Shown: positions 1 through 64,000 of the stretch, piece by piece
Position numbering within the stretch: position 1 is the stretch's first letter
Layout of the letters: each line of letters opens with the position of its first letter
Assembly: GCF_009707545.1 (NCBI RefSeq)
Contig: NZ_WLYK01000012.1
Location: forward strand, 1-64,000
DNA: 64,000 nt
DNA from: Nakamurella alba
GTDB taxonomy: Bacteria > Actinomycetota > Actinomycetes > Mycobacteriales > Nakamurellaceae
Direction: 5' to 3'
Program-made: the position numbers and the translations under genes
The notes under the pieces: generated by a model
Databases searched by the model: none
What the model was told of the DNA's origin: nothing
What the model saw: the letters and a program-made list of their open reading frames with translations, nothing else

Positions 1-640
1 CTGCGATCTCGGTATCGAGACGGTTCCGGCGGGCCAGGGCGTGGGCCACCGCGTCGTAGGCATCGTCGAAGGCGATCAACACGCCACCACCGGTGGGCAG
101 AAGATGTTCTTTGCGGACCCGCCGCAACCATGCGTCATGCCGTCCGGTCCAGGCGTCATTGTCGTAGATGTGTCCGTGTCGCAGCAGCAACTTCGACAAC
201 CGATGCCGCGCCGCCATCAACACCGTCCGGGTGTCTTCCCTGGCCCGGACCAGATCCCGCGCCGATTCCTGCGCCAGGGTCGCAATCGTGACCGCGACGA
301 TGTCGCCGTTGCGGGCCAGCCGGGCCAGCAACAACGCGTCCCTGCGGTCGGTCTTGACCCGGTCCCCGGACGGACGCAGCAACTTCGACGGCGCCGCGAT
401 CTGGCACACGTGCCCCGCCGCTTGCAGCGCCCGTGCCAACCCGTATCCGGTCGGGCCGGCCTCATAGGTCACCACCACCGGGCCGTGCCCGGCGGCGATC
501 TCGTCCACGAAATCGACCACCCGCTCGGTCAACGGGGACACCACCCGCTCGATCAGTTCACCAGTCAGCGCGTCAATCACCGCCGCCCGCACCGACCGGG
601 CATGAACATCCAGCCCGACACTCGTACGCTGTTCAATCAC
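1..640 (-). CDS. IS110-family transposase, N-terminal part (runs off left edge)
   Basis: Reading the minus strand from a GTG at 640-638 gives 213 uninterrupted codons to the window edge. An AGGAGG ribosome-binding site at 646-651 sits 5 nt before the GTG. The protein has the RuvC-like DEDD fold of IS110 transposases: D11 in GLDVHA, E60 in TYEAGPTGYG, and D98/D101 in KTDRRDA, the spacing expected for this family. The C-terminal serine-containing Tnp domain lies outside the window; the family is usually about 400 residues. IS110 enzymes recombine the element through a structured guide (bridge/seek) RNA encoded in a non-coding end. The sequence just upstream of this gene folds strongly (see 640-718). 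Whether the element is intact cannot be told from here. Confidence 0.9.
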   Translation of the reverse strand, partial: MIEQRTSVGLDVHARSVRAAVIDALTGELIERVVSPLTERVVDFVDEIAAGHGPVVVTYEAGPTGYGLARALQAAGHVCQIAAPSKLLRPSGDRVKTDRRDALLLARLARNGDIVAVTIATLAQESARDLVRAREDTRTVLMAARHRLSKLLLRHGHIYDNDAWTGRHDAWLRRVRKEHLLPTGGGVLIAFDDAYDAVAHALARRNRLDTEIA

Positions 641-718
641 CGGGGCCTCCTATGCATGTCGGCACCAGCCAGCCACCCTGGCCGGTGATCCACGAATGCT
701 GCATACGCGAGGCCCCGG
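640..718 (-). ncRNA. structured leader / candidate IS110 left-end guide RNA segment
   Basis: On the minus strand this 79-nt stretch forms one long hairpin. The outer stem is 10 perfect pairs (709-718 with 640-649). After a small internal loop come 6 pairs (700-705 with 651-656). An inner stem of 10 pairs with one G-U wobble (678-687 with 663-672) closes on loop GGTGG (673-677). The outer stem buries the transposase Shine-Dalgarno (646-651) and the first base of its GTG start. IS110 elements encode a structured bridge RNA in the left end in the IS110 group or in the right end in the IS1111 group. The position suits the former, but only about 134 bp separate the transposase from the next gene, so a translation-control hairpin is the alternative. 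Confidence 0.5.
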
Positions 719-774
719 CCTACACCGCCAAACGGCCCGCGTCCTACATAGGGTCTGACCTGCTGACCGACCCG

Positions 775-1275
775 TCAGCCTGCGGTGTTGGCGCTCGTCG
801 CAGGCAGGCCGGCGGCCTCCCGGCGGATCTGCTCCAGGGCGTCGTTGAAACCCTGCGGTGTGCCGCTGGACCCCGCGAGCTTGCCGACCTCCAGCCCGTC
901 GATGGGGCGGCCGACCACCACGCCGGGCACCGCAGCGGCGAACCGCCGCTGCAGGTCCAGCGAAGTGGGATCGGTGGCGTTCGGGGTCACGGTGACCTCA
1001 GAGACGACCCCGTCGTCCAGCGTCAGCTCGACGTCGATGCTCGACGGGAGCCCGCCGTACCAACCGGTGGCCGCGTAGTCACCGTCGCGGTAGTCCGACG
1101 TCGGCGTGGCCATCCCTGTCGAAATCGGCGGCACCTGCATCGGTGGCGTCCCGGCGCTCGAACTCCCGGTCCAGGAGGTGGCGGCCGCGGTCGGGACCTC
1201 CGTCGAGCAGGCACCGAGGGTGAGCCCGGCCGCGAGGACCAGCGGCCACCGCAGCCGGGTGATCGCGGAGCTCAC
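775..1275 (-). CDS. FMN-binding-domain lipoprotein
   Basis: A 166-residue protein starting at GTG 1275-1273, which overlaps the TGA of the upstream aldo/keto reductase gene by GTGA, so translation is probably coupled. It has a lipoprotein signal with lipobox LGAC (Cys23), a Ser/Thr-rich linker, then a domain of about 100 residues starting DGDYAATGWYGG. The later segment SSGTPQGFNDALEQI aligns with the SGAT-type motif where FMN_bind domains are flavinylated on Thr. An extracytoplasmic membrane-anchored flavoprotein is likely. The domain assignment is by motif only. It is the last gene before the IS110 left end. Confidence 0.65.
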   Translation of the reverse strand: MSSAITRLRWPLVLAAGLTLGACSTEVPTAAATSWTGSSSAGTPPMQVPPISTGMATPTSDYRDGDYAATGWYGGLPSSIDVELTLDDGVVSEVTVTPNATDPTSLDLQRRFAAAVPGVVVGRPIDGLEVGKLAGSSGTPQGFNDALEQIRREAAGLPATSANTAG

Positions 1276-2288
1276 CGGCGACGGGCCGCGGGCAGCAGCT
1301 CGTGCGCGCCGTAACTGTTGTCCTCGGGATTGATCGTCACCCCGGGCGGCACCAGCTCGTCGATCCGGTTCAGCACATCGTCGGTCAGCACGACATCCAC
1401 GGCCGGCAGGTAGGACTCGAGCTGCTCCATGGTGCGCGGACCGACGATCGCCGAGGTGACACCGGGGTGCCGCAGCACGAACGCGATCGCCAGCTCGATC
1501 ATCGGGATGCCCGCCTGGTCGGCGAGAACCGCCAGCTCCTCGACGATGTCGAGCTTGCGCTGGTTGGCCGGGCTGGACATGTCGAACCTCGCGGCCGGGC
1601 GCCGGGACGAGACCGGCGCGCCGCCGGTGCCCTTGCGGTACCGACCGGACAGCCACCCACCACCGATCGGGCTGTACACCAGCGTGCCCATCCCGTGCCG
1701 CAGCGTCGTCGGGAGGACGTCCTCCTCGATGCCACGCACCAGGATCGAGTAGGGCGGCTGCTCGGTGACGAAGCGCTCGAGTTTGCGATCGCGGGACGCC
1801 CACTGCGCCTCGACGATCTGCGATCCCGAGAAGGACGAGGAGCCGATGTACCGGACCTTGCCCTGCCGGACGAGATCGGTCAGGGCACCGAGGGTCTCCT
1901 CGACATCGACGCCCGGATCCGGCCGGTGGACCTGGTAGAGGTCGATGTGGTCGGTGCCGAGCCGGCGCAGCGAGTCCTCGACGGACCGCATGATCCAGCG
2001 GCGGGATCCGCCCCGGGTGTTCGGATCCTCGCCCATCGGCATGAAGAACTTCGTGGCCAGCACCACGTCGTCCCGCCGCCCGGCCAGGGCCGCGCCGACG
2101 ATCTCCTCGGAGCCGCCCGCCGAGTAGACGTCGGCCGTGTCCACGAAGTTGATGCCCGCGTCGAGGGCGGCCCGGATGATCCGGACGGAGTCGTCCCGGT
2201 CCTCGTTGCCCCAGGGCCCGAACATCATGGCGCCCAGGCACAACGGGCTCACCTGGACCCCTGTACGTCCCAGTGGTCGGTACTGCAT
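1272..2288 (-). CDS. aldo/keto reductase
   Basis: A 338-residue (beta/alpha)8 NADP-dependent oxidoreductase. The tetrad is visible: D and Y in FVDTADVYS, K in LATKFFMP, H in YQVHRPD. The N-terminus MQYRPLGRTGVQVS is the family norm and is preceded by GAGGAG. The C-terminal half carries the cofactor-binding pattern PPYSILVRGIEEDVLP and a late IVGPRTMEQL. The substrate cannot be predicted. It lies 14 nt downstream of a second aldo/keto reductase on the same strand and overlaps the lipoprotein gene by 4 nt, so these three form one transcription unit. Confidence 0.9.
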   Translation of the reverse strand: MQYRPLGRTGVQVSPLCLGAMMFGPWGNEDRDDSVRIIRAALDAGINFVDTADVYSAGGSEEIVGAALAGRRDDVVLATKFFMPMGEDPNTRGGSRRWIMRSVEDSLRRLGTDHIDLYQVHRPDPGVDVEETLGALTDLVRQGKVRYIGSSSFSGSQIVEAQWASRDRKLERFVTEQPPYSILVRGIEEDVLPTTLRHGMGTLVYSPIGGGWLSGRYRKGTGGAPVSSRRPAARFDMSSPANQRKLDIVEELAVLADQAGIPMIELAIAFVLRHPGVTSAIVGPRTMEQLESYLPAVDVVLTDDVLNRIDELVPPGVTINPEDNSYGAHELLPAARRR

Positions 2289-2302
2289 AGTGATGGTTCT
2301 CC

Positions 2303-3214
2303 TCAGTTCTCGGGGATGGTCCGCTCATAGCGGGACTGCATCGGGACGTCCGGGTCGGGGCCGCTGCGGGTACCGGAGTCGAGCCCGTCGAGGACGGCCA
2401 GATCCTCGGCGGTCAGCTCGAAGTCGAAGACGGCGAAGTTCTCCGCGATGCGGGCCGGGTTCACCGACTTCGGGATGGCCGAGCGCCCCTGCTGCAGGTG
2501 CCAGCGCAGCATCACCTGCGCGGGCGAGCGCCCGATCCGCTCGGCGATGCCGGCGATGGTCGGGTCGGCGAGCACGCTGCGCCGCTCCTCACCCCAGCCC
2601 GGATAGAAGGTGATGCCGCCGATCGGCGACCAGGCCTGGGTGATGATCCCGCGCTCGGCGTCGACCTGCTGCAGCGCGGCCTGGGTGAAGTAGGGGTGCA
2701 ACTCGACCTGGTTGACCGTCGGGACCACCTGGGTCCGCTCCGCGAGCAGGTCCAGGTGCTGCGGGGTGAAGTTGCTGACGCCGATCGCCCGCACCCGGCC
2801 GTCGGCGAGCAGCTTCTCCAGAGCCTGGTAGGCGCCGACCGTCGTGTCGAAGCGGTCAGGTGCCGGCTGGTGCAGGATCAGCAGGTCGATCTGCTCGACA
2901 CCCAGTTTGCGGACAGCCTTGTCAAAGCCGTGAAGGGTCGGCTCGTAGCCGTAGTCGGTGACCCAGATCTTGGTCTCGACGAAGATCTCCGAGCGGTCGA
3001 TGCCGGAGCGCCGGATGCCCTCGCCGACCTGCCGCTCGTTGCCGTAGGCCGCCGCGGTGTCGATGTGCCGGTAGCCCAGGCGCAGCGCGGTGTCGACCGC
3101 GGCGGCGGTCTCCTCCGGTGGGCTCTGGAAGACTCCCAGCCCGAGCGTGGGCATGGTGACCCCGTTGTTCAGTGTGAGGTCCTCGATGACGGTGGGAGTG
3201 GTCGGTGCGTTCAT
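2303..3214 (-). CDS. aldo/keto reductase (2,5-diketo-D-gluconate reductase-like)
   Basis: A 303-residue protein from ATG 3214; an upstream in-frame extension to 3271 lacks family similarity and would run into the promoter region. It matches the short AKR5-like branch: D/Y in HIDTAAAYGNE, K in VETKIW, H in LLILHQP, GVSNFTPQHL, NQVELHPYF and the cofactor segment AIPKSVNPARIAENF. This branch reduces aldehydes and ketosugars with NADPH. It is first gene of the minus-strand unit and is transcribed divergently from an MmyB-type XRE regulator (3301), the likely controller. Confidence 0.9.
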   Translation of the reverse strand: MNAPTTPTVIEDLTLNNGVTMPTLGLGVFQSPPEETAAAVDTALRLGYRHIDTAAAYGNERQVGEGIRRSGIDRSEIFVETKIWVTDYGYEPTLHGFDKAVRKLGVEQIDLLILHQPAPDRFDTTVGAYQALEKLLADGRVRAIGVSNFTPQHLDLLAERTQVVPTVNQVELHPYFTQAALQQVDAERGIITQAWSPIGGITFYPGWGEERRSVLADPTIAGIAERIGRSPAQVMLRWHLQQGRSAIPKSVNPARIAENFAVFDFELTAEDLAVLDGLDSGTRSGPDPDVPMQSRYERTIPEN

Positions 3215-3250
3215 GGGTCCCACGCTAGGTCCGGCCGGTGACGGCGACGA

Positions 3251-3294
3251 GGTACTGCCAGGGCCCCCCACGCGGGTCGGGGCGGCCGTACCGT
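3251..3294 (+). promoter_or_regulatory. candidate operator and leaderless -10 box between AKR and XRE genes
   Basis: Inverted half-sites GGTACTGCC (3251-3259) and GGCCGTACC (3284-3292) match at 8 of 9 positions and flank a G/C-rich spacer in the divergent region. TACCGT at 3289-3294 fits an actinobacterial -10 box exactly 6 nt before the ATG at 3301, so the regulator transcript is probably leaderless. No convincing -35 hexamer is visible. Binding by the adjacent XRE regulator is inference. Confidence 0.4.
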
Positions 3295-3300
3295 TGAGGC

Positions 3301-4170
3301 ATGGACAACAGGGCCGAGATCAGGGAGTTCCTCACCTCCCGCCGTGCCCGGCTGACCCCGCAGCAGGCCGGGCTGCCCGCGTACGGCGGCCGGCGACGGG
3401 TGACCGGGCTGCGCCGGGAGGAGGTCGCACTGCTCGCCGGTGTCAGCATCGACTACTACGTGCGGCTGGAACGCGGGAACCTCAGCGGCGCGTCGGAGAG
3501 CGTCCTGCACAGCCTGGCCGAGGCATTGCAACTGGACGAGGCCGAGCGCGAGCACCTGCAGGCGCTGGCCCGCAATTCCACGCACAGCACGGCGCGGTCC
3601 CGGACCACCGCGCCCACCGGGGTGGCCCGGAGCGTGCAGCAGGTGCTGGACGCGATCGGCGACGCCCCGGCCTGGGTGCGCAACGGCCGGCACGACATGC
3701 TCGCGATGAACGCGCTGGCCCGGGTGCTCTACGCACCGATGCTGACGCACACCGACCGGCCCAACACCGCACGGTTCCTGTACCTGGATCCGGCCTCGCA
3801 GGAGTTCTTCGTCGACTGGGAGCGGTCCGCGACCGACGTGGCCGCCCTGCTGCGCGCCGAGGCCGGGCGGAACCCGCACGACAAGAAGCTGATCGAGCTG
3901 ATCGGCGAGCTGTCCACCCGCAGCGAGGTGTTCCGGACCCGTTGGGCCGCACACAATGTCAAGTTCCACCGGACCGGCCAGAAGCGCATCCACCACCCGG
4001 CGGTCGGCCGGCTCGACCTGGACTTCGAGGCGATGGAACTTCCGTCCCACCCCGGGCTCACGATGTTCGTCTACACCGCCGCGGTCGGCACGCCGACCGC
4101 CGACTCCCTGCGCATCCTCGGCAGTCTCGCCGCCGCCCAGCCGGTCACCCGCGTCGATCCCGTCGGCTGA
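3301..4170 (+). CDS. XRE-family regulator with MmyB-like ligand-binding domain
   Basis: A 289-residue protein. Residues 5-75 form the helix-turn-helix typical of this group: TGLRREEVALLAGVS, then YYVRLERG. The C-terminal half (about 105-275) is the PAS-like MmyB domain with FLYLDPASQEFFVDWERSA and IHHPAVGRLDLDFEAMELP. Family members bind lipid-like ligands and commonly sit divergent from an oxidoreductase gene, as here (aldo/keto reductase at 2303-3214). There is no Shine-Dalgarno; a TACCGT box 6 nt upstream suggests leaderless translation. A second member of the family is at 31264. Confidence 0.9.
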   Translation: MDNRAEIREFLTSRRARLTPQQAGLPAYGGRRRVTGLRREEVALLAGVSIDYYVRLERGNLSGASESVLHSLAEALQLDEAEREHLQALARNSTHSTARSRTTAPTGVARSVQQVLDAIGDAPAWVRNGRHDMLAMNALARVLYAPMLTHTDRPNTARFLYLDPASQEFFVDWERSATDVAALLRAEAGRNPHDKKLIELIGELSTRSEVFRTRWAAHNVKFHRTGQKRIHHPAVGRLDLDFEAMELPSHPGLTMFVYTAAVGTPTADSLRILGSLAAAQPVTRVDPVG

Positions 4171-4198
4171 TCGACGATCCAGCCCTCGGCCCGGATGC

Positions 4199-5125
4199 TC
4201 AGTTGTTCTCCGGCAGTCCGCTGGTCCATTGCCGTTGACCGGCCGGTGGCCGCAACGCCAGTACATCTCCCAGCAGCTCCTCGTCGATCGGCGCCGTGAG
4301 CGCCTCGACGGCGGCGTGCAGGTGGTGCGGCTTGCCGGTGCCGACGACGGTGGTCGGCGCCCCGGAGCGTTGCAGGGAGTACTGGTTGGCCAGGACAGCG
4401 ATGTCGACGCCACGCTTCTCGCAGAGATCGGCCATCGCCCGGACAGCCGCCTGCGCCGCAGCCGGCGCCGGGTGCGGGCGGTTCATCCGGGAGCCACCGG
4501 CAGTCAGCAGGCCGAGCGCCACCGCGGCGGCGTTCATCAGCCCGACACCGTGCGATGCCGCGAGCGGCACCAGCTCCGCGGTGAGGGCGTCGTCGAGCAG
4601 TGTCGCGTGGGCGTAGGTCAGGATCACGTCGAGGTCGGCCTCGCGAATCGCCCGCGCCATCAGCGGCAGCGGGTAGCCGGTGACGCCGATGGCCCGGCAC
4701 AGGCCATCCGCGCGCAGCTGCCGCAACTCGGCGATCGAGTCCTCCAGCACCGGACCCCAGGCCACGAACTCGATGTCGTGCAGCTGCAGGATGTCCACGT
4801 GATCGGTGCGCAGCAGCCGCAGGCTGACCTGCAGGCTCCGCCGGATCCGCTCCGGCCGGAAGTCGAAGTCGTCGTCGGAGTACCGGCCGGCCTTGGTGGC
4901 CAGCACCACCCGGTCACGGCGCCCGCCGCCGAGCGCGACACCGAGCCGCTGCTCGGCACTGCCGTAGTACGGCGAGGTGTCGATCAGGGTGATGCCGAGG
5001 TCCAGTGCCTCGTGCACCACCCTGGTGGCCGCGACATCGTCCAACGGCCCGAACATCTCGCCGAGCGAACCGGTGCCGAGAGCCAGCGCCGACACCTCCA
5101 GCGGGCCCAGCAGTCGGTACAGCAA
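4199..5125 (-). CDS. aldo/keto reductase (L-galactose / D-threo-aldose dehydrogenase-like)
   Basis: A 308-residue protein taken from TTG 5125-5123, because GGAGGAG lies 5 nt upstream and the start MLYRLLGPLEVSAL then matches the family N-terminus. An in-frame GTG at 5140 would add five residues that are the Shine-Dalgarno itself. Active-site residues: LIDTSPYYG (D, Y), LATKAGR (K), LQLHDIEF (H). This branch oxidises aldose C1 using NAD(P). It follows the inositol-type operon across a strong hairpin (5144-5177) and converges with the XRE gene (ends 4170). Confidence 0.85.
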   Translation of the reverse strand: MLYRLLGPLEVSALALGTGSLGEMFGPLDDVAATRVVHEALDLGITLIDTSPYYGSAEQRLGVALGGGRRDRVVLATKAGRYSDDDFDFRPERIRRSLQVSLRLLRTDHVDILQLHDIEFVAWGPVLEDSIAELRQLRADGLCRAIGVTGYPLPLMARAIREADLDVILTYAHATLLDDALTAELVPLAASHGVGLMNAAAVALGLLTAGGSRMNRPHPAPAAAQAAVRAMADLCEKRGVDIAVLANQYSLQRSGAPTTVVGTGKPHHLHAAVEALTAPIDEELLGDVLALRPPAGQRQWTSGLPENN

Positions 5126-5143
5126 CAGTTCTCCTCCCACAGC

Positions 5144-5177
5144 ACCGACCGCGCCCGGGTGCTCGGGCGCGGTCGGT
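5144..5177 (-). terminator. hairpin terminator after the sugar-catabolic operon
   Basis: A 14-bp perfect stem (5144-5157 with 5164-5177) with a 6-nt loop lies between the stop of the Gfo/Idh gene (5191) and the next minus-strand gene. It is GC-only at the base and lacks a U-run, common for actinobacterial terminators. It overlaps the region just upstream of the aldo/keto reductase Shine-Dalgarno. Confidence 0.7.
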
Positions 5178-5190
5178 CGTCCTCATCCGT

Positions 5191-6375
5191 TCAGTGCTGG
5201 GTCACCGGCGTGTTCACCGGCTCCGGCTGACGGGTACGGGCCGAGCGAAGCCCGGCGCCGACCACGTTCATCACCGACAGGGCGGTCGCGAAGTCGGTGT
5301 CCATCGCCGAACCGGAACGCACACAGCGCAGGAACTCCTGGATCTCGGCGACGAAGGCCTCCGCGTACCCGGTCCCCACCCCGGCCCCAGCCATCGCCGC
5401 GACGTCGGCGAAGTACGGGTGGGCCGGGCCGGTGACGACGGTCCGCGGTCCGTTGTAGGCGCCGTCCGCGTCGTCGGTGAAGATGCGGAACTCGCCGGCC
5501 CGGATGGAGTCGAAGACGACATGGCCGCCGGTGCCGAACACCTCGACCCCGAGCGAGTTCGGCACACCGGAGGCGATCCGGCTGAGCGCGACCTGCCCGA
5601 TCGCTCCGTTCTCGAGTTCGACGGTGAGCAGGGCGATGTCGTCGTTGCCCACCGGGCCCGTCGCTTCGCCGCCGCCCGATCCGTGCCCGATGGCACCGGC
5701 GACCGGCAGCGGCCGGGTGGTGTGCACGGTGGACAGCGTCGAGGAGAGCACGGTGCGGACCGGGCCGGCCACGTACTGCAGCGCATCGATGGCGTGGGCA
5801 CCGATGTCCAGGATCGCACCGCCGCCGGACTGCTCCTGCGAGTACCGCCAGGACAGTGCCCCCGCAGGGTCGGCGGCGTAGTCGGCGTGGTACCAGGCGC
5901 GGACCGTGTGCACCTGGCCGATCCGGCCGGCGGTCACCGCATCGGCGACGGCCGCCATGCCGGGCAGCCGGCGGAACGAAAAACCGACGCCGGTGACGGC
6001 TGTCGTGCTGCCCGCCAGCTCGGCCAGCTGCTGCCCTTCCTCCGGGGTGCGGCCGATCGGCTTCTCCGCGAAGACGTGCTTGCCGGAGGCCAGTACCTTC
6101 GACAACACCTCTTGGTGCAGGAAGTTCGGCAGCGCGACGCTCACCACGTCGATCTCCGGATCGGCGAGGAAGGCGTCGATGTCGCCGGTGACGTCGGCGA
6201 AGCCGTAGCGGTCGGCGACGCTGCGGGCCAGCGTGGTGTTCGGGTCCACCACGGTGCGGAGTTGGACGTCGAGATCGGCGAGATCGGGTGCCATCTGGGC
6301 GTTCCGGTAGCCGAAGGCGTGCGCCTGGCCGGCCATCCCGGCCCCGATGAGCCCGACGCGGACTGGTGTCTTCAT
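5191..6375 (-). CDS. Gfo/Idh/MocA-family dehydrogenase (inositol/sugar dehydrogenase-like)
   Basis: A 394-residue NAD(P)-dependent oxidoreductase. The N-terminal Rossmann fold is [13 protein letters not shown] (residues 8-20). The [11 protein letters not shown] signature, whose Lys is the catalytic EKP lysine, lies near residue 105, and the [15 protein letters not shown] segment with the family His is near 190. Its ATG overlaps the TGA of the ABC ATPase gene by 4 nt. As last gene of an operon with an IolE-like protein and a ribose-type ABC importer, it likely oxidises the imported polyol or sugar, like IolG. The exact substrate is not determinable. Confidence 0.85.
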
Positions 6376-7175
6376 GATGCGGTCGCCGTGGTCCTTTCCT
6401 GGTCGTCCTTCAGGACGGTGTGCAGTTCGTGTTGCAGTGCTTCGAGTTCCGCGCCGCCGGCCATCTGCCGGGCGAGTTCGGGCATGGTGATCTCGCTCTT
6501 GGCGTGGTCACCGATCGTCCGGCCGCGTTGCAGCAGGACGAAGTGGTCGCTGACCGGGTAGGCGTGGTTCGGGTTGTGCGTGATGAAGATGACCCCGAGC
6601 CCGCGCTCCTTGGCCTGGACGATGTACCGGAGCACCACCCCGGCCTGGCGGACGCCGAGCGCGGAGGTCGGCTCGTCCAGGATCAGCACCCGGGCGCCGA
6701 AGTACACGGCACGGGCGATGGCGACGGACTGGCGCTCGCCGCCGGACATGGTGCCGATCGGCTGCTCAGGGTCACGCACCTGGATGCCCATCTTGCGCAG
6801 CTCGTCGTGGACGATCGCCTTGGCCTCCTTCGACTTCAGGAAGCCACGGGACGCGGGTTCGGAACCAAGGAAGAAGTTCCGCCAGATCGGCATCAGCGGC
6901 GCGACGGCGAGATCCTGGTACACGGTGGCGATCCCACGGGCGCGGGCGTCACGGGGCGAGGTGAAGTGCACCGCCTCACCGTCGACCAGGTACTCACCGG
7001 TGTCCGGCGGGTGCACCCCGGACAGGGTCTTGATGAAGGTCGACTTCCCGGCGCCGTTGTCGCCGAGCACGGCCGTCACCTCGCCGGAACGCACCGCACA
7101 CGACACGTCCTGCAGCGCCTTGACCCTGCCGAACGACTTGGCGATGTTGCGGACCTCGAGCAGCGGGGTGGTCAT
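6372..7175 (-). CDS. sugar ABC transporter, ATP-binding protein (single NBD)
   Basis: A 267-residue protein from ATG 7175; longer in-frame upstream sequence is antisense to the permease gene. It has one nucleotide-binding domain: Walker [11 protein letters not shown]-loop VYQDLAVAP, signature MSGGERQS, Walker [12 protein letters not shown], and H-loop ITHN. A single NBD, rather than the fused double NBD of RbsA, is typical of FrcA-like fructose/polyol importers. It overlaps the permease stop and the dehydrogenase start by 4 nt each, indicating one operon. Confidence 0.93.
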
Positions 7176-8248
7176 GCCTTCCCTCCCTGGGCACGCTTCT
7201 TCAGGTACAGGTTGATGAGGACGGCGAGCAGCAGGATCGCGCCGAGGAAGAACTTGAAGAGCTCGCTCGGCAGCCCGGCCAGCGGCATGCCCTGTTGCAC
7301 CATGCCGAAGATCAGTGCGCCGATCGACGCACCCAGCACCGATCCGGCTCCGCCGGTGAGCAGGCACCCGCCGATCACCGCGGCGATGATGAAGTTGAAC
7401 TCCTGGCCGATGCCGGTGGTCACTGTGGCGGACGCGTACCGGATCACCGTGAGCTGGCCGACCAGCCAGGCGGCGAACGCGGTCCCCATGAACAGGCCGA
7501 TCCGTACCCGGGCCACCGGGACGCCCATCGCCAGCGCACCGGCGGCATTGCCGCCGACGGCGGCGATCCAGTTGCCCGCCGTCGTCCGGGTGAGCAGCAC
7601 GATGCCGATCACCGTGAGCACGATCCACCAGATCAGCGACACCTGGAAGCCGCCGGCCGAGGATCCGAAGACGGCCTTCGCGCTGTCGTAGCCGTTGTAG
7701 TCGGCGATCCCGGACACGGTGACCTGGTCGGTCACCCCGGTGGTGACGGCGTAGTTCAGGCCCCAGAGCATGAAGTAGGTGGCCAGCGTGATGATGAAGC
7801 TCGGCAGCTTGGTGCGGTGCACCAGGATCCCGTTGAGCAGGCCGACCACCAGCGCGAACGCCAGCGAGATCAGCATCCCGAACCAGACGTTGGTGTTGAG
7901 CTGGGTGGTCACCAGGGCGGTCACCAGACCGGTGGAGCCGATCAGCACGCCGGACGACAGGTCGAACTCGCCGCCGATCATCAGCAGGGCGACGGCCACC
8001 GCCATGATCCCCAGCGTCGCGGCCGGGTCGAGGAAGTTGCCGATGCCCTCACGGCTGGCGAAGGCCGGGGCGGCGATCGAGAAGCCGATGAAGATGATGA
8101 TCGCGGCGGCGCCGGACCCGAACTCCGCCGACATGAAGAACCGGCGCAGTCGCCCGCTGGTGGCCAGCCGGTCGTCGACCTGGTCCAGCTGCTCGGGTCG
8201 GACCGGCGCCGATCCTGCCGGCCTCGAAGGGGTGTCGTGGACGGTCAT
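7172..8248 (-). CDS. sugar ABC transporter permease (ribose/BPD_transp_2 type)
   Basis: A 358-residue polytopic membrane protein starting at ATG 8248. A cytoplasmic tail of about 45 residues is followed by roughly ten hydrophobic segments. The ribose-permease hallmarks are present: [10 protein letters not shown] after the second segments, [20 protein letters not shown], and [13 protein letters not shown], the EAA-like coupling loop. It is separated by 1 nt from the binding-protein gene (TGA-C-ATG) and overlaps the ATPase gene by 4 nt. It forms the channel of the importer with the ATPase at 6372-7175. Confidence 0.93.
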
Positions 8249-8249
8249 G

Positions 8250-9236
8250 TCAGCGGGTCCCCTTGGACACCAGGTCCGAGACCGTGGCGACGTTGTCCTT
8301 GGTGATGAAGGCCGGGCCGGTGAGGACCGGCAGTCCGCCGCCGACCGTGTTGAGGTTGTCGTGGTAGAGCACCAGCATCGCAATCGGCAGGTAGCCCTGG
8401 AGATACTGCTGCTGGTCGACGGCGAACAGGATGTCGCCCGCCTCGATGGACTTCAGCACGTCCGCGTTGATGTCGAAGGTCCCGACCTTCGCCGAGCTGC
8501 CGGCGTCCTTGACGCCGGCCAACGCGGCCACCGCCACATCCGGGTTCAGCGACAGCACGCCGTCGATGCTCTTGTCCCCGAGCAACTTCGACTTCACCGT
8601 CGACTGGATGCCCTGGGGGTTCGCCAGGTCCACCTGCAGGTTCTCGACGGTGCCGCCGAAGGTCTCTGCCGCGCCCTTGCAGCGCTGCTCCAGCCCGATG
8701 TTGCCGGCCTCGTGGATCACGCAGATCAGCTTCGTGGCGCCGGCGTTCTTCAGCTCGGTACCCGCCCCCTCGCCGGCCACCGTCTCGGTCTGCCCGACGT
8801 GCCCGATCGCCCCGAACTCGGCCGAGACCTCGGCGCCGGAGTTGATCGTCACGAACGGGATGCCCTGGCTCGTCGCATTCTCCAGCGAGGCCTTCAGCGC
8901 ATCCGGGTTGGCCATCGAGACCACCAGTCCGGTGGGCTTCTTCGCCAACGCGGCGTCGATCAGCTTCGCCTGGTTGGCACCCTCGACATCGCCGGTGATC
9001 TCGACGTTCACGCGGAACTGGGTGGCGGCATCTTCGGCGCCGCGCTTGACCACGTTCCAGAACGACCCGTCGGGGTTCCCGTGGATCACCACGGCGTAGT
9101 TCAGGTCCCGGATGGCCCCGGCGCCGCCGGCGGAGGCGGCCTCCGAGGTGGTGGCGGCCTTGCCGCCGGTACCGCAGCCGGCGAGCAGCACACCGGCCGC
9201 CGCCACGCCGATGACACGGAAGGTCCAGCTCTTCAT
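8250..9236 (-). CDS. sugar ABC transporter substrate-binding lipoprotein
   Basis: A 328-residue periplasmic-binding-protein type 1 domain (Peripla_BP_4) behind a lipoprotein signal with LLAGC lipobox at about residue 21. YAVVIHGNPDGSFWNVVKRG is the classic first strand/helix of ribose/inositol binders. AKKPTGLVVSMANPDALK and TFDINADVLKSIEAGDILFAVDQQ line the expected hinge and ligand positions. The start is ATG 9236 with GGAG upstream. The pentose or cyclitol specificity is suggested only by the neighbouring IolE-like and IolG-like genes. Confidence 0.92.
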   Translation of the reverse strand: MKSWTFRVIGVAAAGVLLAGCGTGGKAATTSEAASAGGAGAIRDLNYAVVIHGNPDGSFWNVVKRGAEDAATQFRVNVEITGDVEGANQAKLIDAALAKKPTGLVVSMANPDALKASLENATSQGIPFVTINSGAEVSAEFGAIGHVGQTETVAGEGAGTELKNAGATKLICVIHEAGNIGLEQRCKGAAETFGGTVENLQVDLANPQGIQSTVKSKLLGDKSIDGVLSLNPDVAVAALAGVKDAGSSAKVGTFDINADVLKSIEAGDILFAVDQQQYLQGYLPIAMLVLYHDNLNTVGGGLPVLTGPAFITKDNVATVSDLVSKGTR

Positions 9237-9264
9237 CGAGTTGCTCCTGTGGGTGTGGAGGGGT

Positions 9265-9283
9265 CCGCCGGCGGTGCCGGCGG
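9265..9283 (-). terminator. intra-operon hairpin
   Basis: An 8-bp GC-only inverted repeat (9265-9272 with 9276-9283, loop GGT) lies between the IolE-like gene and the binding-protein gene. There is no U-run. Such hairpins often stabilise or attenuate segments of ABC-importer mRNAs; which applies here is unknown. Confidence 0.4.
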
Positions 9284-9287
9284 GAGG

Positions 9288-10235
9288 TCAGCGCATCCGG
9301 ACCGGTGCGCCGCAGGTGGTGAGGTGCTGCCGGGTCCGGGTGGCGATCGGCAGCGGCACGTCGAACGAGGACACCGGGTAGAGGTCCTGTTCGACGATGG
9401 CGAAGGTGTCCGGCCGGATCCCGGCCATCAGGTCCAGGATCGGCGCGAAAGCCGGTGTCCCGCCAGGTGGTTCGGTCATGATGCCCTGCTGGACGGCGTC
9501 GGCGAACGGGATGTCGTTCTTCAGCACGTCCGCGAGCAGGCCGGGCGCCACCTGTTTGAGGTGCAGGTAGCCGATGCGCTCCGGGTAGGAGCGGATCAGC
9601 TCGACGCAGTCGCCCAGGTAGTAGGCGTAGTGGCCGGTGTCGAGGCAGAGGTTGGTGTACTCCGGGTCGGTGCCCTCCAGCAGCCGCACCACCTCCGCCC
9701 GGGTGCCGATCGGGCTCTCGGCGTGCGAGTGGAACTGCTGCGTGACGCCGAACTCCTCGAGCAGGGCCCGGCCGAGCCGGTCGTGACCCTTGAGGAAGGC
9801 CGACCACTCGTCGGCGGTGAACTCGCGCCGGCCGCGGACGGAGCCGTCCGGGCCGCGCTCCCACAGCTCCGGGATGACGATGACGTGGCGGGCGCCGAGG
9901 GCACTGCTCAGCCCGACCACCTGGCGGACCTGCCGCCAGGCATCGTCGAAGGCCTCGTCCCCGCGGTGCAGTCCGGTGAACACCGTCCCGCCGGAGAGTT
10001 CGAGATCCCTTGCGGTCAGCGCATCCTGCAGCTCCGCCGGGTCGGTCGGCAGATAGCCGTACGGGCCCAGCTCGATCCAGTGGTAGCCGGCCCGCTGCAC
10101 CTCGTCGAGGAACCGGGTGGGCGGGGTCTGGGCCGGGTCGACCGGGTTCCACACGCCCCACGAGTCGGGTGCGGTGCCGATCCGCAGGCCCGGCGATCCG
10201 GCGACGGCGCCTGCCGTGCTGTCTGTCGTGTTCAA
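9288..10235 (-). CDS. sugar phosphate isomerase/epimerase, inosose dehydratase (IolE)-like
   Basis: A 315-residue TIM-barrel protein of the AP-endonuclease-2 superfamily. GTAPDSWGVW near residue 20 is the signature seen in IolE. Likely metal ligands follow in HSHAESPIGT, LCLDTGHYAYY, YLHLKQV and IVEQDLY. IolE dehydrates scyllo-inosose in inositol catabolism. The start is TTG 10235 with an AAGGAG about 11 nt upstream; no better start is seen. It is first gene of the five-gene operon and lies 56 nt downstream of a LacI operator set in its promoter. Confidence 0.8.
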   Translation of the reverse strand: MNTTDSTAGAVAGSPGLRIGTAPDSWGVWNPVDPAQTPPTRFLDEVQRAGYHWIELGPYGYLPTDPAELQDALTARDLELSGGTVFTGLHRGDEAFDDAWRQVRQVVGLSSALGARHVIVIPELWERGPDGSVRGRREFTADEWSAFLKGHDRLGRALLEEFGVTQQFHSHAESPIGTRAEVVRLLEGTDPEYTNLCLDTGHYAYYLGDCVELIRSYPERIGYLHLKQVAPGLLADVLKNDIPFADAVQQGIMTEPPGGTPAFAPILDLMAGIRPDTFAIVEQDLYPVSSFDVPLPIATRTRQHLTTCGAPVRMR

Positions 10236-10290
10236 GAGCCGCTCTGCTCCTTCGGTACGTGGCCCGGGTCACTGCGACCGGGCTGCACAG

Positions 10291-10318
10291 AGCCTAGAGC
10301 GCTCTAGAGATTTGTCAA
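10291..10318 (-). promoter_or_regulatory. promoter of the inositol-type operon
   Basis: On the minus strand, TTGACA (-35, 10313-10318) and TAGGCT (-10, 10291-10296) are separated by 16 nt. The -35 is a perfect consensus and the -10 fits TANNNT. The LacI palindrome at 10294-10307 fills the spacer and enters the -10, so repressor binding would block RNA polymerase directly. Confidence 0.7.
10294..10307. promoter_or_regulatory. LacI-type operator, copy 1
   Basis: CTAGAGCGCTCTAG, a perfect 14-bp palindrome with the central CG typical of LacI-family operators. An identical copy lies at 11408-11421 in front of the lacI gene itself. Confidence 0.8.
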
Positions 10319-10347
10319 GACAAGCCTTGCGACGGTTCGGCCGGGCG

Positions 10348-11334
10348 TCAGCGGGGCGGAGCAGCGGTGGTCCCGCGGACCACCAGCGAGGGCGTGGTGC
10401 GCACCTCGTGCGGATCTGCGGCCGGGTCGGCAGCCCTGGCGATCGCCGCTTCGGCCGCCAGCCTCCCCAGACGACCGGCGTGCACGTCAACGGTGGTCAA
10501 CGCGATCCCCGGCGGCCGCGAGGCCGAGGTGTTGTCGTACCCGACCACCGAGACATCCTCCGGTACACGGAGATTCCGCAGGTGCAGGGCATCCAGCACG
10601 CCGAGTGCCGTCTGGTCGTTGTGCGCGAAGATCGCGGTCGGCGGGGCGGCACCGTCCAGCACCGGCGCGATGGCCTTCGCCGCCTCGGTGCGCGAGTAGT
10701 CCGAGACTACGACGCGGGGCTTGGCACCCGCCTGCTTCATCGCCCGCATGTAGCCCTCGCGCCGCCCGCCGTACCCGTCCGACCGCGGCGACGCGAGGTG
10801 CACGATCCGCCGGTGCCCCAGGCCGAGCAGGTGATCGATCGCCAGCCCGGCACCGAGAACGTTGTCGGAGAGCACGTTGTCGGCCTCGGGCACCTCACGC
10901 ATCACGCTGACCAGCTTCAGGCTGCGGCGGTACGGTGCCAGCTCGTCGTCGGACAGCAGCAGGCCGGCGGCGATCACCACATCGACCCGGGCACGCACCA
11001 GCAGGTCGAGCGCGGGCCGATCCAGGTTCCCGCCGATCGAGCCGACGGTGAGCAGCAACTCCCGGCCGGCCGGGCCGGCGACCTCCCGGATCCCGTCGTG
11101 CACATCGGCGAACAGTTCGTTGTGCAGGTCCAGCAGGAAGACCCCCAGCGTGCTGGTCCCCCTGCTGGCCAGCGTGGCGGCCGCGGAGTTCGGCTGGTAG
11201 TTCATCCGACCGGCCACCGCCAGGATGTGGTCCCGGGTCGCCTCGTTCACCCCGTAGGCGCCCCGGAAGGCCAGGGACACCAGCGAACGCGAGACCCCTG
11301 CCTCGCGGGCGACGTCCTCCATGGTGACCTTCAT
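10348..11334 (-). CDS. LacI-family transcriptional regulator of the inositol-type operon
   Basis: A 328-residue protein from ATG 11334 with GGGAGGA 8 nt upstream. The HTH is MEDVAREAGVSRSLVSLAF at residues 5-23, followed by a hinge helix with NSAAATLASRG. The C-terminal type 1 periplasmic-binding-like sensor domain has VVGYDNTSASRPPGIALTTV and AIFAHNDQTALGVL. It sits directly upstream of the operon on the same strand and divergent from the small GntR-type gene. Identical palindromes in both promoters point to control of the operon and autoregulation. The inducer is probably the imported sugar or polyol. Confidence 0.93.
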   Translation of the reverse strand: MKVTMEDVAREAGVSRSLVSLAFRGAYGVNEATRDHILAVAGRMNYQPNSAAATLASRGTSTLGVFLLDLHNELFADVHDGIREVAGPAGRELLLTVGSIGGNLDRPALDLLVRARVDVVIAAGLLLSDDELAPYRRSLKLVSVMREVPEADNVLSDNVLGAGLAIDHLLGLGHRRIVHLASPRSDGYGGRREGYMRAMKQAGAKPRVVVSDYSRTEAAKAIAPVLDGAAPPTAIFAHNDQTALGVLDALHLRNLRVPEDVSVVGYDNTSASRPPGIALTTVDVHAGRLGRLAAEAAIARAADPAADPHEVRTTPSLVVRGTTAAPPR

Positions 11335-11395
11335 CCGCCGATCCTCCCAGAGCGTCGTCGGTCCGGGCCCGCGGACCGTCGGTCCCGAGCACCTC

Positions 11396-11424
11396 TTGCC
11401 GCAAAGTCTAGAGCGCTCTAGTCT
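11396..11424 (+). promoter_or_regulatory. promoter of the small GntR-type gene
   Basis: TTGCCG (11396-11401), a 17-nt spacer, then TAGTCT (11419-11424). The -10 ends 7 nt before ATG 11432, predicting a leaderless mRNA. The operator at 11408-11421 lies in the spacer and -10. On the other strand TAGACT (11405-11410) can serve as the lacI -10, giving a symmetric overlapping divergent promoter. Confidence 0.55.
11408..11421. promoter_or_regulatory. LacI-type operator, copy 2
   Basis: CTAGAGCGCTCTAG, identical to copy 1. It is placed between lacI (start 11334) and the GntR-type gene (start 11432), so one bound repressor would shut both promoters. Confidence 0.8.
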
Positions 11425-11431
11425 TCCGTGC

Positions 11432-11737
11432 ATGCCGATGCCCCCACTCCCGATCGCGCCGCTGCCGGCTCCCGCCGGCACCCGGATCGCGGTCCACCAC
11501 CTCGGGGACGGCGGCCTCGACGCTCCGTCCGCGATCCCCCGCCACCACGCGCTGGCCGGCGTCCTTGACGCGGTGATCCGCTCCGGTGGGGTGCGGGCCG
11601 GCCAGCAGCTGCCCGCCGAGTGGCAGATCGCCGACCACTTCCACCTCAGCGTGCCGACGGTCCGCCGGGCGCTGCGCACTCTCGCCGACGCCGGCCGGAT
11701 CAGCCGACTGCACGGGCGGGGCACCTTCGTGGCCTGA
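11432..11737 (+). CDS. stand-alone GntR-type winged-helix protein
   Basis: 101 residues from ATG 11432. Residues about 38-100 are a complete GntR winged helix: GQQLPAEWQIADHFHLSVPT, then TVRRALRTLADAGRI and GRGTFVA. There is no effector-binding domain after it; the protein stops at the end of the wing. The N-terminal 35 residues are proline-rich. No Shine-Dalgarno is visible and the -10 lies 7 nt upstream, so it looks leaderless. It shares the lacI operator and so should be co-controlled with the inositol-type operon. It may be a truncated regulator or a true single-domain DNA-binding protein. Confidence 0.75.
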   Translation: MPMPPLPIAPLPAPAGTRIAVHHLGDGGLDAPSAIPRHHALAGVLDAVIRSGGVRAGQQLPAEWQIADHFHLSVPTVRRALRTLADAGRISRLHGRGTFVA

Positions 11738-11768
11738 GGGCGACGGCACACCAGGGGATCCGAAACGA

Positions 11769-12512
11769 CTACCCGGCGAGTGCGGTGGCGAGTCGCCGCA
11801 TCGCCCGGGCGAGGGTCCGGCTCACCTGCATCTGGCTGGTGAGAAGCTCCCGTGCGACGGCGGACTGGGTCAGACCGTCCCAGTAGTACAGGGAGATGAC
11901 CTGCCGCTCCAGTTCGCTCAGGGTGGCCCAGGCCCGCGCCAGGTCCGCCCGGACCTCCGCGCGGTCGAGGTCCCGATCCGGCGCCGCACCGGCCCGGGCC
12001 GTGACCGCCGGGTGATCGATCGGCGCCGGGTTGCAGATGCCGTACGACCGCGCGCACTCGAGCACCTGTGCGAGCGGAAGGCCGCTGTGCTCGGCGATCT
12101 CGGCCGGACCGGGCATCCGGTTCCGCAGCGCGAGCAGTTCCTGGCGGGACCGCCGGACCAGGTCGTCGGCAAGCTGGGTCGTCCGGGGGCGGCGGATCAC
12201 CGTCAGGTGGTCCCGGAACCACCGTTTCACGGTGCCCTCCATGGTCGGGACCGCGTAGCCGAGGAATCCCGGCGACCTGGCGGGATCCCATCGTCGTAAT
12301 GCCTCGACCAGGCCCAACCGGGCCTGCTGCTCCAGGTCCTCCAGCGGCGCGCCCCGGTGCGCGAACCGGCGCGCGACCCACGCCGCCACATCCAGATACT
12401 CCTGCACCACCAGGTTCTCGATCCGCCGGACCTCCCACGGGCTCCCGCTCTCGCGGACCGAGACCAGTTCCGCCAACAGCTCCGCGCCGAGTCCGCTCCG
12501 TCGTTCCGCCAT
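11769..12512 (-). CDS. RNA polymerase sigma factor, SigB/SigF/SigG family
   Basis: 247 residues from ATG 12512 (AGAGG 5 nt upstream; a GTG at 12518 is the alternative). Region 2 contains LEDLEQQARLGLVEALRRWDP and GYAVPTMEGTVKRWFRDH, hallmarks of the stress/sporulation SigB/F/G group. Region 3 follows (ALRNRMPGPAEIAEHSGLPL), then region 4 with LSELERQVISLYYWDGLTQS and an HTH. SigF-type factors are normally held by an RsbW-like anti-sigma factor, but none is encoded nearby. A similar factor is at 42052. Confidence 0.9.
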   Translation of the reverse strand: MAERRSGLGAELLAELVSVRESGSPWEVRRIENLVVQEYLDVAAWVARRFAHRGAPLEDLEQQARLGLVEALRRWDPARSPGFLGYAVPTMEGTVKRWFRDHLTVIRRPRTTQLADDLVRRSRQELLALRNRMPGPAEIAEHSGLPLAQVLECARSYGICNPAPIDHPAVTARAGAAPDRDLDRAEVRADLARAWATLSELERQVISLYYWDGLTQSAVARELLTSQMQVSRTLARAMRRLATALAG

Positions 12513-12560
12513 CGTCACCTCTCCCTCGGATCCGGACCTGCACCACGGACCTGACGAACT

Positions 12561-12599
12561 GACCCTGCACCGTCGACAACACGTCGACGGTGCAGGGTC
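12561..12599 (-). terminator. strong hairpin terminator downstream of the hydrolase island
   Basis: A perfect 17-bp stem (12561-12577 with 12583-12599) with a 5-nt loop. It begins 12 nt after the stop of the hydrolase gene (12612) and separates the island from the sigma-factor gene. No U-run follows. Confidence 0.75.
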
Positions 12600-12611
12600 G
12601 GCCGTCGGCGA

Positions 12612-13328
12612 TCAGTCGGACGACGTCGCGGCCACCGCCTCCAGGACCACGTCGACCACCTGCTGCGGGTGGGCGAGCATGACCAGGTGCGAGGAGTCGA
12701 TCTCGGTCACCTTCATGCCGGCCCGCTCGTAGCCGAAGCGCTCGACGTCGGGGTTGATGGTGTGGTCCGCGGACGACACCGTTCCCCAGGACGGCCGCGT
12801 CTTCCAGGCCGCCGCCGGTGCGGTCTCACCGAAGGCCAGGGCCGCGAGCGGCCGCTGCGAGTGCGCCAGGATGCGTGCCAACGACGGGTCCACGTCGTGC
12901 GCGAAGATCGCCGGGAACCGGGCGATGTCGACGGACACGTCGGTCCCGTCCTCCTGGCCCGGGACCGGGAACGGCGTGTACACCAGGGCAGAGGCGAGAT
13001 CGGAATCAGGGAAACGACCCTGCAGCTCACCCAGGCTCTCCCCCTCCTCGAGTGCGTACCCGGCCAGGTAGACCAGGCCGACCACGTTGTCCGTCGTGCC
13101 GGCGACGGTGATCACCGCACCGCCGTACGAATGGCCGACCAGCAGCACCGGGCCGGGGATCTGCGCGACGACCGAACTGATGTAGGCGGAGTCGCCGAGC
13201 AGGCTCCGGTTCGGCACGGCCGGTGCGAGGACGTCGACTCCGGCGTCCAGCAGCAGCGGGATGACGGCGGCGAAGCTCGAGGCGTCGGCGAAGGCGCCGT
13301 GGACGAGAACAACGGTAGGCTTTGGCAT
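12612..13328 (-). CDS. alpha/beta hydrolase
   Basis: 238 residues. LVHGAFADASSF holds the oxyanion-hole strand, GHSYGG the nucleophile Ser (about residue 86), and a late SSHLVMLAHPQQV the catalytic His. There is no signal peptide, so it is cytoplasmic. The family covers esterases, lactonases and C-C hydrolases, and the substrate is not predictable. It is the last gene of the minus-strand hydrolase/LAL island and ends just before a 17-bp hairpin. Confidence 0.85.
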   Translation of the reverse strand: MPKPTVVLVHGAFADASSFAAVIPLLLDAGVDVLAPAVPNRSLLGDSAYISSVVAQIPGPVLLVGHSYGGAVITVAGTTDNVVGLVYLAGYALEEGESLGELQGRFPDSDLASALVYTPFPVPGQEDGTDVSVDIARFPAIFAHDVDPSLARILAHSQRPLAALAFGETAPAAAWKTRPSWGTVSSADHTINPDVERFGYERAGMKVTEIDSSHLVMLAHPQQVVDVVLEAVAATSSD

Positions 13329-13413
13329 CTGGATCGGTCCTGTCGGTAGGTCGGAGGTAGGAGGTAGGAGGGAAGTCGGGAACTGTCAGGGGGAAAGGAC
13401 GCGGTGGAAGGGC

Positions 13414-14367
13414 TCAGTGGAGGGCGTCGCGGAGGAAGAGTCCGCCCTGCGCCGTCGCGGCCCGGGCGGCATGGGTGTCGCGCATCGCGTCGACCATCAC
13501 GAAGTCGTGGACGATGCCCTGGTAGCGGACGGCGGTGGTCGGGACCCCGGCGGCCCTGAGCTTGGCCGCGTAGGCCTCGCCCTCGTCGCGCAGCACGTCG
13601 GCCTCACCGACGACGACAAGGGCGGGCGGAAGTCCGGCGAGGTCCTCGGTCGTGGCGCGCAGCGGGGAGCAGGTGATCTCGTCCCGTTGGGCGTCGTCGG
13701 TCGTGTACTGGTTCCAGAACCACTGCATGGCATCCCTGCGCAGCCAGTAGCCGGTGCCGAACTGGTGGTAGGAGTCGGTGTCGAAGGCCGCGTCGGTGAC
13801 CGGGTAGTACAGCAGCTGCGCCGCGAGCACGGGGCCGGACCGCTGCTTGGCCATGATCGTCACCGCGGCGGACATGTTGCCGCCCACCGAGTCCCCGGCG
13901 ATCGCGATGCGTTCGGGGTCGAGGCCGTGGTCCGCACCGTGGGCGGCGATCCACTCGAGGGCGGCGTAGGCCTGCTCGATGGCCACCGGGTAGCGGGCCT
14001 CCGGTGAGCGGTCGTAGTTGACGAAGACCGCGGCGGCGCCGGCCCGGGTCGCCAGTTCGCGGACCAGTCGGTCGTGGGTCCCCAGGTCGCCGAACACCCA
14101 CCCGGCACCATGGATGTACAGGATCACCGGCAGTGGTCCGGTGAGGCCGGCCGGGATGATGATGTCCAGGGACAGTGTGCCGGTCGGACCGCCGTCGGCG
14201 GTGACCGGGGTGACCGTCGCATCGGGACGCGGGGTCGGGCCGGACTGCACGCCGTCGACGGTCCGGCGACCGTCCTCGATGGCCAGGTCGAACAGGTAGG
14301 GCGGGGCGGCGGTGTCGTCGCAGAACTGCTGCGCCGCCGCTTCCAGGACTGGTGTCGGGTAGTTCAC
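13414..14367 (-). CDS. alpha/beta hydrolase of the hormone-sensitive-lipase (HSL) family
   Basis: 317 residues from GTG 14367, chosen because GAGGAG lies 5 nt upstream (a GTG at 14373 is too close). HSL hallmarks: HGAGW near 86-90 (HGGGW oxyanion motif), GDSVGG with Ser160, ADVLRDEGEAYA with the Asp, and GIVHDFVMVDA with the His. An arylesterase-type enzyme for short acyl esters is expected. It lies 90 nt downstream of the LAL regulator at 14458-16977 on the same strand. Confidence 0.9.
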   Translation of the reverse strand: MNYPTPVLEAAAQQFCDDTAAPPYLFDLAIEDGRRTVDGVQSGPTPRPDATVTPVTADGGPTGTLSLDIIIPAGLTGPLPVILYIHGAGWVFGDLGTHDRLVRELATRAGAAAVFVNYDRSPEARYPVAIEQAYAALEWIAAHGADHGLDPERIAIAGDSVGGNMSAAVTIMAKQRSGPVLAAQLLYYPVTDAAFDTDSYHQFGTGYWLRRDAMQWFWNQYTTDDAQRDEITCSPLRATTEDLAGLPPALVVVGEADVLRDEGEAYAAKLRAAGVPTTAVRYQGIVHDFVMVDAMRDTHAARAATAQGGLFLRDALH

Positions 14368-14457
14368 GCGCACTCCTCGGAGCCGGTGGATCGGGACCAG
14401 CAGAGCCTGTCCCCGATCCGGTGGCGTGTCGTCCGTCGAACGACTGCACCCCGGACA

Positions 14458-16977
14458 TCAGCTGCCCGTGCCTGTCTCCTCACCGGTCCGCAGGGCGCCC
14501 GCCAACTGGGTCCGCCGGCCGACACCCAGCGCGACGAAGGCCCTGGAGAGGTGGGTGGACACGGTGCGCACCGACAGTCCGAGGTTCTCCGCGATCTGTT
14601 CGTTGGTCCACCCGCTGGCGGCGAGCTCCGCGACCCGGCGCTGTTGCGCGGTCAACCGCGGGTCCCCCTGCCGCGCCGACACCGGCGCGCCCACGGCCCG
14701 TCCGTCGTCGGCCGCCCGTCCGGCCCACGCGTCGAGACCCATCACGGTGTAGGCGTCGTGGGCCGCGGCATACATCTCCCTTGCCTCGCGAGGCCGTCGC
14801 CGCATCCGGAGCCATCCGGCATAGTCCGCGGTCGCGTGGGCACGCTCCAGGGGCCACTGTCCGCCCCCGGGATCCAGCAGGGCGAGACGGAAGTGGTGCT
14901 CCGCATCCGGTGTCGGATCGATCAACGCCCGGGCCCGGTGGTGCACCAGTCGCGTGCGCAGCGACGGCCCCGATCCCGGTGGCTCGTGCCGCTCCCCGCC
15001 ACCGGGGGCGACGATGCCGACCAGCTCCTCGAGGTGTCCTGCACCTCGACCCGCGGCGGCAAGGTCACCGAGCACCAGCGCCTCCGCGCCCCGACCGCCC
15101 GCACGGTCCTTCCCCACCAGCGGCCGCAGCTGCCGCCATGCGGACTCCTGGTCACCGGCGACGGAGGCGAAAGCGGCACGGGCGCGACGGATCCGGGCGG
15201 CCAGCACGGGTTCGCGGCGCGGGTCGATGGCTGACGCCAACGTCCGGAGCGCGGCGTCGGCGGCCCGGTCGCCGCGGAGTGCGCCGACCGAGGCGCGGAC
15301 GATCCGGGCCTCGCCGGACCAGACCGGGAGGCCGTGCGGACCGGCGGGCAGGAGGCAATCGGCGAATCGACCCGCATCGAACAGTGCCCACGGCAGGGTC
15401 CGGCGGCACAGGTCCGCCCATGGGTCGTCGTCCTCGGGTCGCCCGGCGCCGCCACGTCCGAGCAGCACGATCGCGTCCCGGGTGCGGTCCAGCACAAGGG
15501 CGGCCAGCCCGGCCAGCCCGTCCGTCCGGCGCGCCGCGCGGTCGGCGGCCGGCACCTCCAGACGCTCCCGGACCCTGCTCTCCGCCTCAGTCCGCCATCG
15601 GTCGGCATCCGCGATCGCCCCGGCCCAGAAGGCAGCTTCGGCGGGGTCGAGCCCGCCGGGTGCGGGTCCGATGCCGACATGTGGCCCCGCACCGAGTCGC
15701 TCGGCAGCCGCGCGCAGGGCGGACCCGGCCGCCTCGTCGTCGTGGGTCAGCACCCGCCGGACGGCGGTGAGCAGGACGTCCAGCGGATGCGGTCCGACGA
15801 GCGCGCCACCGGCCAACGGTCGCTCCTGCCCCGCCCACTCCTTCGCCAGCGCGCGCCGGCGATCGGCCTGGGCGGGCGCAGCACTGACCTGCGCAGCCCC
15901 CAGCAGAGCTGCGATGCCGTCGACGATGTCGAGCCGGAGCGCGAGCGTGTCGAGGTGCCGTGCGGCGACCTCGTCGGTGAGGTCGCCGGCCATCGCGCTC
16001 TGCCATGCCGCTGCCGCAGGATCGACATCGGCGAGCCGCTCGGCCAGCCGGCGACGCAGACGACGGATCTCGTGCGGTTGCATGTCCGCCAGGACCGCAG
16101 CTCCGGCCGCCCGGCTCGGCATGCAGTTCGCGGGCGAGAAAAGTTCCAGCACAACGGGATCGACCGAGTCCTGCGCACCCTGCGGCTCAGCGCCGCGAGG
16201 TCCCGGGTGGTCGGACAGGGCGGCCCGCTCGCGGACCGCGTCCCGGTCCTTGTCCGGCACGCCGTCCAGCGCGCGGCGGTAGGAGGCGATCAGCCGATGT
16301 GTCGGGGCCGGCAGCTGCGGCAGATCACCGCTGCCGGACCGCAGCGCAGCCACGTATTCGTGCAGTGCCAACGGATTTCCGGCCGCCGCCTCGAGGACCA
16401 GCCGTCGTAACAGCCCTTCGGGTGCACCGGGCAGTGCGTCCAGCAGGGCCGCGGACCGGCTCTCGTCGAGCGGCCCGAGGTGGTACTCCTCGCGGTCCTG
16501 GCGGCTCCTCCGGGCAACGAGCACCATCAGGACGTTCCGTGTCGGGAGCTGTTGTTCGATCTCCGCCAGCACCCCTGTGGACCAGGGATCGAGATCGTCG
16601 GCGTCGTCGACCGCGACCACCTGCAGCACGGTACGGGCCGCAGTCGCGATCGCGACGGTCAGGGATCGGGCGATCACCGCGGCAGGCACCTCACCCGTCG
16701 GTCGGACCACCCCGAGTTCGGCGAACAGGGCATCGATCACGGCCGCCGGCCCGCCGGCACCCGGCGGCATGCCGACCGCCGTCACCCCGGCGCCCGACCG
16801 GCGGGCCGCACGGAGCAGGGCGTGCAGCACGGCGCTGCGACCGGAGCCGGGGCCACCGGTGATCCTGACGACCCGACTCCGTTCTGCCGCTGATCCCGGG
16901 AGCTCGGCCAGGCGGGCGAGCAACGTCTCCCTGCCGATCAGCGACGACGTCGTGCCCGACCACGGCGGCGCGTTCAC
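14458..16977 (-). CDS. LAL-type LuxR-family regulator with divergent P-loop
   Basis: 839 residues, GTG start overlapping the TGA of the upstream hydrolase gene. The N-terminal ATPase-like domain has ITGGPGSGRSAVLHALL (about 40-56). The invariant Walker A lysine is arginine (codon CGC), so ATP binding or hydrolysis may be impaired. The Walker-B-like strand is VVAVDDADDLD. A long helical repeat region follows. The C-terminal LuxR HTH (about 775-830) is LTAQQRRVAELAASGWTNEQ, then VRTVSTHLSRAFVALGV. LAL proteins are MalT-like activators. It probably controls the flanking esterase genes. Confidence 0.85.
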   Translation of the reverse strand: MNAPPWSGTTSSLIGRETLLARLAELPGSAAERSRVVRITGGPGSGRSAVLHALLRAARRSGAGVTAVGMPPGAGGPAAVIDALFAELGVVRPTGEVPAAVIARSLTVAIATAARTVLQVVAVDDADDLDPWSTGVLAEIEQQLPTRNVLMVLVARRSRQDREEYHLGPLDESRSAALLDALPGAPEGLLRRLVLEAAAGNPLALHEYVAALRSGSGDLPQLPAPTHRLIASYRRALDGVPDKDRDAVRERAALSDHPGPRGAEPQGAQDSVDPVVLELFSPANCMPSRAAGAAVLADMQPHEIRRLRRRLAERLADVDPAAAAWQSAMAGDLTDEVAARHLDTLALRLDIVDGIAALLGAAQVSAAPAQADRRRALAKEWAGQERPLAGGALVGPHPLDVLLTAVRRVLTHDDEAAGSALRAAAERLGAGPHVGIGPAPGGLDPAEAAFWAGAIADADRWRTEAESRVRERLEVPAADRAARRTDGLAGLAALVLDRTRDAIVLLGRGGAGRPEDDDPWADLCRRTLPWALFDAGRFADCLLPAGPHGLPVWSGEARIVRASVGALRGDRAADAALRTLASAIDPRREPVLAARIRRARAAFASVAGDQESAWRQLRPLVGKDRAGGRGAEALVLGDLAAAGRGAGHLEELVGIVAPGGGERHEPPGSGPSLRTRLVHHRARALIDPTPDAEHHFRLALLDPGGGQWPLERAHATADYAGWLRMRRRPREAREMYAAAHDAYTVMGLDAWAGRAADDGRAVGAPVSARQGDPRLTAQQRRVAELAASGWTNEQIAENLGLSVRTVSTHLSRAFVALGVGRRTQLAGALRTGEETGTGS

Positions 16978-17963
16978 CCCGTACCGGCGCAGGGTTGGGA
17001 TTGCAGAGCAGGAACGGCACCGAGGTGGCCGGCGAGGAAGTCCGCCACCTGTGTCCGGGCGGACCGGGAGATGACCGACGGACGGAGCGCGTCGAGCACC
17101 AGGAAGTCATGCACCGCCGCGAGATACCTGACGGCGGTGACCGGAGCACCGGCCTGCCGGAGGCGAGAGGCGAAGTCCTCGGCGCGATCCCGGTTCACAT
17201 CGCACTCTGCGGTGATCAGCAGGATCGGCGGGAGGCCGGACCGGGGGCGCATGGCGGCCATCGGGTCGCAGGACGGATCGTCCCGGTCCGAGGGGCGCGG
17301 TGCGTACTGCTGCCAGAGGTGGCGCACGTCCCGCAGGCGGAGGCCGAAGCCGTCGGCGAAGTCCGTGGCCGACCTGTCGTCGGGTGCAGGCCTTGCCAAC
17401 GGGTGGACCAGCACCGCGCACCGGATCACCTCCGGCAGCACCGGACCGTCCCACGAGAGGAGGGCAGCGGCAGCCAGTGTCGCCCCGGCGCAGTCTCCGA
17501 CCAGCGCCACCGCCTCGGTACCGAGCTCACCAGCCCCCTTCCCGGCCACCCAGTCGATCACATCCGAGACCTGATGCAGCGCAACGGGATAACGATACTC
17601 CGGAGCGTTGGCGTACTCCGGCACCACCACGGTTGCGCCGGTGCCCGCGGCGATCTCGGCAGCGAAGGCTGCGTGCGTGTGGTGGCCGCCCATGACCCAG
17701 CCGCCCCCGTGCAGGTACACGACGACCGCGCCCGGCGTCGTCCCCGGCAGCACGGCGCAGGGGACGGTCGCTCCGCCGCGGACCGGCACGTCCAGCCGGC
17801 GCACCTCACCACCGACCGGCGCCTGCATCTGGGCGAGCGCCGCCCGTCCGTCGCTCACGCCCACCTCGTACAGGTGCGGCGGTCGGGCCGCCCCCGCGAC
17901 GAACTCGGCGGTCACGTCGTCCAGGGCGACGACACCGGCACCCGTCCGCCGTCGTGGCATCAC
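16974..17963 (-). CDS. HSL-family alpha/beta hydrolase with Cys in the nucleophile position
   Basis: 329 residues from GTG 17963 (GAGGAG 5 nt upstream; GTGA overlap with the upstream LAL gene). The HSL fold is clear: HGGGW at 85-89, acid residue in TAECDVNRD (D255), AAVHDF with H285. The nucleophile elbow reads VGDCAG, with Cys158 where the family has Ser (codon TGC). The rest of the active site is intact, so this looks like a serine-to-cysteine swap rather than decay. A thioesterase-like, acyl-transfer or ligand-binding role is possible. It overlaps LAL genes on both sides by 4 nt, so production of all three is coupled. Confidence 0.88.
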   Translation of the reverse strand: MMPRRRTGAGVVALDDVTAEFVAGAARPPHLYEVGVSDGRAALAQMQAPVGGEVRRLDVPVRGGATVPCAVLPGTTPGAVVVYLHGGGWVMGGHHTHAAFAAEIAAGTGATVVVPEYANAPEYRYPVALHQVSDVIDWVAGKGAGELGTEAVALVGDCAGATLAAAALLSWDGPVLPEVIRCAVLVHPLARPAPDDRSATDFADGFGLRLRDVRHLWQQYAPRPSDRDDPSCDPMAAMRPRSGLPPILLITAECDVNRDRAEDFASRLRQAGAPVTAVRYLAAVHDFLVLDALRPSVISRSARTQVADFLAGHLGAVPALQSQPCAGTG

Positions 17964-20698
17964 GGCGACTCCTCCGCCTCGACGATCGCGGCGAGCTGGG
18001 ACCGGTGTGTGACACCGAGTTTCGGGAACGACCGGTAGAGGTGCGACCCGACGGTGCGGGTGGACAGGAAGAGTCGCTCGGCGATCTCGGCATTGCTGAG
18101 GCCGCCGGCGGCCAGCCGCACGATGGCCTGCTGTTGGTCGGTGAGCTGGGCCAGCCCGCCCCGGGGCACCACGTCCGGACTCCGATCGCCCGCCGCCCGC
18201 ATCCGGCCCGGGAGCGTGGCCCGCCAGGCGTCCGCACCGACGTCCTCGAGCTGGGATGCCGCCTCCTGCAGCACTTTCCGCTCCTCACGGGGACTTCTCG
18301 CGCGGTGCAGGCATCCGGCGAGATCCAGCAGGGAGAGCCCACGTTCCAGCGGCCACTCCGCGGCAGCCGGGTCGTCGACGATCACCCGCAGCCGACGAGC
18401 ACCATCGGCCGGGTCGTCGGACAGCACAGCGGCGGCCCGTTCCAGCAGCAGCCGGGAACGCCGGGAGACCCAACGACCTGACTGCGTGAGCCGGTCCAGG
18501 ACCATCCGAGCGGTCTCCTGTTCCCCGACCTCGACCGCTGCGGAACACAAATCGGCGACCGCCAGGGCGCCGACATGCCGGTGGAGTGCGACGCCGTCCG
18601 CCGCGTACAGGCCGCGCAGGAGTGTCCACGCCCGGCGTGGGTCGCCGGCGGCCGCCGCGGCCCGCCCTTCCGCCCACCGCAACTGCGACCGGACCGCCAT
18701 CGTCCCGGACCGTTCGGCAGCAGCCCGGCCGACCACGATGTCCTCGTCCGGGCCGCCCCGCAGTATCGCCACGATCGCCAGTTGGACGGTGGCCACCGCG
18801 GTCACCATCGGAACCCGCAGGTACTCGTTGAGCTGCAACGACAACAGGGCGTTGTGCTCGGCAGCAGTCAGCCGGGCAGCGTCCAGGTAGGCCCAGCCCA
18901 CGGCAGCGAAGGTGGACAGTGCCGGGTTGAAGGCCACGCCGCGGGCCAGAAGGTCCCGGGGTGGCTCGAGATGGGCGATGGACAAGGACGTCTCGTCGAG
19001 GACCAGGCAACACGCCCCGAGATTGGCGGCCCCCATGAACGAATCGTGGTCGACGACAACAGGTCGTGGAGCGGTGTGCAGGACCTCGGCCAGGATCTCG
19101 TCGCTCGGCAGCGCCATCGACAGCGGCCACAGAATGCCCGGCGGGATCCCCGTCACCAGCTGCCGGACCGCGCCGCAGGCCCGGGCGAACCGTTCGAGGT
19201 CGTGTCGGTCGCCGGTCGAGTAGGCGGGCAGCGCCCCCGTGCCCAGGAAGAGGATCGCCAGGATCGGGTCACCCAGGTCGACCTGCTCGGCCACCGGCAT
19301 CAGCACCTCGAGAGCGGCGGACGGCCGGTCGTCCATCATGTGCAACCAGCCGAGCAGTGCAGCGACCCGGATCCGGATGTCCGGGAAGGGGGTGGTGGTG
19401 ACCTCGTCGGCGATGAGGTCCGCGACCCAGGCGACCTGGCCGACGGAGCCGGCGAGTTCGGCCGCCCGCAGCCGCCGGATCGCCGTCTCGCGAGCATCCG
19501 CCGTCAGTGCGACCGCACGCTCCAGCACCGACGCGGCGGTCATCGCGTCGCCGGCCGCGAGCACCTCCTCGGCGTACTTCCCGAGGTCCTCGGCCAGCAG
19601 CGGGTCCTTCCCGGTCGTCGCAGCCGCACGATGCCAGGACGCGAGTCCGGGTTCCGTCGAGGCCGCGGCGGCCAGCACCAGATGCGCCTCGCGGCGGTCC
19701 GCCGCCGGAGCCTTCTCGTAGACGGCCAACCCCATCAAGGGATGGCAGAAGCGCACCAGTCCCGCGGACACGGTAACGATTCCTGCTGCTTCTGCCGGAT
19801 CCCAGTCGTCCCGCCGGATGCCGACCTCGGGTGCGTGGAGCACCTGCTGCCTGGTCTCTCCCGCCGCGGCCAGCAGCAGGGCGCGCCGCGTCCGGTCGGG
19901 CAGACCTGCGGCCGAGGCGCCGAAGACGTCGCCCAACAGCTCGCCCAGCGCCACCCGCCCACCTGAAGGGTCCTGCAGAACAACGGTGTTCGCCGGACGC
20001 CGGCCGAGTTCGACAAGAGCGAGGGGGTTGCCACCGGCGGTACGGAGCAGTTCCAGCCGCCGACGGCCGGTCGGGGGCTCGGGGAGCTCGTCGAGCACTC
20101 GGCCGGCATCGGGCTCATCAAGGGCGGCGAGTTCGATCTCGATCGCATCCGGGACCGGCTCGGGCACGCGCCCGCGGACGGCGAGCACCGTGACGGCATG
20201 GGCCGGGACCACCCGACCGGCGCCGGCCAGCAGCACCGCTGTGGATCCCGGATCGACCTCGTGCAGGTCGTCGATCAGCAGCAGCAGCGGTTCTTCCTGC
20301 CCGACCATCTCCATCAACGAGGCGACGGCGGCTCGGAGCTTTCCCTGGTCGACGCCGCCGGCCCGGCCACCGGAGGCGATGCGGACGAGTACGTCGCGGT
20401 GCAGCGGCGCCAGCGGGAGCGCATCGGACAGAAGCGCACCGATCAGTCCGGCCACCAGACCGAAAGGCACCAGGCCCAGGGCACGGTTCCCCTGGAACCT
20501 CAGCACCCGCCGTCCCGGGACCTGTGCGGCCAGCGCATCCAGCAGAGCGGACTTGCCGATGCCGGCGGGGCCACCCACCACGGCAAGGGATTCTCCGACG
20601 TACGTCCCGTCGGTCATCCCCACCAGCCGGGACAGTTCCAGGTCGCGGCCGAGGAGGCGTGGCTGTCCGGAGGCACCCACCCTGTCCGGCCGTGTCAT
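17960..20698 (-). CDS. LAL-type LuxR-family ATP-dependent regulator
   Basis: 912 residues from ATG 20698. The N-terminal ATPase has Walker A GGPAGIGKSALLDAL (about 42-56) and Walker B LLLLIDDLHEVD, both intact. A sensor-like GGNPLALVELGR follows, then about 500 residues of helical repeats. The C-terminal LuxR HTH (about 845-900) reads LTDQQQAIVRLAAGGLSNAE, then TVGSHLYRSFPKLGV. It is a MalT-like large activator. It lies 30 nt downstream of the carboxylesterase gene and overlaps the Cys-hydrolase start by 4 nt. Confidence 0.92.
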   Translation of the reverse strand: MTRPDRVGASGQPRLLGRDLELSRLVGMTDGTYVGESLAVVGGPAGIGKSALLDALAAQVPGRRVLRFQGNRALGLVPFGLVAGLIGALLSDALPLAPLHRDVLVRIASGGRAGGVDQGKLRAAVASLMEMVGQEEPLLLLIDDLHEVDPGSTAVLLAGAGRVVPAHAVTVLAVRGRVPEPVPDAIEIELAALDEPDAGRVLDELPEPPTGRRRLELLRTAGGNPLALVELGRRPANTVVLQDPSGGRVALGELLGDVFGASAAGLPDRTRRALLLAAAGETRQQVLHAPEVGIRRDDWDPAEAAGIVTVSAGLVRFCHPLMGLAVYEKAPAADRREAHLVLAAAASTEPGLASWHRAAATTGKDPLLAEDLGKYAEEVLAAGDAMTAASVLERAVALTADARETAIRRLRAAELAGSVGQVAWVADLIADEVTTTPFPDIRIRVAALLGWLHMMDDRPSAALEVLMPVAEQVDLGDPILAILFLGTGALPAYSTGDRHDLERFARACGAVRQLVTGIPPGILWPLSMALPSDEILAEVLHTAPRPVVVDHDSFMGAANLGACCLVLDETSLSIAHLEPPRDLLARGVAFNPALSTFAAVGWAYLDAARLTAAEHNALLSLQLNEYLRVPMVTAVATVQLAIVAILRGGPDEDIVVGRAAAERSGTMAVRSQLRWAEGRAAAAAGDPRRAWTLLRGLYAADGVALHRHVGALAVADLCSAAVEVGEQETARMVLDRLTQSGRWVSRRSRLLLERAAAVLSDDPADGARRLRVIVDDPAAAEWPLERGLSLLDLAGCLHRARSPREERKVLQEAASQLEDVGADAWRATLPGRMRAAGDRSPDVVPRGGLAQLTDQQQAIVRLAAGGLSNAEIAERLFLSTRTVGSHLYRSFPKLGVTHRSQLAAIVEAEESP

Positions 20699-20728
20699 CC
20701 ACTGATCATAGGAATCGGGCCCCGGATC

Positions 20729-22468
20729 TCAGCCCTGCCCCACCGACTCCCAGAAGGCGCACTTGTGCTCGGCACGGTGGTCGACGAGGCCGATGTCGGG
20801 ATTTCCGAGCTGTAGCACCGGCGACGAGTCCCCGGTGGTCGCCGGCCATGAAGCGACGCGACCGGAGGACGGGGTGCCGGTGCGCGCGAAGGAGGTCCAC
20901 AACTCGACCATGGTCTCCGCGAGTTCGCCCTGACCGGTGCGGGTCACCAGGGACTTGCCACCCAGATCGAACAGGTACGGCAGATCCGTGGCGTGCGCTG
21001 CACCCTGGGGCAGACCGGAGGATGCGACGCCGCTGACGTCCGGCGCGGTGCGGTCGGCGAACTCGTAGCTGTAGACGGTCGCCCCGGCGGCCGCGAGTTC
21101 GCGTGCTCCTCTGGTCGTGGTGCACGCCCACGCGACGTCGGTGACCAATGTCGACCAGGCCAGAGCCGCGGAATCGTAGGCCTGCAAGGGGTACTCGTCC
21201 AGCACGGCCGAGGCGTGCTCCCCGAACGAGGCGCGGACCAGCGCACCGTAGTTGGTGACCGACACCGCGTCCGGATCGGTGAGCAGCAGACCACCGACGA
21301 ACGATCGCTGTTCGTCGAGGTTGCCGCCGCTGATGACCGGTACCGGAAGTGAGCGGCCGGCGACCACGGCGTCAGCGGGACGTTCCGGCAGCAGATCGGT
21401 GCCGTAGGCGAGCGGGTTGCCGAATGCGGCGGCCTGATCGACCACCGTGGCGACAGGTAGTCGGCGCAGGCAGTCGAGGACCCCGGAACCGTCGCAGCCG
21501 GCGGCCTTCGCGGCTCCCACGCCGATCGTTTCCGCGTCCTTCAGCGGGATCAGCGAGGCCGTCGCCGGGAGACCGGGGAACAACGTCCCGGCCGGCCAGG
21601 AGAGGCGACAGGATCCGGAGGAGAAGATCGCCTTGTCGATGAGACCTGCGGCTGCGGGCGAGGTCAGCGCCGCACAGACCGACGTGCCGCCGGCCGATTC
21701 GCCGAACACCGTGATGTTGTCCGGATCGCCGCCGAAGGCCGTCGCGTTCCCCTTGGCCCAGGCCAGCGCCGCGAGTTGATCGGCGAAACCGAAGTTCCCG
21801 GAGCCCGGCAGCCCGGGAAGGGCCAGGTAGCCGAACATGCCCAGCCGGTAGTTCGCCGTCACCACCACGACGTCTCCCTGATCGGCCAGCCGTCGTGCGT
21901 CGTACTGCGATCCGGAACCGCTGGTGAACCCGCCGCCGTGCCACCAGACCATGACCGGGCGCGGGCTCGTGCTCGGTCGGGTCGGCACGGTGACGTTCAG
22001 GAAGAGACAGTCTTCGTCCGATTCACCTGCTGCCAGGGCGATGTCGTCGCTCTGAGGGCACGCGGGCCCTGGTGCATCCGCGGCGAGCACCTCGTCGGTG
22101 TCAGGTGCCGGCTCGGGCAGCGTCCACCGACGCGCGCCGGTGGGCGGGCTCGCGAACCTGATGCCGAGATACTCGTGGGTGGCGCCGGCCTCCTTGCCGC
22201 GCAAGGTGCCGGTCGTGGTGTCGACAGGCGCGTCCGCCGGGTCGGGTGAGCTGGTGTCCGTGACCTGCCCCGGGGTCGGCACCGTGGTCGCCGGGGTCGA
22301 CAGGTCAGGCGCGCCGGCGGACGTCGAGGTCGGGGAGGCCTGCAGGGCCCCGGTCGCGCCGTTCCCGTCAGGCGCGCCCGAGCAGCCGACCAGCAGGGTC
22401 ATCACTGCCACCAGTCCGGTGATCACCGTTCGGGAAGGTTGTCCCGAACGTCGGATTGCTGCTGACAT
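20729..22468 (-). CDS. type B carboxylesterase lipoprotein
   Basis: 579 residues from ATG 22468, giving a clean lipoprotein signal with LLVGC lipobox (about residue 29); longer in-frame upstream sequence is not credible. A Ser/Thr/Ala-rich linker leads into a carboxylesterase/para-nitrobenzyl-esterase fold: LGIRFASPPTGARRW, DEDCLFLNV, and nucleophile GESAGG, with the C-terminal His in GAAHATDLPYLFD. It would act outside the membrane on ester substrates. It is the first gene of the hydrolase/LAL unit, so an extracellular esterase is co-transcribed with its presumed regulators and cytoplasmic hydrolases. Confidence 0.92.
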   Translation of the reverse strand: MSAAIRRSGQPSRTVITGLVAVMTLLVGCSGAPDGNGATGALQASPTSTSAGAPDLSTPATTVPTPGQVTDTSSPDPADAPVDTTTGTLRGKEAGATHEYLGIRFASPPTGARRWTLPEPAPDTDEVLAADAPGPACPQSDDIALAAGESDEDCLFLNVTVPTRPSTSPRPVMVWWHGGGFTSGSGSQYDARRLADQGDVVVVTANYRLGMFGYLALPGLPGSGNFGFADQLAALAWAKGNATAFGGDPDNITVFGESAGGTSVCAALTSPAAAGLIDKAIFSSGSCRLSWPAGTLFPGLPATASLIPLKDAETIGVGAAKAAGCDGSGVLDCLRRLPVATVVDQAAAFGNPLAYGTDLLPERPADAVVAGRSLPVPVISGGNLDEQRSFVGGLLLTDPDAVSVTNYGALVRASFGEHASAVLDEYPLQAYDSAALAWSTLVTDVAWACTTTRGARELAAAGATVYSYEFADRTAPDVSGVASSGLPQGAAHATDLPYLFDLGGKSLVTRTGQGELAETMVELWTSFARTGTPSSGRVASWPATTGDSSPVLQLGNPDIGLVDHRAEHKCAFWESVGQG

Positions 22469-22696
22469 GTCCTGTCCCCACTCCACTCTCGAGCCTTCCG
22501 CACCGACAGCGGCGATCACGGCCGCCCTACCTCCGCCCGTGCCCATCCGGACGCAGATCCATGCGTGGGCCGGTGCCCACTGGCCTGGGGCGCTGCTTCG
22601 TCGCTGCCGATCGCCGCAGATCAGCAAGGACGTGCACCAGGTTCAGCGGCTTCGTCGGTCCCGGTGACTACCGTTGGTGCCGGAGGTGGTGAGGCG

Positions 22697-22750
22697 ATGT
22701 TCCCGTTGGTGCTGTTGCTCGTTCTGCCGTGGCCGGCGGAGATCCGGTGA
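22697..22750 (+). CDS. possible 17-residue leader peptide
   Basis: A short reading frame from ATG 22697 with GAGG and GGAGG just upstream. It encodes a hydrophobic peptide beginning MFPLVLLLVLPWP and ends at TGA 22748-22750, which overlaps the GTG of the next gene (22747-22749). This would couple downstream translation to the leader. It could be chance, because no conservation can be checked here. Confidence 0.35.
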   Translation: MFPLVLLLVLPWPAEIR

Positions 22751-23628
22751 CCGTCGTCGTCCGGGCGGGAGTCCTGGAAGTCGCCGTCGAGCGGTCCGGA
22801 GTGATCGGCGGACCTCCGGTCGTGCTGCTGCACGGCTTCCCCTACGACCCGCGTTGCTACGACGAGGTCGCCCGGCTGCTCGGTGATGCGGGCATGGACG
22901 TCGTGGTGCCGTACCTGCGCGGCTACGGTCCGACCCGGTTCGTGGACCCGGCGACGCCGCGATCGGGTCAGCAGGCCGCACTCGCCCACGATCTGTTGGC
23001 GCTGATCGATGCGCTCGATCTGGCGTCGCCGATCGTCGCCGGGTACGACTGGGGCGGTCGGGCCGCCTGTCTGGTCGCCGCCCTGTGGCCGGAGCGGGTG
23101 TCCGGGCTGGTGACCGTGTCCGGCTACAACGTCCAGGACATCGCGGCGGAGGCGGCGCCGAAGGACCCAACCGTGGAGCAGATCCTCTGGTACCAGTACT
23201 ACCTGCACGGCGAACGGGGCCGACGGGGGCTCGAGGCGCACCGGGGGGCCTACGCGCGACTGCTCTGGCAGGACTGGTCGCCGACCTGGACGTTCACCGA
23301 TGACGATTTCGCCGCCACCGTAGCATCTTTCGACAATCCCGATTTCGTCGATGTGGTGGTGCACTCCTACCGGCACCGGTTCGGGTTGGTGCCCGGCGAC
23401 CCGGTCTACCAGCCGACGGAGGACCTGATCGCCCGGCAGCCGGCCATCACCGTGCCGACCGTGGTCCTCGACGGCCGGCACGACACGGTCCGGCCGCCGC
23501 AGGACCGCGGCAGTCACGAGCAGCACTTCACCCACCTCGTCGACCACCGGGTCGTCGACGCCGGCCACAACCCACCGCAGGAGAACCCGGCCGTGTTCGC
23601 CCGGGCAGTCCTCGACCTGCTGCACTGA
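22747..23628 (+). CDS. alpha/beta hydrolase, epoxide-hydrolase/dehalogenase-like
   Basis: 293 residues from GTG 22747 (GGAG 5 nt upstream; an in-frame GTG at 22729 is an alternative). The oxyanion strand is LLHGFPYDPRCY. The nucleophile elbow is AGYDWGGRAA, an Asp in place of Ser, as in epoxide hydrolases and haloalkane dehalogenases. VVLDGRHDTVRPP carries the acid and DAGHNPPQENP the His. The enzyme should form an alkyl-ester intermediate. It lies 4 nt upstream of the Nei-type glycosylase gene. Confidence 0.87.
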   Translation: MTVVVRAGVLEVAVERSGVIGGPPVVLLHGFPYDPRCYDEVARLLGDAGMDVVVPYLRGYGPTRFVDPATPRSGQQAALAHDLLALIDALDLASPIVAGYDWGGRAACLVAALWPERVSGLVTVSGYNVQDIAAEAAPKDPTVEQILWYQYYLHGERGRRGLEAHRGAYARLLWQDWSPTWTFTDDDFAATVASFDNPDFVDVVVHSYRHRFGLVPGDPVYQPTEDLIARQPAITVPTVVLDGRHDTVRPPQDRGSHEQHFTHLVDHRVVDAGHNPPQENPAVFARAVLDLLH

Positions 23629-23632
23629 CGAC

Positions 23633-24439
23633 ATGCCCGAGGGAGACACCATCTTCGCGTTGGCCAAGCGCCTGCGCGCGGCGCTGGACGGGCGGCAGAT
23701 CGTCCGCGGCGAGCTCCGGGTCCCGGAGCACGGCGGCGACCGGATCGCCGGGCTCACCATCCGCGAGCACGACACCCACGGCAAACATCTGCTCACCAGG
23801 TTCACCGAGGGCCTCACCCTGCACACCCATCTGCGGATGACCGGCTCGTGGACGATCACCTCGCCCGGCAAACGTCTCCCCGGCCGGTTGATGCCGGACG
23901 TACGGGTGCTGATGGGGCTGGACAACGGCACCACGGCCTACGGGATCCTGCTCCCGGTGGTGCAACTGCTCGACACCCGGCGCGAGTCCGATGCGATCGG
24001 ACACCTGGGCCCCGATCCGCTCCGGGCCGACTGGGATCCGGAGGAGGCCGTCCGCAGACTGGCCGCGGCTCCGGAGCGACCGCTGGTCGTGGCCCTGCTG
24101 GACCAGCGCAACGTGGCCGGGTTCGGCAACCTGTGGGCGAACGAACTGTGTTTCCTCCGGGGACGCAGCCCGTGGACACCGGTGGGCGAGGTCGATCTGC
24201 CCGCCCTGGTCTCCCTCGGGGCCCGTGCGCTGCGCCGGTCCGCCACCGAACCCGGCGCGATGCAGGTGACCACCGGCGACCGGCGCCGCGGCGAGCAGCA
24301 CTGGGTCAGCGGCCGGGCAGGTCGGCCGTGCAAGCGTTGCGGGACGATTGTCCGGAAGGTCGACGAGGTCCGGGGCGACCCCGAGCAGCGGTACACCTGG
24401 TGGTGCCCGCACTGCCAGCCCGGCCCGGCCCCGGCATGA
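23633..24439 (+). CDS. nei: Fpg/Nei-family DNA glycosylase (endonuclease VIII-like)
   Basis: 268 residues. The mature N-terminus PEGDTI provides the Pro nucleophile and the Glu of the Nei branch. A beta-strand Lys lies in DTHGKHLL. RNVAGFGNLWANE is the helix-two-turn-helix. The C-terminal zinc finger is CKRCGT then CPHC with an intervening YTWW. It excises oxidised bases, mainly pyrimidines, and nicks the abasic site in base-excision repair. The start ATG is 4 nt after the previous stop. Confidence 0.9.
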   Translation: MPEGDTIFALAKRLRAALDGRQIVRGELRVPEHGGDRIAGLTIREHDTHGKHLLTRFTEGLTLHTHLRMTGSWTITSPGKRLPGRLMPDVRVLMGLDNGTTAYGILLPVVQLLDTRRESDAIGHLGPDPLRADWDPEEAVRRLAAAPERPLVVALLDQRNVAGFGNLWANELCFLRGRSPWTPVGEVDLPALVSLGARALRRSATEPGAMQVTTGDRRRGEQHWVSGRAGRPCKRCGTIVRKVDEVRGDPEQRYTWWCPHCQPGPAPA

Positions 24440-24466
24440 GGCCCGATGCGTGCCCGGGCCAAGCTC

Positions 24467-24841
24467 TCACCCGCGCCGGACCTTCCGGATCCGGATCGGT
24501 CCTTTCGCCGTACTCGGGTCGACAACCGCTCCGCCCTGGGTGATCTCGACCTCACCGGCGGCCACCAGCCTGCGGGCGGCCTGCCGCGCCGGCTCCATCG
24601 ACGCCCGCCAGTCCTTGCCGCCCAGGTTCCGGGCGACCTCGCTGGGGCAGATCGTCGCCCCTGCCGCGCGCTCGTCCAGCAGCCGCAGGATCTCCGACTC
24701 GAGCGCCGTGTCCGCCGGAGACACCTTGTGCCGCCGGCACCTCTCCGAGCAGTACCGGATCTCGTCCCAGTTCCGCTCCCACTTCTTCCGCCAGGTGATC
24801 GTGCGCCCGCACACCACGCACGATTTCGTCGGCACCGCCAT
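24467..24841 (-). CDS. DUF2256/DUF3253-type small zinc-binding protein
   Basis: 124 residues from ATG 24841. The N-terminal block [18 protein letters not shown] followed by YCSERCR is a four-Cys zinc knuckle of the DUF2256 type. The C-terminal 75 residues ([47 protein letters not shown]) match the winged-helix-like DUF3253 arrangement. No function is established. It converges with the glycosylase gene (ends 24439). Confidence 0.8.
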
Positions 24842-24867
24842 CGGCCCAGTGTGCCGCAGCCCCAGCT

Positions 24868-25377
24868 TCACCAGGTGCGTTCGACGCCGCGGATGCGGGT
24901 GGCGATCTTCGCGCTGATCTCCTTGACGTCGCGGATCTCGTTGGCGGTGAGGGGATCGACCACGTAGTGCTTGACCGCGCGGGCGTGACCGGGAGCCGCC
25001 TGGACGACCTTCTCCCAGCCGGCGTCGGTGAGGGCGGCGACGGTGAAGCGCCCGTCCTCCGGGTCTGCCGATCGTGCGACGAAACCCCTTGCCTCCAAAC
25101 GCTTCACGACGTTGGACAGGCGGGACAGCGACCCTTCGGTCACCTGGGCCAACTCCCCCATGCGGGCCCGACGTCCGGACATCATCGACAGCCAGGACAT
25201 CACCAGGTATTCGTAGAGCCCGACGTCGGAATCCCGTTGCAGCTGGGCCTCCAGCAGGGCGGGCAGCCGCAGGGCGATCGCCGAGACCTCCAGCCAGACA
25301 CCGAGTTCGTCCTCGGTGAGCCACGGGGAATCCTGGCCCCTGCCCCCGGGATCGGCCCCGCCACCGGTCGACACCAT
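24868..25377 (-). CDS. MarR-family regulator
   Basis: 169 residues. The winged helix spans about 70-130: [54 protein letters not shown]. There is no Shine-Dalgarno; TAGGCT on the minus strand at 25384-25389 lies 6 nt before ATG 25377, so translation is probably leaderless. It is divergent from an azoreductase-like gene, with two identical palindromes between them. MarR proteins of this arrangement commonly repress a flavin reductase and respond to quinones or oxidants. Confidence 0.9.
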
Positions 25378-25416
25378 CGCCGCAGCCTACCGGCGACCGC
25401 CCGACGGCGGGCGAAC

Positions 25417-25445
25417 TTGACTTCAAGGTTGAAGTGTCATCTACT
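25417..25445 (+). promoter_or_regulatory. azoreductase promoter
   Basis: TTGACT (25417-25422), 17-nt spacer, TCTACT (25440-25445). Operator copy 1 overlaps the -35 and spacer; copy 2 begins just after the -10 at the expected transcript start. Confidence 0.55.
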
Positions 25446-25461
25446 TGCTTCAAGGTTGAAG
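25421..25461. promoter_or_regulatory. twin MarR-type operators
   Basis: Two identical 14-mers CTTCAAGGTTGAAG at 25421-25434 and 25448-25461, each a CTTCAA-GG-TTGAAG inverted repeat, 27 bp centre to centre. They lie between the divergent MarR (25377) and azoreductase (25501) genes. Size and symmetry suit MarR dimers. Confidence 0.75.
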
Positions 25462-25500
25462 TCATCGGACCCGACCTCGTGATCGCCGAAGGAGAATTCC

Positions 25501-26145
25501 ATGACCCTGTTCCGCCTGGACGCCAGCATCCGCGTCGAGGGGTCCGCGAGCCGGGAGATCGCCGACATCGTCGTCGACGAATGGCTGGCCGCCCACCCGG
25601 GCGACACCGTCGAGACCCGGCACATCGGTGTCGACCGGCTGCCGGCCGATGCCTGGGCCCATGCGGTCGAGGCCGCGTACCTGCCGGAGTCCGACCGCAC
25701 CCCGGAGCAGCGGGCAGCGGTCGCCCTGGCGGCGGAGCTGGTCGACGAGCTGATGGCCGCGGACGCCGTGGTGCTGGCCGTGCCGCTCTACAACTTCGGC
25801 GTCTCCCAGCACATCAAGAACTGGATCGACCTGGTCATCACCGATCCCCGGGCGGCCGCCGGCGGACCGCCGCCGCTGGCCGGCAAGAAGGTCGTGCTCT
25901 GCACCGTGCGCGGCGGCGCCTACGGCGCGGGGACCCCGCGGGAGGGCTGGGACCACTCGACCGGCTACCTCCGGCGGATCCTCGCCGACGTGTGGGGCGC
26001 CGACCTGACCGTGGTCGAGCGCGAGTTCACCCTGGTCGGGGTCAACCCGGCGCTCGACGACTTCGCCGATCTCGCCGCGTCCATGCACGCAGAGGCCCGG
26101 TCCGCTGCGCAGGAGGCCGGAAAGGCGTTGGCCGTCAGCGCCTGA
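25501..26145 (+). CDS. azoR: FMN-dependent NADH-azoreductase / flavodoxin-fold quinone reductase
   Basis: 214 residues, AAGGAG 6 nt before the ATG. The flavodoxin-like fold of AzoR/AcpD begins [20 protein letters not shown] (phosphate-binding loop). [20 protein letters not shown] is the characteristic FMN/dimer segment and CTVRGGAYG the second FMN loop. It reduces quinones and azo bonds with NAD(P)H, a detoxification role. Control by the divergent MarR gene through the twin palindromes is likely. Confidence 0.88.
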
Positions 26146-26315
26146 GCGGTCCTGCGGCACCGCGATCGCACACGGTCCGGCACACGGGCCGGGTGCTCCG
26201 CCGTCAGCAGCACCTCCGGGACCACCCGGCCGGCCGATCCGCCACGGCCAGTAGGTTGGGCCGTGCGCCCGTCCGGCTCCCGGCCGTCGGAGGAACTGCC
26301 ATCGGAGGAACTGCT

Positions 26316-27605
26316 GTGCCCCCCGCACCGACCGACCCCACGCCGTCCGCACCCGCCCCGCTCGCCGGCGTCCGGATCCTCGACCTCAGCCAGGTGATGG
26401 CCGGCCCCTGGGCCACCCAGCTGCTGGGCGACCTCGGCGCCGACGTGATCAAGATCGAGCCGCCCGGCGGTGGGGACCAGGCCCGGCGCAGCTTCACCAC
26501 GACGGCCGGCGATTCCGCCGGCGACAACGCCGCCTTCCGCGCCGTCAACCGGAACAAGCGCAGCGTGGTCATCGACCTGCGCACACCCGAGGGGCAGGCC
26601 GTCCTGCACCGGCTGGCCCGCTCCGCCGATGTCGTCGTGGAGAACTTCCGGCCCGGGGTGGCGGAGCGGCTCGGCGCCGACGCGGCCACCCTGCACACGA
26701 TCGACCCGCGTCTGGTGGTGCTGTCGCTGTCCGGCTTCGGCACCCCGGACGAGCCCGACCCGGACACCGACATCCTCTCCCGACGGCCGGGTTTCGACCT
26801 CGTGGCGCAGGCGATGACCGGCCTGATGTCGATCACCGGGACCGCCGGCGGCGAACCGGTCAAGGTGGGGGTGCCGATCACCGACCTGACCTCGGGCATG
26901 TTCGGGGTGATCGGCCTGCTGGCGGCGCTGCGGAACCGGGAGCTCACCGGTCGTGGCGACCATGTCCGGACCAGCCTCTACCAGGCCGGGCTCGCCCTTC
27001 TCCTCTGGGAGTCGGCCTCGTTCTGGACCACCGGAGATGAACCTGGCCCGACCGGCGCCGGACACCGACTTCTCGCCCCCTACGAGGCACTCCGCACCAA
27101 GGACAGCCACGTCGTGGTCGCCGCGAACAACGACAAGCTGTGGCGGCAGTTCCTCGACGTACTGGGGCTGCCGGCACTGGCCGGCGACCCCCGATTCGCC
27201 ACCAACGCGGACCGCCTCGCGCACCGCAGCGAACTGGCCCACGCGCTCGAGGCACGCCTGATCACCCGGACCACCGACGACTGGGTCGACGCGCTGACCT
27301 CCGCGGGCCTGCCGGCCGCGCCGGTCCGCACCGTCGGGCAGGCACTCTCCGACCCGCACACCCGGGCGCTGAAGATGGTCGGCACCGTCGAACACCCCGT
27401 CGTCGGCACCCAGCGGGTGCTGGGGGTGCCGTTCCGCTCGTCGGCCGGCACCTCCTGGCCGGGCACCGCGGCCCCCGCCGTCGGCCAGGACACCCGGGAC
27501 GTGCTGTCCGCCGCCGGTTTCAGCGATGCGGAGATCGAGACCCTTGCCACCGCCGGGACCGTCGTCGAGGGCGATCCGTACCCCGTGACGGAGGGACGGT
27601 CGTGA
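26316..27605 (+). CDS. CaiB/BaiF-family CoA transferase
   Basis: 429 residues from GTG 26316, with GGAGG 7 nt upstream. Family III CoA transferase pattern: GVRILDLSQVMAGPWATQ, then LGADVIKIEPPGGGD, and NRNKRSVVIDLRTPEG. The aspartate nucleophile is expected in the PITDLTSGMFGVIGLL segment. VENFRPGVAERLG and the C-terminal HPVVGTQRVLGVPFRSS are also typical. It moves CoA between carboxylic acids. It is coupled by GTGA overlap to a crotonase gene, so the pair likely activates and then converts an acyl substrate. The acid is not identifiable. Confidence 0.92.
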   Translation: MPPAPTDPTPSAPAPLAGVRILDLSQVMAGPWATQLLGDLGADVIKIEPPGGGDQARRSFTTTAGDSAGDNAAFRAVNRNKRSVVIDLRTPEGQAVLHRLARSADVVVENFRPGVAERLGADAATLHTIDPRLVVLSLSGFGTPDEPDPDTDILSRRPGFDLVAQAMTGLMSITGTAGGEPVKVGVPITDLTSGMFGVIGLLAALRNRELTGRGDHVRTSLYQAGLALLLWESASFWTTGDEPGPTGAGHRLLAPYEALRTKDSHVVVAANNDKLWRQFLDVLGLPALAGDPRFATNADRLAHRSELAHALEARLITRTTDDWVDALTSAGLPAAPVRTVGQALSDPHTRALKMVGTVEHPVVGTQRVLGVPFRSSAGTSWPGTAAPAVGQDTRDVLSAAGFSDAEIETLATAGTVVEGDPYPVTEGRS

Positions 27606-28414
27606 GCAACGACGTCACCAGCCACGCCGACGGAACGGTGCTGGTCAGCCGATCGGACCGCGTCTGCATGGTCACGCTCAACCGGCCGGACAAGCTCAAC
27701 GCCTTCACCCCGGCCATGTTCCGCGCGCTGGAGGAGCTGGCCGGAGCGCTGGCCACGGACTCCACCACCCGGGTGCTGGTGTTCCGTGGGGCGGGTGGAC
27801 GGGCCTTCGCGGCCGGCGCCGACATCGGCGCGTTCACCACCTTCGACTCCACCGACGACGCCGTGGCCTACGAGGCCGGGATCGTCCGGACCGTGCGTGC
27901 GGTGCAACACCTGCCGCAGGTCACCCTGGCGGTGATCGAGGGTCTCGCCGTCGGCGGAGGTCTCGCCCTGGCGACCGCCTGCGACCTGCGGATCGCCACC
28001 ACCGGCTCCCGGGTCGGCTACCCCATCGCCGCAACCCTGGGCAACTGCCTGTCCGATGCCGTGCTCGAGCGCTGCGTAGCTGCGTTCGGTGAATCTCTCG
28101 TCCGCGAGATGATCCTCACCGCCAGGCTTCTCGACATCGGCCGCGCGTACGCCGCCGGCGCCGTGCTGCAGGTGGTCGATCCGGCGGAGTTGGACGGCGC
28201 GGTCACCGAACTCACCGAGCGGATGGCGCACCTGTCCCCCGGCACCCAGCTCTCCACCAAGCGGATCCTGGACGCGCTGGCCGCCGGGACCGACACCGAC
28301 AACGAACGCCACATCCGGAAGGTCTACGGCAGCCCGGACTTCTCCGGTGCGGTGCGGGCGTTCCTGGCGAAGGAGAAGCCGGTCTTCCGGGCCGATCTCG
28401 ACCTGGACAGCTGA
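27602..28414 (+). CDS. crotonase-superfamily protein lacking both hydratase glutamates
   Basis: 270 residues, GTG start overlapping the upstream TGA. Crotonase fold: MVTLNRPDKLNAFTPAMF, oxyanion-hole AAGADIGAF, and VGGGLALATACDLRIAT. The two Glu used by enoyl-CoA hydratases are not conserved: GGGCELA is GGGLALA here, and the PEV position reads GYPIAATLGNCLS. A plain hydratase activity is therefore doubtful; isomerase, hydrolase or another crotonase chemistry is more likely. It is probably co-transcribed with the CoA transferase. Confidence 0.88.
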   Translation: MSNDVTSHADGTVLVSRSDRVCMVTLNRPDKLNAFTPAMFRALEELAGALATDSTTRVLVFRGAGGRAFAAGADIGAFTTFDSTDDAVAYEAGIVRTVRAVQHLPQVTLAVIEGLAVGGGLALATACDLRIATTGSRVGYPIAATLGNCLSDAVLERCVAAFGESLVREMILTARLLDIGRAYAAGAVLQVVDPAELDGAVTELTERMAHLSPGTQLSTKRILDALAAGTDTDNERHIRKVYGSPDFSGAVRAFLAKEKPVFRADLDLDS

Positions 28415-28425
28415 GAGCCTCCCGC

Positions 28426-29460
28426 TCAGTCGAGATCGGCGAGATCGAGCACGAACCGGTACCGCACGTCACCCTTCTCGAGCCGGGCCAGGCCGTTTCC
28501 CACCTGCGCGGACGGCAGCACCTCGACGTCGGCGGTGATGCCGTGCTCCGCGCAGAAGGCCAGCATCTCCGCGGTCGACGGCCGACCGCCGGTGGCCGAG
28601 GAGGACAGCGACTTCCGGCCGAGCATCAGCCCCATCAGGTCCACCGGCATCTCGGCGAACCAGCCGACCACGCAACAGTTCCCGCCGGTCCGCAACAGGC
28701 CGAGCAGCGGGCCCAGGTCGTGCGGCGCCGGGATGGTGTCCAGCACCAGGTCGAACCTCCCGGCGGAGGCCGCCAGGTGTGTCGGGTCGCCCGACACCAC
28801 CAGATCCGTCGCGCCGAGAGCCAGCGCGTCCGCATGCTTGTCGGCGGTGCGACTGATCACCGACACCTCGGCCCCCAGAGCGGCGGCGAACTTCACCGCG
28901 AGATGCCCGAGACCCCCGAGCCCGGCCACCGCCACCCGGCTGCCCGGCCCGATTCCGCTCCGCCGCAACGGATTCCAGACGGTCACACCGGCGCAGAGCA
29001 ACGGCGCGGCTCCGGCCGGGTCCAGGTCCGCCGGGAGCGGGAACACGAAGCCCTCGGTCAGCACGTACTCCCGGCTCCAGCCGCCGTTCGTCGGTAGGCC
29101 GTCGACGCGGTCGGTGTGCGCGTAGGTGCGGGTCGCGGTCGCGCAGTACACCTCCTCGCCGGCGCGACACATGTCGCACTCCCCGCAGGAGTCGACGATC
29201 GTGCCCACAGCGACCGGGTCACCGGGCGCGAACCGGGTCACCGCGGCGCCGACCTCGGTGACGGCGCCGACGAACTCGTGCCCCGGGATCACGCTCCCGC
29301 CGGCGGCGTGCCCATGGATCTGGTGCAGGTCGCTGTGGCAGATGCCGCAGAAGTCGATCCGGACGGCGACGTCGTCGGGGCGCAGGTCGCGTCGCTCGAT
29401 CGTCACCCGATCCGGGTCCAGGGATCCGTTGCTGCTCTGCCATGCGGTCGTCGTGCGCAT
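28426..29460 (-). CDS. zinc-dependent alcohol dehydrogenase
   Basis: 344 residues. Catalytic zinc ligands lie in CGICHSDLH and GHEFVG. The structural zinc loop CGECDMCRAGEEVYC has four Cys. The cofactor Rossmann motif is AGLGGLGHLAVK. It resembles the NADP-dependent cinnamyl-alcohol/YahK group that reduces aldehydes. It converges with the crotonase gene (ends 28414) and is divergent from a TetR regulator with a palindrome between, which probably controls it. Confidence 0.93.
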   Translation of the reverse strand: MRTTTAWQSSNGSLDPDRVTIERRDLRPDDVAVRIDFCGICHSDLHQIHGHAAGGSVIPGHEFVGAVTEVGAAVTRFAPGDPVAVGTIVDSCGECDMCRAGEEVYCATATRTYAHTDRVDGLPTNGGWSREYVLTEGFVFPLPADLDPAGAAPLLCAGVTVWNPLRRSGIGPGSRVAVAGLGGLGHLAVKFAAALGAEVSVISRTADKHADALALGATDLVVSGDPTHLAASAGRFDLVLDTIPAPHDLGPLLGLLRTGGNCCVVGWFAEMPVDLMGLMLGRKSLSSSATGGRPSTAEMLAFCAEHGITADVEVLPSAQVGNGLARLEKGDVRYRFVLDLADLD

Positions 29461-29476
29461 ACGTCCAACCTTTCAA

Positions 29477-29494
29477 ACAGACGAGTCGGTCTGT
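29477..29494. promoter_or_regulatory. TetR-type operator candidate
   Basis: ACAGAC-GAGTCG-GTCTGT, a perfect 6-bp-arm inverted repeat 17 bp upstream of the alcohol dehydrogenase start. A related half-site, ACTGGTCTGT, recurs at 29531-29540 close to the TetR gene, so the region may hold two binding sites. Confidence 0.6.
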
Positions 29495-29556
29495 TCAACG
29501 GTAGACCCGCGGTCGGCGAAAAACAAACCAACTGGTCTGTCGATAAGCTGCCGGAC

Positions 29557-30135
29557 ATGCCGGAGGGACCGTCGACCGCCAAGGGTGAGGCGACCCGTCG
29601 CCGGATCCTGGACGCCGCGACCGACGAGTTCGCCGCCAACGGCATCGCCGGCGCCCGGATCGACCGGATCACGGCGACCGCACGGACCAACAAGGCCCAG
29701 GTCTACGGCTACTTCGGCAGCAAGGACGGGCTGTTCGACGCGGTGATCACCGATGCGGCGGACCGCGTCATCACCCAGGCACCCTTCGACGGGGACGATC
29801 TGGCGGACTGGGCCGTTCGGCTCTACGACGAGAACCTGGTGCGACCGGACATGGTGCGGCTGATGGCGTGGCTGCGACTGGAGCGGCGGCCGGCCGGTCA
29901 GTTGCAGGACAGCCCTGACAACGCCTACAAGCTCGCCGCCATCCGGGACGCCCAGCGGGAGGGGCGGATCCGGCCCGGCGAGCCCTTCGACCTGCTGGTG
30001 CTGGTGATTGCCCTGGCCTGCGCGTGGTCCCCGGTCAGCGGGGCGTGGGCCGCCACCCCGGACGAGGCCGACTCCGAGCACCGGCGACGCCGGGAGCTGT
30101 TGCGGGACAGCGTGTCCCGCGTGCTCGCCCCCTGA
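29557..30135 (+). CDS. TetR-family regulator
   Basis: 192 residues from ATG 29557. The N-terminal HTH (about 10-60) reads TRRRILDAATDEFAANGIAG, then ARIDRITATARTNKAQVYGY and FGSKDGLFDAVI. The C-terminal domain is TetR_C-like. TAAGCT at 29544-29549 lies 7 nt before the ATG and there is no Shine-Dalgarno, suggesting a leaderless transcript. Divergent from the alcohol dehydrogenase gene. Confidence 0.9.
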   Translation: MPEGPSTAKGEATRRRILDAATDEFAANGIAGARIDRITATARTNKAQVYGYFGSKDGLFDAVITDAADRVITQAPFDGDDLADWAVRLYDENLVRPDMVRLMAWLRLERRPAGQLQDSPDNAYKLAAIRDAQREGRIRPGEPFDLLVLVIALACAWSPVSGAWAATPDEADSEHRRRRELLRDSVSRVLAP

Positions 30136-30149
30136 TACCGGCTGTCCGG

Positions 30150-31094
30150 TCAGTTCGCCGGGAAGGTGACGTCGGTGAGGTCTTCGGACAGCGCCCAGAT
30201 CCGGGCGGCGTCCGTGGTGCTGCGCAGCGGGCGGTAGAGGTCCTGTTCGGCCGGTGGTCCGCCGAGATGCCCGGGACCGCCCGGCCCGTAGAGCCGGCCG
30301 GGCCGCGACCCCGCACCCGCAGCCGCGAGCAGGGCCGGCAGGCGCGCGGAATCGACGGTGCCCAGCAGGATGCCGTGGGCGGACAGGAACCGGATCACCC
30401 TGCGCCCCAGGGTGTCCCGCTCCCGGCCGAGCTCGGGACGGGCGGCCAGCAGGTTGGTCGGCGCCACCCCGGGGTGCGACAGGTTGCTGGTGATCCCCCA
30501 CCCGTGGGCCTCCGATCGACGCTGCAGTTCGAGACCGAACAGCCCGAGCGCGATCTTGGACTGCCCGTAGGCCTTCATCCCGTCGTAGCTGCGTTCCCAG
30601 TTCGGGTCGTCCCAGTGAACGGTGCCCCGCCGCGCGGCCACGCTGACCTGGGACGTCACCCGGGCACGCCCGGCCCGCAGCAACGGCAACAGGTGCGCCA
30701 CCAGCGCCACGTGGCCGAGATGGTTGGCGCCGAGCTGCAACTCGAACCCGTCCTTCGTCATCTGCCGGGACGGTGGGGTCATCGTGCCGGCATTGTTCAC
30801 CAGCAGGTGGATCGGCAGACCCTCACCGGCCAGCGCCTCCCCCAGTGCGGCGACCGAGGCCAGCGACGACAGGTCCAGATCGCGCAACGACACCCGGGCA
30901 TCGGGCTGCGCGGAGAGGATGCCGGCGATCGCCCGCTCGCCCTTCTCCCGGTTCCGCACCGGTAGCACCACCTCGGCCCCGGACGCTGCGAGCCGGGCGG
31001 CGATGCCGAGCCCGATCCCGTCGCTGCCCCCGGTCACCACCGCCCGCCGACCCGTCAGGTCCGGCAGATCGATGTCGACGGTCCTTCGCGCCAT
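30150..31094 (-). CDS. short-chain dehydrogenase/reductase (retinol-dehydrogenase-like)
   Basis: 314 residues. NADP-binding [12 protein letters not shown] near residue 22, NNAG near 100, and catalytic YGQSK (YxxxK) near 178, with an SQVSVAARR strand before it. Length and the extended C-terminus resemble the retinol dehydrogenase/protochlorophyllide reductase-like SDR branch. Divergent from an MmyB-type XRE regulator (31264) across 169 bp, the typical arrangement for this regulator family. Confidence 0.92.
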
Positions 31095-31162
31095 GACGTG
31101 CGCTCCTCTCCTCTAGTTCCACTGCCCACGCAGCCTGCCCGGCCGGTGAGGGGCCAACCAGG

Positions 31163-31214
31163 ACCTGCCGATCCGCCCTTCCCCGCACCGCGCGGGAGAG
31201 GGGGATCGACAGGT
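31163..31214. promoter_or_regulatory. inverted half-sites between SDR and XRE genes
   Basis: ACCTGCCGATC (31163-31173) and GATCGACAGGT (31204-31214) are inverted copies matching at 10 of 11 positions, spaced by 30 nt of G/C-rich sequence. The position suits an operator for the divergent XRE regulator. Confidence 0.4.
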
Positions 31215-31263
31215 CGTGGCAGACGGGTGCCGCCGGCACCACACTGGGCCGAGGAGGTGACGG

Positions 31264-32097
31264 ATGATCGACAGGGCCGGATTGGCGGCGTTCCTGCGCA
31301 ACCGGCGGGAGTCGCTGCAGCCCGACGACGTCGGGCTGCCGGCCGGGCTGCGGCGCCGGACCAGCGGCCTGCGCCGCGAGGAGGTCGCACTGCTCTGCCA
31401 CATGTCGACCGACTACTACGCCCGGCTCGAGCGGGAGCGCGGCCCGGAGCCGTCACCGCAGATGATCGCCGCGATCGCCCAGGGACTGCACCTCTCGCTG
31501 GACGAGCGGGATCACCTGTCCCGGCTCGCCGGGCACCGGCCCCCGGACCGCGGCCCCGCCGGCGACCACATCGGACCGGGCCTGCTGCGCATCCTGGACC
31601 GGCTGCAGGACACGCCGGCCGAGATCGTCAGCGAACTCGGCGAGACGCTGCGGCAAACCGCTCCCGGCGTGGCGCTGACCGGCGACACGACGGCGTTCAC
31701 CGGGCCGATGCGCAGCATCGGCTACCGGTGGTTCGCCGATCCGTCCGGTCGCAACCTGTACCCGGAGCAGGACCACGACTTCCTGACCCGGATGTACGCC
31801 TCCGGCCTCCGCGAGATCGCCACGCTGCGCGGGCCGGGGTCACGGGCCGCGGGGTACGCCGAGCTGCTGCTGGCGAGCAGTCCGGAGTTCCGGGCGGTCT
31901 GGGAACGCCAGGAGGTCGGCATCCGACCCAGGGAGGGCAAGCGTTTCCTGCACCCCGAGGTAGGGCTGCTGGAGCTGCACTGCCAGCGGCTCGGCGACCC
32001 GGAGAGCTCGCACTGGCTGCTGGTCTACACGGCCGTCCCGGGCAGCGAGAGCCACGAGAAGCTACGGCTGCTCTCGGTGCTCGGCCGAACCTTCTGA
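31264..32097 (+). CDS. XRE-family regulator with MmyB-like domain (second copy)
   Basis: 277 residues with GAGGAGG upstream. HTH region (about 5-75): TSGLRREEVALLCHMSTDYY and ARLERERG. The C-terminal MmyB domain includes GYRWFADPSGRNLYPEQDHD and FLHPEVGLLELHCQRL. Same family as the 3301 gene but clearly diverged, so a paralogue rather than a recent duplication. Probably regulates the divergent SDR, and possibly the convergent SDR at 32106. Confidence 0.9.
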   Translation: MIDRAGLAAFLRNRRESLQPDDVGLPAGLRRRTSGLRREEVALLCHMSTDYYARLERERGPEPSPQMIAAIAQGLHLSLDERDHLSRLAGHRPPDRGPAGDHIGPGLLRILDRLQDTPAEIVSELGETLRQTAPGVALTGDTTAFTGPMRSIGYRWFADPSGRNLYPEQDHDFLTRMYASGLREIATLRGPGSRAAGYAELLLASSPEFRAVWERQEVGIRPREGKRFLHPEVGLLELHCQRLGDPESSHWLLVYTAVPGSESHEKLRLLSVLGRTF

Positions 32098-32105
32098 GGT
32101 CCGGC

Positions 32106-33134
32106 TCAACCGAGCAGGCCCTTGCGCACCATGGACTCCGCAGCCGCGGCGATGGCGGCGTACGGGTCTCCTGGTGTCCAGCCGAGCAGCTCGCGGGCCT
32201 TGGCGTTCGAGGTCCTCTTCGCGTAGCCGAGGTCGGGAACGATGTCGCGGGCCTGCTTGTCGAACAGCGCGCCGATCCGGACCACCAGGTTCGGCACCAC
32301 CCGCGTGGGCACCTTCGCACCGGCGGGCCCGACCGCTGACCTGATGGTGGCGGCGATGTCCTTCATCTCGATCGCCGGACCGTTCGACAGCAGGAACCGC
32401 TCCCCCGCCGCGTCCGGCACCGTCATGGCGAGCACGTGCGCGGCGGCGACGTCGCGGACGTCGACCACCGGGACGAACAGGTGCGGCAGCCCGGGCATCG
32501 ACCCGGTCAGCAGCGCTTGCACCAGGTGATTCGAGCCCGAGATGTCCCTGCCCATCACCGGTCCCATCACCGCGACGGGGAGCAGGGTGACCAGCTCCGG
32601 CGCACCGTCGGTCTGCCGCACGAACTCCCAGGCGGCCCGCTCGGCGAAGGTCTTGCTGCGGCCGTAGGCGTCGGTGCCCGGCCCGTCCGGCACCGTCCAG
32701 TCCGCCTCGGTGAAGACCCGGTCGTCGTGCGGGTGTCCCCACCCGACGGCGTGGAACGCCGAGGTGAGCACCACCCGGCGGATCCCGGCGCGGGTGGCCG
32801 CCCGCAGGACGCGCAGCGCCCCCTCGCGGGCCGGGAGGATCAGGTCGTCCTCGTTCTCCACCCGGCCCGGCTGCACCGGCGACGCCACATGCAGCACCAC
32901 GTCGACCCCGACCATCGCCTCGTCCCAGCCGTTGTCATCGTTCAGGTCCGCCGCGACGAACTCGAGGGCGCTGTCGTCGGTGAGTCCGGCGTCGGCCAGC
33001 ACCGCGCGCACCGAAGGCTCCTTGGCCAGGTCCCGGACGGTGGCCCGGACCTGGCGGCCCGCCGCCAGCAGCTGCAGGATGCAGTGACCCGCGATGAACC
33101 CTGATCCCCCGGTGACCAGCACCTTGCCTGTCAT
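32106..33134 (-). CDS. NAD-dependent epimerase/dehydratase-type aldehyde reductase (extended SDR)
   Basis: 342 residues from ATG 33134, with AAGGAG 5 nt upstream (GTG 33140 is the weaker alternative). TGGSGFIAGH is the Rossmann motif, VLHVASPV the family strand, and YGRSK the catalytic YxxxK, preceded by TSAFHAVGWG. It resembles dihydroflavonol-4-reductase-like bacterial aldehyde reductases using NADPH. Convergent with the XRE gene (ends 32097). Confidence 0.9.
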   Translation of the reverse strand: MTGKVLVTGGSGFIAGHCILQLLAAGRQVRATVRDLAKEPSVRAVLADAGLTDDSALEFVAADLNDDNGWDEAMVGVDVVLHVASPVQPGRVENEDDLILPAREGALRVLRAATRAGIRRVVLTSAFHAVGWGHPHDDRVFTEADWTVPDGPGTDAYGRSKTFAERAAWEFVRQTDGAPELVTLLPVAVMGPVMGRDISGSNHLVQALLTGSMPGLPHLFVPVVDVRDVAAAHVLAMTVPDAAGERFLLSNGPAIEMKDIAATIRSAVGPAGAKVPTRVVPNLVVRIGALFDKQARDIVPDLGYAKRTSNAKARELLGWTPGDPYAAIAAAAESMVRKGLLG

Positions 33135-33253
33135 GTCCACTCCTTTTCGCCGTGTCTGCTCCGACTGTGACCCGGGACCGGCCGGCCTGCCAGCGGTCGG
33201 CCGGTCCTGGGACTGTCGGTCCTACGACGGCGCTATGGCATCAGGGCCGAGGA

Positions 33254-34699
33254 TCAGGCGGCCTCCAGCACGGCCTCGGCCCGCTCCGGGCTGCCCTCCG
33301 CCAACCCGCGGTCGATGCCCCGGCGGCAGGCCAGCCACAGGCCGAGACCGATGACCAGCACCAGGATCTCGCTGGCCGTCAGGGACCAGATGATGCCCGC
33401 CAGGCCGAACCAGGCACTGCCCAGGATCACGATGGGGACGAACAGCACCCCCTGGGCCATGGACATCACGATGGCCGGGACTGCGCGGCCGGTGGCCTGG
33501 AACAGCGAGGTGAGCAGGCCGGTGAAGCCGTTGACGATCATCGCCACGAGCTGGGCGGCCAGCACCGTCATCCCGATCGCGAGCACCGAGGAGTCGGCGG
33601 AGAAGGTGGAGAACAGCGGCTCGCGGAAGACGAACACCAGCACCGAGGACAGCAGCACGATCGCGCCGACGGTCAGCGCCGAGGCCCGCACCGCGGCCAT
33701 CAGCCGGGACCTGTCGCCCTTGCCGTAGGAGTAGGCGAGCAGCGGCAGCACACCGAGAGTGACGCCCATGACCAGGAACTCGGGAACCTGGGCGATCCGG
33801 ACGGCGACACCCATGGCGGCCAGTGCACTGTCGCCGTAGGCCGCGGCAAGGTTGTTGAGCACCAGCGAGGTGACGATCAGGAACGACGACTGGAGCAGCT
33901 CGCCCACGCCCACCCCGAAGACCGGCTGGAGGACCGACGCCCGCACGGTGAACCAGCGTGGCGCCAGATCGACGTGCTCGCTCCTTCGCTGCAGCCACAC
34001 CACGAAGTAGACGACCACCACCAGGTTCGACAGGCCGACCGCAGCGGCGGCGCCGGCCACACCCCAGCCGAGGACCAGGATGAACAGCACGTCGAACAGC
34101 AGATTGGCGATCACCGAGGCGATCAGGCCGATCATCGCCTGGCGCGCTGCCCCTTCGGCGCGGACCAGCTGCTCCAGGCAGAAGGCCGCGGCCAGCACCG
34201 GGACGAAGGCCAGCATCACCGCGACGTACTGCCCGGTGGCAGCCCTCGAGGCGTCGTCGGCGCCCAGCAGCGAGACCAGCGGGTCGAGCAGGAGCAGCCC
34301 GATCCCGCCGAGCACCGCACCGGTGATCACCGAGCCCCACACCGCGAACGAGGCGACATGCTTGATGTCACCGGCCTTGTCGGGCTCCTGCTCGGCGGCG
34401 CCGAGCAACCGGGAGATGAGCGCACCGCCACCCACCCCGAACACACCGCCGACGGCCATGACCAGGCCGAGCAGCGGGGTGCCGAAGGTGATCGCGGCCA
34501 GCAGCGCGGTGTCGTGCTGGGCGCCGACGAAACCGGCGTTGATGACGTTGTAGACCGCGCCGACGATCATCGCCGCGGCCATCGGAACGCACAGGTGCAC
34601 CAGGGCCCGCAGGATCGGTGCGGCGGACAGGTACCAGCGGTTGGTCCTGACTGTTGTTGCCGCCTGGTCGTTCCCAGTCGTGCTCTTCTTCGTGTTCAT
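33254..34699 (-). CDS. MATE-family efflux protein (MepA-like)
   Basis: 481 residues with about 12 hydrophobic segments in two homologous halves. LGLVMAVGGVFGVGGGALIS in the first half and the equivalent LLAYSYGKGDRSR region in the second are typical of MepA-like drug/sodium antiporters. It lies 108 nt downstream of a MarR gene on the same strand, an arrangement seen in MepR-MepA loci, so the regulator probably represses both. Confidence 0.9.
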   Translation of the reverse strand: MNTKKSTTGNDQAATTVRTNRWYLSAAPILRALVHLCVPMAAAMIVGAVYNVINAGFVGAQHDTALLAAITFGTPLLGLVMAVGGVFGVGGGALISRLLGAAEQEPDKAGDIKHVASFAVWGSVITGAVLGGIGLLLLDPLVSLLGADDASRAATGQYVAVMLAFVPVLAAAFCLEQLVRAEGAARQAMIGLIASVIANLLFDVLFILVLGWGVAGAAAAVGLSNLVVVVYFVVWLQRRSEHVDLAPRWFTVRASVLQPVFGVGVGELLQSSFLIVTSLVLNNLAAAYGDSALAAMGVAVRIAQVPEFLVMGVTLGVLPLLAYSYGKGDRSRLMAAVRASALTVGAIVLLSSVLVFVFREPLFSTFSADSSVLAIGMTVLAAQLVAMIVNGFTGLLTSLFQATGRAVPAIVMSMAQGVLFVPIVILGSAWFGLAGIIWSLTASEILVLVIGLGLWLACRRGIDRGLAEGSPERAEAVLEAA

Positions 34700-34807
34700 G
34701 ACGCGCCTTCTTCCGGGCAGGGTCCAGCGCGCCCCGACCGGTGGTCGGCACGTGTGGGCATGGGGTCTGGGGCCGGCGCCGGATCCGGCGCCGGGTGGTG
34801 CGGGCGA

Positions 34808-35245
34808 CTACCGCGTGGGGCGGGGCAGCTCCGCGGTGATCCTGGTGAGCAGTGCGTGCAGGGTGGCCCGCTCGCCGTCGTCGAGCGGGGCGAGGATCGT
34901 CTCGTCCGCCGCGGCCATGGCCGCGTCGAACCCGGCGATCAGCTCGGCACCCTCCGGCGTCGCGTAGACCTTCTTGCTGCGCCCGTCACCCTCCTCGGTG
35001 CGCCGCTCGGCCAGGCCACGCTTCTCCAGTCCCTGCAGCAGGCTCGAGACGCTGGCCGCGGTCGTCCGGCTCACCTCGGCGATGTCGCGCTGGATCGCAC
35101 CGGGGTGCTGTACCAGGTAGCCGAGCACGAATCCCTGCTCGAAGCTGATGTCGCGCTCCCTGATCCAGTCCTCGCCGGCCTTGCGCTGGGCCCATCCGAT
35201 CCAACGGAGGAGTCCGAGCGGGGTGGTGAGTTCCGGTGCGTCCAT
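34808..35245 (-). CDS. MarR-family regulator of the MATE efflux gene
   Basis: 145 residues from ATG 35245; a longer frame to 35305 would run through the promoter. The winged helix spans about 35-100: QGFVLGYLVQHPGAIQRDIA, then EVSRTTAASVSSLLQGLEKR and GLAERRTEEGDGRSKKVY. A full promoter is visible upstream (TTGACA, 17 nt, TAGAGT) with the -10 ending 7 nt before the ATG, so the transcript is leaderless. Palindromes cover the promoter, indicating autorepression. Confidence 0.92.
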   Translation of the reverse strand: MDAPELTTPLGLLRWIGWAQRKAGEDWIRERDISFEQGFVLGYLVQHPGAIQRDIAEVSRTTAASVSSLLQGLEKRGLAERRTEEGDGRSKKVYATPEGAELIAGFDAAMAAADETILAPLDDGERATLHALLTRITAELPRPTR

Positions 35246-35249
35246 GTTC

Positions 35250-35281
35250 AGAACTCTAAGAGTTAGAGTTCTAACTGTCAA
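35250..35281 (-). promoter_or_regulatory. promoter and nested MarR operators
   Basis: Minus strand: TTGACA (-35, 35276-35281), 17-nt spacer, TAGAGT (-10, 35253-35258), ATG at 35245. Two overlapping palindromes lie on it: AGAACTCTAA-GAG-TTAGAGTTCT (35250-35272, 10-bp perfect arms) and AGTTAGA-GT-TCTAACT (35261-35276, 7-bp perfect arms). A regulator bound here would cover spacer and -10. Confidence 0.8.
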
Positions 35282-35325
35282 TACTCGAACTGTTCTTCGG
35301 GTCACAACGCTGTCAGGATGAGGTG

Positions 35326-36069
35326 ATGACCGAGCCGCCGTTCCGCATCACCGACCGCACGGTGACCGCACCGCTGATCCAGGACGTATCGGTGATCCGG
35401 CCGATGCTGTGGAAGGTGCGGATGCGCGGCGCCTTCATCGGCGAGGTCGACATCGAGGGCGCGGTCGAGGGTCTGCGGATCAACGGCGTCGACGTCGGGC
35501 CGCTGATCGAAGCCGAACTCGACCGGCGCGAGCCGCTGCGGGTGAAGATGCGGCCGGCCGACCCGGCCGGGTACCGGGAGGCGTGGGACCTGCTCGGGTC
35601 GCTCTGGGCCGACACGGTCGCCAAGGCGCGCACACTGCCGGAGGAGAAGCTGCACGAACAGGTCGACGGCGAGTGGTCGTTCGTGCAGACCCTGCGACAC
35701 CTGCTCTTCGCCACCGACATCTGGATCAGCCGGGTGATCCTCGGCGATCCCCGGCCGTGGCACCCGCTGGACCTGCCGTTCGACGAGATGCCCCCGGACC
35801 CGGAGGTGCCGTGGGACCGGGACGTCCGCCCGTCACTGGACGAGGTGCTGGCGCTGCGCGCCGACCGGGTGCGCACCATGGGCGAGGTGATCGACGGGCT
35901 GACCCCGGAGTACCTCGCCTCCCGCACCGTCCCGGTCGACGGCCCGGGATTCCCGGAGCCGCGGGACTATCCGGTCGGCGAGGTGCTCACCACCATCCTC
36001 ATCGAGGAGTGGTACCACCGGAAGTACGCGGAGCGGGACCTGGACATCCTGCTGGGCCAGGACCGGTAG
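35326..36069 (+). CDS. DinB-superfamily protein
   Basis: 247 residues from ATG 35326. The first 75 residues (IEGAVEGLRINGVDVGPLIE) resemble the short N-terminal block found before DinB_2 domains. The four-helix DinB domain follows, with likely metal-binding His in TLRHLLFATDIWISR and EEWYHRKYAERDLD. DinB-fold proteins include thiol transferases (mycothiol-dependent in actinomycetes). No specific reaction can be assigned. Divergent from the MarR gene, sharing its regulatory region. Confidence 0.82.
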   Translation: MTEPPFRITDRTVTAPLIQDVSVIRPMLWKVRMRGAFIGEVDIEGAVEGLRINGVDVGPLIEAELDRREPLRVKMRPADPAGYREAWDLLGSLWADTVAKARTLPEEKLHEQVDGEWSFVQTLRHLLFATDIWISRVILGDPRPWHPLDLPFDEMPPDPEVPWDRDVRPSLDEVLALRADRVRTMGEVIDGLTPEYLASRTVPVDGPGFPEPRDYPVGEVLTTILIEEWYHRKYAERDLDILLGQDR

Positions 36070-36150
36070 ATCGGCGTATCAGCGGCCGCACCGGGCGACT
36101 CCTCGCCGTCGACGTGTCGGCGCCCGGCCGACCAGCGAGAGGACATCCCG

Positions 36151-36372
36151 ATGAGCCGGTTCGTCACCGTCCGCCCGTCACAGCAGTACGCGGAGCAGTA
36201 CCTGCGTGGACGGATCGAGGACGCCCTGATCAATCTCGACCAGGTGATCGCGGTGACCACCCATCCCGAGTTCCCGGCGTCCACCAGCATCGTGACCCTG
36301 GTGGACGGGAAGTCCTTCCACTCCGACCTGACCGTGCAGGGTTGGAAGGAACCGCTCGGCGTGGCCGATTGA
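36151..36372 (+). CDS. small conserved-looking protein of unknown function
   Basis: 73 residues, GAGG 8 nt before the ATG. Sequence begins MSRFVTVRPSQQYAEQYLRG and contains a probable beta-strand pair (VIAVTTHPEF, STSIVTLVDGKSFHSDLTV). I do not recognise a family. There is no signal peptide or membrane segment. Codon usage matches its neighbours, and the Shine-Dalgarno supports a real gene. Confidence 0.65.
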   Translation: MSRFVTVRPSQQYAEQYLRGRIEDALINLDQVIAVTTHPEFPASTSIVTLVDGKSFHSDLTVQGWKEPLGVAD

Positions 36373-36394
36373 AGTGGTGGCCCCGTTGACACGG

Positions 36395-36772
36395 TCACGT
36401 GGTCGCGGTGATCCACCGTTGCGCCAGGTCGGCGACGACCTGGGTGTGTCGATCGGCCTCGGAGGCCGTGGAGAGCGCGATGATTCCGCGGTCCCCGCGC
36501 CATTCGATCAGCCCGGTCGGGTCGTCGAAGACGAAGGTGGCCGCGTCGGCCCGCACCGCGGCTCCCCGGTGCAGGATCACCTGGATCCGCCGACCCGGGT
36601 GCAGCCGGAAGGTCACCCGGTGCTCCCCTGCACGACCGAAGCTCGGCGCATTCCACTTCACGTCCTTGGTGATCCGTGGATCGACGGCGAGGATGGCGGC
36701 GCGGAGGGCCACCACCTGTGCGCGGAGCGGATGTTCGAGCTCCGCCAGGTAGCGGTCGACGTTCTCGGCCAT
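36395..36772 (-). CDS. DUF1801-family protein
   Basis: 125 residues. The YdhG-like fold is indicated by LRAAILAVDPRITKDVKWNA followed by PSFGRAGEHRVTF and RIQVILHRGAA. The family is widespread and uncharacterised, structurally related to frataxin-like folds. Convergent with the 73-residue gene (ends 36372). Confidence 0.85.
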   Translation of the reverse strand: MAENVDRYLAELEHPLRAQVVALRAAILAVDPRITKDVKWNAPSFGRAGEHRVTFRLHPGRRIQVILHRGAAVRADAATFVFDDPTGLIEWRGDRGIIALSTASEADRHTQVVADLAQRWITATT

Positions 36773-36808
36773 GCGGCACTTCCCTTCTCCCGGAGCAGCT
36801 TTCGTGGT

Positions 36809-37138
36809 TCACCGCCGCCGGTCGGCGCAGTCGACGCAGCGGGTGGCGGTGGGTTGGACCTCGAGCCGACCGGGCGGGATGACCCGGCCGCAGCGCTCGC
36901 AGACGCCGTAGGTGCCGGCGCCGTCCCGGCGGATGGCGTCGTCCAGCCCGGCCAGCCGCGCCGCAGCTGCCTGCCGCAGGCTCTCCAGCCGGGACCACTC
37001 GGCCGACAACGGTGAGCCGTCCGGGTCGTGCTCGTCGTCGTCGTGATCGGACCGCAGCGCGCGGAAGGCGGCGAGATCGGCATCCACGGCCGCGATGTCG
37101 GCCAGCGCCTGCTGCCGCAGCCGCTCCAGGTCGGTCAC
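36809..37138 (-). CDS. TraR/DksA-type zinc-finger protein
   Basis: 109 residues, GTG start overlapping the TGA of the CitE-like gene. A coiled-coil N-terminus with an acidic tip (SDHDDDEHDPDG) is followed by the zinc finger CERCGRVIPPGRLEVQPTAT ending in CVDC. DksA-like proteins bind the RNA polymerase secondary channel. Small actinobacterial ones are related to RbpA-independent or CarD-independent regulators of unclear role. It is the last gene of the fgd operon, an unexpected partner for metabolic enzymes. Confidence 0.85.
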   Translation of the reverse strand: MTDLERLRQQALADIAAVDADLAAFRALRSDHDDDEHDPDGSPLSAEWSRLESLRQAAAARLAGLDDAIRRDGAGTYGVCERCGRVIPPGRLEVQPTATRCVDCADRRR

Positions 37139-37950
37139 CCGAGCAGGCCGCGGGCCTGCGCGAGCACCGGCTCGTCGATCATCTGCCCGCGGAACCGGAA
37201 CACCCCGGGCGCACCCTCGGCCGCGGCGAGCACCGCACGCGCCCACTCCACCCGCTCCGCCGACGGCCGGTAGGCGGCGCGGATCGCCGCGACCTGCGTC
37301 GGGTGGATGCATGCCGTGGCCGAGAAGCCGGAAGCCGCAGCATCTTCCGCCTCGGCGGCGAGACCGTCGAGATCGGCGATGTCCAGGTGCACGGCGTCGA
37401 CGGCGATCTTCCCGTACGCCCCGGCGGCCAGCAGCACCTGTGAGCGGGCGGCGCGGGCCACGTCCCGGTACCCGCCGTCCGGGCGGCGACTGGACGTGCC
37501 GCCGAGCGAGGCGACCAGATCCTCCGCGCCCCACATCAGGCCGGCGACGGCCGGGTGCGCAGCGAGCTCCGGTGCGGCCAGCACGCCGCGGGCGGTCTCG
37601 CACAACGCCAGCACCCGGGCATCCGGCACCGCATCGAGCACGGCCGAGAGGTCCTGCGCCGACGATGCTTTCGCCACCACGACGAGACGGATCGCGGTCC
37701 GGGCGACGGCGTCGAGGTCGGCCCGCCAGTGCTCCCCGCCGACCTGGTTGATCCGGACCAGGGTGCGGGCCGGATCGGGCGCGGCGGCCACCAGGGCCTG
37801 CCTGGCCGCCGGCTTGTCGAGCGGCGCGACCGCGTCCTCCAGGTCGAGGATCACCGCGTCGGCAGCTGCCGCCGCTTTGCCGTACCGGTCAGGACGGTCG
37901 CCGGGGCAGAACAGCAGGGCCGGTCCGGGGAGGGGGTGCACAGCCGTCAT
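37135..37950 (-). CDS. CitE-like HpcH/HpaI-family lyase
   Basis: 271 residues from ATG 37950 (an adjacent ATG at 37953 is also possible). Citrate-lyase-beta-like fold: LFCPGDRPDRYGKAA at the N-terminus, VILDLEDAVAP with metal-binding Glu/Asp, LVRINQVGGEHW, CETARGVLAAPELA, and LMWGAEDLVASLGG. Stand-alone CitE-like enzymes cleave citramalyl-, malyl- or related 3-hydroxyacyl-CoA. Its overlap with a MaoC hydratase gene parallels the mycobacterial Rv2498c/Rv2499c pair linked to itaconate/leucine breakdown. Confidence 0.88.
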   Translation of the reverse strand: MTAVHPLPGPALLFCPGDRPDRYGKAAAAADAVILDLEDAVAPLDKPAARQALVAAAPDPARTLVRINQVGGEHWRADLDAVARTAIRLVVVAKASSAQDLSAVLDAVPDARVLALCETARGVLAAPELAAHPAVAGLMWGAEDLVASLGGTSSRRPDGGYRDVARAARSQVLLAAGAYGKIAVDAVHLDIADLDGLAAEAEDAAASGFSATACIHPTQVAAIRAAYRPSAERVEWARAVLAAAEGAPGVFRFRGQMIDEPVLAQARGLLG

Positions 37951-38423
37951 CATGCCTCCGCCGGCCGACAGCGCATCATCACGGACCGCTCGGCCACGGC
38001 CACCACCTCGTCGTGCTGGTTCCGCCCGGTGTGCTCGAGCACCACCACGCCCTGACCCGGACGGCTCCGGGACAGGCGCTTCGAGACCAGCCGGGATTCC
38101 GCGACCAGGGTGTCGCCGTGCCGCACGGGGGTCGGGAAGGACACCGCACCGAACCCCAGGTTGGCCACGATGGTGCCCTGGGTGAGCTGCCCGACGGACA
38201 GCCCCACCAGCGTCGACAGGGTGAACATGCTGTTCACCAGCCGACCGCCGAAGTCCTGCGCGGCGGACCAGGGTTCGTCCAGGTGCAGCGCCTGCGGGTT
38301 CATCGTCAACGTCGTGAACAGGACGTTGTCCGCCTCGGTGACCGTGCGGCCCGGGCTGTGCCGGTACACCACATCCGGCTCGAACTCCTCGAACCACAGC
38401 CCGCGCTGCACGATCTCCCGCAT
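37950..38423 (-). CDS. MaoC-like acyl-CoA dehydratase
   Basis: 157 residues from ATG 38423. Hot-dog fold: WFEEFEPDVVYRHSPGRTVT, then EADNVLFTTLTMNPQALHLD (catalytic Asn/His region of MaoC hydratase 2), and NSMFTLSTLVGLSVG. It overlaps the CitE-like gene by 1 nt and lies 17 nt after fgd. By analogy with mycobacterial MaoC/CitE pairs it may hydrate mesaconyl- or itaconyl-CoA; that is inference from context. Confidence 0.88.
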   Translation of the reverse strand: MREIVQRGLWFEEFEPDVVYRHSPGRTVTEADNVLFTTLTMNPQALHLDEPWSAAQDFGGRLVNSMFTLSTLVGLSVGQLTQGTIVANLGFGAVSFPTPVRHGDTLVAESRLVSKRLSRSRPGQGVVVLEHTGRNQHDEVVAVAERSVMMRCRPAEA

Positions 38424-38440
38424 CCGGGCAGTCCAGCGGG

Positions 38441-39445
38441 TCAGGCCAGCTCGCGCAACTTCGGCACGACGTCCTCGGTGAACTGCGTCAGGAAGCGCTC
38501 CTGGTCGTGCCCCGGCCCGTGGAACACCAGGTGGTTGAGTCCGGCGTCGGTGTACTGCTTGATCTGGGCCACCGCCTCGTCCGGGTCGGAGGCGACGATC
38601 CAGCGCTTGGCGACCTGCTCGATCGGCAGCTCGTCGGCCAGCCGTTCCATCTCCACCGCCGAGTCGACGGTGTGCTTCTGCTCGGCGGTCAGCGACAGCG
38701 GCGCCCAGAACCGGGTGTTCTCCAGCGCCTTCTCCGGATCGCGGTCGTAGGAGACCTTGATCTCGATGGTGTTGTCGATCGTGCTCGCATCGCGGCCGGC
38801 CTTCTCCGCACCCTCGGCCACCGCGGGCATCAGCTTCTCGGTGTAGAGGTCCATGCCCTTGCCGGAGGTGCAGATGAAGCCCTCGCCGGAGCGGCCGGCG
38901 TACTTGGCGACCAGCGGGCCGCCGGCGGCGATGTAGACCGGGACGGGGGTGTCCGGCCGGTCGTAGATGCTGGCGTTGACGAGCTTGTAGTACTCGCCGT
39001 CGAAGTCGACGGAGTCCTCGGTCCACAGCTTGCGCATCAGCGTGATCGACTCGCGCAGCCGGGCGAAACGCTCCTTGAACTCCGGCCACTCGCGGCCCGA
39101 GACGGCGATCTCGTTGAGCGCCTCGCCGGTGCCCGCGCCGAGGATGACGCGGTTGTCGAAGAGCAGCGCCATGGTGGCGAAGGTCTGCGCCATGACGGCC
39201 GGGTTGTACCGGAAGGTCGGGGTGGTGACGCTGGTGCCGATCTGCACCCGCTTCGTCCGCTCGCCGACCGCCGCCATCCAGGTGAAGGCGGCCGGGGCGT
39301 GGCCGCCCTCGTGCCGCCAGGGCAGGAAGTGGTCGGAGACCCACACGCTGTCCAGGCCGAGCTGCTCCGCGCGGACCGCGTACTCCACCAGATCACGCGG
39401 ACCGAACTGCTCCGCCGACGCCTTGTACCCGAGCTTGAGTTCCAC
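38441..39445 (-). CDS. fgd: F420-dependent glucose-6-phosphate dehydrogenase
   Basis: 334 residues from GTG 39445. The N-terminus [20 protein letters not shown] and the segments [37 protein letters not shown] and [18 protein letters not shown] agree closely with mycobacterial Fgd1. Active-site His39 and Trp43 (SDHFLPW) and Glu108 (GTGEALNE) correspond to Fgd1 His40, Trp44 and Glu109. It oxidises glucose-6-phosphate while reducing F420, supplying F420H2 to the cell's F420 enzymes. It is first gene of an operon with MaoC, CitE-like and DksA-like genes. Confidence 0.95.
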
Positions 39446-39535
39446 CTGAGGATCCTTCCGGCACTTCCGGCCTCACCGGCCGCCACGGCCGGGACCGGCC
39501 GAAACCCCACTATTGCACGCCCGGTCGAGGGTCCG

Positions 39536-40894
39536 TCAGGCGGCCACGGGCACGTTCGCGGTGCGCGACCGGCCGAGCGCCAGCACCATGAGAGCCGCGA
39601 CCACGCCGGTGATCCCGGCCACCAGGAAGGCCGCCGACAGCCCCGTCGCGGCGCCGCCCTGCGCGGTCCAGACGGTGCCCAGCACGGCGATGCCGATGGC
39701 GAACCCCAACTGCCGCATGGTGTTCACCATGCCGGCGGCCATGCCGCCGCGCTGCACCGGGACCGCACCCATGGCGGCGGAGGACAAGGTGGGTGTGGCC
39801 AGGCCCACGCCGAGCCCGGTCACCACCAGGCCGGCGAGCAGGGCCGGCCAACTGGAGCTGTCGTCGACCATCAGAGCGTCCAGCAGGGCGCCGATGCCGA
39901 TCAGCGCGAGGCCGGCGGCGATGATCGGGCCGGGTGCCCGGTGGTGCAGGTGCCGGCCGATCACCGCGGAGACCAGGAAGGCGGCGCCGGCCATCGGCAG
40001 GCTGACCAGCCCGGCCTGCACCGGCGACAGCCCCAGCACGGCCTGCAGCCAGATCGACGCGTAGGTCAGCGCTGCGAAAGCCGCGAAGTTGAGCACCAGC
40101 GCGGCCAGCAGGGTGCGCACGAAACCGCGACGGCGGAACAGGGCGAGATCGACCATGGCGTCGGCGGACCGGGCCTCGCGGGCGACGAAGCCGATCAGTC
40201 CGGCCGTGGCGACCACGAAGCTGAGAACCACGACCGGCCGGCCCCAGCCGGTGCCGGCCTCGATCAGGCCGTAGGTGAGGAAGCCGGCGAACACGGTGAA
40301 CGCCGCGATGCCGGGCAGGTCGATCCGCCGATCCCGCTGTCGCACGTCGGCCGGAAGTGCCTTCATCGCAAGGGCGATCGCGGCCACGCTCACCGGCAGG
40401 TTGACCAGGAAGATCCAGTGCCAGGACAGGCCCTGGGTCAGCACGCCGCCGAGGATCGGGCCGACCGCGGCCGACGCGCCGCTGACCGCGCCCCAGACCC
40501 CGTAGGCCGTGCCACGGTCGCGGCCGCTGTAGGAGCTGTTCAGCAGCGCGAAGGTGGTGGCGAACATCGCCGCCGCGCCGATGCCCTGCACCGCGCGGGC
40601 GGCGATCAGCACGCCGGAGTCCGGGGCGAGCGCGCAGGCCAGCGACGACAGGGCGAAGACACCCAGGCCCGCGATGTAGGAGATGCGGTGGCCGATGAGG
40701 TCGGCGACGCCGCCCAGGCCGAGGAGGAGGGCGGCCAGGGTGAGCGCGTAGGCGTCCATCACCCACTGCAGGGCGGAGAAGGAGGTACCGAGGGATCGGG
40801 CCATGTCCGGCAGCGCGACGTTCACGATGGTCACGTCGACCAGCAGCATGAAGGTGCCCAACGACACCACGACCAGTGGCATCCACTTGCGCAT
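39536..40894 (-). CDS. MFS multidrug exporter (EmrB/QacA DHA2-type)
   Basis: 452 residues from ATG 40894 with AGGAG 8 nt upstream. MPLVVVSLGTFMLLVDVTIV and NVALPDMARSLG are the DHA2 first-helix signature. The MFS loop motif is GGVADLIGHR, and motif C is GAVSGASAAVGPILGGVL. Hydrophobic segments suggest 12-14 TMs. Drug export is the usual role. Divergent from a tandem Lrp-type regulator (41036), which likely governs it. Confidence 0.92.
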   Translation of the reverse strand: MRKWMPLVVVSLGTFMLLVDVTIVNVALPDMARSLGTSFSALQWVMDAYALTLAALLLGLGGVADLIGHRISYIAGLGVFALSSLACALAPDSGVLIAARAVQGIGAAAMFATTFALLNSSYSGRDRGTAYGVWGAVSGASAAVGPILGGVLTQGLSWHWIFLVNLPVSVAAIALAMKALPADVRQRDRRIDLPGIAAFTVFAGFLTYGLIEAGTGWGRPVVVLSFVVATAGLIGFVAREARSADAMVDLALFRRRGFVRTLLAALVLNFAAFAALTYASIWLQAVLGLSPVQAGLVSLPMAGAAFLVSAVIGRHLHHRAPGPIIAAGLALIGIGALLDALMVDDSSSWPALLAGLVVTGLGVGLATPTLSSAAMGAVPVQRGGMAAGMVNTMRQLGFAIGIAVLGTVWTAQGGAATGLSAAFLVAGITGVVAALMVLALGRSRTANVPVAA

Positions 40895-41005
40895 GAGAAG
40901 TGCTCCTGAGAGTGCACAGGGGCCGCGACCGTGTCGCCGGCCACGGCGGGCCGCACGGCGTGCGGCAACGTCGACAAGGATCTGGCGCTTCCCGGCTCGA
41001 CTCCA

Positions 41006-41029
41006 GCCAGAATGCATCTGGCGTAGATT
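41006..41029 (+). promoter_or_regulatory. Lrp palindrome and leaderless -10
   Basis: GCCAGA-ATGCA-TCTGGC is an inverted repeat (41006-41022). TAGATT at 41024-41029 lies 6 nt before ATG 41036, so the operator abuts the -10. The element ATCTGGCG occurs both here (41016-41023) and 36 bp upstream (40980-40987), giving regularly spaced Lrp-like half-sites. Confidence 0.55.
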
Positions 41030-41035
41030 TCCTCC

Positions 41036-42046
41036 ATGAGCGAGGCACCGATCGACGATCTCGATCGGCGGATCATCCGATCCGTCCAGATCCACCCGCG
41101 AGCTCCGATGAACCTGTTGGCCCGAGCACTGGAGGTGTCCGAGCAGACGGTGTCCCGCCGGTTCCAGCGGTTGCGCGGGGAGGGCGTGGTCCGCGTCATC
41201 GGCCTGGTGGATCCGCGGCGGCTGGGCCAGGTCGACTGGACGGTCCGGCTCACCTGCCGTCCGCACGCGGCCCGCGCGGTGGCGCGCGCCCTCGCCGCCC
41301 GGGACGACGTGGCCTGGGTGGCACTCACCGGCGGCGGCGCCGAGATCATGGCCTCGATCCGGGCCCGCACCCGCGACCAGCGCGACGACCTGCTGCTCCG
41401 GCGCCTGCCCCGCACTGCCGAGGTGCTGTCGCTGCAGGCGATGATGGTGCTGCACCGGTTCGCCGGGCAGGAGGACGACTGGTCGGGATTCGGTGGCGAC
41501 CTGGCGGACGGGGCCGTGGCGCTGCTGCGCGAGCACCGGCCCGTCGTCGACCACGGTGCACCGGCCCCCGAACCGACCGCCGACGACGAGCCGATGCTGG
41601 CGGCGCTGCGCCGGGACGGCCGGACACCGGTGGCTGCGCTGGCGGCAGCGACCGGGTGGACCGCGGGACGGGTCACCCGGCGGTTGGATCACCTGATCGG
41701 CACCGGGACCCTCTACCTGGACGTCGATCTCGCGACGGCCCGGCTGGGATTCCCGCTGGACGTCATGCACTGGCTGGAGATCGAGCCGGCCCGGGTCCAC
41801 GAGTTCGGCGAGATACTCGGCCAGGAAAGCGATGTCAGCTTCTGTGCAGCGACCACCGGGTCGGCGAACCTGATGGCCGCCTCCACCCACGCCGATCTCG
41901 ACTCGCTTTACGACTTCACCGGCCGGGTCGGACGTCTCGGCCCGGGACTGCGTCATCTCGAGGTGGTGCCGGTGCTGCGCCGGCTGAAGCAAGCCGGGTC
42001 GCTGCTGGAGGGCAGTGGACTACGGGATCCTTCCGTGCCGGTATGA
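41036..42046 (+). CDS. tandem Lrp/AsnC-family regulator
   Basis: 336 residues made of two Lrp/AsnC units. HTH 1 (about 5-55): IDDLDRRIIRSVQIHPRAPM, NLLARALEVSEQTVSRRFQR. A RAM-like beta-alpha domain follows (about 65-150). HTH 2 (about 185-235): DEPMLAALRRDGRTPVAALA and GRVTRRLDHL. A second RAM-like domain closes the protein. Such fused Lrp proteins occur in actinomycetes. No Shine-Dalgarno; probably leaderless. Likely repressor or activator of the divergent MFS exporter. Confidence 0.88.
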   Translation: MSEAPIDDLDRRIIRSVQIHPRAPMNLLARALEVSEQTVSRRFQRLRGEGVVRVIGLVDPRRLGQVDWTVRLTCRPHAARAVARALAARDDVAWVALTGGGAEIMASIRARTRDQRDDLLLRRLPRTAEVLSLQAMMVLHRFAGQEDDWSGFGGDLADGAVALLREHRPVVDHGAPAPEPTADDEPMLAALRRDGRTPVAALAAATGWTAGRVTRRLDHLIGTGTLYLDVDLATARLGFPLDVMHWLEIEPARVHEFGEILGQESDVSFCAATTGSANLMAASTHADLDSLYDFTGRVGRLGPGLRHLEVVPVLRRLKQAGSLLEGSGLRDPSVPV

Positions 42047-42051
42047 ACGTG

Positions 42052-42933
42052 TCAGGCGGTGAGTGCGAGCTGCTGCCCGGCGACCGTCGCTCTCGCCTTC
42101 TCGGCGATCACCCGGAGGATCCGGGAGACCTGCATCTGGCTGACCCCGATCAGCTTGCCGATCTCGGACTGGGACAGCCCGCGGGTGAACCGCAGGTCCA
42201 CCACCCGGCGTTCACGCTCGGTCAGTCCGGCCATGATGTCGGCGATCACCATGCGATCCTCGACCGCGCCGAACCCGTCGTCCTCGGCGGCCAGCTGGCG
42301 ACCGTTCTCCTGCCCGGTGCGATCGGGGGCGTCCAGCGACACCGGGTACGAGATCGCCGCCACCTCCCGGGCCTCCCGGATGGAACCCACCGGCACGCCG
42401 ACGATCTCGCTCAGCTCGAGGTCGGTGTGCGGCTCGCCCTGCCGCCCGGCGTCCGCAGCGGTCATCGCCGCCCGGATCTCCTGCAGCTTGCGCGGCGGCC
42501 GGACCATCGCCGAGTGGTCACGGAAGTACCGCTTGATCTCCCCCGTCATCGTGGGGACGGCGTACTGGAGGAAGTCGTCGCAGTGCCCGGGCTCCCAGCG
42601 CTGGGCCGCCTTCACCAGGCCCAGCCAGGCCAACTGCTCGAGATCCGCGGCCTCGACACCCTTTCCGCGGTACCGGGCGGCGACCGCGCGCGCCGCGCCG
42701 CGGTGCTCGGTGATCACCCGGGTCATCAGCCGCCGCTTGGTGGCCGGGTCGGTGGACGCCACCATCTGCTCCAGCAACTGCCGGACCCGGGTGTGCCGCT
42801 CCTCGCGTGCGGATCCGGGTGCAGGCACCGCGGCGAGCGCGCGGCGGGCGGGAGCGACCGATCCGGGGGCGGACCCGTCGACAAGGGTGGTCATGGACGT
42901 GGTGCTGGACAGGGGGGTGAACTGGTCGGCCAC
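42052..42933 (-). CDS. RNA polymerase sigma factor, SigB/SigF/SigG family (second)
   Basis: 293 residues from GTG 42933, with GAGGAG (42940-42945) 6 nt upstream; an ATG at 43014 would add 27 residues. An N-terminal extension of about 50 residues is followed by region 2 (AADLEQLAWLGLVKAAQRWE, YAVPTMTGEIKRYFRDHSAM, VRPPRKLQEI), region 3, and region 4 (LTERERRVVDLRFTRGLSQS, IGKLIGVSQMQVSRILR). Closer to canonical SigF/SigB than the 11769 gene. No anti-sigma or anti-anti-sigma gene is adjacent. Confidence 0.93.
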   Translation of the reverse strand: MADQFTPLSSTTSMTTLVDGSAPGSVAPARRALAAVPAPGSAREERHTRVRQLLEQMVASTDPATKRRLMTRVITEHRGAARAVAARYRGKGVEAADLEQLAWLGLVKAAQRWEPGHCDDFLQYAVPTMTGEIKRYFRDHSAMVRPPRKLQEIRAAMTAADAGRQGEPHTDLELSEIVGVPVGSIREAREVAAISYPVSLDAPDRTGQENGRQLAAEDDGFGAVEDRMVIADIMAGLTERERRVVDLRFTRGLSQSEIGKLIGVSQMQVSRILRVIAEKARATVAGQQLALTA

Positions 42934-43072
42934 AAGAGGCTCCTCGACCGCAGGACCTCCGGCTGTTGCGTTCAACCAGGATGAGGCGGTGGTTCCCGGC
43001 CGCCGTCGGTCCATGCGCCGCCGATCGGACGAATCTGCGCCGCCGGTCCGGGTGACCCGGCAGGATCAGGTG

Positions 43073-43519
43073 ATGACGGATCGTGAACCGCAGCCGCACA
43101 CCCCCTTCCGGCCCGAGCGGGTGAGCCATCCCATGCCGCCGACGGTCCCCACCGGGCTCCGGCTGGAGCTGTCCCGGGCGCGGCTGCTGCCCGGCAGGGC
43201 GGACGAGCACCGGCAGTGGATGCAGGAACTGACCGACCGCTACGACGAATGCCTGGACACCCTGCCCGCCGAACGCGCGGCCTTCGAGGCGACCTTCCGG
43301 CACACCGAAGCCGACGGGTCGGAGTGGATGTACCACCTGCAACTCATCGGCGAGGACGGCCGCGGGCTGGACACGTCCAACCCGGTCGACGCGGCGCACG
43401 AGGCCTGGGCCCGTCGGGTGAAGGAGGCCGGCTGGGAGGAGCTGCGGCCGGTCTTCATGCTCGCGCCGCAGCACATCATGGACGCCCTGACCCACTGGGG
43501 CCGCACCGGCACTCCCTGA
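43073..43519 (+). CDS. DUF6176-like protein
   Basis: 148 residues from ATG 43073. After about 30 variable residues comes LELSRARLLPGRADEHRQWM, then QELTDRYDECLDTLPAERAA and MYHLQLIGEDGRGLDTSNPV, which resembles the ferredoxin-like DUF6176 family (assigned by pattern recollection). No function is known. Divergent from the sigma-factor gene, and convergent with the MscS gene across the 101-bp inverted-repeat element. Confidence 0.7.
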   Translation: MTDREPQPHTPFRPERVSHPMPPTVPTGLRLELSRARLLPGRADEHRQWMQELTDRYDECLDTLPAERAAFEATFRHTEADGSEWMYHLQLIGEDGRGLDTSNPVDAAHEAWARRVKEAGWEELRPVFMLAPQHIMDALTHWGRTGTP

Positions 43520-43529
43520 CCCTCCCACC

Positions 43530-43630
43530 CGCGAGGATCAAGATCGCCTGCGCGCGTGAAGATGTCGCCGTTGGGACGGGTGGTGCAGCAGTCAACCACT
43601 TCGTACGCGCCTGCGATCTTGATCCTCGCG
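43530..43630. repeat. 101-bp inverted-repeat element between convergent genes
   Basis: Perfect 18-bp terminal inverted repeats (CGCGAGGATCAAGATCGC at 43530-43547; complement at 43613-43630) enclose 65 nt. Complementarity continues imperfectly for about 14 nt inward on each side. The right repeat ends 3 nt before the MscS stop codon, and the left starts 11 nt after the DUF6176-like stop. There is no U-run. It could be a bidirectional terminator, a REP-type palindrome or a miniature inverted-repeat transposable element; terminal perfection and small size favour the last two. Confidence 0.7.
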
Positions 43631-43633
43631 CGG

Positions 43634-44395
43634 TCAGGGGTGCTTGGTCAGGTCGGGGGCGGTGAGGTCAGTGGGGGTGGGTGTTGCGGTCTCCTCGTCG
43701 GGCTTCTTCTCCGGCGCGGGGCCGATCGCGGAGCCGAGCAGGGCGGCGTTGGGCAGGTTGACCGGGCCCTCGTCGTCGGTCTCGATCAGGGTGTACATCA
43801 TCCCGGCGCGGACGATCACCCCCTCGAACGGACCGCCCAGCGCACCGCTGCGGATCTTCACCCGCTGCCCCGGGACGTAGGGCCGGGCGAAGAACAGCAC
43901 GATGCCGGCGAAGAAGTTGCCCAGGGTCTGCTGCGCGGCGATACCGATCACCACACCTGTCACCGCACCGCCGACCAGCAGGTTGCGGGCGCTCACCCCG
44001 AGCAGGGTCAGCGTGGACAGCAGCACGATCGCGTACCCGCCGATGATCACCACCAGCCGGACCGCGGCACCCGCGCTCGGGCCGGCCTTGACCTCGCTCA
44101 CCCTGGCGAGCTCGTTGCCGACCGCCCGCGCCCCGATGATGCCGGCCCCGGCGAACACCACCGCCAGCACGATCACCCCCAGCACCACCCAGCCGCCCGG
44201 CGCCGAGAACTGCCAGCCGAACACGCTGACCGTCGCCGTCCCGGGCTGGTCCAGCCCGCCGAGGTCGCCACCGATGACGTAGGCCAGCGCGGCGAGCACC
44301 AGCGGCGGCAGGATCCGCTTGAGCCGCACCCTGACCTTCGCGCCCAACGGGGTGAAGTGGTGCGGGTGGTCGGGGGCGTGCTGCTCCGTCGTCAT
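43634..44395 (-). CDS. MscS-family small-conductance mechanosensitive channel
   Basis: 253 residues from ATG 44395 (AAGGA 7 nt upstream). Three to four hydrophobic segments (about 35-130) end with the pore-lining TM3 region NLLVGGAVTGVVIGIAAQQT, followed by the Sm-like beta-domain hallmark FFARPYVPGQRVKI. The C-terminal beta-domain is short and ends in a Pro/Thr-rich tail. It releases solutes on hypo-osmotic shock. Confidence 0.9.
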   Translation of the reverse strand: MTTEQHAPDHPHHFTPLGAKVRVRLKRILPPLVLAALAYVIGGDLGGLDQPGTATVSVFGWQFSAPGGWVVLGVIVLAVVFAGAGIIGARAVGNELARVSEVKAGPSAGAAVRLVVIIGGYAIVLLSTLTLLGVSARNLLVGGAVTGVVIGIAAQQTLGNFFAGIVLFFARPYVPGQRVKIRSGALGGPFEGVIVRAGMMYTLIETDDEGPVNLPNAALLGSAIGPAPEKKPDEETATPTPTDLTAPDLTKHP

Positions 44396-44498
44396 GGCCC
44401 CATCCTTCCGGCTGACCATCCGTCCGGGCGACAGCCCCGGATCACCGGGGCCGGGTCGACCGCCGGCGATCCGTACCGTGGTGGGCGGGAAGGGACAC

Positions 44499-45215
44499 AT
44501 GCCAGAGCAGTTCGACTACTCCAACCTCACCGGCCGTCCGCCGGGCCGGGTGGTGCGGGTGCTCGGTGCGCTGATGCCCGGCGTCCGGACCGTGCAGGAG
44601 CAGGTCACCCCGTACGCGCGGGCCTGGCGCCGGGACAACCTCGGCGCGCTGACCGCCCGCGGCCCGCTCTGGGTCGCCCTCGGTGACTCGATGAGCCAGG
44701 GCATCGGAGCGACCGCCCACGACCGGGGCTGGGTCGGGCAGCTCCACGACCTGCTGCGTGCCGATCGGCCCGACCTCCGGCTGGTGAACCTCTCGCAGAG
44801 CGGCGCCCGGCTGCAGGACGTGCTCGACGACCAGCTGCCGGCACTGCGCGAGCTGCCCTCACCGGTGCTGACCACACTGCTGATCGGGTCCAACGACATG
44901 GTCAGCCACCGGTACCGCGGCGGTGCCCGGGACCGGATGCGCGAGGTGCTGGCCGCGTTGGCCGACCTGCCCGGCCTCAAGGTCGTCGGGACCCTGCCGA
45001 ACCCGAACCGCACCGCGGCCGGCATGTCGGCGCTGGCTGTGCGTGCCGCGCAGCAGCGCGGGATGGCGGTCGCCGAACTCCGGGAACCGCGCACGACTCA
45101 GTGGCAGGGCAAGCTCGCCCCGGACCACTTCCACCCCAACGATGCCGGGTACACCTCGATCGCCGAGGTCTTCGCCGACGCGATCGGGCCGCTGTCCGAG
45201 CGCGTCGCCGGCTGA
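44499..45215 (+). CDS. SGNH/GDSL hydrolase
   Basis: 238 residues from ATG 44499. Block I GDSMSQG provides the Ser, the following SQSGARL the Gly block, GSND the Asn of block III, and DHFHPNDAGY the catalytic Asp/His of block V. There is no signal peptide, so a cytoplasmic esterase or lipase is likely. Divergent from the MscS gene. Confidence 0.92.
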   Translation: MPEQFDYSNLTGRPPGRVVRVLGALMPGVRTVQEQVTPYARAWRRDNLGALTARGPLWVALGDSMSQGIGATAHDRGWVGQLHDLLRADRPDLRLVNLSQSGARLQDVLDDQLPALRELPSPVLTTLLIGSNDMVSHRYRGGARDRMREVLAALADLPGLKVVGTLPNPNRTAAGMSALAVRAAQQRGMAVAELREPRTTQWQGKLAPDHFHPNDAGYTSIAEVFADAIGPLSERVAG

Positions 45216-45353
45216 TCCCCGGGCACCGTCCCAGTCCCAGGGCGCCGTTCCGACCGACCCGGCTCCCCGCGCCCACCGCGATCCGTCGACCGCTCGACCG
45301 TCCGACGGCCACGGCTGGTCCCGGGGTCGGATCCCGGCCGCCCCTCCACCGCA

Positions 45354-45371
45354 CTCCACCGATCGGTGGAG
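45354..45371. promoter_or_regulatory. 18-bp perfect palindrome upstream of a membrane-protein gene
   Basis: CTCCACCGATCGGTGGAG, fully self-complementary, in the 286-bp gap between the SGNH hydrolase and the gene at 45502. The half-element CTCCACCG also occurs 10 bp upstream at 45344-45351. It could be an operator, or the terminator hairpin of the hydrolase gene. Confidence 0.45.
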
Positions 45372-45501
45372 GCGAGCGTCCACCGACACACCCACCGGCG
45401 GGCGGACAGACCGGGATCGGCCCAGGTCGGAGACTTCTCGTAGCCGGTCGACGGGGCCGGGAACGAGCAAGAGTCGGAAGAAGAAGTCGGAGGGTCACGC
45501 C

Positions 45502-46368
45502 ATGACCACCAGCATCATCACCCCCAGCGCCAGCACCCCGAACTACGGCGACCGGAGCTACGGCGACCGGAACCACGGCACCCCTGCCGGCACCGGGTAC
45601 GGCAGCACCTACAGCACCTCCCGCCCCGGCTTCCAGGCCGCCGCCCAGCACGTCGCGAACCCGGACCGGGTGCACGCCACCACCGCCGGCCGGAACTACG
45701 GCAGTGCCGGATACGGCAACGACCTCGGCTACGGCGACGACCTGGGCTACGGCACGGGCGCGAACCGCGCGCCGCAGCAGACCCCGCTGCGCCGGATCGA
45801 GGCACAGGCCGACGGGTTCGCCCCGGCCTGGAGCGCCGCACCGCAGGGCTACCGCGACGACCGCCCGGCCGCGGTGGCACCGGCCGCTCCGATCGCGAAG
45901 GCCACCGACGAGCCGATCGCCGTGCCCACCGGCCTGTTCACCCGCCGCAACCCCGGCATCGACCAGGGCCGGTTCTGGGTCGGCACCGTGCTGACCGCCG
46001 CGGTCGCCGCACTGATCGGCATCATCGGCATGGTGGTGGCCGGCGGCATCTTCCACATCCCGGCGCTGGCCGCGGCCGGTGACGGCACCCTCAGCGAGGG
46101 ACACCTTGCCTTCTACGGGCTCTCGATCGCCGTCATCGCCCTGGCCGCCGGCCTGATCTACGACGGCATGCTGCACTTCGCCCCCCGCCCGATGCTGTTC
46201 TTCGGCTGGCTGGCCGGGCTCGGCGCCGTGCTCGCCGCGGTCACCCCGTTCGCCCTGGGCGAGTCGCTGCACACCCAGATCGCCCTCGCCGTGATCAACC
46301 TGCTGGCCGGCACCGCGATCATGGGCCTCATCCCGCTGGCGGCCATCGCGGCCCGGCCGCGGTCCTGA
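45502..46368 (+). CDS. four-helix membrane protein with low-complexity Gly/Tyr-rich N-terminus
   Basis: 288 residues. Residues 1-145 are hydrophilic and repetitive (NYGDRSYGDRNHG; GYGNDLGYGDDLGYGTG), predicted disordered. Residues about 155-285 contain four hydrophobic helices (FWVGTVLTAAVAALIGIIGM; LAFYGLSIAVIALAAGLIY; MLFFGWLAGLGAVLAAVTPF; AVINLLAGTAIMGLIPLAAI). This resembles the DUF6069-type actinobacterial membrane proteins, though I am not certain. The YG repeats could mediate assembly at the membrane. It ends before a strong terminator. Confidence 0.75.
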   Translation: MTTSIITPSASTPNYGDRSYGDRNHGTPAGTGYGSTYSTSRPGFQAAAQHVANPDRVHATTAGRNYGSAGYGNDLGYGDDLGYGTGANRAPQQTPLRRIEAQADGFAPAWSAAPQGYRDDRPAAVAPAAPIAKATDEPIAVPTGLFTRRNPGIDQGRFWVGTVLTAAVAALIGIIGMVVAGGIFHIPALAAAGDGTLSEGHLAFYGLSIAVIALAAGLIYDGMLHFAPRPMLFFGWLAGLGAVLAAVTPFALGESLHTQIALAVINLLAGTAIMGLIPLAAIAARPRS

Positions 46369-46372
46369 AACG

Positions 46373-46443
46373 GGGACCGGGTCGTGCTGCACGACCCGGG
46401 TCCCACCGGAGGGCCGGAGCTGCTTCCCGCAGCTCCGGCCCTC
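46373..46443 (+). terminator. double hairpin terminator
   Basis: Two successive hairpins follow the stop at 46368. The first (46373-46404) has a nearly continuous stem around GGGTCGTG/CACGACCC. The second is a perfect 15-bp stem (46409-46423 with 46429-46443) with a TTCCC loop, followed by a short pyrimidine tract. It separates this gene from the two-component operon. Confidence 0.75.
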
Positions 46444-46503
46444 TACCCTGTGGACATCGCACCGGACGGCCGCCCGGTCCCGAGTCCGCAGGGGTACACC
46501 TCG

Positions 46504-47151
46504 ATGTCGCAGACCGACGCACCGGTGCGGGTGGTGGTGGTCGACGACCACCCGTTCTTCCGGGACGGCGTGATCCGTGGGCTGACCCAGAGCGGACGGG
46601 TCCAGATCGTCGGTGAGGCCGGGGACGGGCGCGAGGCGATCGACGTGATCGCCGCCGAGACACCGGATGTCGCGGTCGTCGACTACCAGATGCCGGACCT
46701 GGACGGGATCGCCGTGGTGCACGCGGTGACCCGGGACGGCGGCAGCACCCGGATCCTGTTGCTGTCCGCCTTCACCGACAGCGCCATCGTCTTCCGGGCC
46801 CTGGAGGAAGGTGCCGCCGGTTACCTCAGCAAGGATGCCAAGCGGGCCGAGATCGTCGATGCCGTCCTGCGTGTCGCCCGCGGCGAGACGGTGGTGCCGG
46901 CGGAGCTGGCTGCCGGGCTGGCCGGGCAGATCCGGATGCGGGCGCAGCAGAGCGCCCCGGTGCTGAGCGAGCGGGAGCGACAGGTGTTGGAGGGCTTCGC
47001 GCGTGGCCTGTCCGTGCCGCAGCTCGCCAAGGAGCTCTACCTCGGCGCGTCCACCGTGAAGACCCACAGCCTGCGCCTGTACGAGAAGCTCGGGGTGTCC
47101 GACCGGGCGGCGGCGGTCGCCGAGGCGATGCGCCAGGGCCTGCTGGAGTGA
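46504..47151 (+). CDS. NarL/FixJ-type response regulator
   Basis: 215 residues. Receiver domain: acidic pocket DD at 14-15, phosphoacceptor D60 in VVDYQMPD, Ser/Thr switch in LLLSAFTDS, Lys in YLSKDAK. LuxR HTH in the C-terminal 65 residues: LSERERQVLEGFARGLSVPQ, LAKELYLGASTVKTHSLRLY. It lies 7 nt upstream of its cognate kinase gene. Confidence 0.95.
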   Translation: MSQTDAPVRVVVVDDHPFFRDGVIRGLTQSGRVQIVGEAGDGREAIDVIAAETPDVAVVDYQMPDLDGIAVVHAVTRDGGSTRILLLSAFTDSAIVFRALEEGAAGYLSKDAKRAEIVDAVLRVARGETVVPAELAAGLAGQIRMRAQQSAPVLSERERQVLEGFARGLSVPQLAKELYLGASTVKTHSLRLYEKLGVSDRAAAVAEAMRQGLLE

Positions 47152-47158
47152 CGGCCGG

Positions 47159-48391
47159 ATGACCGACCCGGCCCGGCGTCTGGCGCGGCTCGCGCGGGAT
47201 CCGTCGCTGCGCGGCACCCTGCTCGACCACGCCGCCCGCGGCGTCGCCGTCCAGCTCGTGCTGCGTGCCGTGCTCGCGGTGTTCGTCGTCCTGGTCGTGC
47301 TGCTGGTGCCACCGACGGACGACTCGGTGGTGTGCCGGGTGATCGGTCTCGGCTACGCCGCGGTGGCGCTGGGTCTCACGGTCCCGCTGCTGCGACCCTC
47401 GCTCGGCGCCACCCGGCACGGCTGGATGCTGCTCTTCCTGGATCTCGTTGCCCTGGCGGCGGTCTCGGTGATCGCCGGCCGGTCCGAGCAGACCTGGACC
47501 GACGACATCCTGGTCAACGGATTCTTCCTGTTGCCGGTGCTGGCGGCCACCCAGCTGCGGCCCTGGGTGTGCCTGTGGGTGTCGGTGCCGACGGTCGCGC
47601 TCTACCTCGGCGTCGGCCTGGCGTCCCAGGAGGCGAACACCGAACCCACACTGTCGGTGTTGCTGCGCACCGGCGTGCTGGCCGGGGTGTGCGCGGGTTG
47701 CCTGCTGCTCGCCAGGCTGCAGCGCTCACGAGTGCTGGCCATCGGCGACCTCGTCGCGGAACGGGCCGGTCTCAGTGCAGAGCTGCTGGCCATCGAGGGC
47801 CGCGAGCAACGGGAGCTCTCCGAGACGCTGCACGACGGTGCGCTGCAATACGTCCTCGCCGCTCGCCAGGATCTCGAGGACGCCCGCGACGGCGACACCG
47901 TGGCCCTGGACCGGATCGAGCACGCGCTCGCCGAGTCGGCCGGCCTGCTCCGGTCGACGGTGTCCCAGTTGCACCCCGCGGTGCTGGAGCGGGGCGGACT
48001 CGGGCCGGCGCTGACCGACCTGGCCCGATCGGTCGGCGGCGGCCGCGGGCCGGAGATCACCGTCACCGTGTCCGGTCCGGACCGGAAGACTCCCGCCGAC
48101 GGACTGCTGCTCTCGACCGCGCGCGAGTTGCTGACCAATGCCGTCCGGCACTCCGGGGCCGGGACGGTGCACCTGGCCCTGGATCTCGATCCGGAGCGCG
48201 CGGTGCTGACGGTGACCGACGACGGGAAGGGCATCGCCGACGGCGTGCTGGAGCAGCGGATCGCGGAGGGTCACATCGGCCTGGCCTCCCGCCGGGTGCG
48301 GCTGGCGGCCGTCGGCGGCGCACTGGAGATCGCGCCGGGTGTACCGCAGGGAACGGTCGTCACCGCCCGGGTTCCGCTCGACCGGGCCTGA
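47159..48391 (+). CDS. NarL-type sensor histidine kinase
   Basis: 410 residues with five to six TM segments in the first 185 residues (no recognisable extracellular sensor domain), then HisKA_3 dimerisation with phosphoacceptor His in EQRELSETLHDGALQYVLAA, and a HATPase with ARELLTNAVRHSGA (N-box), TDDGKGI (G1) and GHIGLASRRVRL (G2). Partner of the response regulator at 46504. Membrane-embedded stimulus perception is likely, as in DesK/LiaS-like kinases. Confidence 0.93.
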   Translation: MTDPARRLARLARDPSLRGTLLDHAARGVAVQLVLRAVLAVFVVLVVLLVPPTDDSVVCRVIGLGYAAVALGLTVPLLRPSLGATRHGWMLLFLDLVALAAVSVIAGRSEQTWTDDILVNGFFLLPVLAATQLRPWVCLWVSVPTVALYLGVGLASQEANTEPTLSVLLRTGVLAGVCAGCLLLARLQRSRVLAIGDLVAERAGLSAELLAIEGREQRELSETLHDGALQYVLAARQDLEDARDGDTVALDRIEHALAESAGLLRSTVSQLHPAVLERGGLGPALTDLARSVGGGRGPEITVTVSGPDRKTPADGLLLSTARELLTNAVRHSGAGTVHLALDLDPERAVLTVTDDGKGIADGVLEQRIAEGHIGLASRRVRLAAVGGALEIAPGVPQGTVVTARVPLDRA

Positions 48392-48406
48392 CCCCCCGCT
48401 CCGGCG

Positions 48407-49555
48407 TCAGCGCACCAGCAGTCCGGTCCAGGACGAGCCGGTCGGGTCGTCGCCCACCTGGAACTCGCCGACGAGCTTCGGGGTGGCTCCACGGCGGGAG
48501 CCGATCGAGTAGAGCCGGATGGCCGTGCCGGCATCGGCGAGGAACCAGGCCACACCGCGCGCCGGGTCGGCGACGAACCCGAACAGCTCGCGGCTGCTGG
48601 CCGGCGTCGCGTCCCGGACCGACCCGGCCGGCAGTGTCCAGATCCAGCTACTGGTCCAGCACAGGGAGCAGGAGGCCACCTGCTCGGCCAGGTCCGTCGC
48701 GGCCACCAGTTGTGCGCCGGACAGGTCGACCAGGGTCACGCTCCCGGTGTCCTGGCAGAGCAGCGTGGCGTCGTCGATCCACCCGATCCGGTCGCATCCG
48801 ACGTCCTCCGCCACGTCCTCCCCGAGCAGGGCGATCGGGGCGAATCCGGCGGGTGTGCGCACGTCGGCCGGGTCCGTGTCGGTCCCGGGCGGCACGTCCG
48901 GCGTACCCGCCGGCAACGACAGCACGCCGGACCACAACGAGGTGCCGGCGGTCCGGGATCCGTCGGGCGAGGTGAGACCGATCAGCTCGTCGTCCGGCAG
49001 CCGACGGAAATCGGTGTAGCCGGGCGCGGCGGCGGCGTAGCGCTTCGCCGCCCGGACGAAGAGCAGGGAGCCGTCCGGAGCGAAACCCAGCACGCGGTCC
49101 TTCACCGGGCCGGCGAAGTCGTCGACGCCGGACCCCTCGTCGGTGTAGTCGCCGTTCGCGTCCAGCCGCAATCGCGCCGAGAGGTCGGTGAACGTGCCGG
49201 TGGCGACGTCGAGGAACCCGGCGTGCGAGGAGTCGTCGTCGCCGCTGCGGGACGCGGCGAGCAGCGTCCCGTCGGCCCGGTAGGCGGTGACGCCGCCGGC
49301 GCCGTCGCCGGGGCTCCAGTCGCACAGCCGGACCGCGCCGTCGTCCTCGGCGGCGAAGGCGAACGACCGGCCCCTGGCGGCGGAGGCGGGGTCGAGCTCG
49401 GTGAGGGTGTCGTTCCAGCAGTCGACGAGCAGCGGGCCGCGGACGTCGGCCGGCACCGGAGGTTCGCCGGACGAGGTGCTCGAGGAGCCCCCGCAGCCGG
49501 CGAGCAGGACCATCCCGGCAACGAACGCGACCAGCGCGCGTGCTCCGACCCGCAC
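48407..49555 (-). CDS. secreted lipoprotein of unknown function (possible beta-propeller)
   Basis: 382 residues from GTG 49555 with GGGAGG 5 nt upstream. Lipoprotein signal MRVGARALVAFVAGMVLLAG followed by Cys21. The mature part has repeated short beta-strand patterns (LLVDCWNDTLTELDP, VLGFAPDGSLLFVRAA, IGWIDDATLLCQDTGSVTLV, GFVADPARGVAWFLADAG) suggesting a WD/TolB-like propeller; no family is recognised. Four Cys beyond the lipobox may form disulfides. Convergent with the kinase gene. Confidence 0.72.
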   Translation of the reverse strand: MRVGARALVAFVAGMVLLAGCGGSSSTSSGEPPVPADVRGPLLVDCWNDTLTELDPASAARGRSFAFAAEDDGAVRLCDWSPGDGAGGVTAYRADGTLLAASRSGDDDSSHAGFLDVATGTFTDLSARLRLDANGDYTDEGSGVDDFAGPVKDRVLGFAPDGSLLFVRAAKRYAAAAPGYTDFRRLPDDELIGLTSPDGSRTAGTSLWSGVLSLPAGTPDVPPGTDTDPADVRTPAGFAPIALLGEDVAEDVGCDRIGWIDDATLLCQDTGSVTLVDLSGAQLVAATDLAEQVASCSLCWTSSWIWTLPAGSVRDATPASSRELFGFVADPARGVAWFLADAGTAIRLYSIGSRRGATPKLVGEFQVGDDPTGSSWTGLLVR

Positions 49556-49629
49556 CGCTGCCTCCCGCTCCCGGTTCCGCCGCCCGACCTGCGCAGCGTA
49601 TCGGTGCCACCGCCGGCCGGGTGGGCGTT

Positions 49630-49965
49630 TCAGTCGGTGACCGTGCGGTTGTACTGGAGGGCCCGGCCGACCCAGGTGTCCAGGCCCGGACCGTCGAGTG
49701 CGGCTGCGGACACCTCGATCCAGCCCGGCCCCATGGTCCGGTCGGCACCCATGTGGGCCTGGACCGCACCCGGGAGTGCCAGGAATTCGTCGTGCCGGTC
49801 GGCGTCGACCCGCACCAGCAGGCCACCGTTCTTCAGGGCGCAGACCGCAAGTTTCCCGGCCACCATGAACGACCGGCCGCCGAACATCGACACCTCCTTG
49901 GTCACGGGTGCCGTCGAGAGCGCGGCACGGAGGCGGTCGACGAGCTCGCTCTGCTCCGGTGTCAT
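49630..49965 (-). CDS. TfoX N-terminal-domain protein
   Basis: 111 residues, a stand-alone TfoX_N domain: VTKEVSMFGGRSFMVAGKLA, then LLVRVDADRHDEFLALPGAV and GPGWIEV. In gammaproteobacteria TfoX proteins regulate competence. The single-domain actinobacterial versions have no known role. Confidence 0.87.
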   Translation of the reverse strand: MTPEQSELVDRLRAALSTAPVTKEVSMFGGRSFMVAGKLAVCALKNGGLLVRVDADRHDEFLALPGAVQAHMGADRTMGPGWIEVSAAALDGPGLDTWVGRALQYNRTVTD

Positions 49966-50046
49966 CGGATCTCCTGGGGGTGCGGCCGGGATGTCAGGTC
50001 CCCAGTCTGTCGATGACCCCCGACAGACACCGACAGCCGCTCGGGA

Positions 50047-50697
50047 TCACCATTCCGCCGACAGCGCGTCGAACGCGGCCGCGGCGGTCTCGGTGTGGGC
50101 GTCGTGCAGCAGTGCCCGGCACACCGGGACCGGGAGCGCGAAGGCGTCGACCCCACCCGCCGCGAGCGCCACCAGGTCGGCGGTGGACCGGACGCTGGCG
50201 GCGAGCACCCGGGCACCGGTGCCGGACGACTGCAGGATCCGGTGCATCTGCAGGGTGTCCTCCCGCCCGGCCAGCCCGAGGTCGGCCATCCGGCCGACGT
50301 ACGGGGCCAGGAACTGCGCCCCGGCGGCGGCCGCCGACACCGCCTGGTGCACGGCGTAGACGACGGTGACCAGCACCGGGATCCCGTCGGCGGCCAGCTT
50401 CGCGGCGGCCTGCAGCCCGGCACCGGTGGCCGCCACCTTGATCACCGTGGCGTCCCCCAGCTCACGCAGCTTCCGGCCGGACGCCTCGATCGCCCCGGCG
50501 TCGGCACCCCAGGCCTGGACGAACACCTCACGCGACCCGGCCGCGACGGCCCAGTCGTAGACGGCCGGCAGGTCGGCGCCGGTCAGCCCGGCCCGGTGCA
50601 GCAGCGTGGGGTTGGTCGTCATGCCCCGGAACAGGCCGGTGGCCAACAGCGGCTCGACCTCGTCGCGGACCGCGGAATCGACGTACAGGGACATCAT
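50047..50697 (-). CDS. transaldolase-family protein (fructose-6-phosphate aldolase-like)
   Basis: 216 residues from ATG 50697: MMSLYVDSAVRDEVEPLL matches the family N-terminus, and GGAGG lies 11 nt upstream. An ATG at 50736 (TAATG overlap with the lacI stop) would add 13 residues. GLFRGMTTNPTLLH and the Schiff-base Lys in ATVIKVAATGAGLQAA are class I aldolase marks of the short TalA/FSA group. It follows the LacI gene on the same strand and is divergent from polyol dehydrogenase and xylulokinase, so a role in pentose/polyol-phosphate metabolism is likely. Confidence 0.85.
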   Translation of the reverse strand: MMSLYVDSAVRDEVEPLLATGLFRGMTTNPTLLHRAGLTGADLPAVYDWAVAAGSREVFVQAWGADAGAIEASGRKLRELGDATVIKVAATGAGLQAAAKLAADGIPVLVTVVYAVHQAVSAAAAGAQFLAPYVGRMADLGLAGREDTLQMHRILQSSGTGARVLAASVRSTADLVALAAGGVDAFALPVPVCRALLHDAHTETAAAAFDALSAEW

Positions 50698-50735
50698 CTG
50701 GGGGTGTACCTCCGGTGGTCGTGCATCACTGTCCA

Positions 50736-51746
50736 TTACGCGGGACCGGCTGCCGGGCCAGGGATCTCGCTGCTCTCCCGGACGATCAGCGAGACCGGCA
50801 GCACCACAAGGCGGCCCAGCCGGGCGGTGGGGTCGTCGATCCGCCGGAACAGCCGTTCCACCGCCGCCCGGCCCAGGCTGTCCGGGATCTGGTCGACCGC
50901 GGTGACCGACGGCCGCAGCGAGTCCGCCATCGGGAAGTCGCCGAAACTCACCACTGCCAGATCGGTCCGGCCGATCCGGTGCAGCACCGGCACCACGTCG
51001 ACGGCGGTCAGCGAATTGGCACAGAAGACCGCGGTCGGCGGGTCGACCCGGCCGAGCAGCTCCGGCACCGCGACATCGGCGGCGAGACCCCGGTCCTCGT
51101 AGAAGATCTCGAGGTCGGCGTCGAGCGGCAGACCGGCGCCGGCGAGGGCGGCCCGGTAGCCCTCCTGGCGCCGGCGCACGGTCACCACCTGCCGGTCGCG
51201 GGCCAGGAAGGCGATCCGGCGGTGCCCGTTCGCCACCAGCCGGTCGACGGAGGCGATCGCCCCGGACCGGTCGTCCTCGATCACGCTGTCGGCGGCGAGC
51301 CGCCCCGGCGGGCGGTCGACGAACACGATGCCCACCTGGTCCGCCCACTGCCGCAGATAGGTGTGGTCGCTGCCGGTGGGAATCAGCACCAGTCCGGAGA
51401 TCTGCCGGCGCAGCAACGCCTCCACGGCCGGCTGCTCCTCCGTCGGATCCTCCCCCACCGACGTCACCAGCACCACGGTCCCGCGCTCGCGGGCGGCGTG
51501 CTCGACGGTCCGCACGATGGCGGCGAAGAACGGGTCGGCGAGATCCGGGACCGCCACCCCGATCGCCGTGTCGCGGCCGGAGCGGAAGGTGCGGGCCAGC
51601 GGGTTCGGCACGTACCGCAGCTCGGCGATGGCCTGCTCGACCCGCTCGCGCACGCCGGCGGAGATGTAGCGGTCGTCGTTGACCACGCGCGACACGGTCT
51701 TCGTACTGACGCCGGCGAGCAGGGCGACCTCCCGCATGGTGGCCAT
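50736..51746 (-). CDS. LacI-family regulator of the polyol locus
   Basis: 336 residues with GAGGAGG upstream. HTH MREVALLAGVSTKTVSRVVN at 4-23, hinge NPLARTFRSGRDTAIGVAVP, sensor domain with GHRRIAFLARDR, VFCANSLTAVDVVP and VVSFGDFPMADSLRPSVTAV. Divergent from polyol dehydrogenase and xylulokinase with two TGACAACGNTGNCA sites between. The inducer is probably a pentitol or its oxidation product. Confidence 0.93.
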   Translation of the reverse strand: MATMREVALLAGVSTKTVSRVVNDDRYISAGVRERVEQAIAELRYVPNPLARTFRSGRDTAIGVAVPDLADPFFAAIVRTVEHAARERGTVVLVTSVGEDPTEEQPAVEALLRRQISGLVLIPTGSDHTYLRQWADQVGIVFVDRPPGRLAADSVIEDDRSGAIASVDRLVANGHRRIAFLARDRQVVTVRRRQEGYRAALAGAGLPLDADLEIFYEDRGLAADVAVPELLGRVDPPTAVFCANSLTAVDVVPVLHRIGRTDLAVVSFGDFPMADSLRPSVTAVDQIPDSLGRAAVERLFRRIDDPTARLGRLVVLPVSLIVRESSEIPGPAAGPA

Positions 51747-51788
51747 CCCTGCCTCCTCAGCAGCGCCGGTGCCGGCATCCGCCCCGGC

Positions 51789-51817
51789 ATGACAACGGTG
51801 TCAGAGCAGCCTACAGT
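51789..51817 (+). promoter_or_regulatory. promoter of the polyol operon
   Basis: ATGACA (-35, 51789-51794), 17-nt spacer, TACAGT (-10, 51812-51817). Operator 1 overlaps the -35 and operator 2 lies just downstream of the expected transcript start. Confidence 0.65.
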
Positions 51818-51848
51818 GTGCTTCCAGCAGCTTCTGACAACGATGACA
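51790..51848. promoter_or_regulatory. paired LacI operators
   Basis: TGACAACGGTGTCA at 51790-51803 (TGACA/TGTCA palindrome around a CG-containing centre) and TGACAACGATGACA at 51835-51848 (same left half, one mismatch in the right). They are 45 bp apart, bracketing the promoter, the geometry for cooperative LacI repression. Confidence 0.75.
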
Positions 51849-51898
51849 GACGCGTCGGTGCCGACGCCGACGCTCCCGACGTCCCGGAGGACACTCCA

Positions 51899-52921
51899 GT
51901 GAAGGCAGTCCTGTACAGCGCCGCGACCGAGTACGAGGTCACCGAGGTGCCCACCCCGGAGCCCGGCCCCGGCGAGGTGCTGATCACGGTGATCCAGGTC
52001 GGCGTCTGCGGGACCGACCTGCACATCCACCACGGCGACTTCAACGCCCGGTTCCCGTTGATCCCCGGGCACGAGATGGTCGGCACCGTCGCGGCTCTCG
52101 GCGACGGGGTCACCCGGTTCCGGATCGGCGAGCAGGTGACCGTCAACCCGAACATCCCCTGCGGGCACTGCAGCTACTGCCTGTCCGGCCGGACCATCCT
52201 CTGCGAGAACGCGCTGGGGATCGGCGCCAGCAGCAACGGCTTCTTCGCCGAGTACGCCTGCGTGTCCGAGTTGTTGGTCTTCTCCGTCGAGGGGTTGCCG
52301 ATCGACACCGCCGTCTTCACCGAGCCCACCGCCTGCGCCATGCACGGGTTGGAGACCCTGCAGGTCCGCCCCGGGGCCACGGCGCTGGTGCTCGGCGCCG
52401 GTCCGACCGGTGTGCTGCTGGCCCAGCTGCTCGCCTCCGGCGGCGCGTCCTCGGTCACGGTGGCCGGCCCGTCGCAGTTCAAGCTGGACACCGCCGCCGC
52501 CCTGGGCGCCGATGCCACGGTGCTGCTGCACCGCGGTGACCCGGACCGCAACCTTGCCGACCTGCGCGCGGCCGCGGGTGACGACGGGTACGACATCGTC
52601 GTCGAGGCAACCGGTTCCACCGAGATCGGCAACATCTGCGTGCCACTGACCCGCAACGGCGGGACGTTCCTGGTCTACGGGGTGACCCGGGCCGACGAGA
52701 TCATGACCTTCTCCCCGTTCGACGTCTTCCGGCGGGAGATCCAGATCAAGGGCTCGTTCGCCGAGATGACCTCGTTCGGCACCGCGATCGCCGCGCTGCG
52801 TGGCGGCCGTGCCCGGACCGACGGCATGATCACCCATCGCTTCGGGCTGGACGACTACGGTGCGGCACTCGAGGCGCTGGCCTCCGACCGCTCCGCCCAC
52901 AAGGTGGTCATCGTCGTCTGA
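51899..52921 (+). CDS. zinc-dependent polyol (sorbitol/xylitol/arabitol-like) dehydrogenase
   Basis: 340 residues from GTG 51899, GGAGG 8 nt upstream. Medium-chain dehydrogenase: catalytic zinc in GVCGTDLHIHHGD and PGHEMVG, structural zinc loop CGHCSYCLSGRTILCEN, Rossmann VLGAGPTGVLLAQ. The absence of a phosphate-binding pattern after GPSQFK suggests NAD. First gene of an operon with xylulokinase, so oxidation of a pentitol to a ketopentose is the likely step. Confidence 0.9.
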   Translation: MKAVLYSAATEYEVTEVPTPEPGPGEVLITVIQVGVCGTDLHIHHGDFNARFPLIPGHEMVGTVAALGDGVTRFRIGEQVTVNPNIPCGHCSYCLSGRTILCENALGIGASSNGFFAEYACVSELLVFSVEGLPIDTAVFTEPTACAMHGLETLQVRPGATALVLGAGPTGVLLAQLLASGGASSVTVAGPSQFKLDTAAALGADATVLLHRGDPDRNLADLRAAAGDDGYDIVVEATGSTEIGNICVPLTRNGGTFLVYGVTRADEIMTFSPFDVFRREIQIKGSFAEMTSFGTAIAALRGGRARTDGMITHRFGLDDYGAALEALASDRSAHKVVIVV

Positions 52922-52987
52922 GACCGGACGCCGCCGCACCCAGCTATCCACCCAGCACGTGAACGCACCGACTGAAGGATCCCTGAC

Positions 52988-54469
52988 ATGACGACCGTCC
53001 CCGCCGTGCTCGGCATCGATCTCGGTACCAGCTCGGTGAAGGTGGCGCTGACGGATCAGGTGGGTGCCGTTGTCGCGCAGGCCGTCTGCGACTACCCGGT
53101 GGACCGGCGCAACCCGGGCTGGGCCGAGACCGATCCCGAGGCCTGGTGGCAGGCCATCCGGACGGCGACCGCGCAGGTGCTCGCCACCGCGCCGGCGGCG
53201 TCGGTGGCCGGGATCGCCGGGATCGGGTTGTCCGGGCAGATGCACGGCGTGGTGCTGAGCGATGCCGAGCACCGGCCGGTGCGACCGGCGGTGCTCTGGG
53301 CCGATGCCCGGGCCGAGCCGCAGCTGGACCTGCTGCGGGCGCTGGACCTGTCGGTCCGGGCGCGGCTGGCGAACCCGCTGAGCCCCGGGATGGCCGGCCC
53401 GGTGCTGGCCTGGCTGCACGTGCACGAGCCGGAGGTCCTCGACGCGGCGCGGCACGCGCTGCAGCCCAAGGACTGGATCCGGGCCTGGCTGACCGGCGTC
53501 GCCGCCGGCGAGCCCAGCGATGCCTCGGCCACGCTGCTGTTCGACGTGCTGGCCGCGGACTGGGACGACGAGGTGGTGACGGCCCTGGGGATCGACCGGC
53601 GACTGCTGCCCGATCTGCTCCCGTCCGCGCTGACCGAGGCCGGCCGGCTCACCACAGCCGCAGCGGAGGCGCTGGGCCTGCAGGCCGGACTGCCGGTGGC
53701 CGCCGGAGCCGGCGACACCGCCGCTGCCGCACTGGGTTCCGGGCTCTTCGAGCCGGGCACCGTGCAGCTGACGATCGGCACCGGGGTGCAGATCGTCACG
53801 GTCGTGCCGGCACCCACCGCGGAGTCGGTGGCCGGTCTGCACGACCCGGTCACCCACCTCTACCGGTCGGCGACGGCCCACGGCTGGTATGCGATGGCCG
53901 CGGGACTGACCGGCGGCCAGTCGCTGGACTGGGTGCGGCGGATCCTCGGCGCGGAGTGGTCGGAGCTGTACGGGGTCGCCGATCGCGGCAGCCGCCCGGA
54001 CGACCCGGTCTTCCTGCCGCACCTGGTCGGCGAGCGCACGCCGTACCTGGACACCAACATGCGCGGTGCCTGGACCGGCCTGGACGCCCGGCACGACCGG
54101 GTGGCACTGCTGCACTCGGCCCTCGAGGGCGTGGCCTTCGCCGTCGCCGACTGCCTGGACGCGCTGCCCGGGATCCCCTCCGGGAACAGGGATCTGCGGC
54201 TGGCCGGCGGCGGGACCACTGCTCCGGCATGGCGGCAGCTGCTGGCCGACGTGCTCGAAGCGCGACTGCACGCGGTCGACGTGCCGGGCGCGTCCGCCCG
54301 GGGCGCGGCGTTGATCGGCGCGCGGGCCGCCGGGCTGCTCGACGACGCCCGGCTGACGGAGGTCGCCACCCCGCACACCACACTCATCGCCGAGCCGGGA
54401 CCGGCGGCGGAGGCACTGCGCGACCGGCGGTTCCGCTACCGCGACACCCTCGCTCGGTTGCGCGCCTGA
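52988..54469 (+). CDS. xylB: xylulokinase-like FGGY carbohydrate kinase
   Basis: 493 residues. LGIDLGTSSVKVAL is phosphate loop 1, GIGLSGQMHGVVL the XylB-type substrate segment, GAGDTAAAALGSG holds the catalytic Asp, QLTIGTGVQIV and LRLAGGGTTAPAWRQLLADV the C-terminal ATP-binding FGGY-like motif. It phosphorylates a ketopentose such as D-xylulose, feeding the pentose-phosphate pathway together with the transaldolase-like enzyme. 66 nt after the dehydrogenase gene. Confidence 0.9.
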   Translation: MTTVPAVLGIDLGTSSVKVALTDQVGAVVAQAVCDYPVDRRNPGWAETDPEAWWQAIRTATAQVLATAPAASVAGIAGIGLSGQMHGVVLSDAEHRPVRPAVLWADARAEPQLDLLRALDLSVRARLANPLSPGMAGPVLAWLHVHEPEVLDAARHALQPKDWIRAWLTGVAAGEPSDASATLLFDVLAADWDDEVVTALGIDRRLLPDLLPSALTEAGRLTTAAAEALGLQAGLPVAAGAGDTAAAALGSGLFEPGTVQLTIGTGVQIVTVVPAPTAESVAGLHDPVTHLYRSATAHGWYAMAAGLTGGQSLDWVRRILGAEWSELYGVADRGSRPDDPVFLPHLVGERTPYLDTNMRGAWTGLDARHDRVALLHSALEGVAFAVADCLDALPGIPSGNRDLRLAGGGTTAPAWRQLLADVLEARLHAVDVPGASARGAALIGARAAGLLDDARLTEVATPHTTLIAEPGPAAEALRDRRFRYRDTLARLRA

Positions 54470-54491
54470 CCAGCGGCATGGGCCTGCCCGG

Positions 54492-55379
54492 TCACCGGAG
54501 CAGCGGCGCCACCTCCGCGCCCAGGAAGGCGGCCAGCCCCTCCGGGTCGGGTTCGTCCCGGGTCGGCTGCACCGCGATGCTGGTGGCACCGGCCTCGACG
54601 AAACGCCGTAGTCCGTCGGCGATCTCATCGGCCGTGCCGATCACCGAGATGCCGTCGGCCGGCTCCGCCTCCCAGGCCAGTCGCTCCCGCTCCATCCGCT
54701 CCGCCGCGTCCGGGCCGGTGGCCACCGGGACCGAGGTGATGATCTCGTGCGCCGGGTCGAGCCCGGCGGCGGACCGCACCCGGTCGGCGAGTTCGCGCAC
54801 CTCACGGGTGGTGGACGGTGGTCGGAACCCGGACACCAGGGTGCCGTCGGCCAGCTCCGCACACAGCGCCAGCGACTTCGGCCCACCGGCACCCGCGAAC
54901 AGCGTCGCCCGGCCGGTCGGCGGATGGTCCAGTGCCACCGCATCGAGGTGTACGTACCGGCCGTCGACCGTCACCGTGTCCCCGTCGAGCAACGACCGCA
55001 CCGCGGTCAGGTACTCGCGGAGCAGGGTGACCGGCGAGGCGGCTTTCGCGCCGACCTGCCGCATCCAGTCCTGCACCCCGTGGCCGACCGCGCCCAGGAA
55101 CCGCCCGGGGAACATCCGGTCCAGCCCGGCGATCTCCATGGCCAGCAGCGCCGGGTTGCGCAGCGGCGCCGGGAACAGCCCGACACCGACCCGCACCCGA
55201 TCCGTCCGGGCCAGCACTGCACCGGCCGTCGAGGCGCCGGCCTGCTTGAAACAGTCCTCCCAGAGCCAGAACTCGCCCAGCCCTGCCCGGTCCGCCGCTG
55301 TGGCGACGGACAGCAGACGCTCCGGCGGCCACCACGGGAGGAAGGTGATCCCCAGCTGCGGTGTCGGATGGTCGCCCAT
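54492..55379 (-). CDS. LLM-class (F420-dependent) oxidoreductase
   Basis: 295 residues from ATG 55379. Luciferase-like TIM barrel: LGITFLPWWPPERLLSVATA, EFWLWEDCFKQ, RVRVGVGLFPAPLRNPALLA, MFPGRFLGAVGHGVQDWMRQ, LLREYLTAVRSLLDGDTVTV. These are marks of actinobacterial F420 enzymes; the substrate is unknown. F420H2 could come from the Fgd encoded at 38441. It follows the DUF5685 gene by 45 nt on the same strand. Confidence 0.9.
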   Translation of the reverse strand: MGDHPTPQLGITFLPWWPPERLLSVATAADRAGLGEFWLWEDCFKQAGASTAGAVLARTDRVRVGVGLFPAPLRNPALLAMEIAGLDRMFPGRFLGAVGHGVQDWMRQVGAKAASPVTLLREYLTAVRSLLDGDTVTVDGRYVHLDAVALDHPPTGRATLFAGAGGPKSLALCAELADGTLVSGFRPPSTTREVRELADRVRSAAGLDPAHEIITSVPVATGPDAAERMERERLAWEAEPADGISVIGTADEIADGLRRFVEAGATSIAVQPTRDEPDPEGLAAFLGAEVAPLLR

Positions 55380-55424
55380 CCGCCCAGTCTGCCGCCACCG
55401 GGGCGACACCACCACCGCAGCCGG

Positions 55425-56726
55425 TCAGTTGCAACTGCAGTCGCAGCAGCACCCGTCGCCGCAGCAGCAGTCGCAGTCGGTGCAGTCGCAGCAGTTCGAA
55501 CAGCCGGGGTCGTGCCGCTTCCCGGTGCAGGGGTTCTCGTGCGAGGCGCAGCAGGCGTAGCCGGTGCAGTACACACCGACCCACGGCAGCACGTTGCGCC
55601 AGAACGGCCGGTCCGGCGGCGGTGGCGGGGGCCCGGGCGGCGGGCCGGGGTCGCCCTGACCCGGCGGCGGGTAGCCGGGCGCCGGGTGGTTCGGTGGCGG
55701 GTAGGGCGGCGGGGCGGACGGCCCCGGGGGCGGCGGCCCCGGGTATCCGAGATCCGCGGTACCGGCCCGGCGGTCGACCGTGGTGGCGGTCGCACCGTCC
55801 ACGGCATGGCCCGGCACCGTGCAGTGCCGCCCCCTGTCCCCACCGAAGGCCCGGTGCAGCGCCGCTCGGCTGCCGTCGACGAGAAGTGCCCGGACCAGGC
55901 GGTTGTCGCGCAGCTGGAGCCGGTCGTACCCGGCCCGGATGCGGCGCACCAGGCCGACGCACTCCGAGCGGACCTGCTCCGGCGCCGCGCCGGTGGCGGT
56001 GATCGGGTTGAAGGCGCCGGCCCGGGCATCGGCCTGCTGGTCCTCCACCGCGTCCAGCAGATGGGCGAGAGCGCCGAAGGCCTCACCGATCTCACGCAGC
56101 GGCTGCTCGTTCTCCGGGACCCCGGCCAGCGTGGCCGAGGCGGCGAAGATCCGTCCGGTCGCCGATGCGGTCGGCGCCACCACCGCGGACAGTGGGTCCC
56201 CGGGCCGCACGGCGGATTCGAGGGCAGCCTGGCCGTCGAGGTCCTCGAGGACCTGCAGCGCACCGATGGAGTCGGCGATCGGCCGGTCGACGAAGGCTCC
56301 TCGCCGGAGCGGGCCGGCGAGCGCACCGGCCGCACCCGCCTTCACCAGCGCCCCCGCCTTCCCGGCCGGACCGGTCGGGCTGCCCAGCCCGACCCGGCGC
56401 TCACCGATGACGTCGGCGGCCTTGGCGGCCGCCAGGGTGAGCGAGGCCGTGGCCCCCAACCTGACCGAGACCGCCTGGGAGGGCACCACCTCCGCCGTCC
56501 GCATCCCCCGCAGCGCACACGGGCCGGCGGTGCGCCGCGGAGCCTGTTCGGGCTGCTGCGCCTCGAGCAGGACCGACAGCATGACGGCATCGGTGTTGGT
56601 CGTCGCACGTGCTGCCTGCCCCCGGCTGTCGCGCAGGGTCAGGCACAGACCGCACAGGTGGGCACGCCACTGCTCGAGGAGCTCGTCCCCCAGGGTGTGC
56701 CGGCAGGCATGGACCACACCGAACAT
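55425..56726 (-). CDS. DUF5685-family protein with proline-rich linker and Cys-rich tail
   Basis: 433 residues from ATG 56726. N-terminal domain (about 1-310): MFGVVHACRHTLGDELLEQW, RAHLCGLCLTLRD and DAVMLSVLLEAQ identify DUF5685, a helical family with conserved Cys. Residues about 320-375 are a Pro/Gly-rich linker (PPPGPSAPPPYPPPNHPAP). Residues 387-433 contain 17 Cys in 47 positions, with runs CDCCCGDGCCCDCSC. The tail could bind metals like a metallothionein, or cross-link. Probably co-transcribed with the TPR and AAA genes upstream. Confidence 0.82.
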   Translation of the reverse strand: MFGVVHACRHTLGDELLEQWRAHLCGLCLTLRDSRGQAARATTNTDAVMLSVLLEAQQPEQAPRRTAGPCALRGMRTAEVVPSQAVSVRLGATASLTLAAAKAADVIGERRVGLGSPTGPAGKAGALVKAGAAGALAGPLRRGAFVDRPIADSIGALQVLEDLDGQAALESAVRPGDPLSAVVAPTASATGRIFAASATLAGVPENEQPLREIGEAFGALAHLLDAVEDQQADARAGAFNPITATGAAPEQVRSECVGLVRRIRAGYDRLQLRDNRLVRALLVDGSRAALHRAFGGDRGRHCTVPGHAVDGATATTVDRRAGTADLGYPGPPPPGPSAPPPYPPPNHPAPGYPPPGQGDPGPPPGPPPPPPDRPFWRNVLPWVGVYCTGYACCASHENPCTGKRHDPGCSNCCDCTDCDCCCGDGCCCDCSCN

Positions 56727-56799
56727 GAGCGGGATTCGATCACGCCGCAGCCGCTCGCGCAGCAGTTCCGGGCCGACACCACCTGACCCGGCGGCACAC

Positions 56800-57879
56800 T
56801 CACCCGTGCGGCGGAACCGACCGCCGCGGTCCGGCCGCGACGTCGAGCCTGCGCACCCGACGGCGCAGCAGTTGGCCGGCGACGATCCAGCACACCACGG
56901 CCGCGACGGTGAGGATGCCCCGCACCGCGTCGACCGGCAGCAGCAGCGAGACCAGCAGCAGCAGCACCGAGGCCAGCAGCGTGGAGGCCGCCGCCGTGAG
57001 CAGCCGGTCCCGGCGCGGCAGGCTGAGCACGTAGGGGCGCAGCCGCCCGCGGACCAGCCCGACGGTCCGGACAGCCCCGACCGCCAGCACCAGTGCGAGC
57101 ACCGCGGCGAGCGCCAGGGACGGCCACCGGATGTCCTGGCCGGCCACCCGGCTGACCAGCCAGGCGGCGATGAAGAAGATCCACAGCCACCGCTGCATGG
57201 GCATGGCGAGTGTGTTGATGAACGCGACGTCGAGGTTGTGCAGGCCGACGGAGAGGCGCGGGTCCTGGCCGAGGGCGTCGGCGAACCGGGCCGCGGCGGA
57301 CAGCGACCGGCGCCGGCGCAGGCTGACCAGGCCGAGTCCGTTGATCGCGGCGGAGTTCTGCGGATCGAGCCGCAGTGCCTCCAGGTACTCCCGTTCGGCG
57401 GTGGCCACATCGCCGCGGTCCAGCGCGATCCCGGCCTTGAGGTTGTGCGGTTCCGGCTCCTGCGGGGCCAGGGCGATGGCGCGCTCCACCACCGGGAGTG
57501 CCCTGGCCGGCGAATTGTCGGCGAGCACGGCGGCCAGGACCTGGTGGGTCTGCCAGACGAACGGTGAGATCGACACCGCCTGAGCGGCACTGTGTTCCGC
57601 TGCGAGGTGCTGACCACGACGGTTCTCTGCCAGTGCCAGCAGCCGGAGCGGCCAGTCGTTGCCGGGGTCGGTGCGGTGGGCCCTGCGGGCGAACTCGGCC
57701 GCGGCGTCCGGACGCTGCAGCGCCATCTCCGCGCGGGCGGCCAGGCAGAGCGCGCGGGTGTTCTGCGGGTCGTCGGCCAGCACGGCGGACACCGCCCGCA
57801 TCGCGTCGGCGGGCCGCTCGAGGTCGAGCAGGTGGTCCGCCCGGTCCAGCTGCGAGCCCGGGTCGCGCTCCGGGTTCAC
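56800..57879 (-). CDS. TPR-repeat membrane protein
   Basis: 359 residues, GTG start overlapping the TGA of the AAA gene. Residues 1-215 contain about five TPR-like helical pairs (ADDPQNTRALCLAARAEMAL, RTDPGNDWPLRLLALAENRR, LDPQNSAAINGLGLVSLRRR). Residues about 225-345 have four hydrophobic segments, so the TPR domain is anchored at the inner membrane. TPR modules mediate protein contacts; the natural partner is the adjacent AAA ATPase, which also starts with TPR-like repeats. Confidence 0.85.
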   Translation of the reverse strand: MNPERDPGSQLDRADHLLDLERPADAMRAVSAVLADDPQNTRALCLAARAEMALQRPDAAAEFARRAHRTDPGNDWPLRLLALAENRRGQHLAAEHSAAQAVSISPFVWQTHQVLAAVLADNSPARALPVVERAIALAPQEPEPHNLKAGIALDRGDVATAEREYLEALRLDPQNSAAINGLGLVSLRRRRSLSAAARFADALGQDPRLSVGLHNLDVAFINTLAMPMQRWLWIFFIAAWLVSRVAGQDIRWPSLALAAVLALVLAVGAVRTVGLVRGRLRPYVLSLPRRDRLLTAAASTLLASVLLLLVSLLLPVDAVRGILTVAAVVCWIVAGQLLRRRVRRLDVAAGPRRSVPPHG

Positions 57880-59195
57880 CAGCGCCGCACCCGCTTGAGG
57901 TACTCGCGCAGCTCGGCGTAGCTGTTGTCCGCGTCGGCGAACATCACCACGTTGCGGGCGGTGTCCAGCCAGTCGCCGATCGACGGGCGGACCTCACCGC
58001 GGGCCGCCAGCAGGTCGTTCATCCCGATCATCCGCGGGGTACCGGTCCGCGCGCTGTCCAGCAGGGCCCGTTCGGCGCCCGACTCGCAGAGGTGCTGCAG
58101 GTCCGCCCCGGAGAACCCGTCGGTGGCCCGGGCCAGCGCCGCCAGGTCGATGCCCTCGACCGGTCGGTGCCGCAGGTGGTACCGCAGCACCGCCTCCCGC
58201 GCCGGCTGGTCCGGCGGCAGCACGAGCAGTGTCCGGTCGAGCCGGCCGGGACGGCGCAGGGCCGGGTCGACGTCCCACGGCTGGTTGGTCGCGGCCAGCA
58301 CGAACACGCCCTCGTTGGCGCCGTTCACCCCGTCCATCTCGGTCAGCAACTGGTTGACCGCGCCGCGCATGGCGGTGTTGCGGGTCTGCGTCCGGCGCTG
58401 CCCGAGCGCGTCGATCTCGTCGAGGAACAGCACGCAGGGTGCGCTGCGGCGGACCAGCTGGAACAGCTCGGCGACGTTGCGCTCCGAGGAACCCACGTAG
58501 ATGTCGAGGATGTCGGACAGTCCCACGCTGACGAACCCGGCGCCCAGTTCCCCCGCCACCGCCTTGGCGATGAAGGTCTTGCCGCAGCCGGGCGGCCCGT
58601 ACAGCAGCAGACCGCCGCGCAGGCTCTTGCCGTACAGCCGGCGCAGTTCCGGATTGCGCATCGGGGCCAGGAACGCGGCCTCCAGCCGCTCCTTCACCTG
58701 CGACATCCCGCCGACGTCGGCGAGTGTCACCCTGGCCTGCTCCACCTCCCAGGCCGCGCCGGTCGGCTGTTCCCGCTCGGCGTCCAGGAACATCGGATGG
58801 GCGATGTCGCCGATCTGCTGTTCCGCGGCCGACCAGTCGAAGCCGGGCCCGGGCACTCCGGTCGGTGAAGCGGGTGAAGCCGGCGCAGTCGGTGACATCG
58901 GCGTGGTCTCGGGACCCGGAGTCGCCGTGTCGTGGGGAGCCGTCTCGTGGGTGGGCGTGTCGTGGGTGGGCACACCGGGGCCGCCACCCGAACCCCCACC
59001 GCCGAGCGCCTGGGCCATCAGGGCGCGGGCGGCCGCCGACCCGGGATCCCGGGCAAGAGCAGCGGCGCACTCGGCGATCGCCTCCGGCACCTGCCCGCCC
59101 TGAAGCAGCACCCCGGCCAGGTGCAGCCGCAGCGGCAGGTCGTCGGGGGCCGCGTCCACCGCCCGGCGGAGGCTGGCGATCAGCTGCGGGTCCAC
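57876..59195 (-). CDS. AAA ATPase with N-terminal TPR-like repeats
   Basis: 439 residues from GTG 59195; TACGTT on the minus strand (59202-59207) lies 6 nt upstream, so the transcript looks leaderless. Residues 1-65 are TPR-like helices, 66-118 a Thr/Pro/His-rich linker. The AAA module follows: ADVGGMSQVKERLEAAFLAP, Walker A GPPGCGKT (200-207), Walker B LFLDEID (256-262), sensor 1 and arginine finger in AATNQPWDVDPALRRPGRLD, sensor 2 GFSGADLQHLCE. It is of the Cdc48/FtsH/Vps4 AAA type but has no protease domain, so it is an unfoldase or remodeller. Confidence 0.88.
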   Translation of the reverse strand: MDPQLIASLRRAVDAAPDDLPLRLHLAGVLLQGGQVPEAIAECAAALARDPGSAAARALMAQALGGGGSGGGPGVPTHDTPTHETAPHDTATPGPETTPMSPTAPASPASPTGVPGPGFDWSAAEQQIGDIAHPMFLDAEREQPTGAAWEVEQARVTLADVGGMSQVKERLEAAFLAPMRNPELRRLYGKSLRGGLLLYGPPGCGKTFIAKAVAGELGAGFVSVGLSDILDIYVGSSERNVAELFQLVRRSAPCVLFLDEIDALGQRRTQTRNTAMRGAVNQLLTEMDGVNGANEGVFVLAATNQPWDVDPALRRPGRLDRTLLVLPPDQPAREAVLRYHLRHRPVEGIDLAALARATDGFSGADLQHLCESGAERALLDSARTGTPRMIGMNDLLAARGEVRPSIGDWLDTARNVVMFADADNSYAELREYLKRVRRW

Positions 59196-59446
59196 GGCGC
59201 CAACGTACGTGATGCCCCGGCACGCCCGCGTGTGGTTGCCGCACACCCCCGCCACCCTTGCGCCGGACATCCGGCGTCGTCGATCGGATCCGTTGCGCCA
59301 CAAGAGGTCCGACCGGCATCTGAGGCCGGCCGGTACCGCCGGGCGACGGCCGCCGCTGCTTCGCCGGCCGGGCCCGTCCCCATCCCGGTCGGCTTCGGTC
59401 CGGCTCTATGTCGGACCGGCCGTGCGTCGGACCGGTCCGCGCTGAC
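59196..59446. other. 251-bp intergenic region
   Basis: Lies between the AAA gene start and the TspO stop. It holds the AAA -10 box (59202-59207) and G/C-rich sequence with a repeated GTCGGACCGG element (59413-59422; variant GTCGGACCGGTCCGC at 59428-59442). No credible gene is seen. Confidence 0.5.
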
Positions 59447-59986
59447 TCAGCCGGAGCGCCCCGGCCACAGCCCACGGAGCCTGTGCACGAGGTTGGCCCG
59501 TGCCGTCGTCCCGCTGTTCCGCCGGGCGATGGCGACGGTGAGCGCGGTCGCGAAGGCGCACCAGGCCGGGTACGGGGCAAGGGCGATCGCCGCCCGCCGG
59601 TCCAGGGCAGCAGCCCGACGGACCAGATCGGCCGAGCTCAGCGTCAGCGCAGCACATTCGACAGCCGCCGGCCACGGCCGCCGCGCGGCGAAGAACAGTG
59701 CGTTCCACCCGGCGTTCAGCACGAGGTTGGCCCCCAGCGCCACGGCGAATCCGCGCCCGGCATCCTCGTCGCCGGACTCGTGCGCCGCGTCGAGCACCGC
59801 CGCCGACGCCACCGCGATGTCCGCGTACAGCGGAGTCCAGACCAGCGGGTAGGCCGGCGGGGGCGGCTGCCAGGCGGGTGTCCGCAACGTCCGGTACCAG
59901 GCGGAACCCGGATCGGTGGCGAGCCCGCCGATCACTGCGGTCAGCGCCACCGCCGCTCCCGTCCGCACCAACGTCGTCGCGCGCAT
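59447..59986 (-). CDS. tspO: TspO/MBR-family protein
   Basis: 179 residues from ATG 59986 (GGGAGG 11 nt upstream). Five hydrophobic helices. AWYRTLRTPAWQPPPPAYPL is the tryptophan-rich loop diagnostic of TspO, followed by VWTPLYADIAVASAAV and NLVLNAGWNALFFAARRPWP. LAPYPAWCAFATALTVAIAR is the fifth helix. TspO binds tetrapyrroles and lipids and is linked to stress adaptation. The longer frame to 60181 is not used: it would start in repetitive non-coding sequence. Confidence 0.92.
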   Translation of the reverse strand: MRATTLVRTGAAVALTAVIGGLATDPGSAWYRTLRTPAWQPPPPAYPLVWTPLYADIAVASAAVLDAAHESGDEDAGRGFAVALGANLVLNAGWNALFFAARRPWPAAVECAALTLSSADLVRRAAALDRRAAIALAPYPAWCAFATALTVAIARRNSGTTARANLVHRLRGLWPGRSG

Positions 59987-60465
59987 CGTGACATCGACCT
60001 CCCGACTCCCCGGCGGTGACCCACCACCGGCGTGCGGGTTCCCGTTCCGGGATCCCGCACACCCTCTCCTGTGTCCAGCCCGGCGGATCCATCCGCCTGC
60101 ATGCGCTTTCCATCCGCCCGCATACGCCTTCGGCCTCTCGGAACCGGGCTTTCGCAACTGCAGAAATGCACAAAAACTCACGGTGAGCGACCGTGTCCGG
60201 ACCGCAGTCGATCGCAGCGACAGTGCGACGAGACCCCGCGCAGCGACAACAACGTGACCTGGCTCGCTCCATCGGCCTCGATCCGACAGGGTCGATCGCC
60301 GCTCCTTCGAGTGAATCGGCGACGATCGGGGTAAAGCTGTGCTTACACTGCGTGCTGTACCGAAGGTGGTCGTCCACCGGTCGGCCGGATCCGCGGGGGC
60401 GGGTCCCGGTCATACCAACGGCCTCGATCGGAACATCCGCATTCGTGCGCGTCGAGGGGAACGGG
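59987..60465. other. 479-bp intergenic region without a convincing gene
   Basis: Divergent spacer between tspO and the dual-HTH regulator. It contains a 21-bp tandem duplication (60089-60130), a locally A-rich stretch (60165-60180), and a possible promoter area TAAAGCTGTGCTTACACT (60332-60349) upstream of the regulator. Short frames in both strands lack family similarity or ribosome-binding sites. Confidence 0.5.
60089..60130. repeat. two-copy 21-bp tandem repeat
   Basis: Positions 60089-60109 and 60110-60130 match at 17 of 21 bases, with the shared pattern CATCCGCC-GCAT-CGC-TT. It lies in the non-coding tspO/regulator spacer. Possible direct-repeat binding site. Confidence 0.5.
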
Positions 60466-61446
60466 ATGGCAACGGAGCCGAAGGTCATCATCGCGGGGGA
60501 ATCCCACGAGGTGGCGCTGGTCCACGAGGTACTCACGGCCGCAGGCCTGACGGTCGCGGGCCATACGGATGAAGAGTCGGGCGTCGACCCTCTCGGCCCG
60601 TCGGTGCCGGGCGCTGCCATCGGAGTCGTCGCCCAGACCGACGCCGCGCACATCCCCGGACGGATCATGACTCTCCGTGCCGACCCGCGGGTGTCCCGGA
60701 TCGTCGTGTTGTCCACCGATCACGACCCGGAGTCCCTGATCGCCGCGGTCGGCGCCGGAGCGGACGGGTGGATCCGGCCGGACATGCCAGCCGCATCGTT
60801 GCGCCGCGCCCTGCTCGCCATCCACGACGGTGAGAGCGGCTTCTCCCGCCGACACGTCGGCTTCCTGGTCGATGCGATCCGGCTGGCCGGAGTGATCCCG
60901 CCGCCGGATCCGACCGCGGATCTGACTCCCCGGGAGCGGCAGATCTACTCCGACCTCGAGGCCGGCCGTTCCACCAAGGAGATCGCCGCCCGACTCGAGG
61001 TCTCCGAGGCCACCGTGCGATGGCATTCGGCGCGGCTCCGGCGGAAGGTCGGCGTCGGCGCGAACCCGACGGCCGACATGGTCGGAACGGACACAGCGGA
61101 CGCTGCGGACAACGATGTCGCGATCGGGCGCCGACCACCGGTCCACGCCCGTGGACACGGGCTCCCGGAGCAGAAGCGGCACGAGGACCTGCCGTCCCGG
61201 CCGGGTCACAGCAGCACCCGCCGCGACTCGGCGAACCGGTGGGCGACCCTCGGGCGCGCGGAACTGCGGGTGGCGATGCTGGTCGCCGACGGCCTCACCA
61301 ACCAGGAGATCGCCGACCGCCTGTTCGTCTCGAAGCACACGGTGGACTCCCACCTCAAACACGCCTTCGCCAAGCTGCAGGTCCGGTCCCGGGTCGACCT
61401 CACCAGGTTGGTACTGGCCCTGGACGCGGCCGGCCCGCGGATCTGA
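60466..61446 (+). CDS. pseudo-receiver regulator with two LuxR-type HTH domains
   Basis: 326 residues from ATG 60466 (GAGGGG upstream). Residues 1-130 have the receiver fold outline (KVIIAGESHEVALVHEVLTA; RIVVLSTDHDPESLIAAVGA; GADGWIRPDMPAASLRRALL) but lack the acidic pair, the phosphoacceptor Asp and the conserved Lys. HTH 1 is at about 153-197 (LTPRERQIYSDLEAGRSTKE, IAARLEVSEATVRWHSARLR). A polar linker of about 60 residues leads to HTH 2 at about 262-317 (LGRAELRVAMLVADGLTNQE, IADRLFVSKHTVDSHLKHAF). Two GerE domains in one chain is unusual. No kinase gene is adjacent. Confidence 0.85.
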   Translation: MATEPKVIIAGESHEVALVHEVLTAAGLTVAGHTDEESGVDPLGPSVPGAAIGVVAQTDAAHIPGRIMTLRADPRVSRIVVLSTDHDPESLIAAVGAGADGWIRPDMPAASLRRALLAIHDGESGFSRRHVGFLVDAIRLAGVIPPPDPTADLTPRERQIYSDLEAGRSTKEIAARLEVSEATVRWHSARLRRKVGVGANPTADMVGTDTADAADNDVAIGRRPPVHARGHGLPEQKRHEDLPSRPGHSSTRRDSANRWATLGRAELRVAMLVADGLTNQEIADRLFVSKHTVDSHLKHAFAKLQVRSRVDLTRLVLALDAAGPRI

Positions 61447-61545
61447 GCTTCCGCTCCCCCTCGACCCACTCCTCCCCCGACCCACTTCCCCCCCGGCGCA
61501 CGTTCTGGCCGACCAACCCGCACCGGCGTCTCCGCCGCACACGGG

Positions 61546-61581
61546 AACGCCCGGTCGATCCTCTCGGATCGACCGGGCGTT
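61546..61581. terminator. bidirectional hairpin terminator
   Basis: A perfect 16-bp stem (61546-61561 with 61566-61581) with a TCTC loop lies between convergent genes ending at 61446 (+) and 61599 (-). Stem ends are AA/TT, so short U-tracts exist in both directions. Confidence 0.85.
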
Positions 61582-61598
61582 GTCGGTTCAGCCGCGGG

Positions 61599-64000
61599 TC
61601 AGTTGACCGGGATGATCTCGATCGCCGTCACCTTGGCGTTCTCGATCCGCCGGATGAAGTCGATGGTGACCTCTCCGTCGGCGACGGTCGTCTGGAACTC
61701 CCGGACGATCGCCTTGTTCGCACCCGCGGCCTGCGCCCAGATGTCGAAGTTGGTGAGCACCGTGGTGTTCTCCAGCCGGACGTCGAAGGTGCGCTGGTTG
61801 GCGCCCGTCTTGTTCAGCTCGGCGAAGTGCAGCCGCACCCGGTAGGCACCGTTCTCCACCGGGACGGAGAACCCGAAGGCCCGCGCCCCGACCGGGGTCC
61901 CGTAGGTCTGACCTCCGGTCCACTCCGACTGGAAGATGGCGTTGTTCATGCCGGCCGGGATGCCCGTGATGGTGTTGGCCTGTGAGTACGCCCCGCCACC
62001 CGACACCCAGCCCGAGCAGTTCGGGACCGAGGTGCAGCGGGTCCAGGTGACCCCCGAGACCGACTGCGCCCCACCACCGGCGTTGATCCGGATGGTCGGC
62101 CGGTTCGCCGCCGGCCGGGTGGCGTTGACCGTGGCCGACCGCACCGACTCGTTGCCGGTCTGGTCCACCGCGGTGACCTGGTAGTACGACGCCACACCGG
62201 TCGGAGCCGCCGCGTCGAGGTACGACGTGCCCGTCACCAGGGCGGTGTTCACCTTGGTGTAGGTGCCGGTCGCCGAGGTCGAGCGGTACACGTTGTACCC
62301 GGCCAGGTCCGAGGCGGTGTTCGTCGCCCAGTTGACCGTGACGCCGCCCGCGGCGCCGGTCGCCGCCACCCCGGTGACCGCACCCGGGGGTGTGGTGTCC
62401 GGTGTGGTGACCGGGAGGATCTCGATCGCCGAGATCTTGGCGTTCTCGATCCGCTTCATGAAGTCGATCGTCACCGCACCGTCGGTGATGGTGACCGGGA
62501 ACTCCCGGACGATCGCCTTGTCGATACCGCCGGCCTGCACCCAGATGTCGAAGTTGCTGAGGACGGTGGCGTTCTCGATCCGGACGTCGAAGGTCCGGGT
62601 GTTCGCCGCCGTCTTGTTCAGCTCCGCGAAGTGCAGACGCACCCGGTAGGAACCGTTGGTCACCGGCACCGAGAACCCGAAGGCCCGGGCACCGACGGTG
62701 ATTCCGCTACCGCCGGTCCACTCCGACTGGAAGATGGTGTTGTTCATCCCCGCCGGAATGCCGGTGATCGTGTCCTGCTCGGAGTAGGCGCTGCCGCCGG
62801 AGACCCGGTTCGAGCAGTTGCCGACCGAGGTGCAGACCGACCACACCGTGCCGTTCACGTTCTGCGTGCCACCACCGGCGTTGATCCGGACGGTGGTGCC
62901 ACCGCCGGGGGCCGCCGGCCGGGTGGCCTGGACGGTCGCCGACCGCGCCGACTCCTGGGCCGCCGTGTTGACCGCGGTGACCTGGTAGTACGACGTGCCG
63001 ACCGGGGCCCCGGTGTCCGAGAAGGACGTGCCGGTGATCAGCCCGGTGTTCACCAGGGTGAACGTGCCGGTCGCCGAGGCCGAGCGGTACACGTTGTACC
63101 CGGCCAGACCCGTTGCGGTGGAGGCGGTCCAGGTGACCGTGTTACCGGTCGCCGCACCGCTGGCCGCGACCCCGGTGACCACCGGCGGCGGGGTCGGCGC
63201 CGTGGTCCTGGTGCCGTTGACCGTGGCGGACCGCACCGACTCGTTGCCGGAGTTGTCCACCGCGGTGATCTGGTAGTACGACGTCCCCACCGGGGCCGAG
63301 GTGTCGGAGAACGAGGTCCCCGTCACCAGGGCGGTGTTCACCTTGGTGTAGGTGCCGGTGGCCGACGACGCCCGGTACACGTTGTAGCCCGCCAGGTCCG
63401 TGGCGGCCGAGGCACCCCAGGTGAGGGCGACGGCCGTCGTGGATCCGGTGGCCGCGACGCCGGTGACCACAGCCGGCGGGGTGGTGTCCGGCCGGGTCGC
63501 GGTCACCGTGGCCGAGCGGGCCGACTCGTTGGCCGAGGTGTCGACCGCGGTCACCTGGTAGTACGACGCGACACCCTGCGGCGCGGTGGTGTCCGAGAAG
63601 GACGTCCCCGTCACCAGTGCGGTGTTCAGCTTCGTGTAGGTGCCGGTGGCCGACGACGCCCGGTAGACGTTGTAGCCGGCCAGGTCCGTCGCCGGGTTCG
63701 CGGTCCAGCTGACCGTGATCCCGGTGGTCGACGCTGTCGCCGCCACCCCGGTGGTCACGCCCGGAGGCGTGGTGTCCGGCCGGGTCGCGTTCACCGTGGC
63801 CGAGCGGGCCGACTCGTTGGCCGAGGTGTCCACCGCGGTGACCTGGTAGTACGAGGCCACGCCGACCGGGGCCGACGTGTCCGAGAAGGACGTGCCGGTC
63901 AGCAGTGCCGTGTTGACCTTGGTGTAGGTCCCGGTCGCCGAGGAGGCCCGGTACACGTTGTAGCCGGCCAGATCCGTTGCGGCCGAGGCCGTCCAGGTCA
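61599..64000 (-). CDS. large FN3/malectin surface protein, C-terminal part (runs off right edge)
   Basis: About 800 codons open to the window edge, so the N-terminus and any signal are outside. From the edge inward: a partial FN3 domain, three full FN3 domains of about 95 residues (each with YNVYRASSATGTYTK-like and SYYQVTAVD strands), a malectin domain (TVRINAGGGTQNVNG to FMKRIENAKISAIEILP), another FN3, then a second malectin domain (PTIRINAGGGAQSVSG to FIRRIENAKVTAIEIIP). Malectin domains bind carbohydrates. This is probably the carbohydrate-binding stalk of a secreted enzyme or adhesin. No C-terminal membrane anchor or sortase signal is present. Confidence 0.88.
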   Translation of the reverse strand, partial: TWTASAATDLAGYNVYRASSATGTYTKVNTALLTGTSFSDTSAPVGVASYYQVTAVDTSANESARSATVNATRPDTTPPGVTTGVAATASTTGITVSWTANPATDLAGYNVYRASSATGTYTKLNTALVTGTSFSDTTAPQGVASYYQVTAVDTSANESARSATVTATRPDTTPPAVVTGVAATGSTTAVALTWGASAATDLAGYNVYRASSATGTYTKVNTALVTGTSFSDTSAPVGTSYYQITAVDNSGNESVRSATVNGTRTTAPTPPPVVTGVAASGAATGNTVTWTASTATGLAGYNVYRSASATGTFTLVNTGLITGTSFSDTGAPVGTSYYQVTAVNTAAQESARSATVQATRPAAPGGGTTVRINAGGGTQNVNGTVWSVCTSVGNCSNRVSGGSAYSEQDTITGIPAGMNNTIFQSEWTGGSGITVGARAFGFSVPVTNGSYRVRLHFAELNKTAANTRTFDVRIENATVLSNFDIWVQAGGIDKAIVREFPVTITDGAVTIDFMKRIENAKISAIEILPVTTPDTTPPGAVTGVAATGAAGGVTVNWATNTASDLAGYNVYRSTSATGTYTKVNTALVTGTSYLDAAAPTGVASYYQVTAVDQTGNESVRSATVNATRPAANRPTIRINAGGGAQSVSGVTWTRCTSVPNCSGWVSGGGAYSQANTITGIPAGMNNAIFQSEWTGGQTYGTPVGARAFGFSVPVENGAYRVRLHFAELNKTGANQRTFDVRLENTTVLTNFDIWAQAAGANKAIVREFQTTVADGEVTIDFIRRIENAKVTAIEIIPVN
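63202..64000 (-). repeat. near-identical FN3-coding tandem repeats
   Basis: The FN3 modules are repeated at the DNA level with periods of 279 and 288 bp (for example the GTGGTGTCCGGCCGGGTCGC block at 63481 and again at 63769). High identity between adjacent copies suggests recent duplication or ongoing homogenisation, and would allow copy-number change. Confidence 0.7.

Follow-up and report, generated by a model that had tools for sequence, protein, structure and literature searches.

A two-gene AAA/TPR module of actinobacteria and its surroundings in Nakamurella alba

Relation to described AAA systems

In EccA of type VII secretion, a TPR region is followed by an AAA domain, and in the MoxR-VWA-TPR (Bat) modules an AAA protein is linked to membrane proteins with TPRs. 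Msp1 and ATAD1 are protease-free AAA membrane dislocases thought to pull proteins from the membrane, with Msp1 carrying an anchor of its own, and IetA has the subtilase IetS as its partner. In the 64,000-nucleotide stretch of Nakamurella alba DNA that was analysed (the window), an AAA protein with TPRs (AAA-TPR; 57,876 to 59,195, minus strand, 439 aa) is encoded next to a TPR protein with hydrophobic helices (the partner; 56,800 to 57,879, minus strand, 359 aa). Like EccA, AAA-TPR holds TPR and AAA in one protein; it scored 41.9 bits with the EccA (ESX) equivalog model, for which the cut-off is 466.65. The Bat modules likewise join an AAA protein to membrane TPR proteins, but the AAA domain here is not of the MoxR type (AAA_3, 12.6 bits, cut-off 27). 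AAA-TPR is protease-free as Msp1/ATAD1 are, and differs in that the anchor resides in a separate TPR protein and not on the AAA protein. Similarity to the AAA core of IetA was also detected (115.9 bits by PADLOC, which showed no cut-off); however, IetA is paired with a subtilase where the usual partner here is the TPR protein, and no subtilase was found near the AAA loci among the best 25 of 126 neighbour families.

Among solved structures, Cdc48/p97 gave the top whole-chain score against AAA-TPR, a score that sums the two AAA modules of Cdc48. Instead of two modules (D1 and D2), a single AAA domain was found at residues 196 to 324, and the CDC48 model reached 202.4 with a cut-off of 802.65. 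The actinobacterial AAA ring Cpa has no protease of its own, as is the case for AAA-TPR, yet Cpa and Cdc48 consist of an N-domain and two AAA modules whereas in AAA-TPR a short TPR precedes a single module; TPR as a term is absent from the main text of the Cpa paper (PMC6017811). Per AAA module, the tandem Cdc48-like proteins of relatives scored 162 to 180 bits compared with the nearly equal 161 to 173 bits for FtsH; the plain label 'Cdc48-like' was dropped after this comparison. FtsH, with an AAA module of near-equal similarity (211.5 bits, FtsH model), also shares a membrane setting once the partner is counted, but it has an M41 peptidase. AAA-TPR has no M41 match and no hydrophobic segment was seen by eye; the FtsH model matched only in its AAA part (153 to 399 of 598) and stayed below its cut-off of 600 bits, and behind the AAA module there is no FtsH-type protease domain but a brief C-terminal extension. 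Membership of the Mpa/ARC/PAN group was also not found: the pup_AAA model gave 129.5 with a cut-off of 504.75, and the penultimate Tyr of an HbYX tail occurred in none of 70 AAA C-termini (three of which, L086, off-frame, and L087 and L125, cut, are not true ends). A description of the two-gene AAA/TPR unit was not found in searches of open-licence PMC full text.

Architecture, linkage and ancestry of the pair

A preliminary description of the window had listed four genes between 54,492 and 59,195, and the sequence together with an ORF and profile check located all four on the minus strand where it had placed them. The 4-nt coupling that it had noted between the first two genes was also seen: the partner gene has a GTG start that shares GTGA (57,876 to 57,879, minus strand) with the AAA-TPR stop. 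A promoter and terminator scan returned no promoters and one terminator-like site, inside the partner gene, with 0.8 expected.

AAA-TPR begins with a two-repeat TPR (TPR_19, residues 7 to 62), which is followed by (i) a Pro/Thr-rich linker with the conserved motif GFDWSAAE...PMF at about residues 117 to 137; (ii) one classic AAA module of the Cdc48/FtsH type at about residues 150 to 385 (Pfam AAA, 7.1e-42, and AAA_lid_3); and (iii) a conserved C-terminal extension with KRVRRW as its last residues. Alignment of 36 of the 39 first-named rows (L086, with a stop in its stretch, L085 and L092 were left out) showed GPPGCGKT, the sensor TN and RRPGR to be identical in all 36 proteins. Walker B likewise ends in [LFI]DE in every one of the 36, and at the pore loop 31 have an aromatic residue and five have Met. 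The ATPase motifs of AAA-TPR are, as judged from these alignments, intact, and the protein has neither a protease domain nor an HbYX tail. With TPR_19 and AAA matched and no peptidase among the best 25 of 30 Pfam families, its earlier characterization as a protease-less AAA ATPase with TPR repeats holds.

The partner matched TPR_16 in three stretches (4.8e-14, above the Pfam cut-off), and its predicted model (pLDDT 91) consists of six TPRs (residues ~7 to 205), forming a TPR superhelix, and four long C-terminal helices in which its hydrophobic segments lie; the match and the hydrophobic helices agree with the membrane TPR protein that had been proposed. By a crude count, at least two hydrophobic segments were present in 58 of the 65 nearest partners, mostly three or four. 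Such a segment was absent from the partners of four loci (L040, L057, L064 and L071), and membrane docking is therefore not essential for every member. The TM2-TM3 loop and the C-terminus of the partner are basic by eye, which by the positive-inside rule would place the TPR face in the cytoplasm. In a fold search with the TPR model, the matches listed were general TPR proteins and gave no lead for the helical C-terminal part. The partner alignment comprised the window protein and 43 of 72 other partner stretches.

With the window counted, 61 of 70 loci have the partner directly beside the AAA gene, where 'adjacent' also takes in ORFs that overlap this gene in their longest form; at four further loci the partner lies on the same strand 3.1 to 8.2 kb away, and 10 of the 70 have two partner copies. 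Five loci were without a partner: L061, L123 and L124, as well as L087 and L125, which are cut at contig ends. These counts used six-frame ORFs and profiles, with the partner profile built from the same loci in which partners were counted; the gene caller misses some true genes, DUF5685 among them. One locus (L116) was left out as a duplicate of L058, and archaeal AAA matches (L088-L090 and L093-L112) were unused. Within the genus, 7 of 17 genomes, that of the window among them, carry the AAA gene, and so do 6 of 198 from an evenly drawn sample of the phylum; three of these six also had the partner, while the other three (L302-L304) had none on the stretch read. Thus, the partner is not universal among AAA relatives. 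When the ORFs of the 70 loci were clustered, two clusters alone recurred across lineages, the AAA (70) and the partner (49 with plain BLAST clustering, a count raised by the profile); a constant third partner was not found in these loci, the other recurrent clusters being lineage-bound or scattered in position and strand. Pfam analysis of 123 neighbours of 42 loci, which were hand-chosen with up to three nearest genes each from a rough gene caller, gave a commonest family of 5/123. Pairwise distances among the AAA proteins correlate with those among the partners (matrix r = 0.64, with none of 1000 permutations as high, for 58 of 70 loci), partly reflecting shared species history. On viral contigs, none of the best 80 of 135 AAA matches covered query residues 1-97, and the top match among those listed had 40% over residues 156-423. 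Judged by gene order and sequence comparison, the AAA-TPR and partner genes are a genuine module, seen in many actinobacteria.

Both window genes grouped with Mycolicibacterium/Mycobacterium, apart from four congeners, in single-gene trees, with SH-aLRT values of 90 and 86 that are below the 95 mark; for either gene alone, a Nakamurella clade withstood the AU test (p 0.126 and 0.184). In the concatenated tree of AAA and partner the SH-aLRT was 98, and a Nakamurella clade was rejected (p-AU 0.006). The two single-gene trees and the concatenated tree had 30, 25 and 23 rows, chosen after the distance-matrix test, and the congeners L121 and L122 were left out. Since both genes and their concatenation group with Mycolicibacterium and the Nakamurella clade is rejected, the pair most likely moved as one unit between genera.

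Proposed mechanism and alternatives

The domain make-up, intact ATPase motifs, missing protease and HbYX tail, linkage and co-inheritance of the pair are established by sequence, model or comparison. We give an even chance to the reading that the two genes form a co-inherited module, occasionally moved horizontally, in which a protease-free AAA remodelling motor docks on a TPR receptor, usually in the membrane. The first gene encodes a classic AAA+ protein of the Cdc48/FtsH type that has one module and lacks a protease. The product of the second is a TPR superhelix that in most cases would be anchored in the inner membrane, its TPR domain presumably toward the cytoplasm; this superhelix may act as a membrane receptor that gathers AAA subunits and/or client peptides. 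Contact to the receptor might be made by the N-terminal TPR of AAA-TPR, by the FDWSAAE...PMF linker motif or by its basic-hydrophobic C-terminus. An ATP-driven ring, putatively a hexamer, would then pull the client through its central pore, and a presumed client would be extracted from the membrane, or a membrane-proximal complex dismantled, without degradation. More specifically, the pair may be a bacterial protease-free membrane dislocase, with motor and receptor as separate proteins and horizontally spread among actinobacteria, which is a tentative reading that we regard as rather unlikely. A classic AAA motor and a membrane receptor would here recognise each other via TPRs or a C-terminal peptide, and the pair would be a portable counterpart of Msp1, or of Cdc48 together with its receptors in the membrane. 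If clients are pulled from the membrane, actinobacteria would have a means of extraction that depends on neither FtsH nor the proteasome.

The four partners without hydrophobic segments and the partnerless AAA genes of L123, L124 and L302-L304 would also suit a soluble assembly/disassembly chaperone pair, in which an AAA ring and a TPR protein act on a complex in the cytosol and anchoring is a convenience of particular lineages; with at least two hydrophobic segments in most of the nearest partners, this alternative is doubtful, at perhaps one chance in four. A stress or anti-phage (conflict) module, in which a patchy, mobile AAA protein and sensor has a membrane effector, is less probable still. 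It would be consistent with the patchy spread across genus and phylum, with the movement between genera indicated by the concatenated tree and with the matches of the AAA core to IetA models; however, the latter span the AAA core only and fall far below the NCBIfam cut-off (121.6 versus 510 for the IteA/IetA equivalog), PADLOC returned few defence hits in the 123 neighbours of 42 loci (commonest family 3/123, no background control), and some AAA loci are ordinary chromosomal sites, e.g., beside ispD/ispF, or keep synteny within a genus.

The DUF5685 and luciferase-like neighbours

As had been described, a DUF5685 gene (55,425 to 56,726, minus strand, 433 aa) lies close downstream of the pair, starting with ATG at 56,726, 73 nt past the partner stop, and its product matches the family model PF18937 (68.1 bits, cut-off 26.7). 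The protein has a Pro-rich linker and a Cys-rich tail, with Cys at 17 of the final 60 positions; such a tail is usual for long-form actinobacterial DUF5685. At 18 DUF5685 loci elsewhere, read over about 5.6-8.2 kb on each side, neither the AAA, the TPR partner nor a luciferase-like gene was found, and of the 41 genomes compared for the order, the one that holds the window was alone in having DUF5685 beside the AAA gene; the genomes G001 and G008 carry both, far apart. A DUF5685 relative was not found on viral contigs. In the DUF5685 tree the window gene falls inside the Nakamurella clade, and the pair and DUF5685 appear from these trees to differ in ancestry, with the latter a native Nakamurella gene.

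The preliminary description had proposed a membrane-docked remodelling complex and a survey of gene order across actinomycetes: the AAA/TPR linkage proved conserved, and a protease-less AAA with a membrane TPR protein is compatible with the proposal, but DUF5685 and the luciferase-like gene, unlinked to the pair outside its own genome among the genomes examined, do not stand as members or substrate. No linkage beyond the AAA/TPR pair was conserved, by which measure, its own, half of that claim is refuted. Although the same-strand genes are tightly spaced and a single operon is possible, a membrane complex of all four parts, in which the Cys-rich DUF5685 protein is remodelled with the luciferase-like enzyme assisting, is very improbable; it was rejected for the missing linkage in the other genomes examined and the tree discordance of DUF5685 and the pair, and a Cys tail also occurs in long-form DUF5685 with no AAA/TPR genes nearby. 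A tie of the pair to Cys-rich or redox biology was not found in this analysis. Setting aside this false complex of a Cys-rich protein and a redox enzyme isolates the real two-gene AAA/TPR unit, to which, on comparative grounds, the DUF5685 and luciferase-like genes are merely local neighbours.

A possible isoprenoid-synthase-like fold for DUF5685 was hinted at by Asp-rich motifs (L152-L154) and by hmmsearch of solved chains (trans-isoprenyl diphosphate synthase, E 0.0068) but was not backed by hhalign (20.0 and 25.5 versus 24.2 for a TPR control); the single-sequence model was too poor to use (pLDDT 43.8). The DUF5685 alignment was made without L155 (stop), L152, L154 and L163, of which the first three were in the hhalign comparison and the tree and L163 in neither. 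The luciferase-like (LLM) oxidoreductase gene (54,492 to 55,415, minus strand, 307 aa) had been called F420-type, an assignment that was not confirmed: no F420 subfamily model exceeded its cut-off among the best 25 of 28 NCBIfam families (top 87.1 versus 218.4). Its product matches Bac_luciferase (8.4e-43), and the gene starts with GTG at 55,415, 9 nt past the end of DUF5685, with ATG at 55,379 as an alternative start.

Gene order around the AAA/TPR pair

Four genes were found in succession on the minus strand of the window: the AAA-TPR gene (59195-57876); the TPR-membrane protein gene (57879-56800), joined to it by a GTGA overlap; the DUF5685 gene (56726, ATG, to 55425), starting 73 nt after the TPR-membrane gene; and a luciferase-like oxidoreductase (LLM) gene (from GTG 55415 or ATG 55379 to 54492), convergent to a gene that is sugar-kinase-like by eye and ends at 54469. 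Thus, the gene order reported in the preliminary description stands. The F420 label attached there to the luciferase-like enzyme was dropped, its top F420 subfamily score being 87.1 against a cut-off of 218.4. The same description had made DUF5685 and the LLM protein part of a four-part membrane complex, subject to conserved linkage, and on linkage this reading fails: none of 18 other DUF5685 neighbourhoods (about 5.6-8.2 kb read on each side) contained the AAA gene, the TPR partner or LLM. DUF5685 was detected in 8 of the 41 genomes of the order and was beside the AAA gene in N. alba only; both genes occur in two other genomes, about 1.9 Mb apart (G001) or on different contigs (G008), and three genomes (G002, G012, and G013) have DUF5685 without an AAA-TPR gene. 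Across the phylum sample, DUF5685 was present in 14 of 198 genomes, of which, besides N. alba, one alone (G081) also has the AAA gene, on another contig. LLM homologues (E ≤ 1e-30) were likewise distant from the pair, the nearest at about 47 kb (G007). The position of DUF5685 and LLM next to the pair is an accident of neighbourhood.

All 15 distinct long-form DUF5685 proteins listed, that of the window included, end in a Cys-rich tail, with 14-22 Cys among the final 60 residues; the tail was absent from the shorter L153 protein and from those of L152 and L154. These three tail-less proteins carry two Asp-rich motifs, isoprenoid-synthase-like by eye; the DUF5685 profile touches octaprenyl diphosphate synthase (E 0.0068), with no support from hhalign. 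In six of the seven genomes of the g25 group (L295, L297-L301), DUF5685 adjoins a conserved opposite-strand gene of 145-147 aa, presumably SepF-like, as well as a second conserved gene, this one of some 400 aa. In the literature searches, DUF5685 turned up in one paper. Elsewhere in the window, a 785-aa open frame (61599-63956, minus strand) lies no more than 44 bases from the edge of the window and consists of repeated stretches that by eye resemble fibronectin III and malectin.

Linkage and inheritance of the pair

Strong AAA-TPR matches were found in 7 of 17 genus genomes (N. alba counted), the remainder having general AAA proteins only (~1e-45). Related loci were collected by a search that returned 80, of which 57 were used (L033-L087, L091, L092; archaeal AAA matches excluded); 13 more, including the window's own and after removal of one duplicate, brought the set to 70. 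A partner found by the TPR-partner profile was called adjacent when on the same strand and within 300 nt of, or overlapping, the AAA gene. By this measure the partner adjoined the AAA gene in 61 of 70 loci (53 downstream, 8 upstream), a count that is no independent sample because the profile was built from those same loci. The partner was 3.1-8.2 kb downstream in four loci (L074, L113, L114, and L120), was not found by profile in five (L061, L123, L124, and the cut L087 and L125), and was present in two copies in ten. The evenly drawn phylum sample gives a more sober picture: of its 198 genomes, six have an AAA-TPR match at E ≤ 1e-80, and partner matches above 140 bits occurred in three of these six, each beside an AAA gene, and in no other genome of the sample. 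For the other three (L302-L304), the partner was absent from the stretch read; weaker, TPR-like matches to the partner profile were seen in 34 further genomes. As to chromosomal setting, the pair of L115 (6454-14405) is inside a proteasome locus on the opposite strand, with an Mpa/ARC-like AAA gene on one side of it and two genes for proteasome subunits on the other (names by eye). In six loci (L123, L124, L119, L117, L125, and L068, the first two with no partner found), the AAA-TPR gene is downstream of a carD-ispD-ispF-like block (IspD and YgbB/IspF by family matches, CarD by eye).

In trees that included four congeners (L121 and L122 left out), the AAA protein and partner of the window each grouped apart from these congeners with Mycolicibacterium/Mycobacterium proteins (SH-aLRT 90 and 86, respectively). 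Neither single gene rejected a Nakamurella clade (p-AU 0.126, 0.184), while the concatenation did (p-AU 0.006; support 98); the window DUF5685 fell within a clade of six Nakamurella sequences (support 99). Most likely, then, the two genes of the pair came in, or were kept, together and have a different history from the adjoining gene; duplication with differential loss is the alternative to transfer. The AAA and partner distance matrices correlated at r = 0.64, a value that includes the shared species tree, with 0 of 1,000 permutations as high (58 loci).

Anatomy and putative role of the pair

The AAA-TPR protein consists of a two-repeat TPR, a variable Pro-rich linker and one AAA module, and many members share a conserved FDWSAAE...PMF motif. 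All 36 aligned AAA sequences have GPPGCGKT, a TN sensor and RRPGR; Walker B ends in [LFI]DE, and 31 carry an aromatic pore-loop residue where the other 5 have Met. The C-terminal extension is mostly basic with Leu, Arg or Trp at its end, and no HbYX tail was found at the AAA-TPR C-termini. Among solved structures, Cdc48/p97 ranked top by whole-chain score, but those chains have two AAA modules. Scored per module, the C-terminal AAA of the relatives' tandem Cdc48-like proteins (162-180 bits) and FtsH (161-173 bits, HExGH present) were nearly equal, so by sequence the protein is placed among the classic AAA proteins of the Cdc48/FtsH type and no closer. Assignment as Cdc48/Cpa was ruled out by the single AAA module, and as FtsH, proteasome ATPase, EccA or IetA by curated cut-offs. 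The term TPR is absent from the main text of the Cpa paper (PMC6017811).

For the partner, an AlphaFold2 model (pLDDT 91) predicts six TPRs followed by four long helices, and the matches listed to solved structures are general TPR proteins. The loop between TM2 and TM3 (RGRLRPYVLSLPRRDR) is basic, as is the C-terminus (RRRVRR), and by the positive-inside rule this would place the TPRs in the cytoplasm. The pair, with its demonstrated linkage, co-inheritance and motifs, is a real two-gene module of modest interest and apparently undescribed, as no description was found in the open-licence PMC text searched, which is weak evidence of absence. In the likeliest reading, it comprises a protease-free AAA+ motor for remodelling and a TPR receptor, usually seated in the membrane, that would recruit the motor. 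A hexameric AAA, docking on the partner and client extraction may be proposed by analogy with Cdc48 and Msp1, whose behaviour provides the model for these steps. The rival readings are a soluble chaperone pair and, further, a conflict module. By a crude hydropathy count, at least two hydrophobic segments, mostly three or four, were present in 58 of the 65 nearest partners, one in those of L081 and L122, and none in four (L040, L057, L064, and L071); the last of the seven with fewer than two, that of L117, is truncated at a contig end. Also by a crude count, the partners of L049, L050, L052, L059, and L121 have unusually many such segments (6-11).
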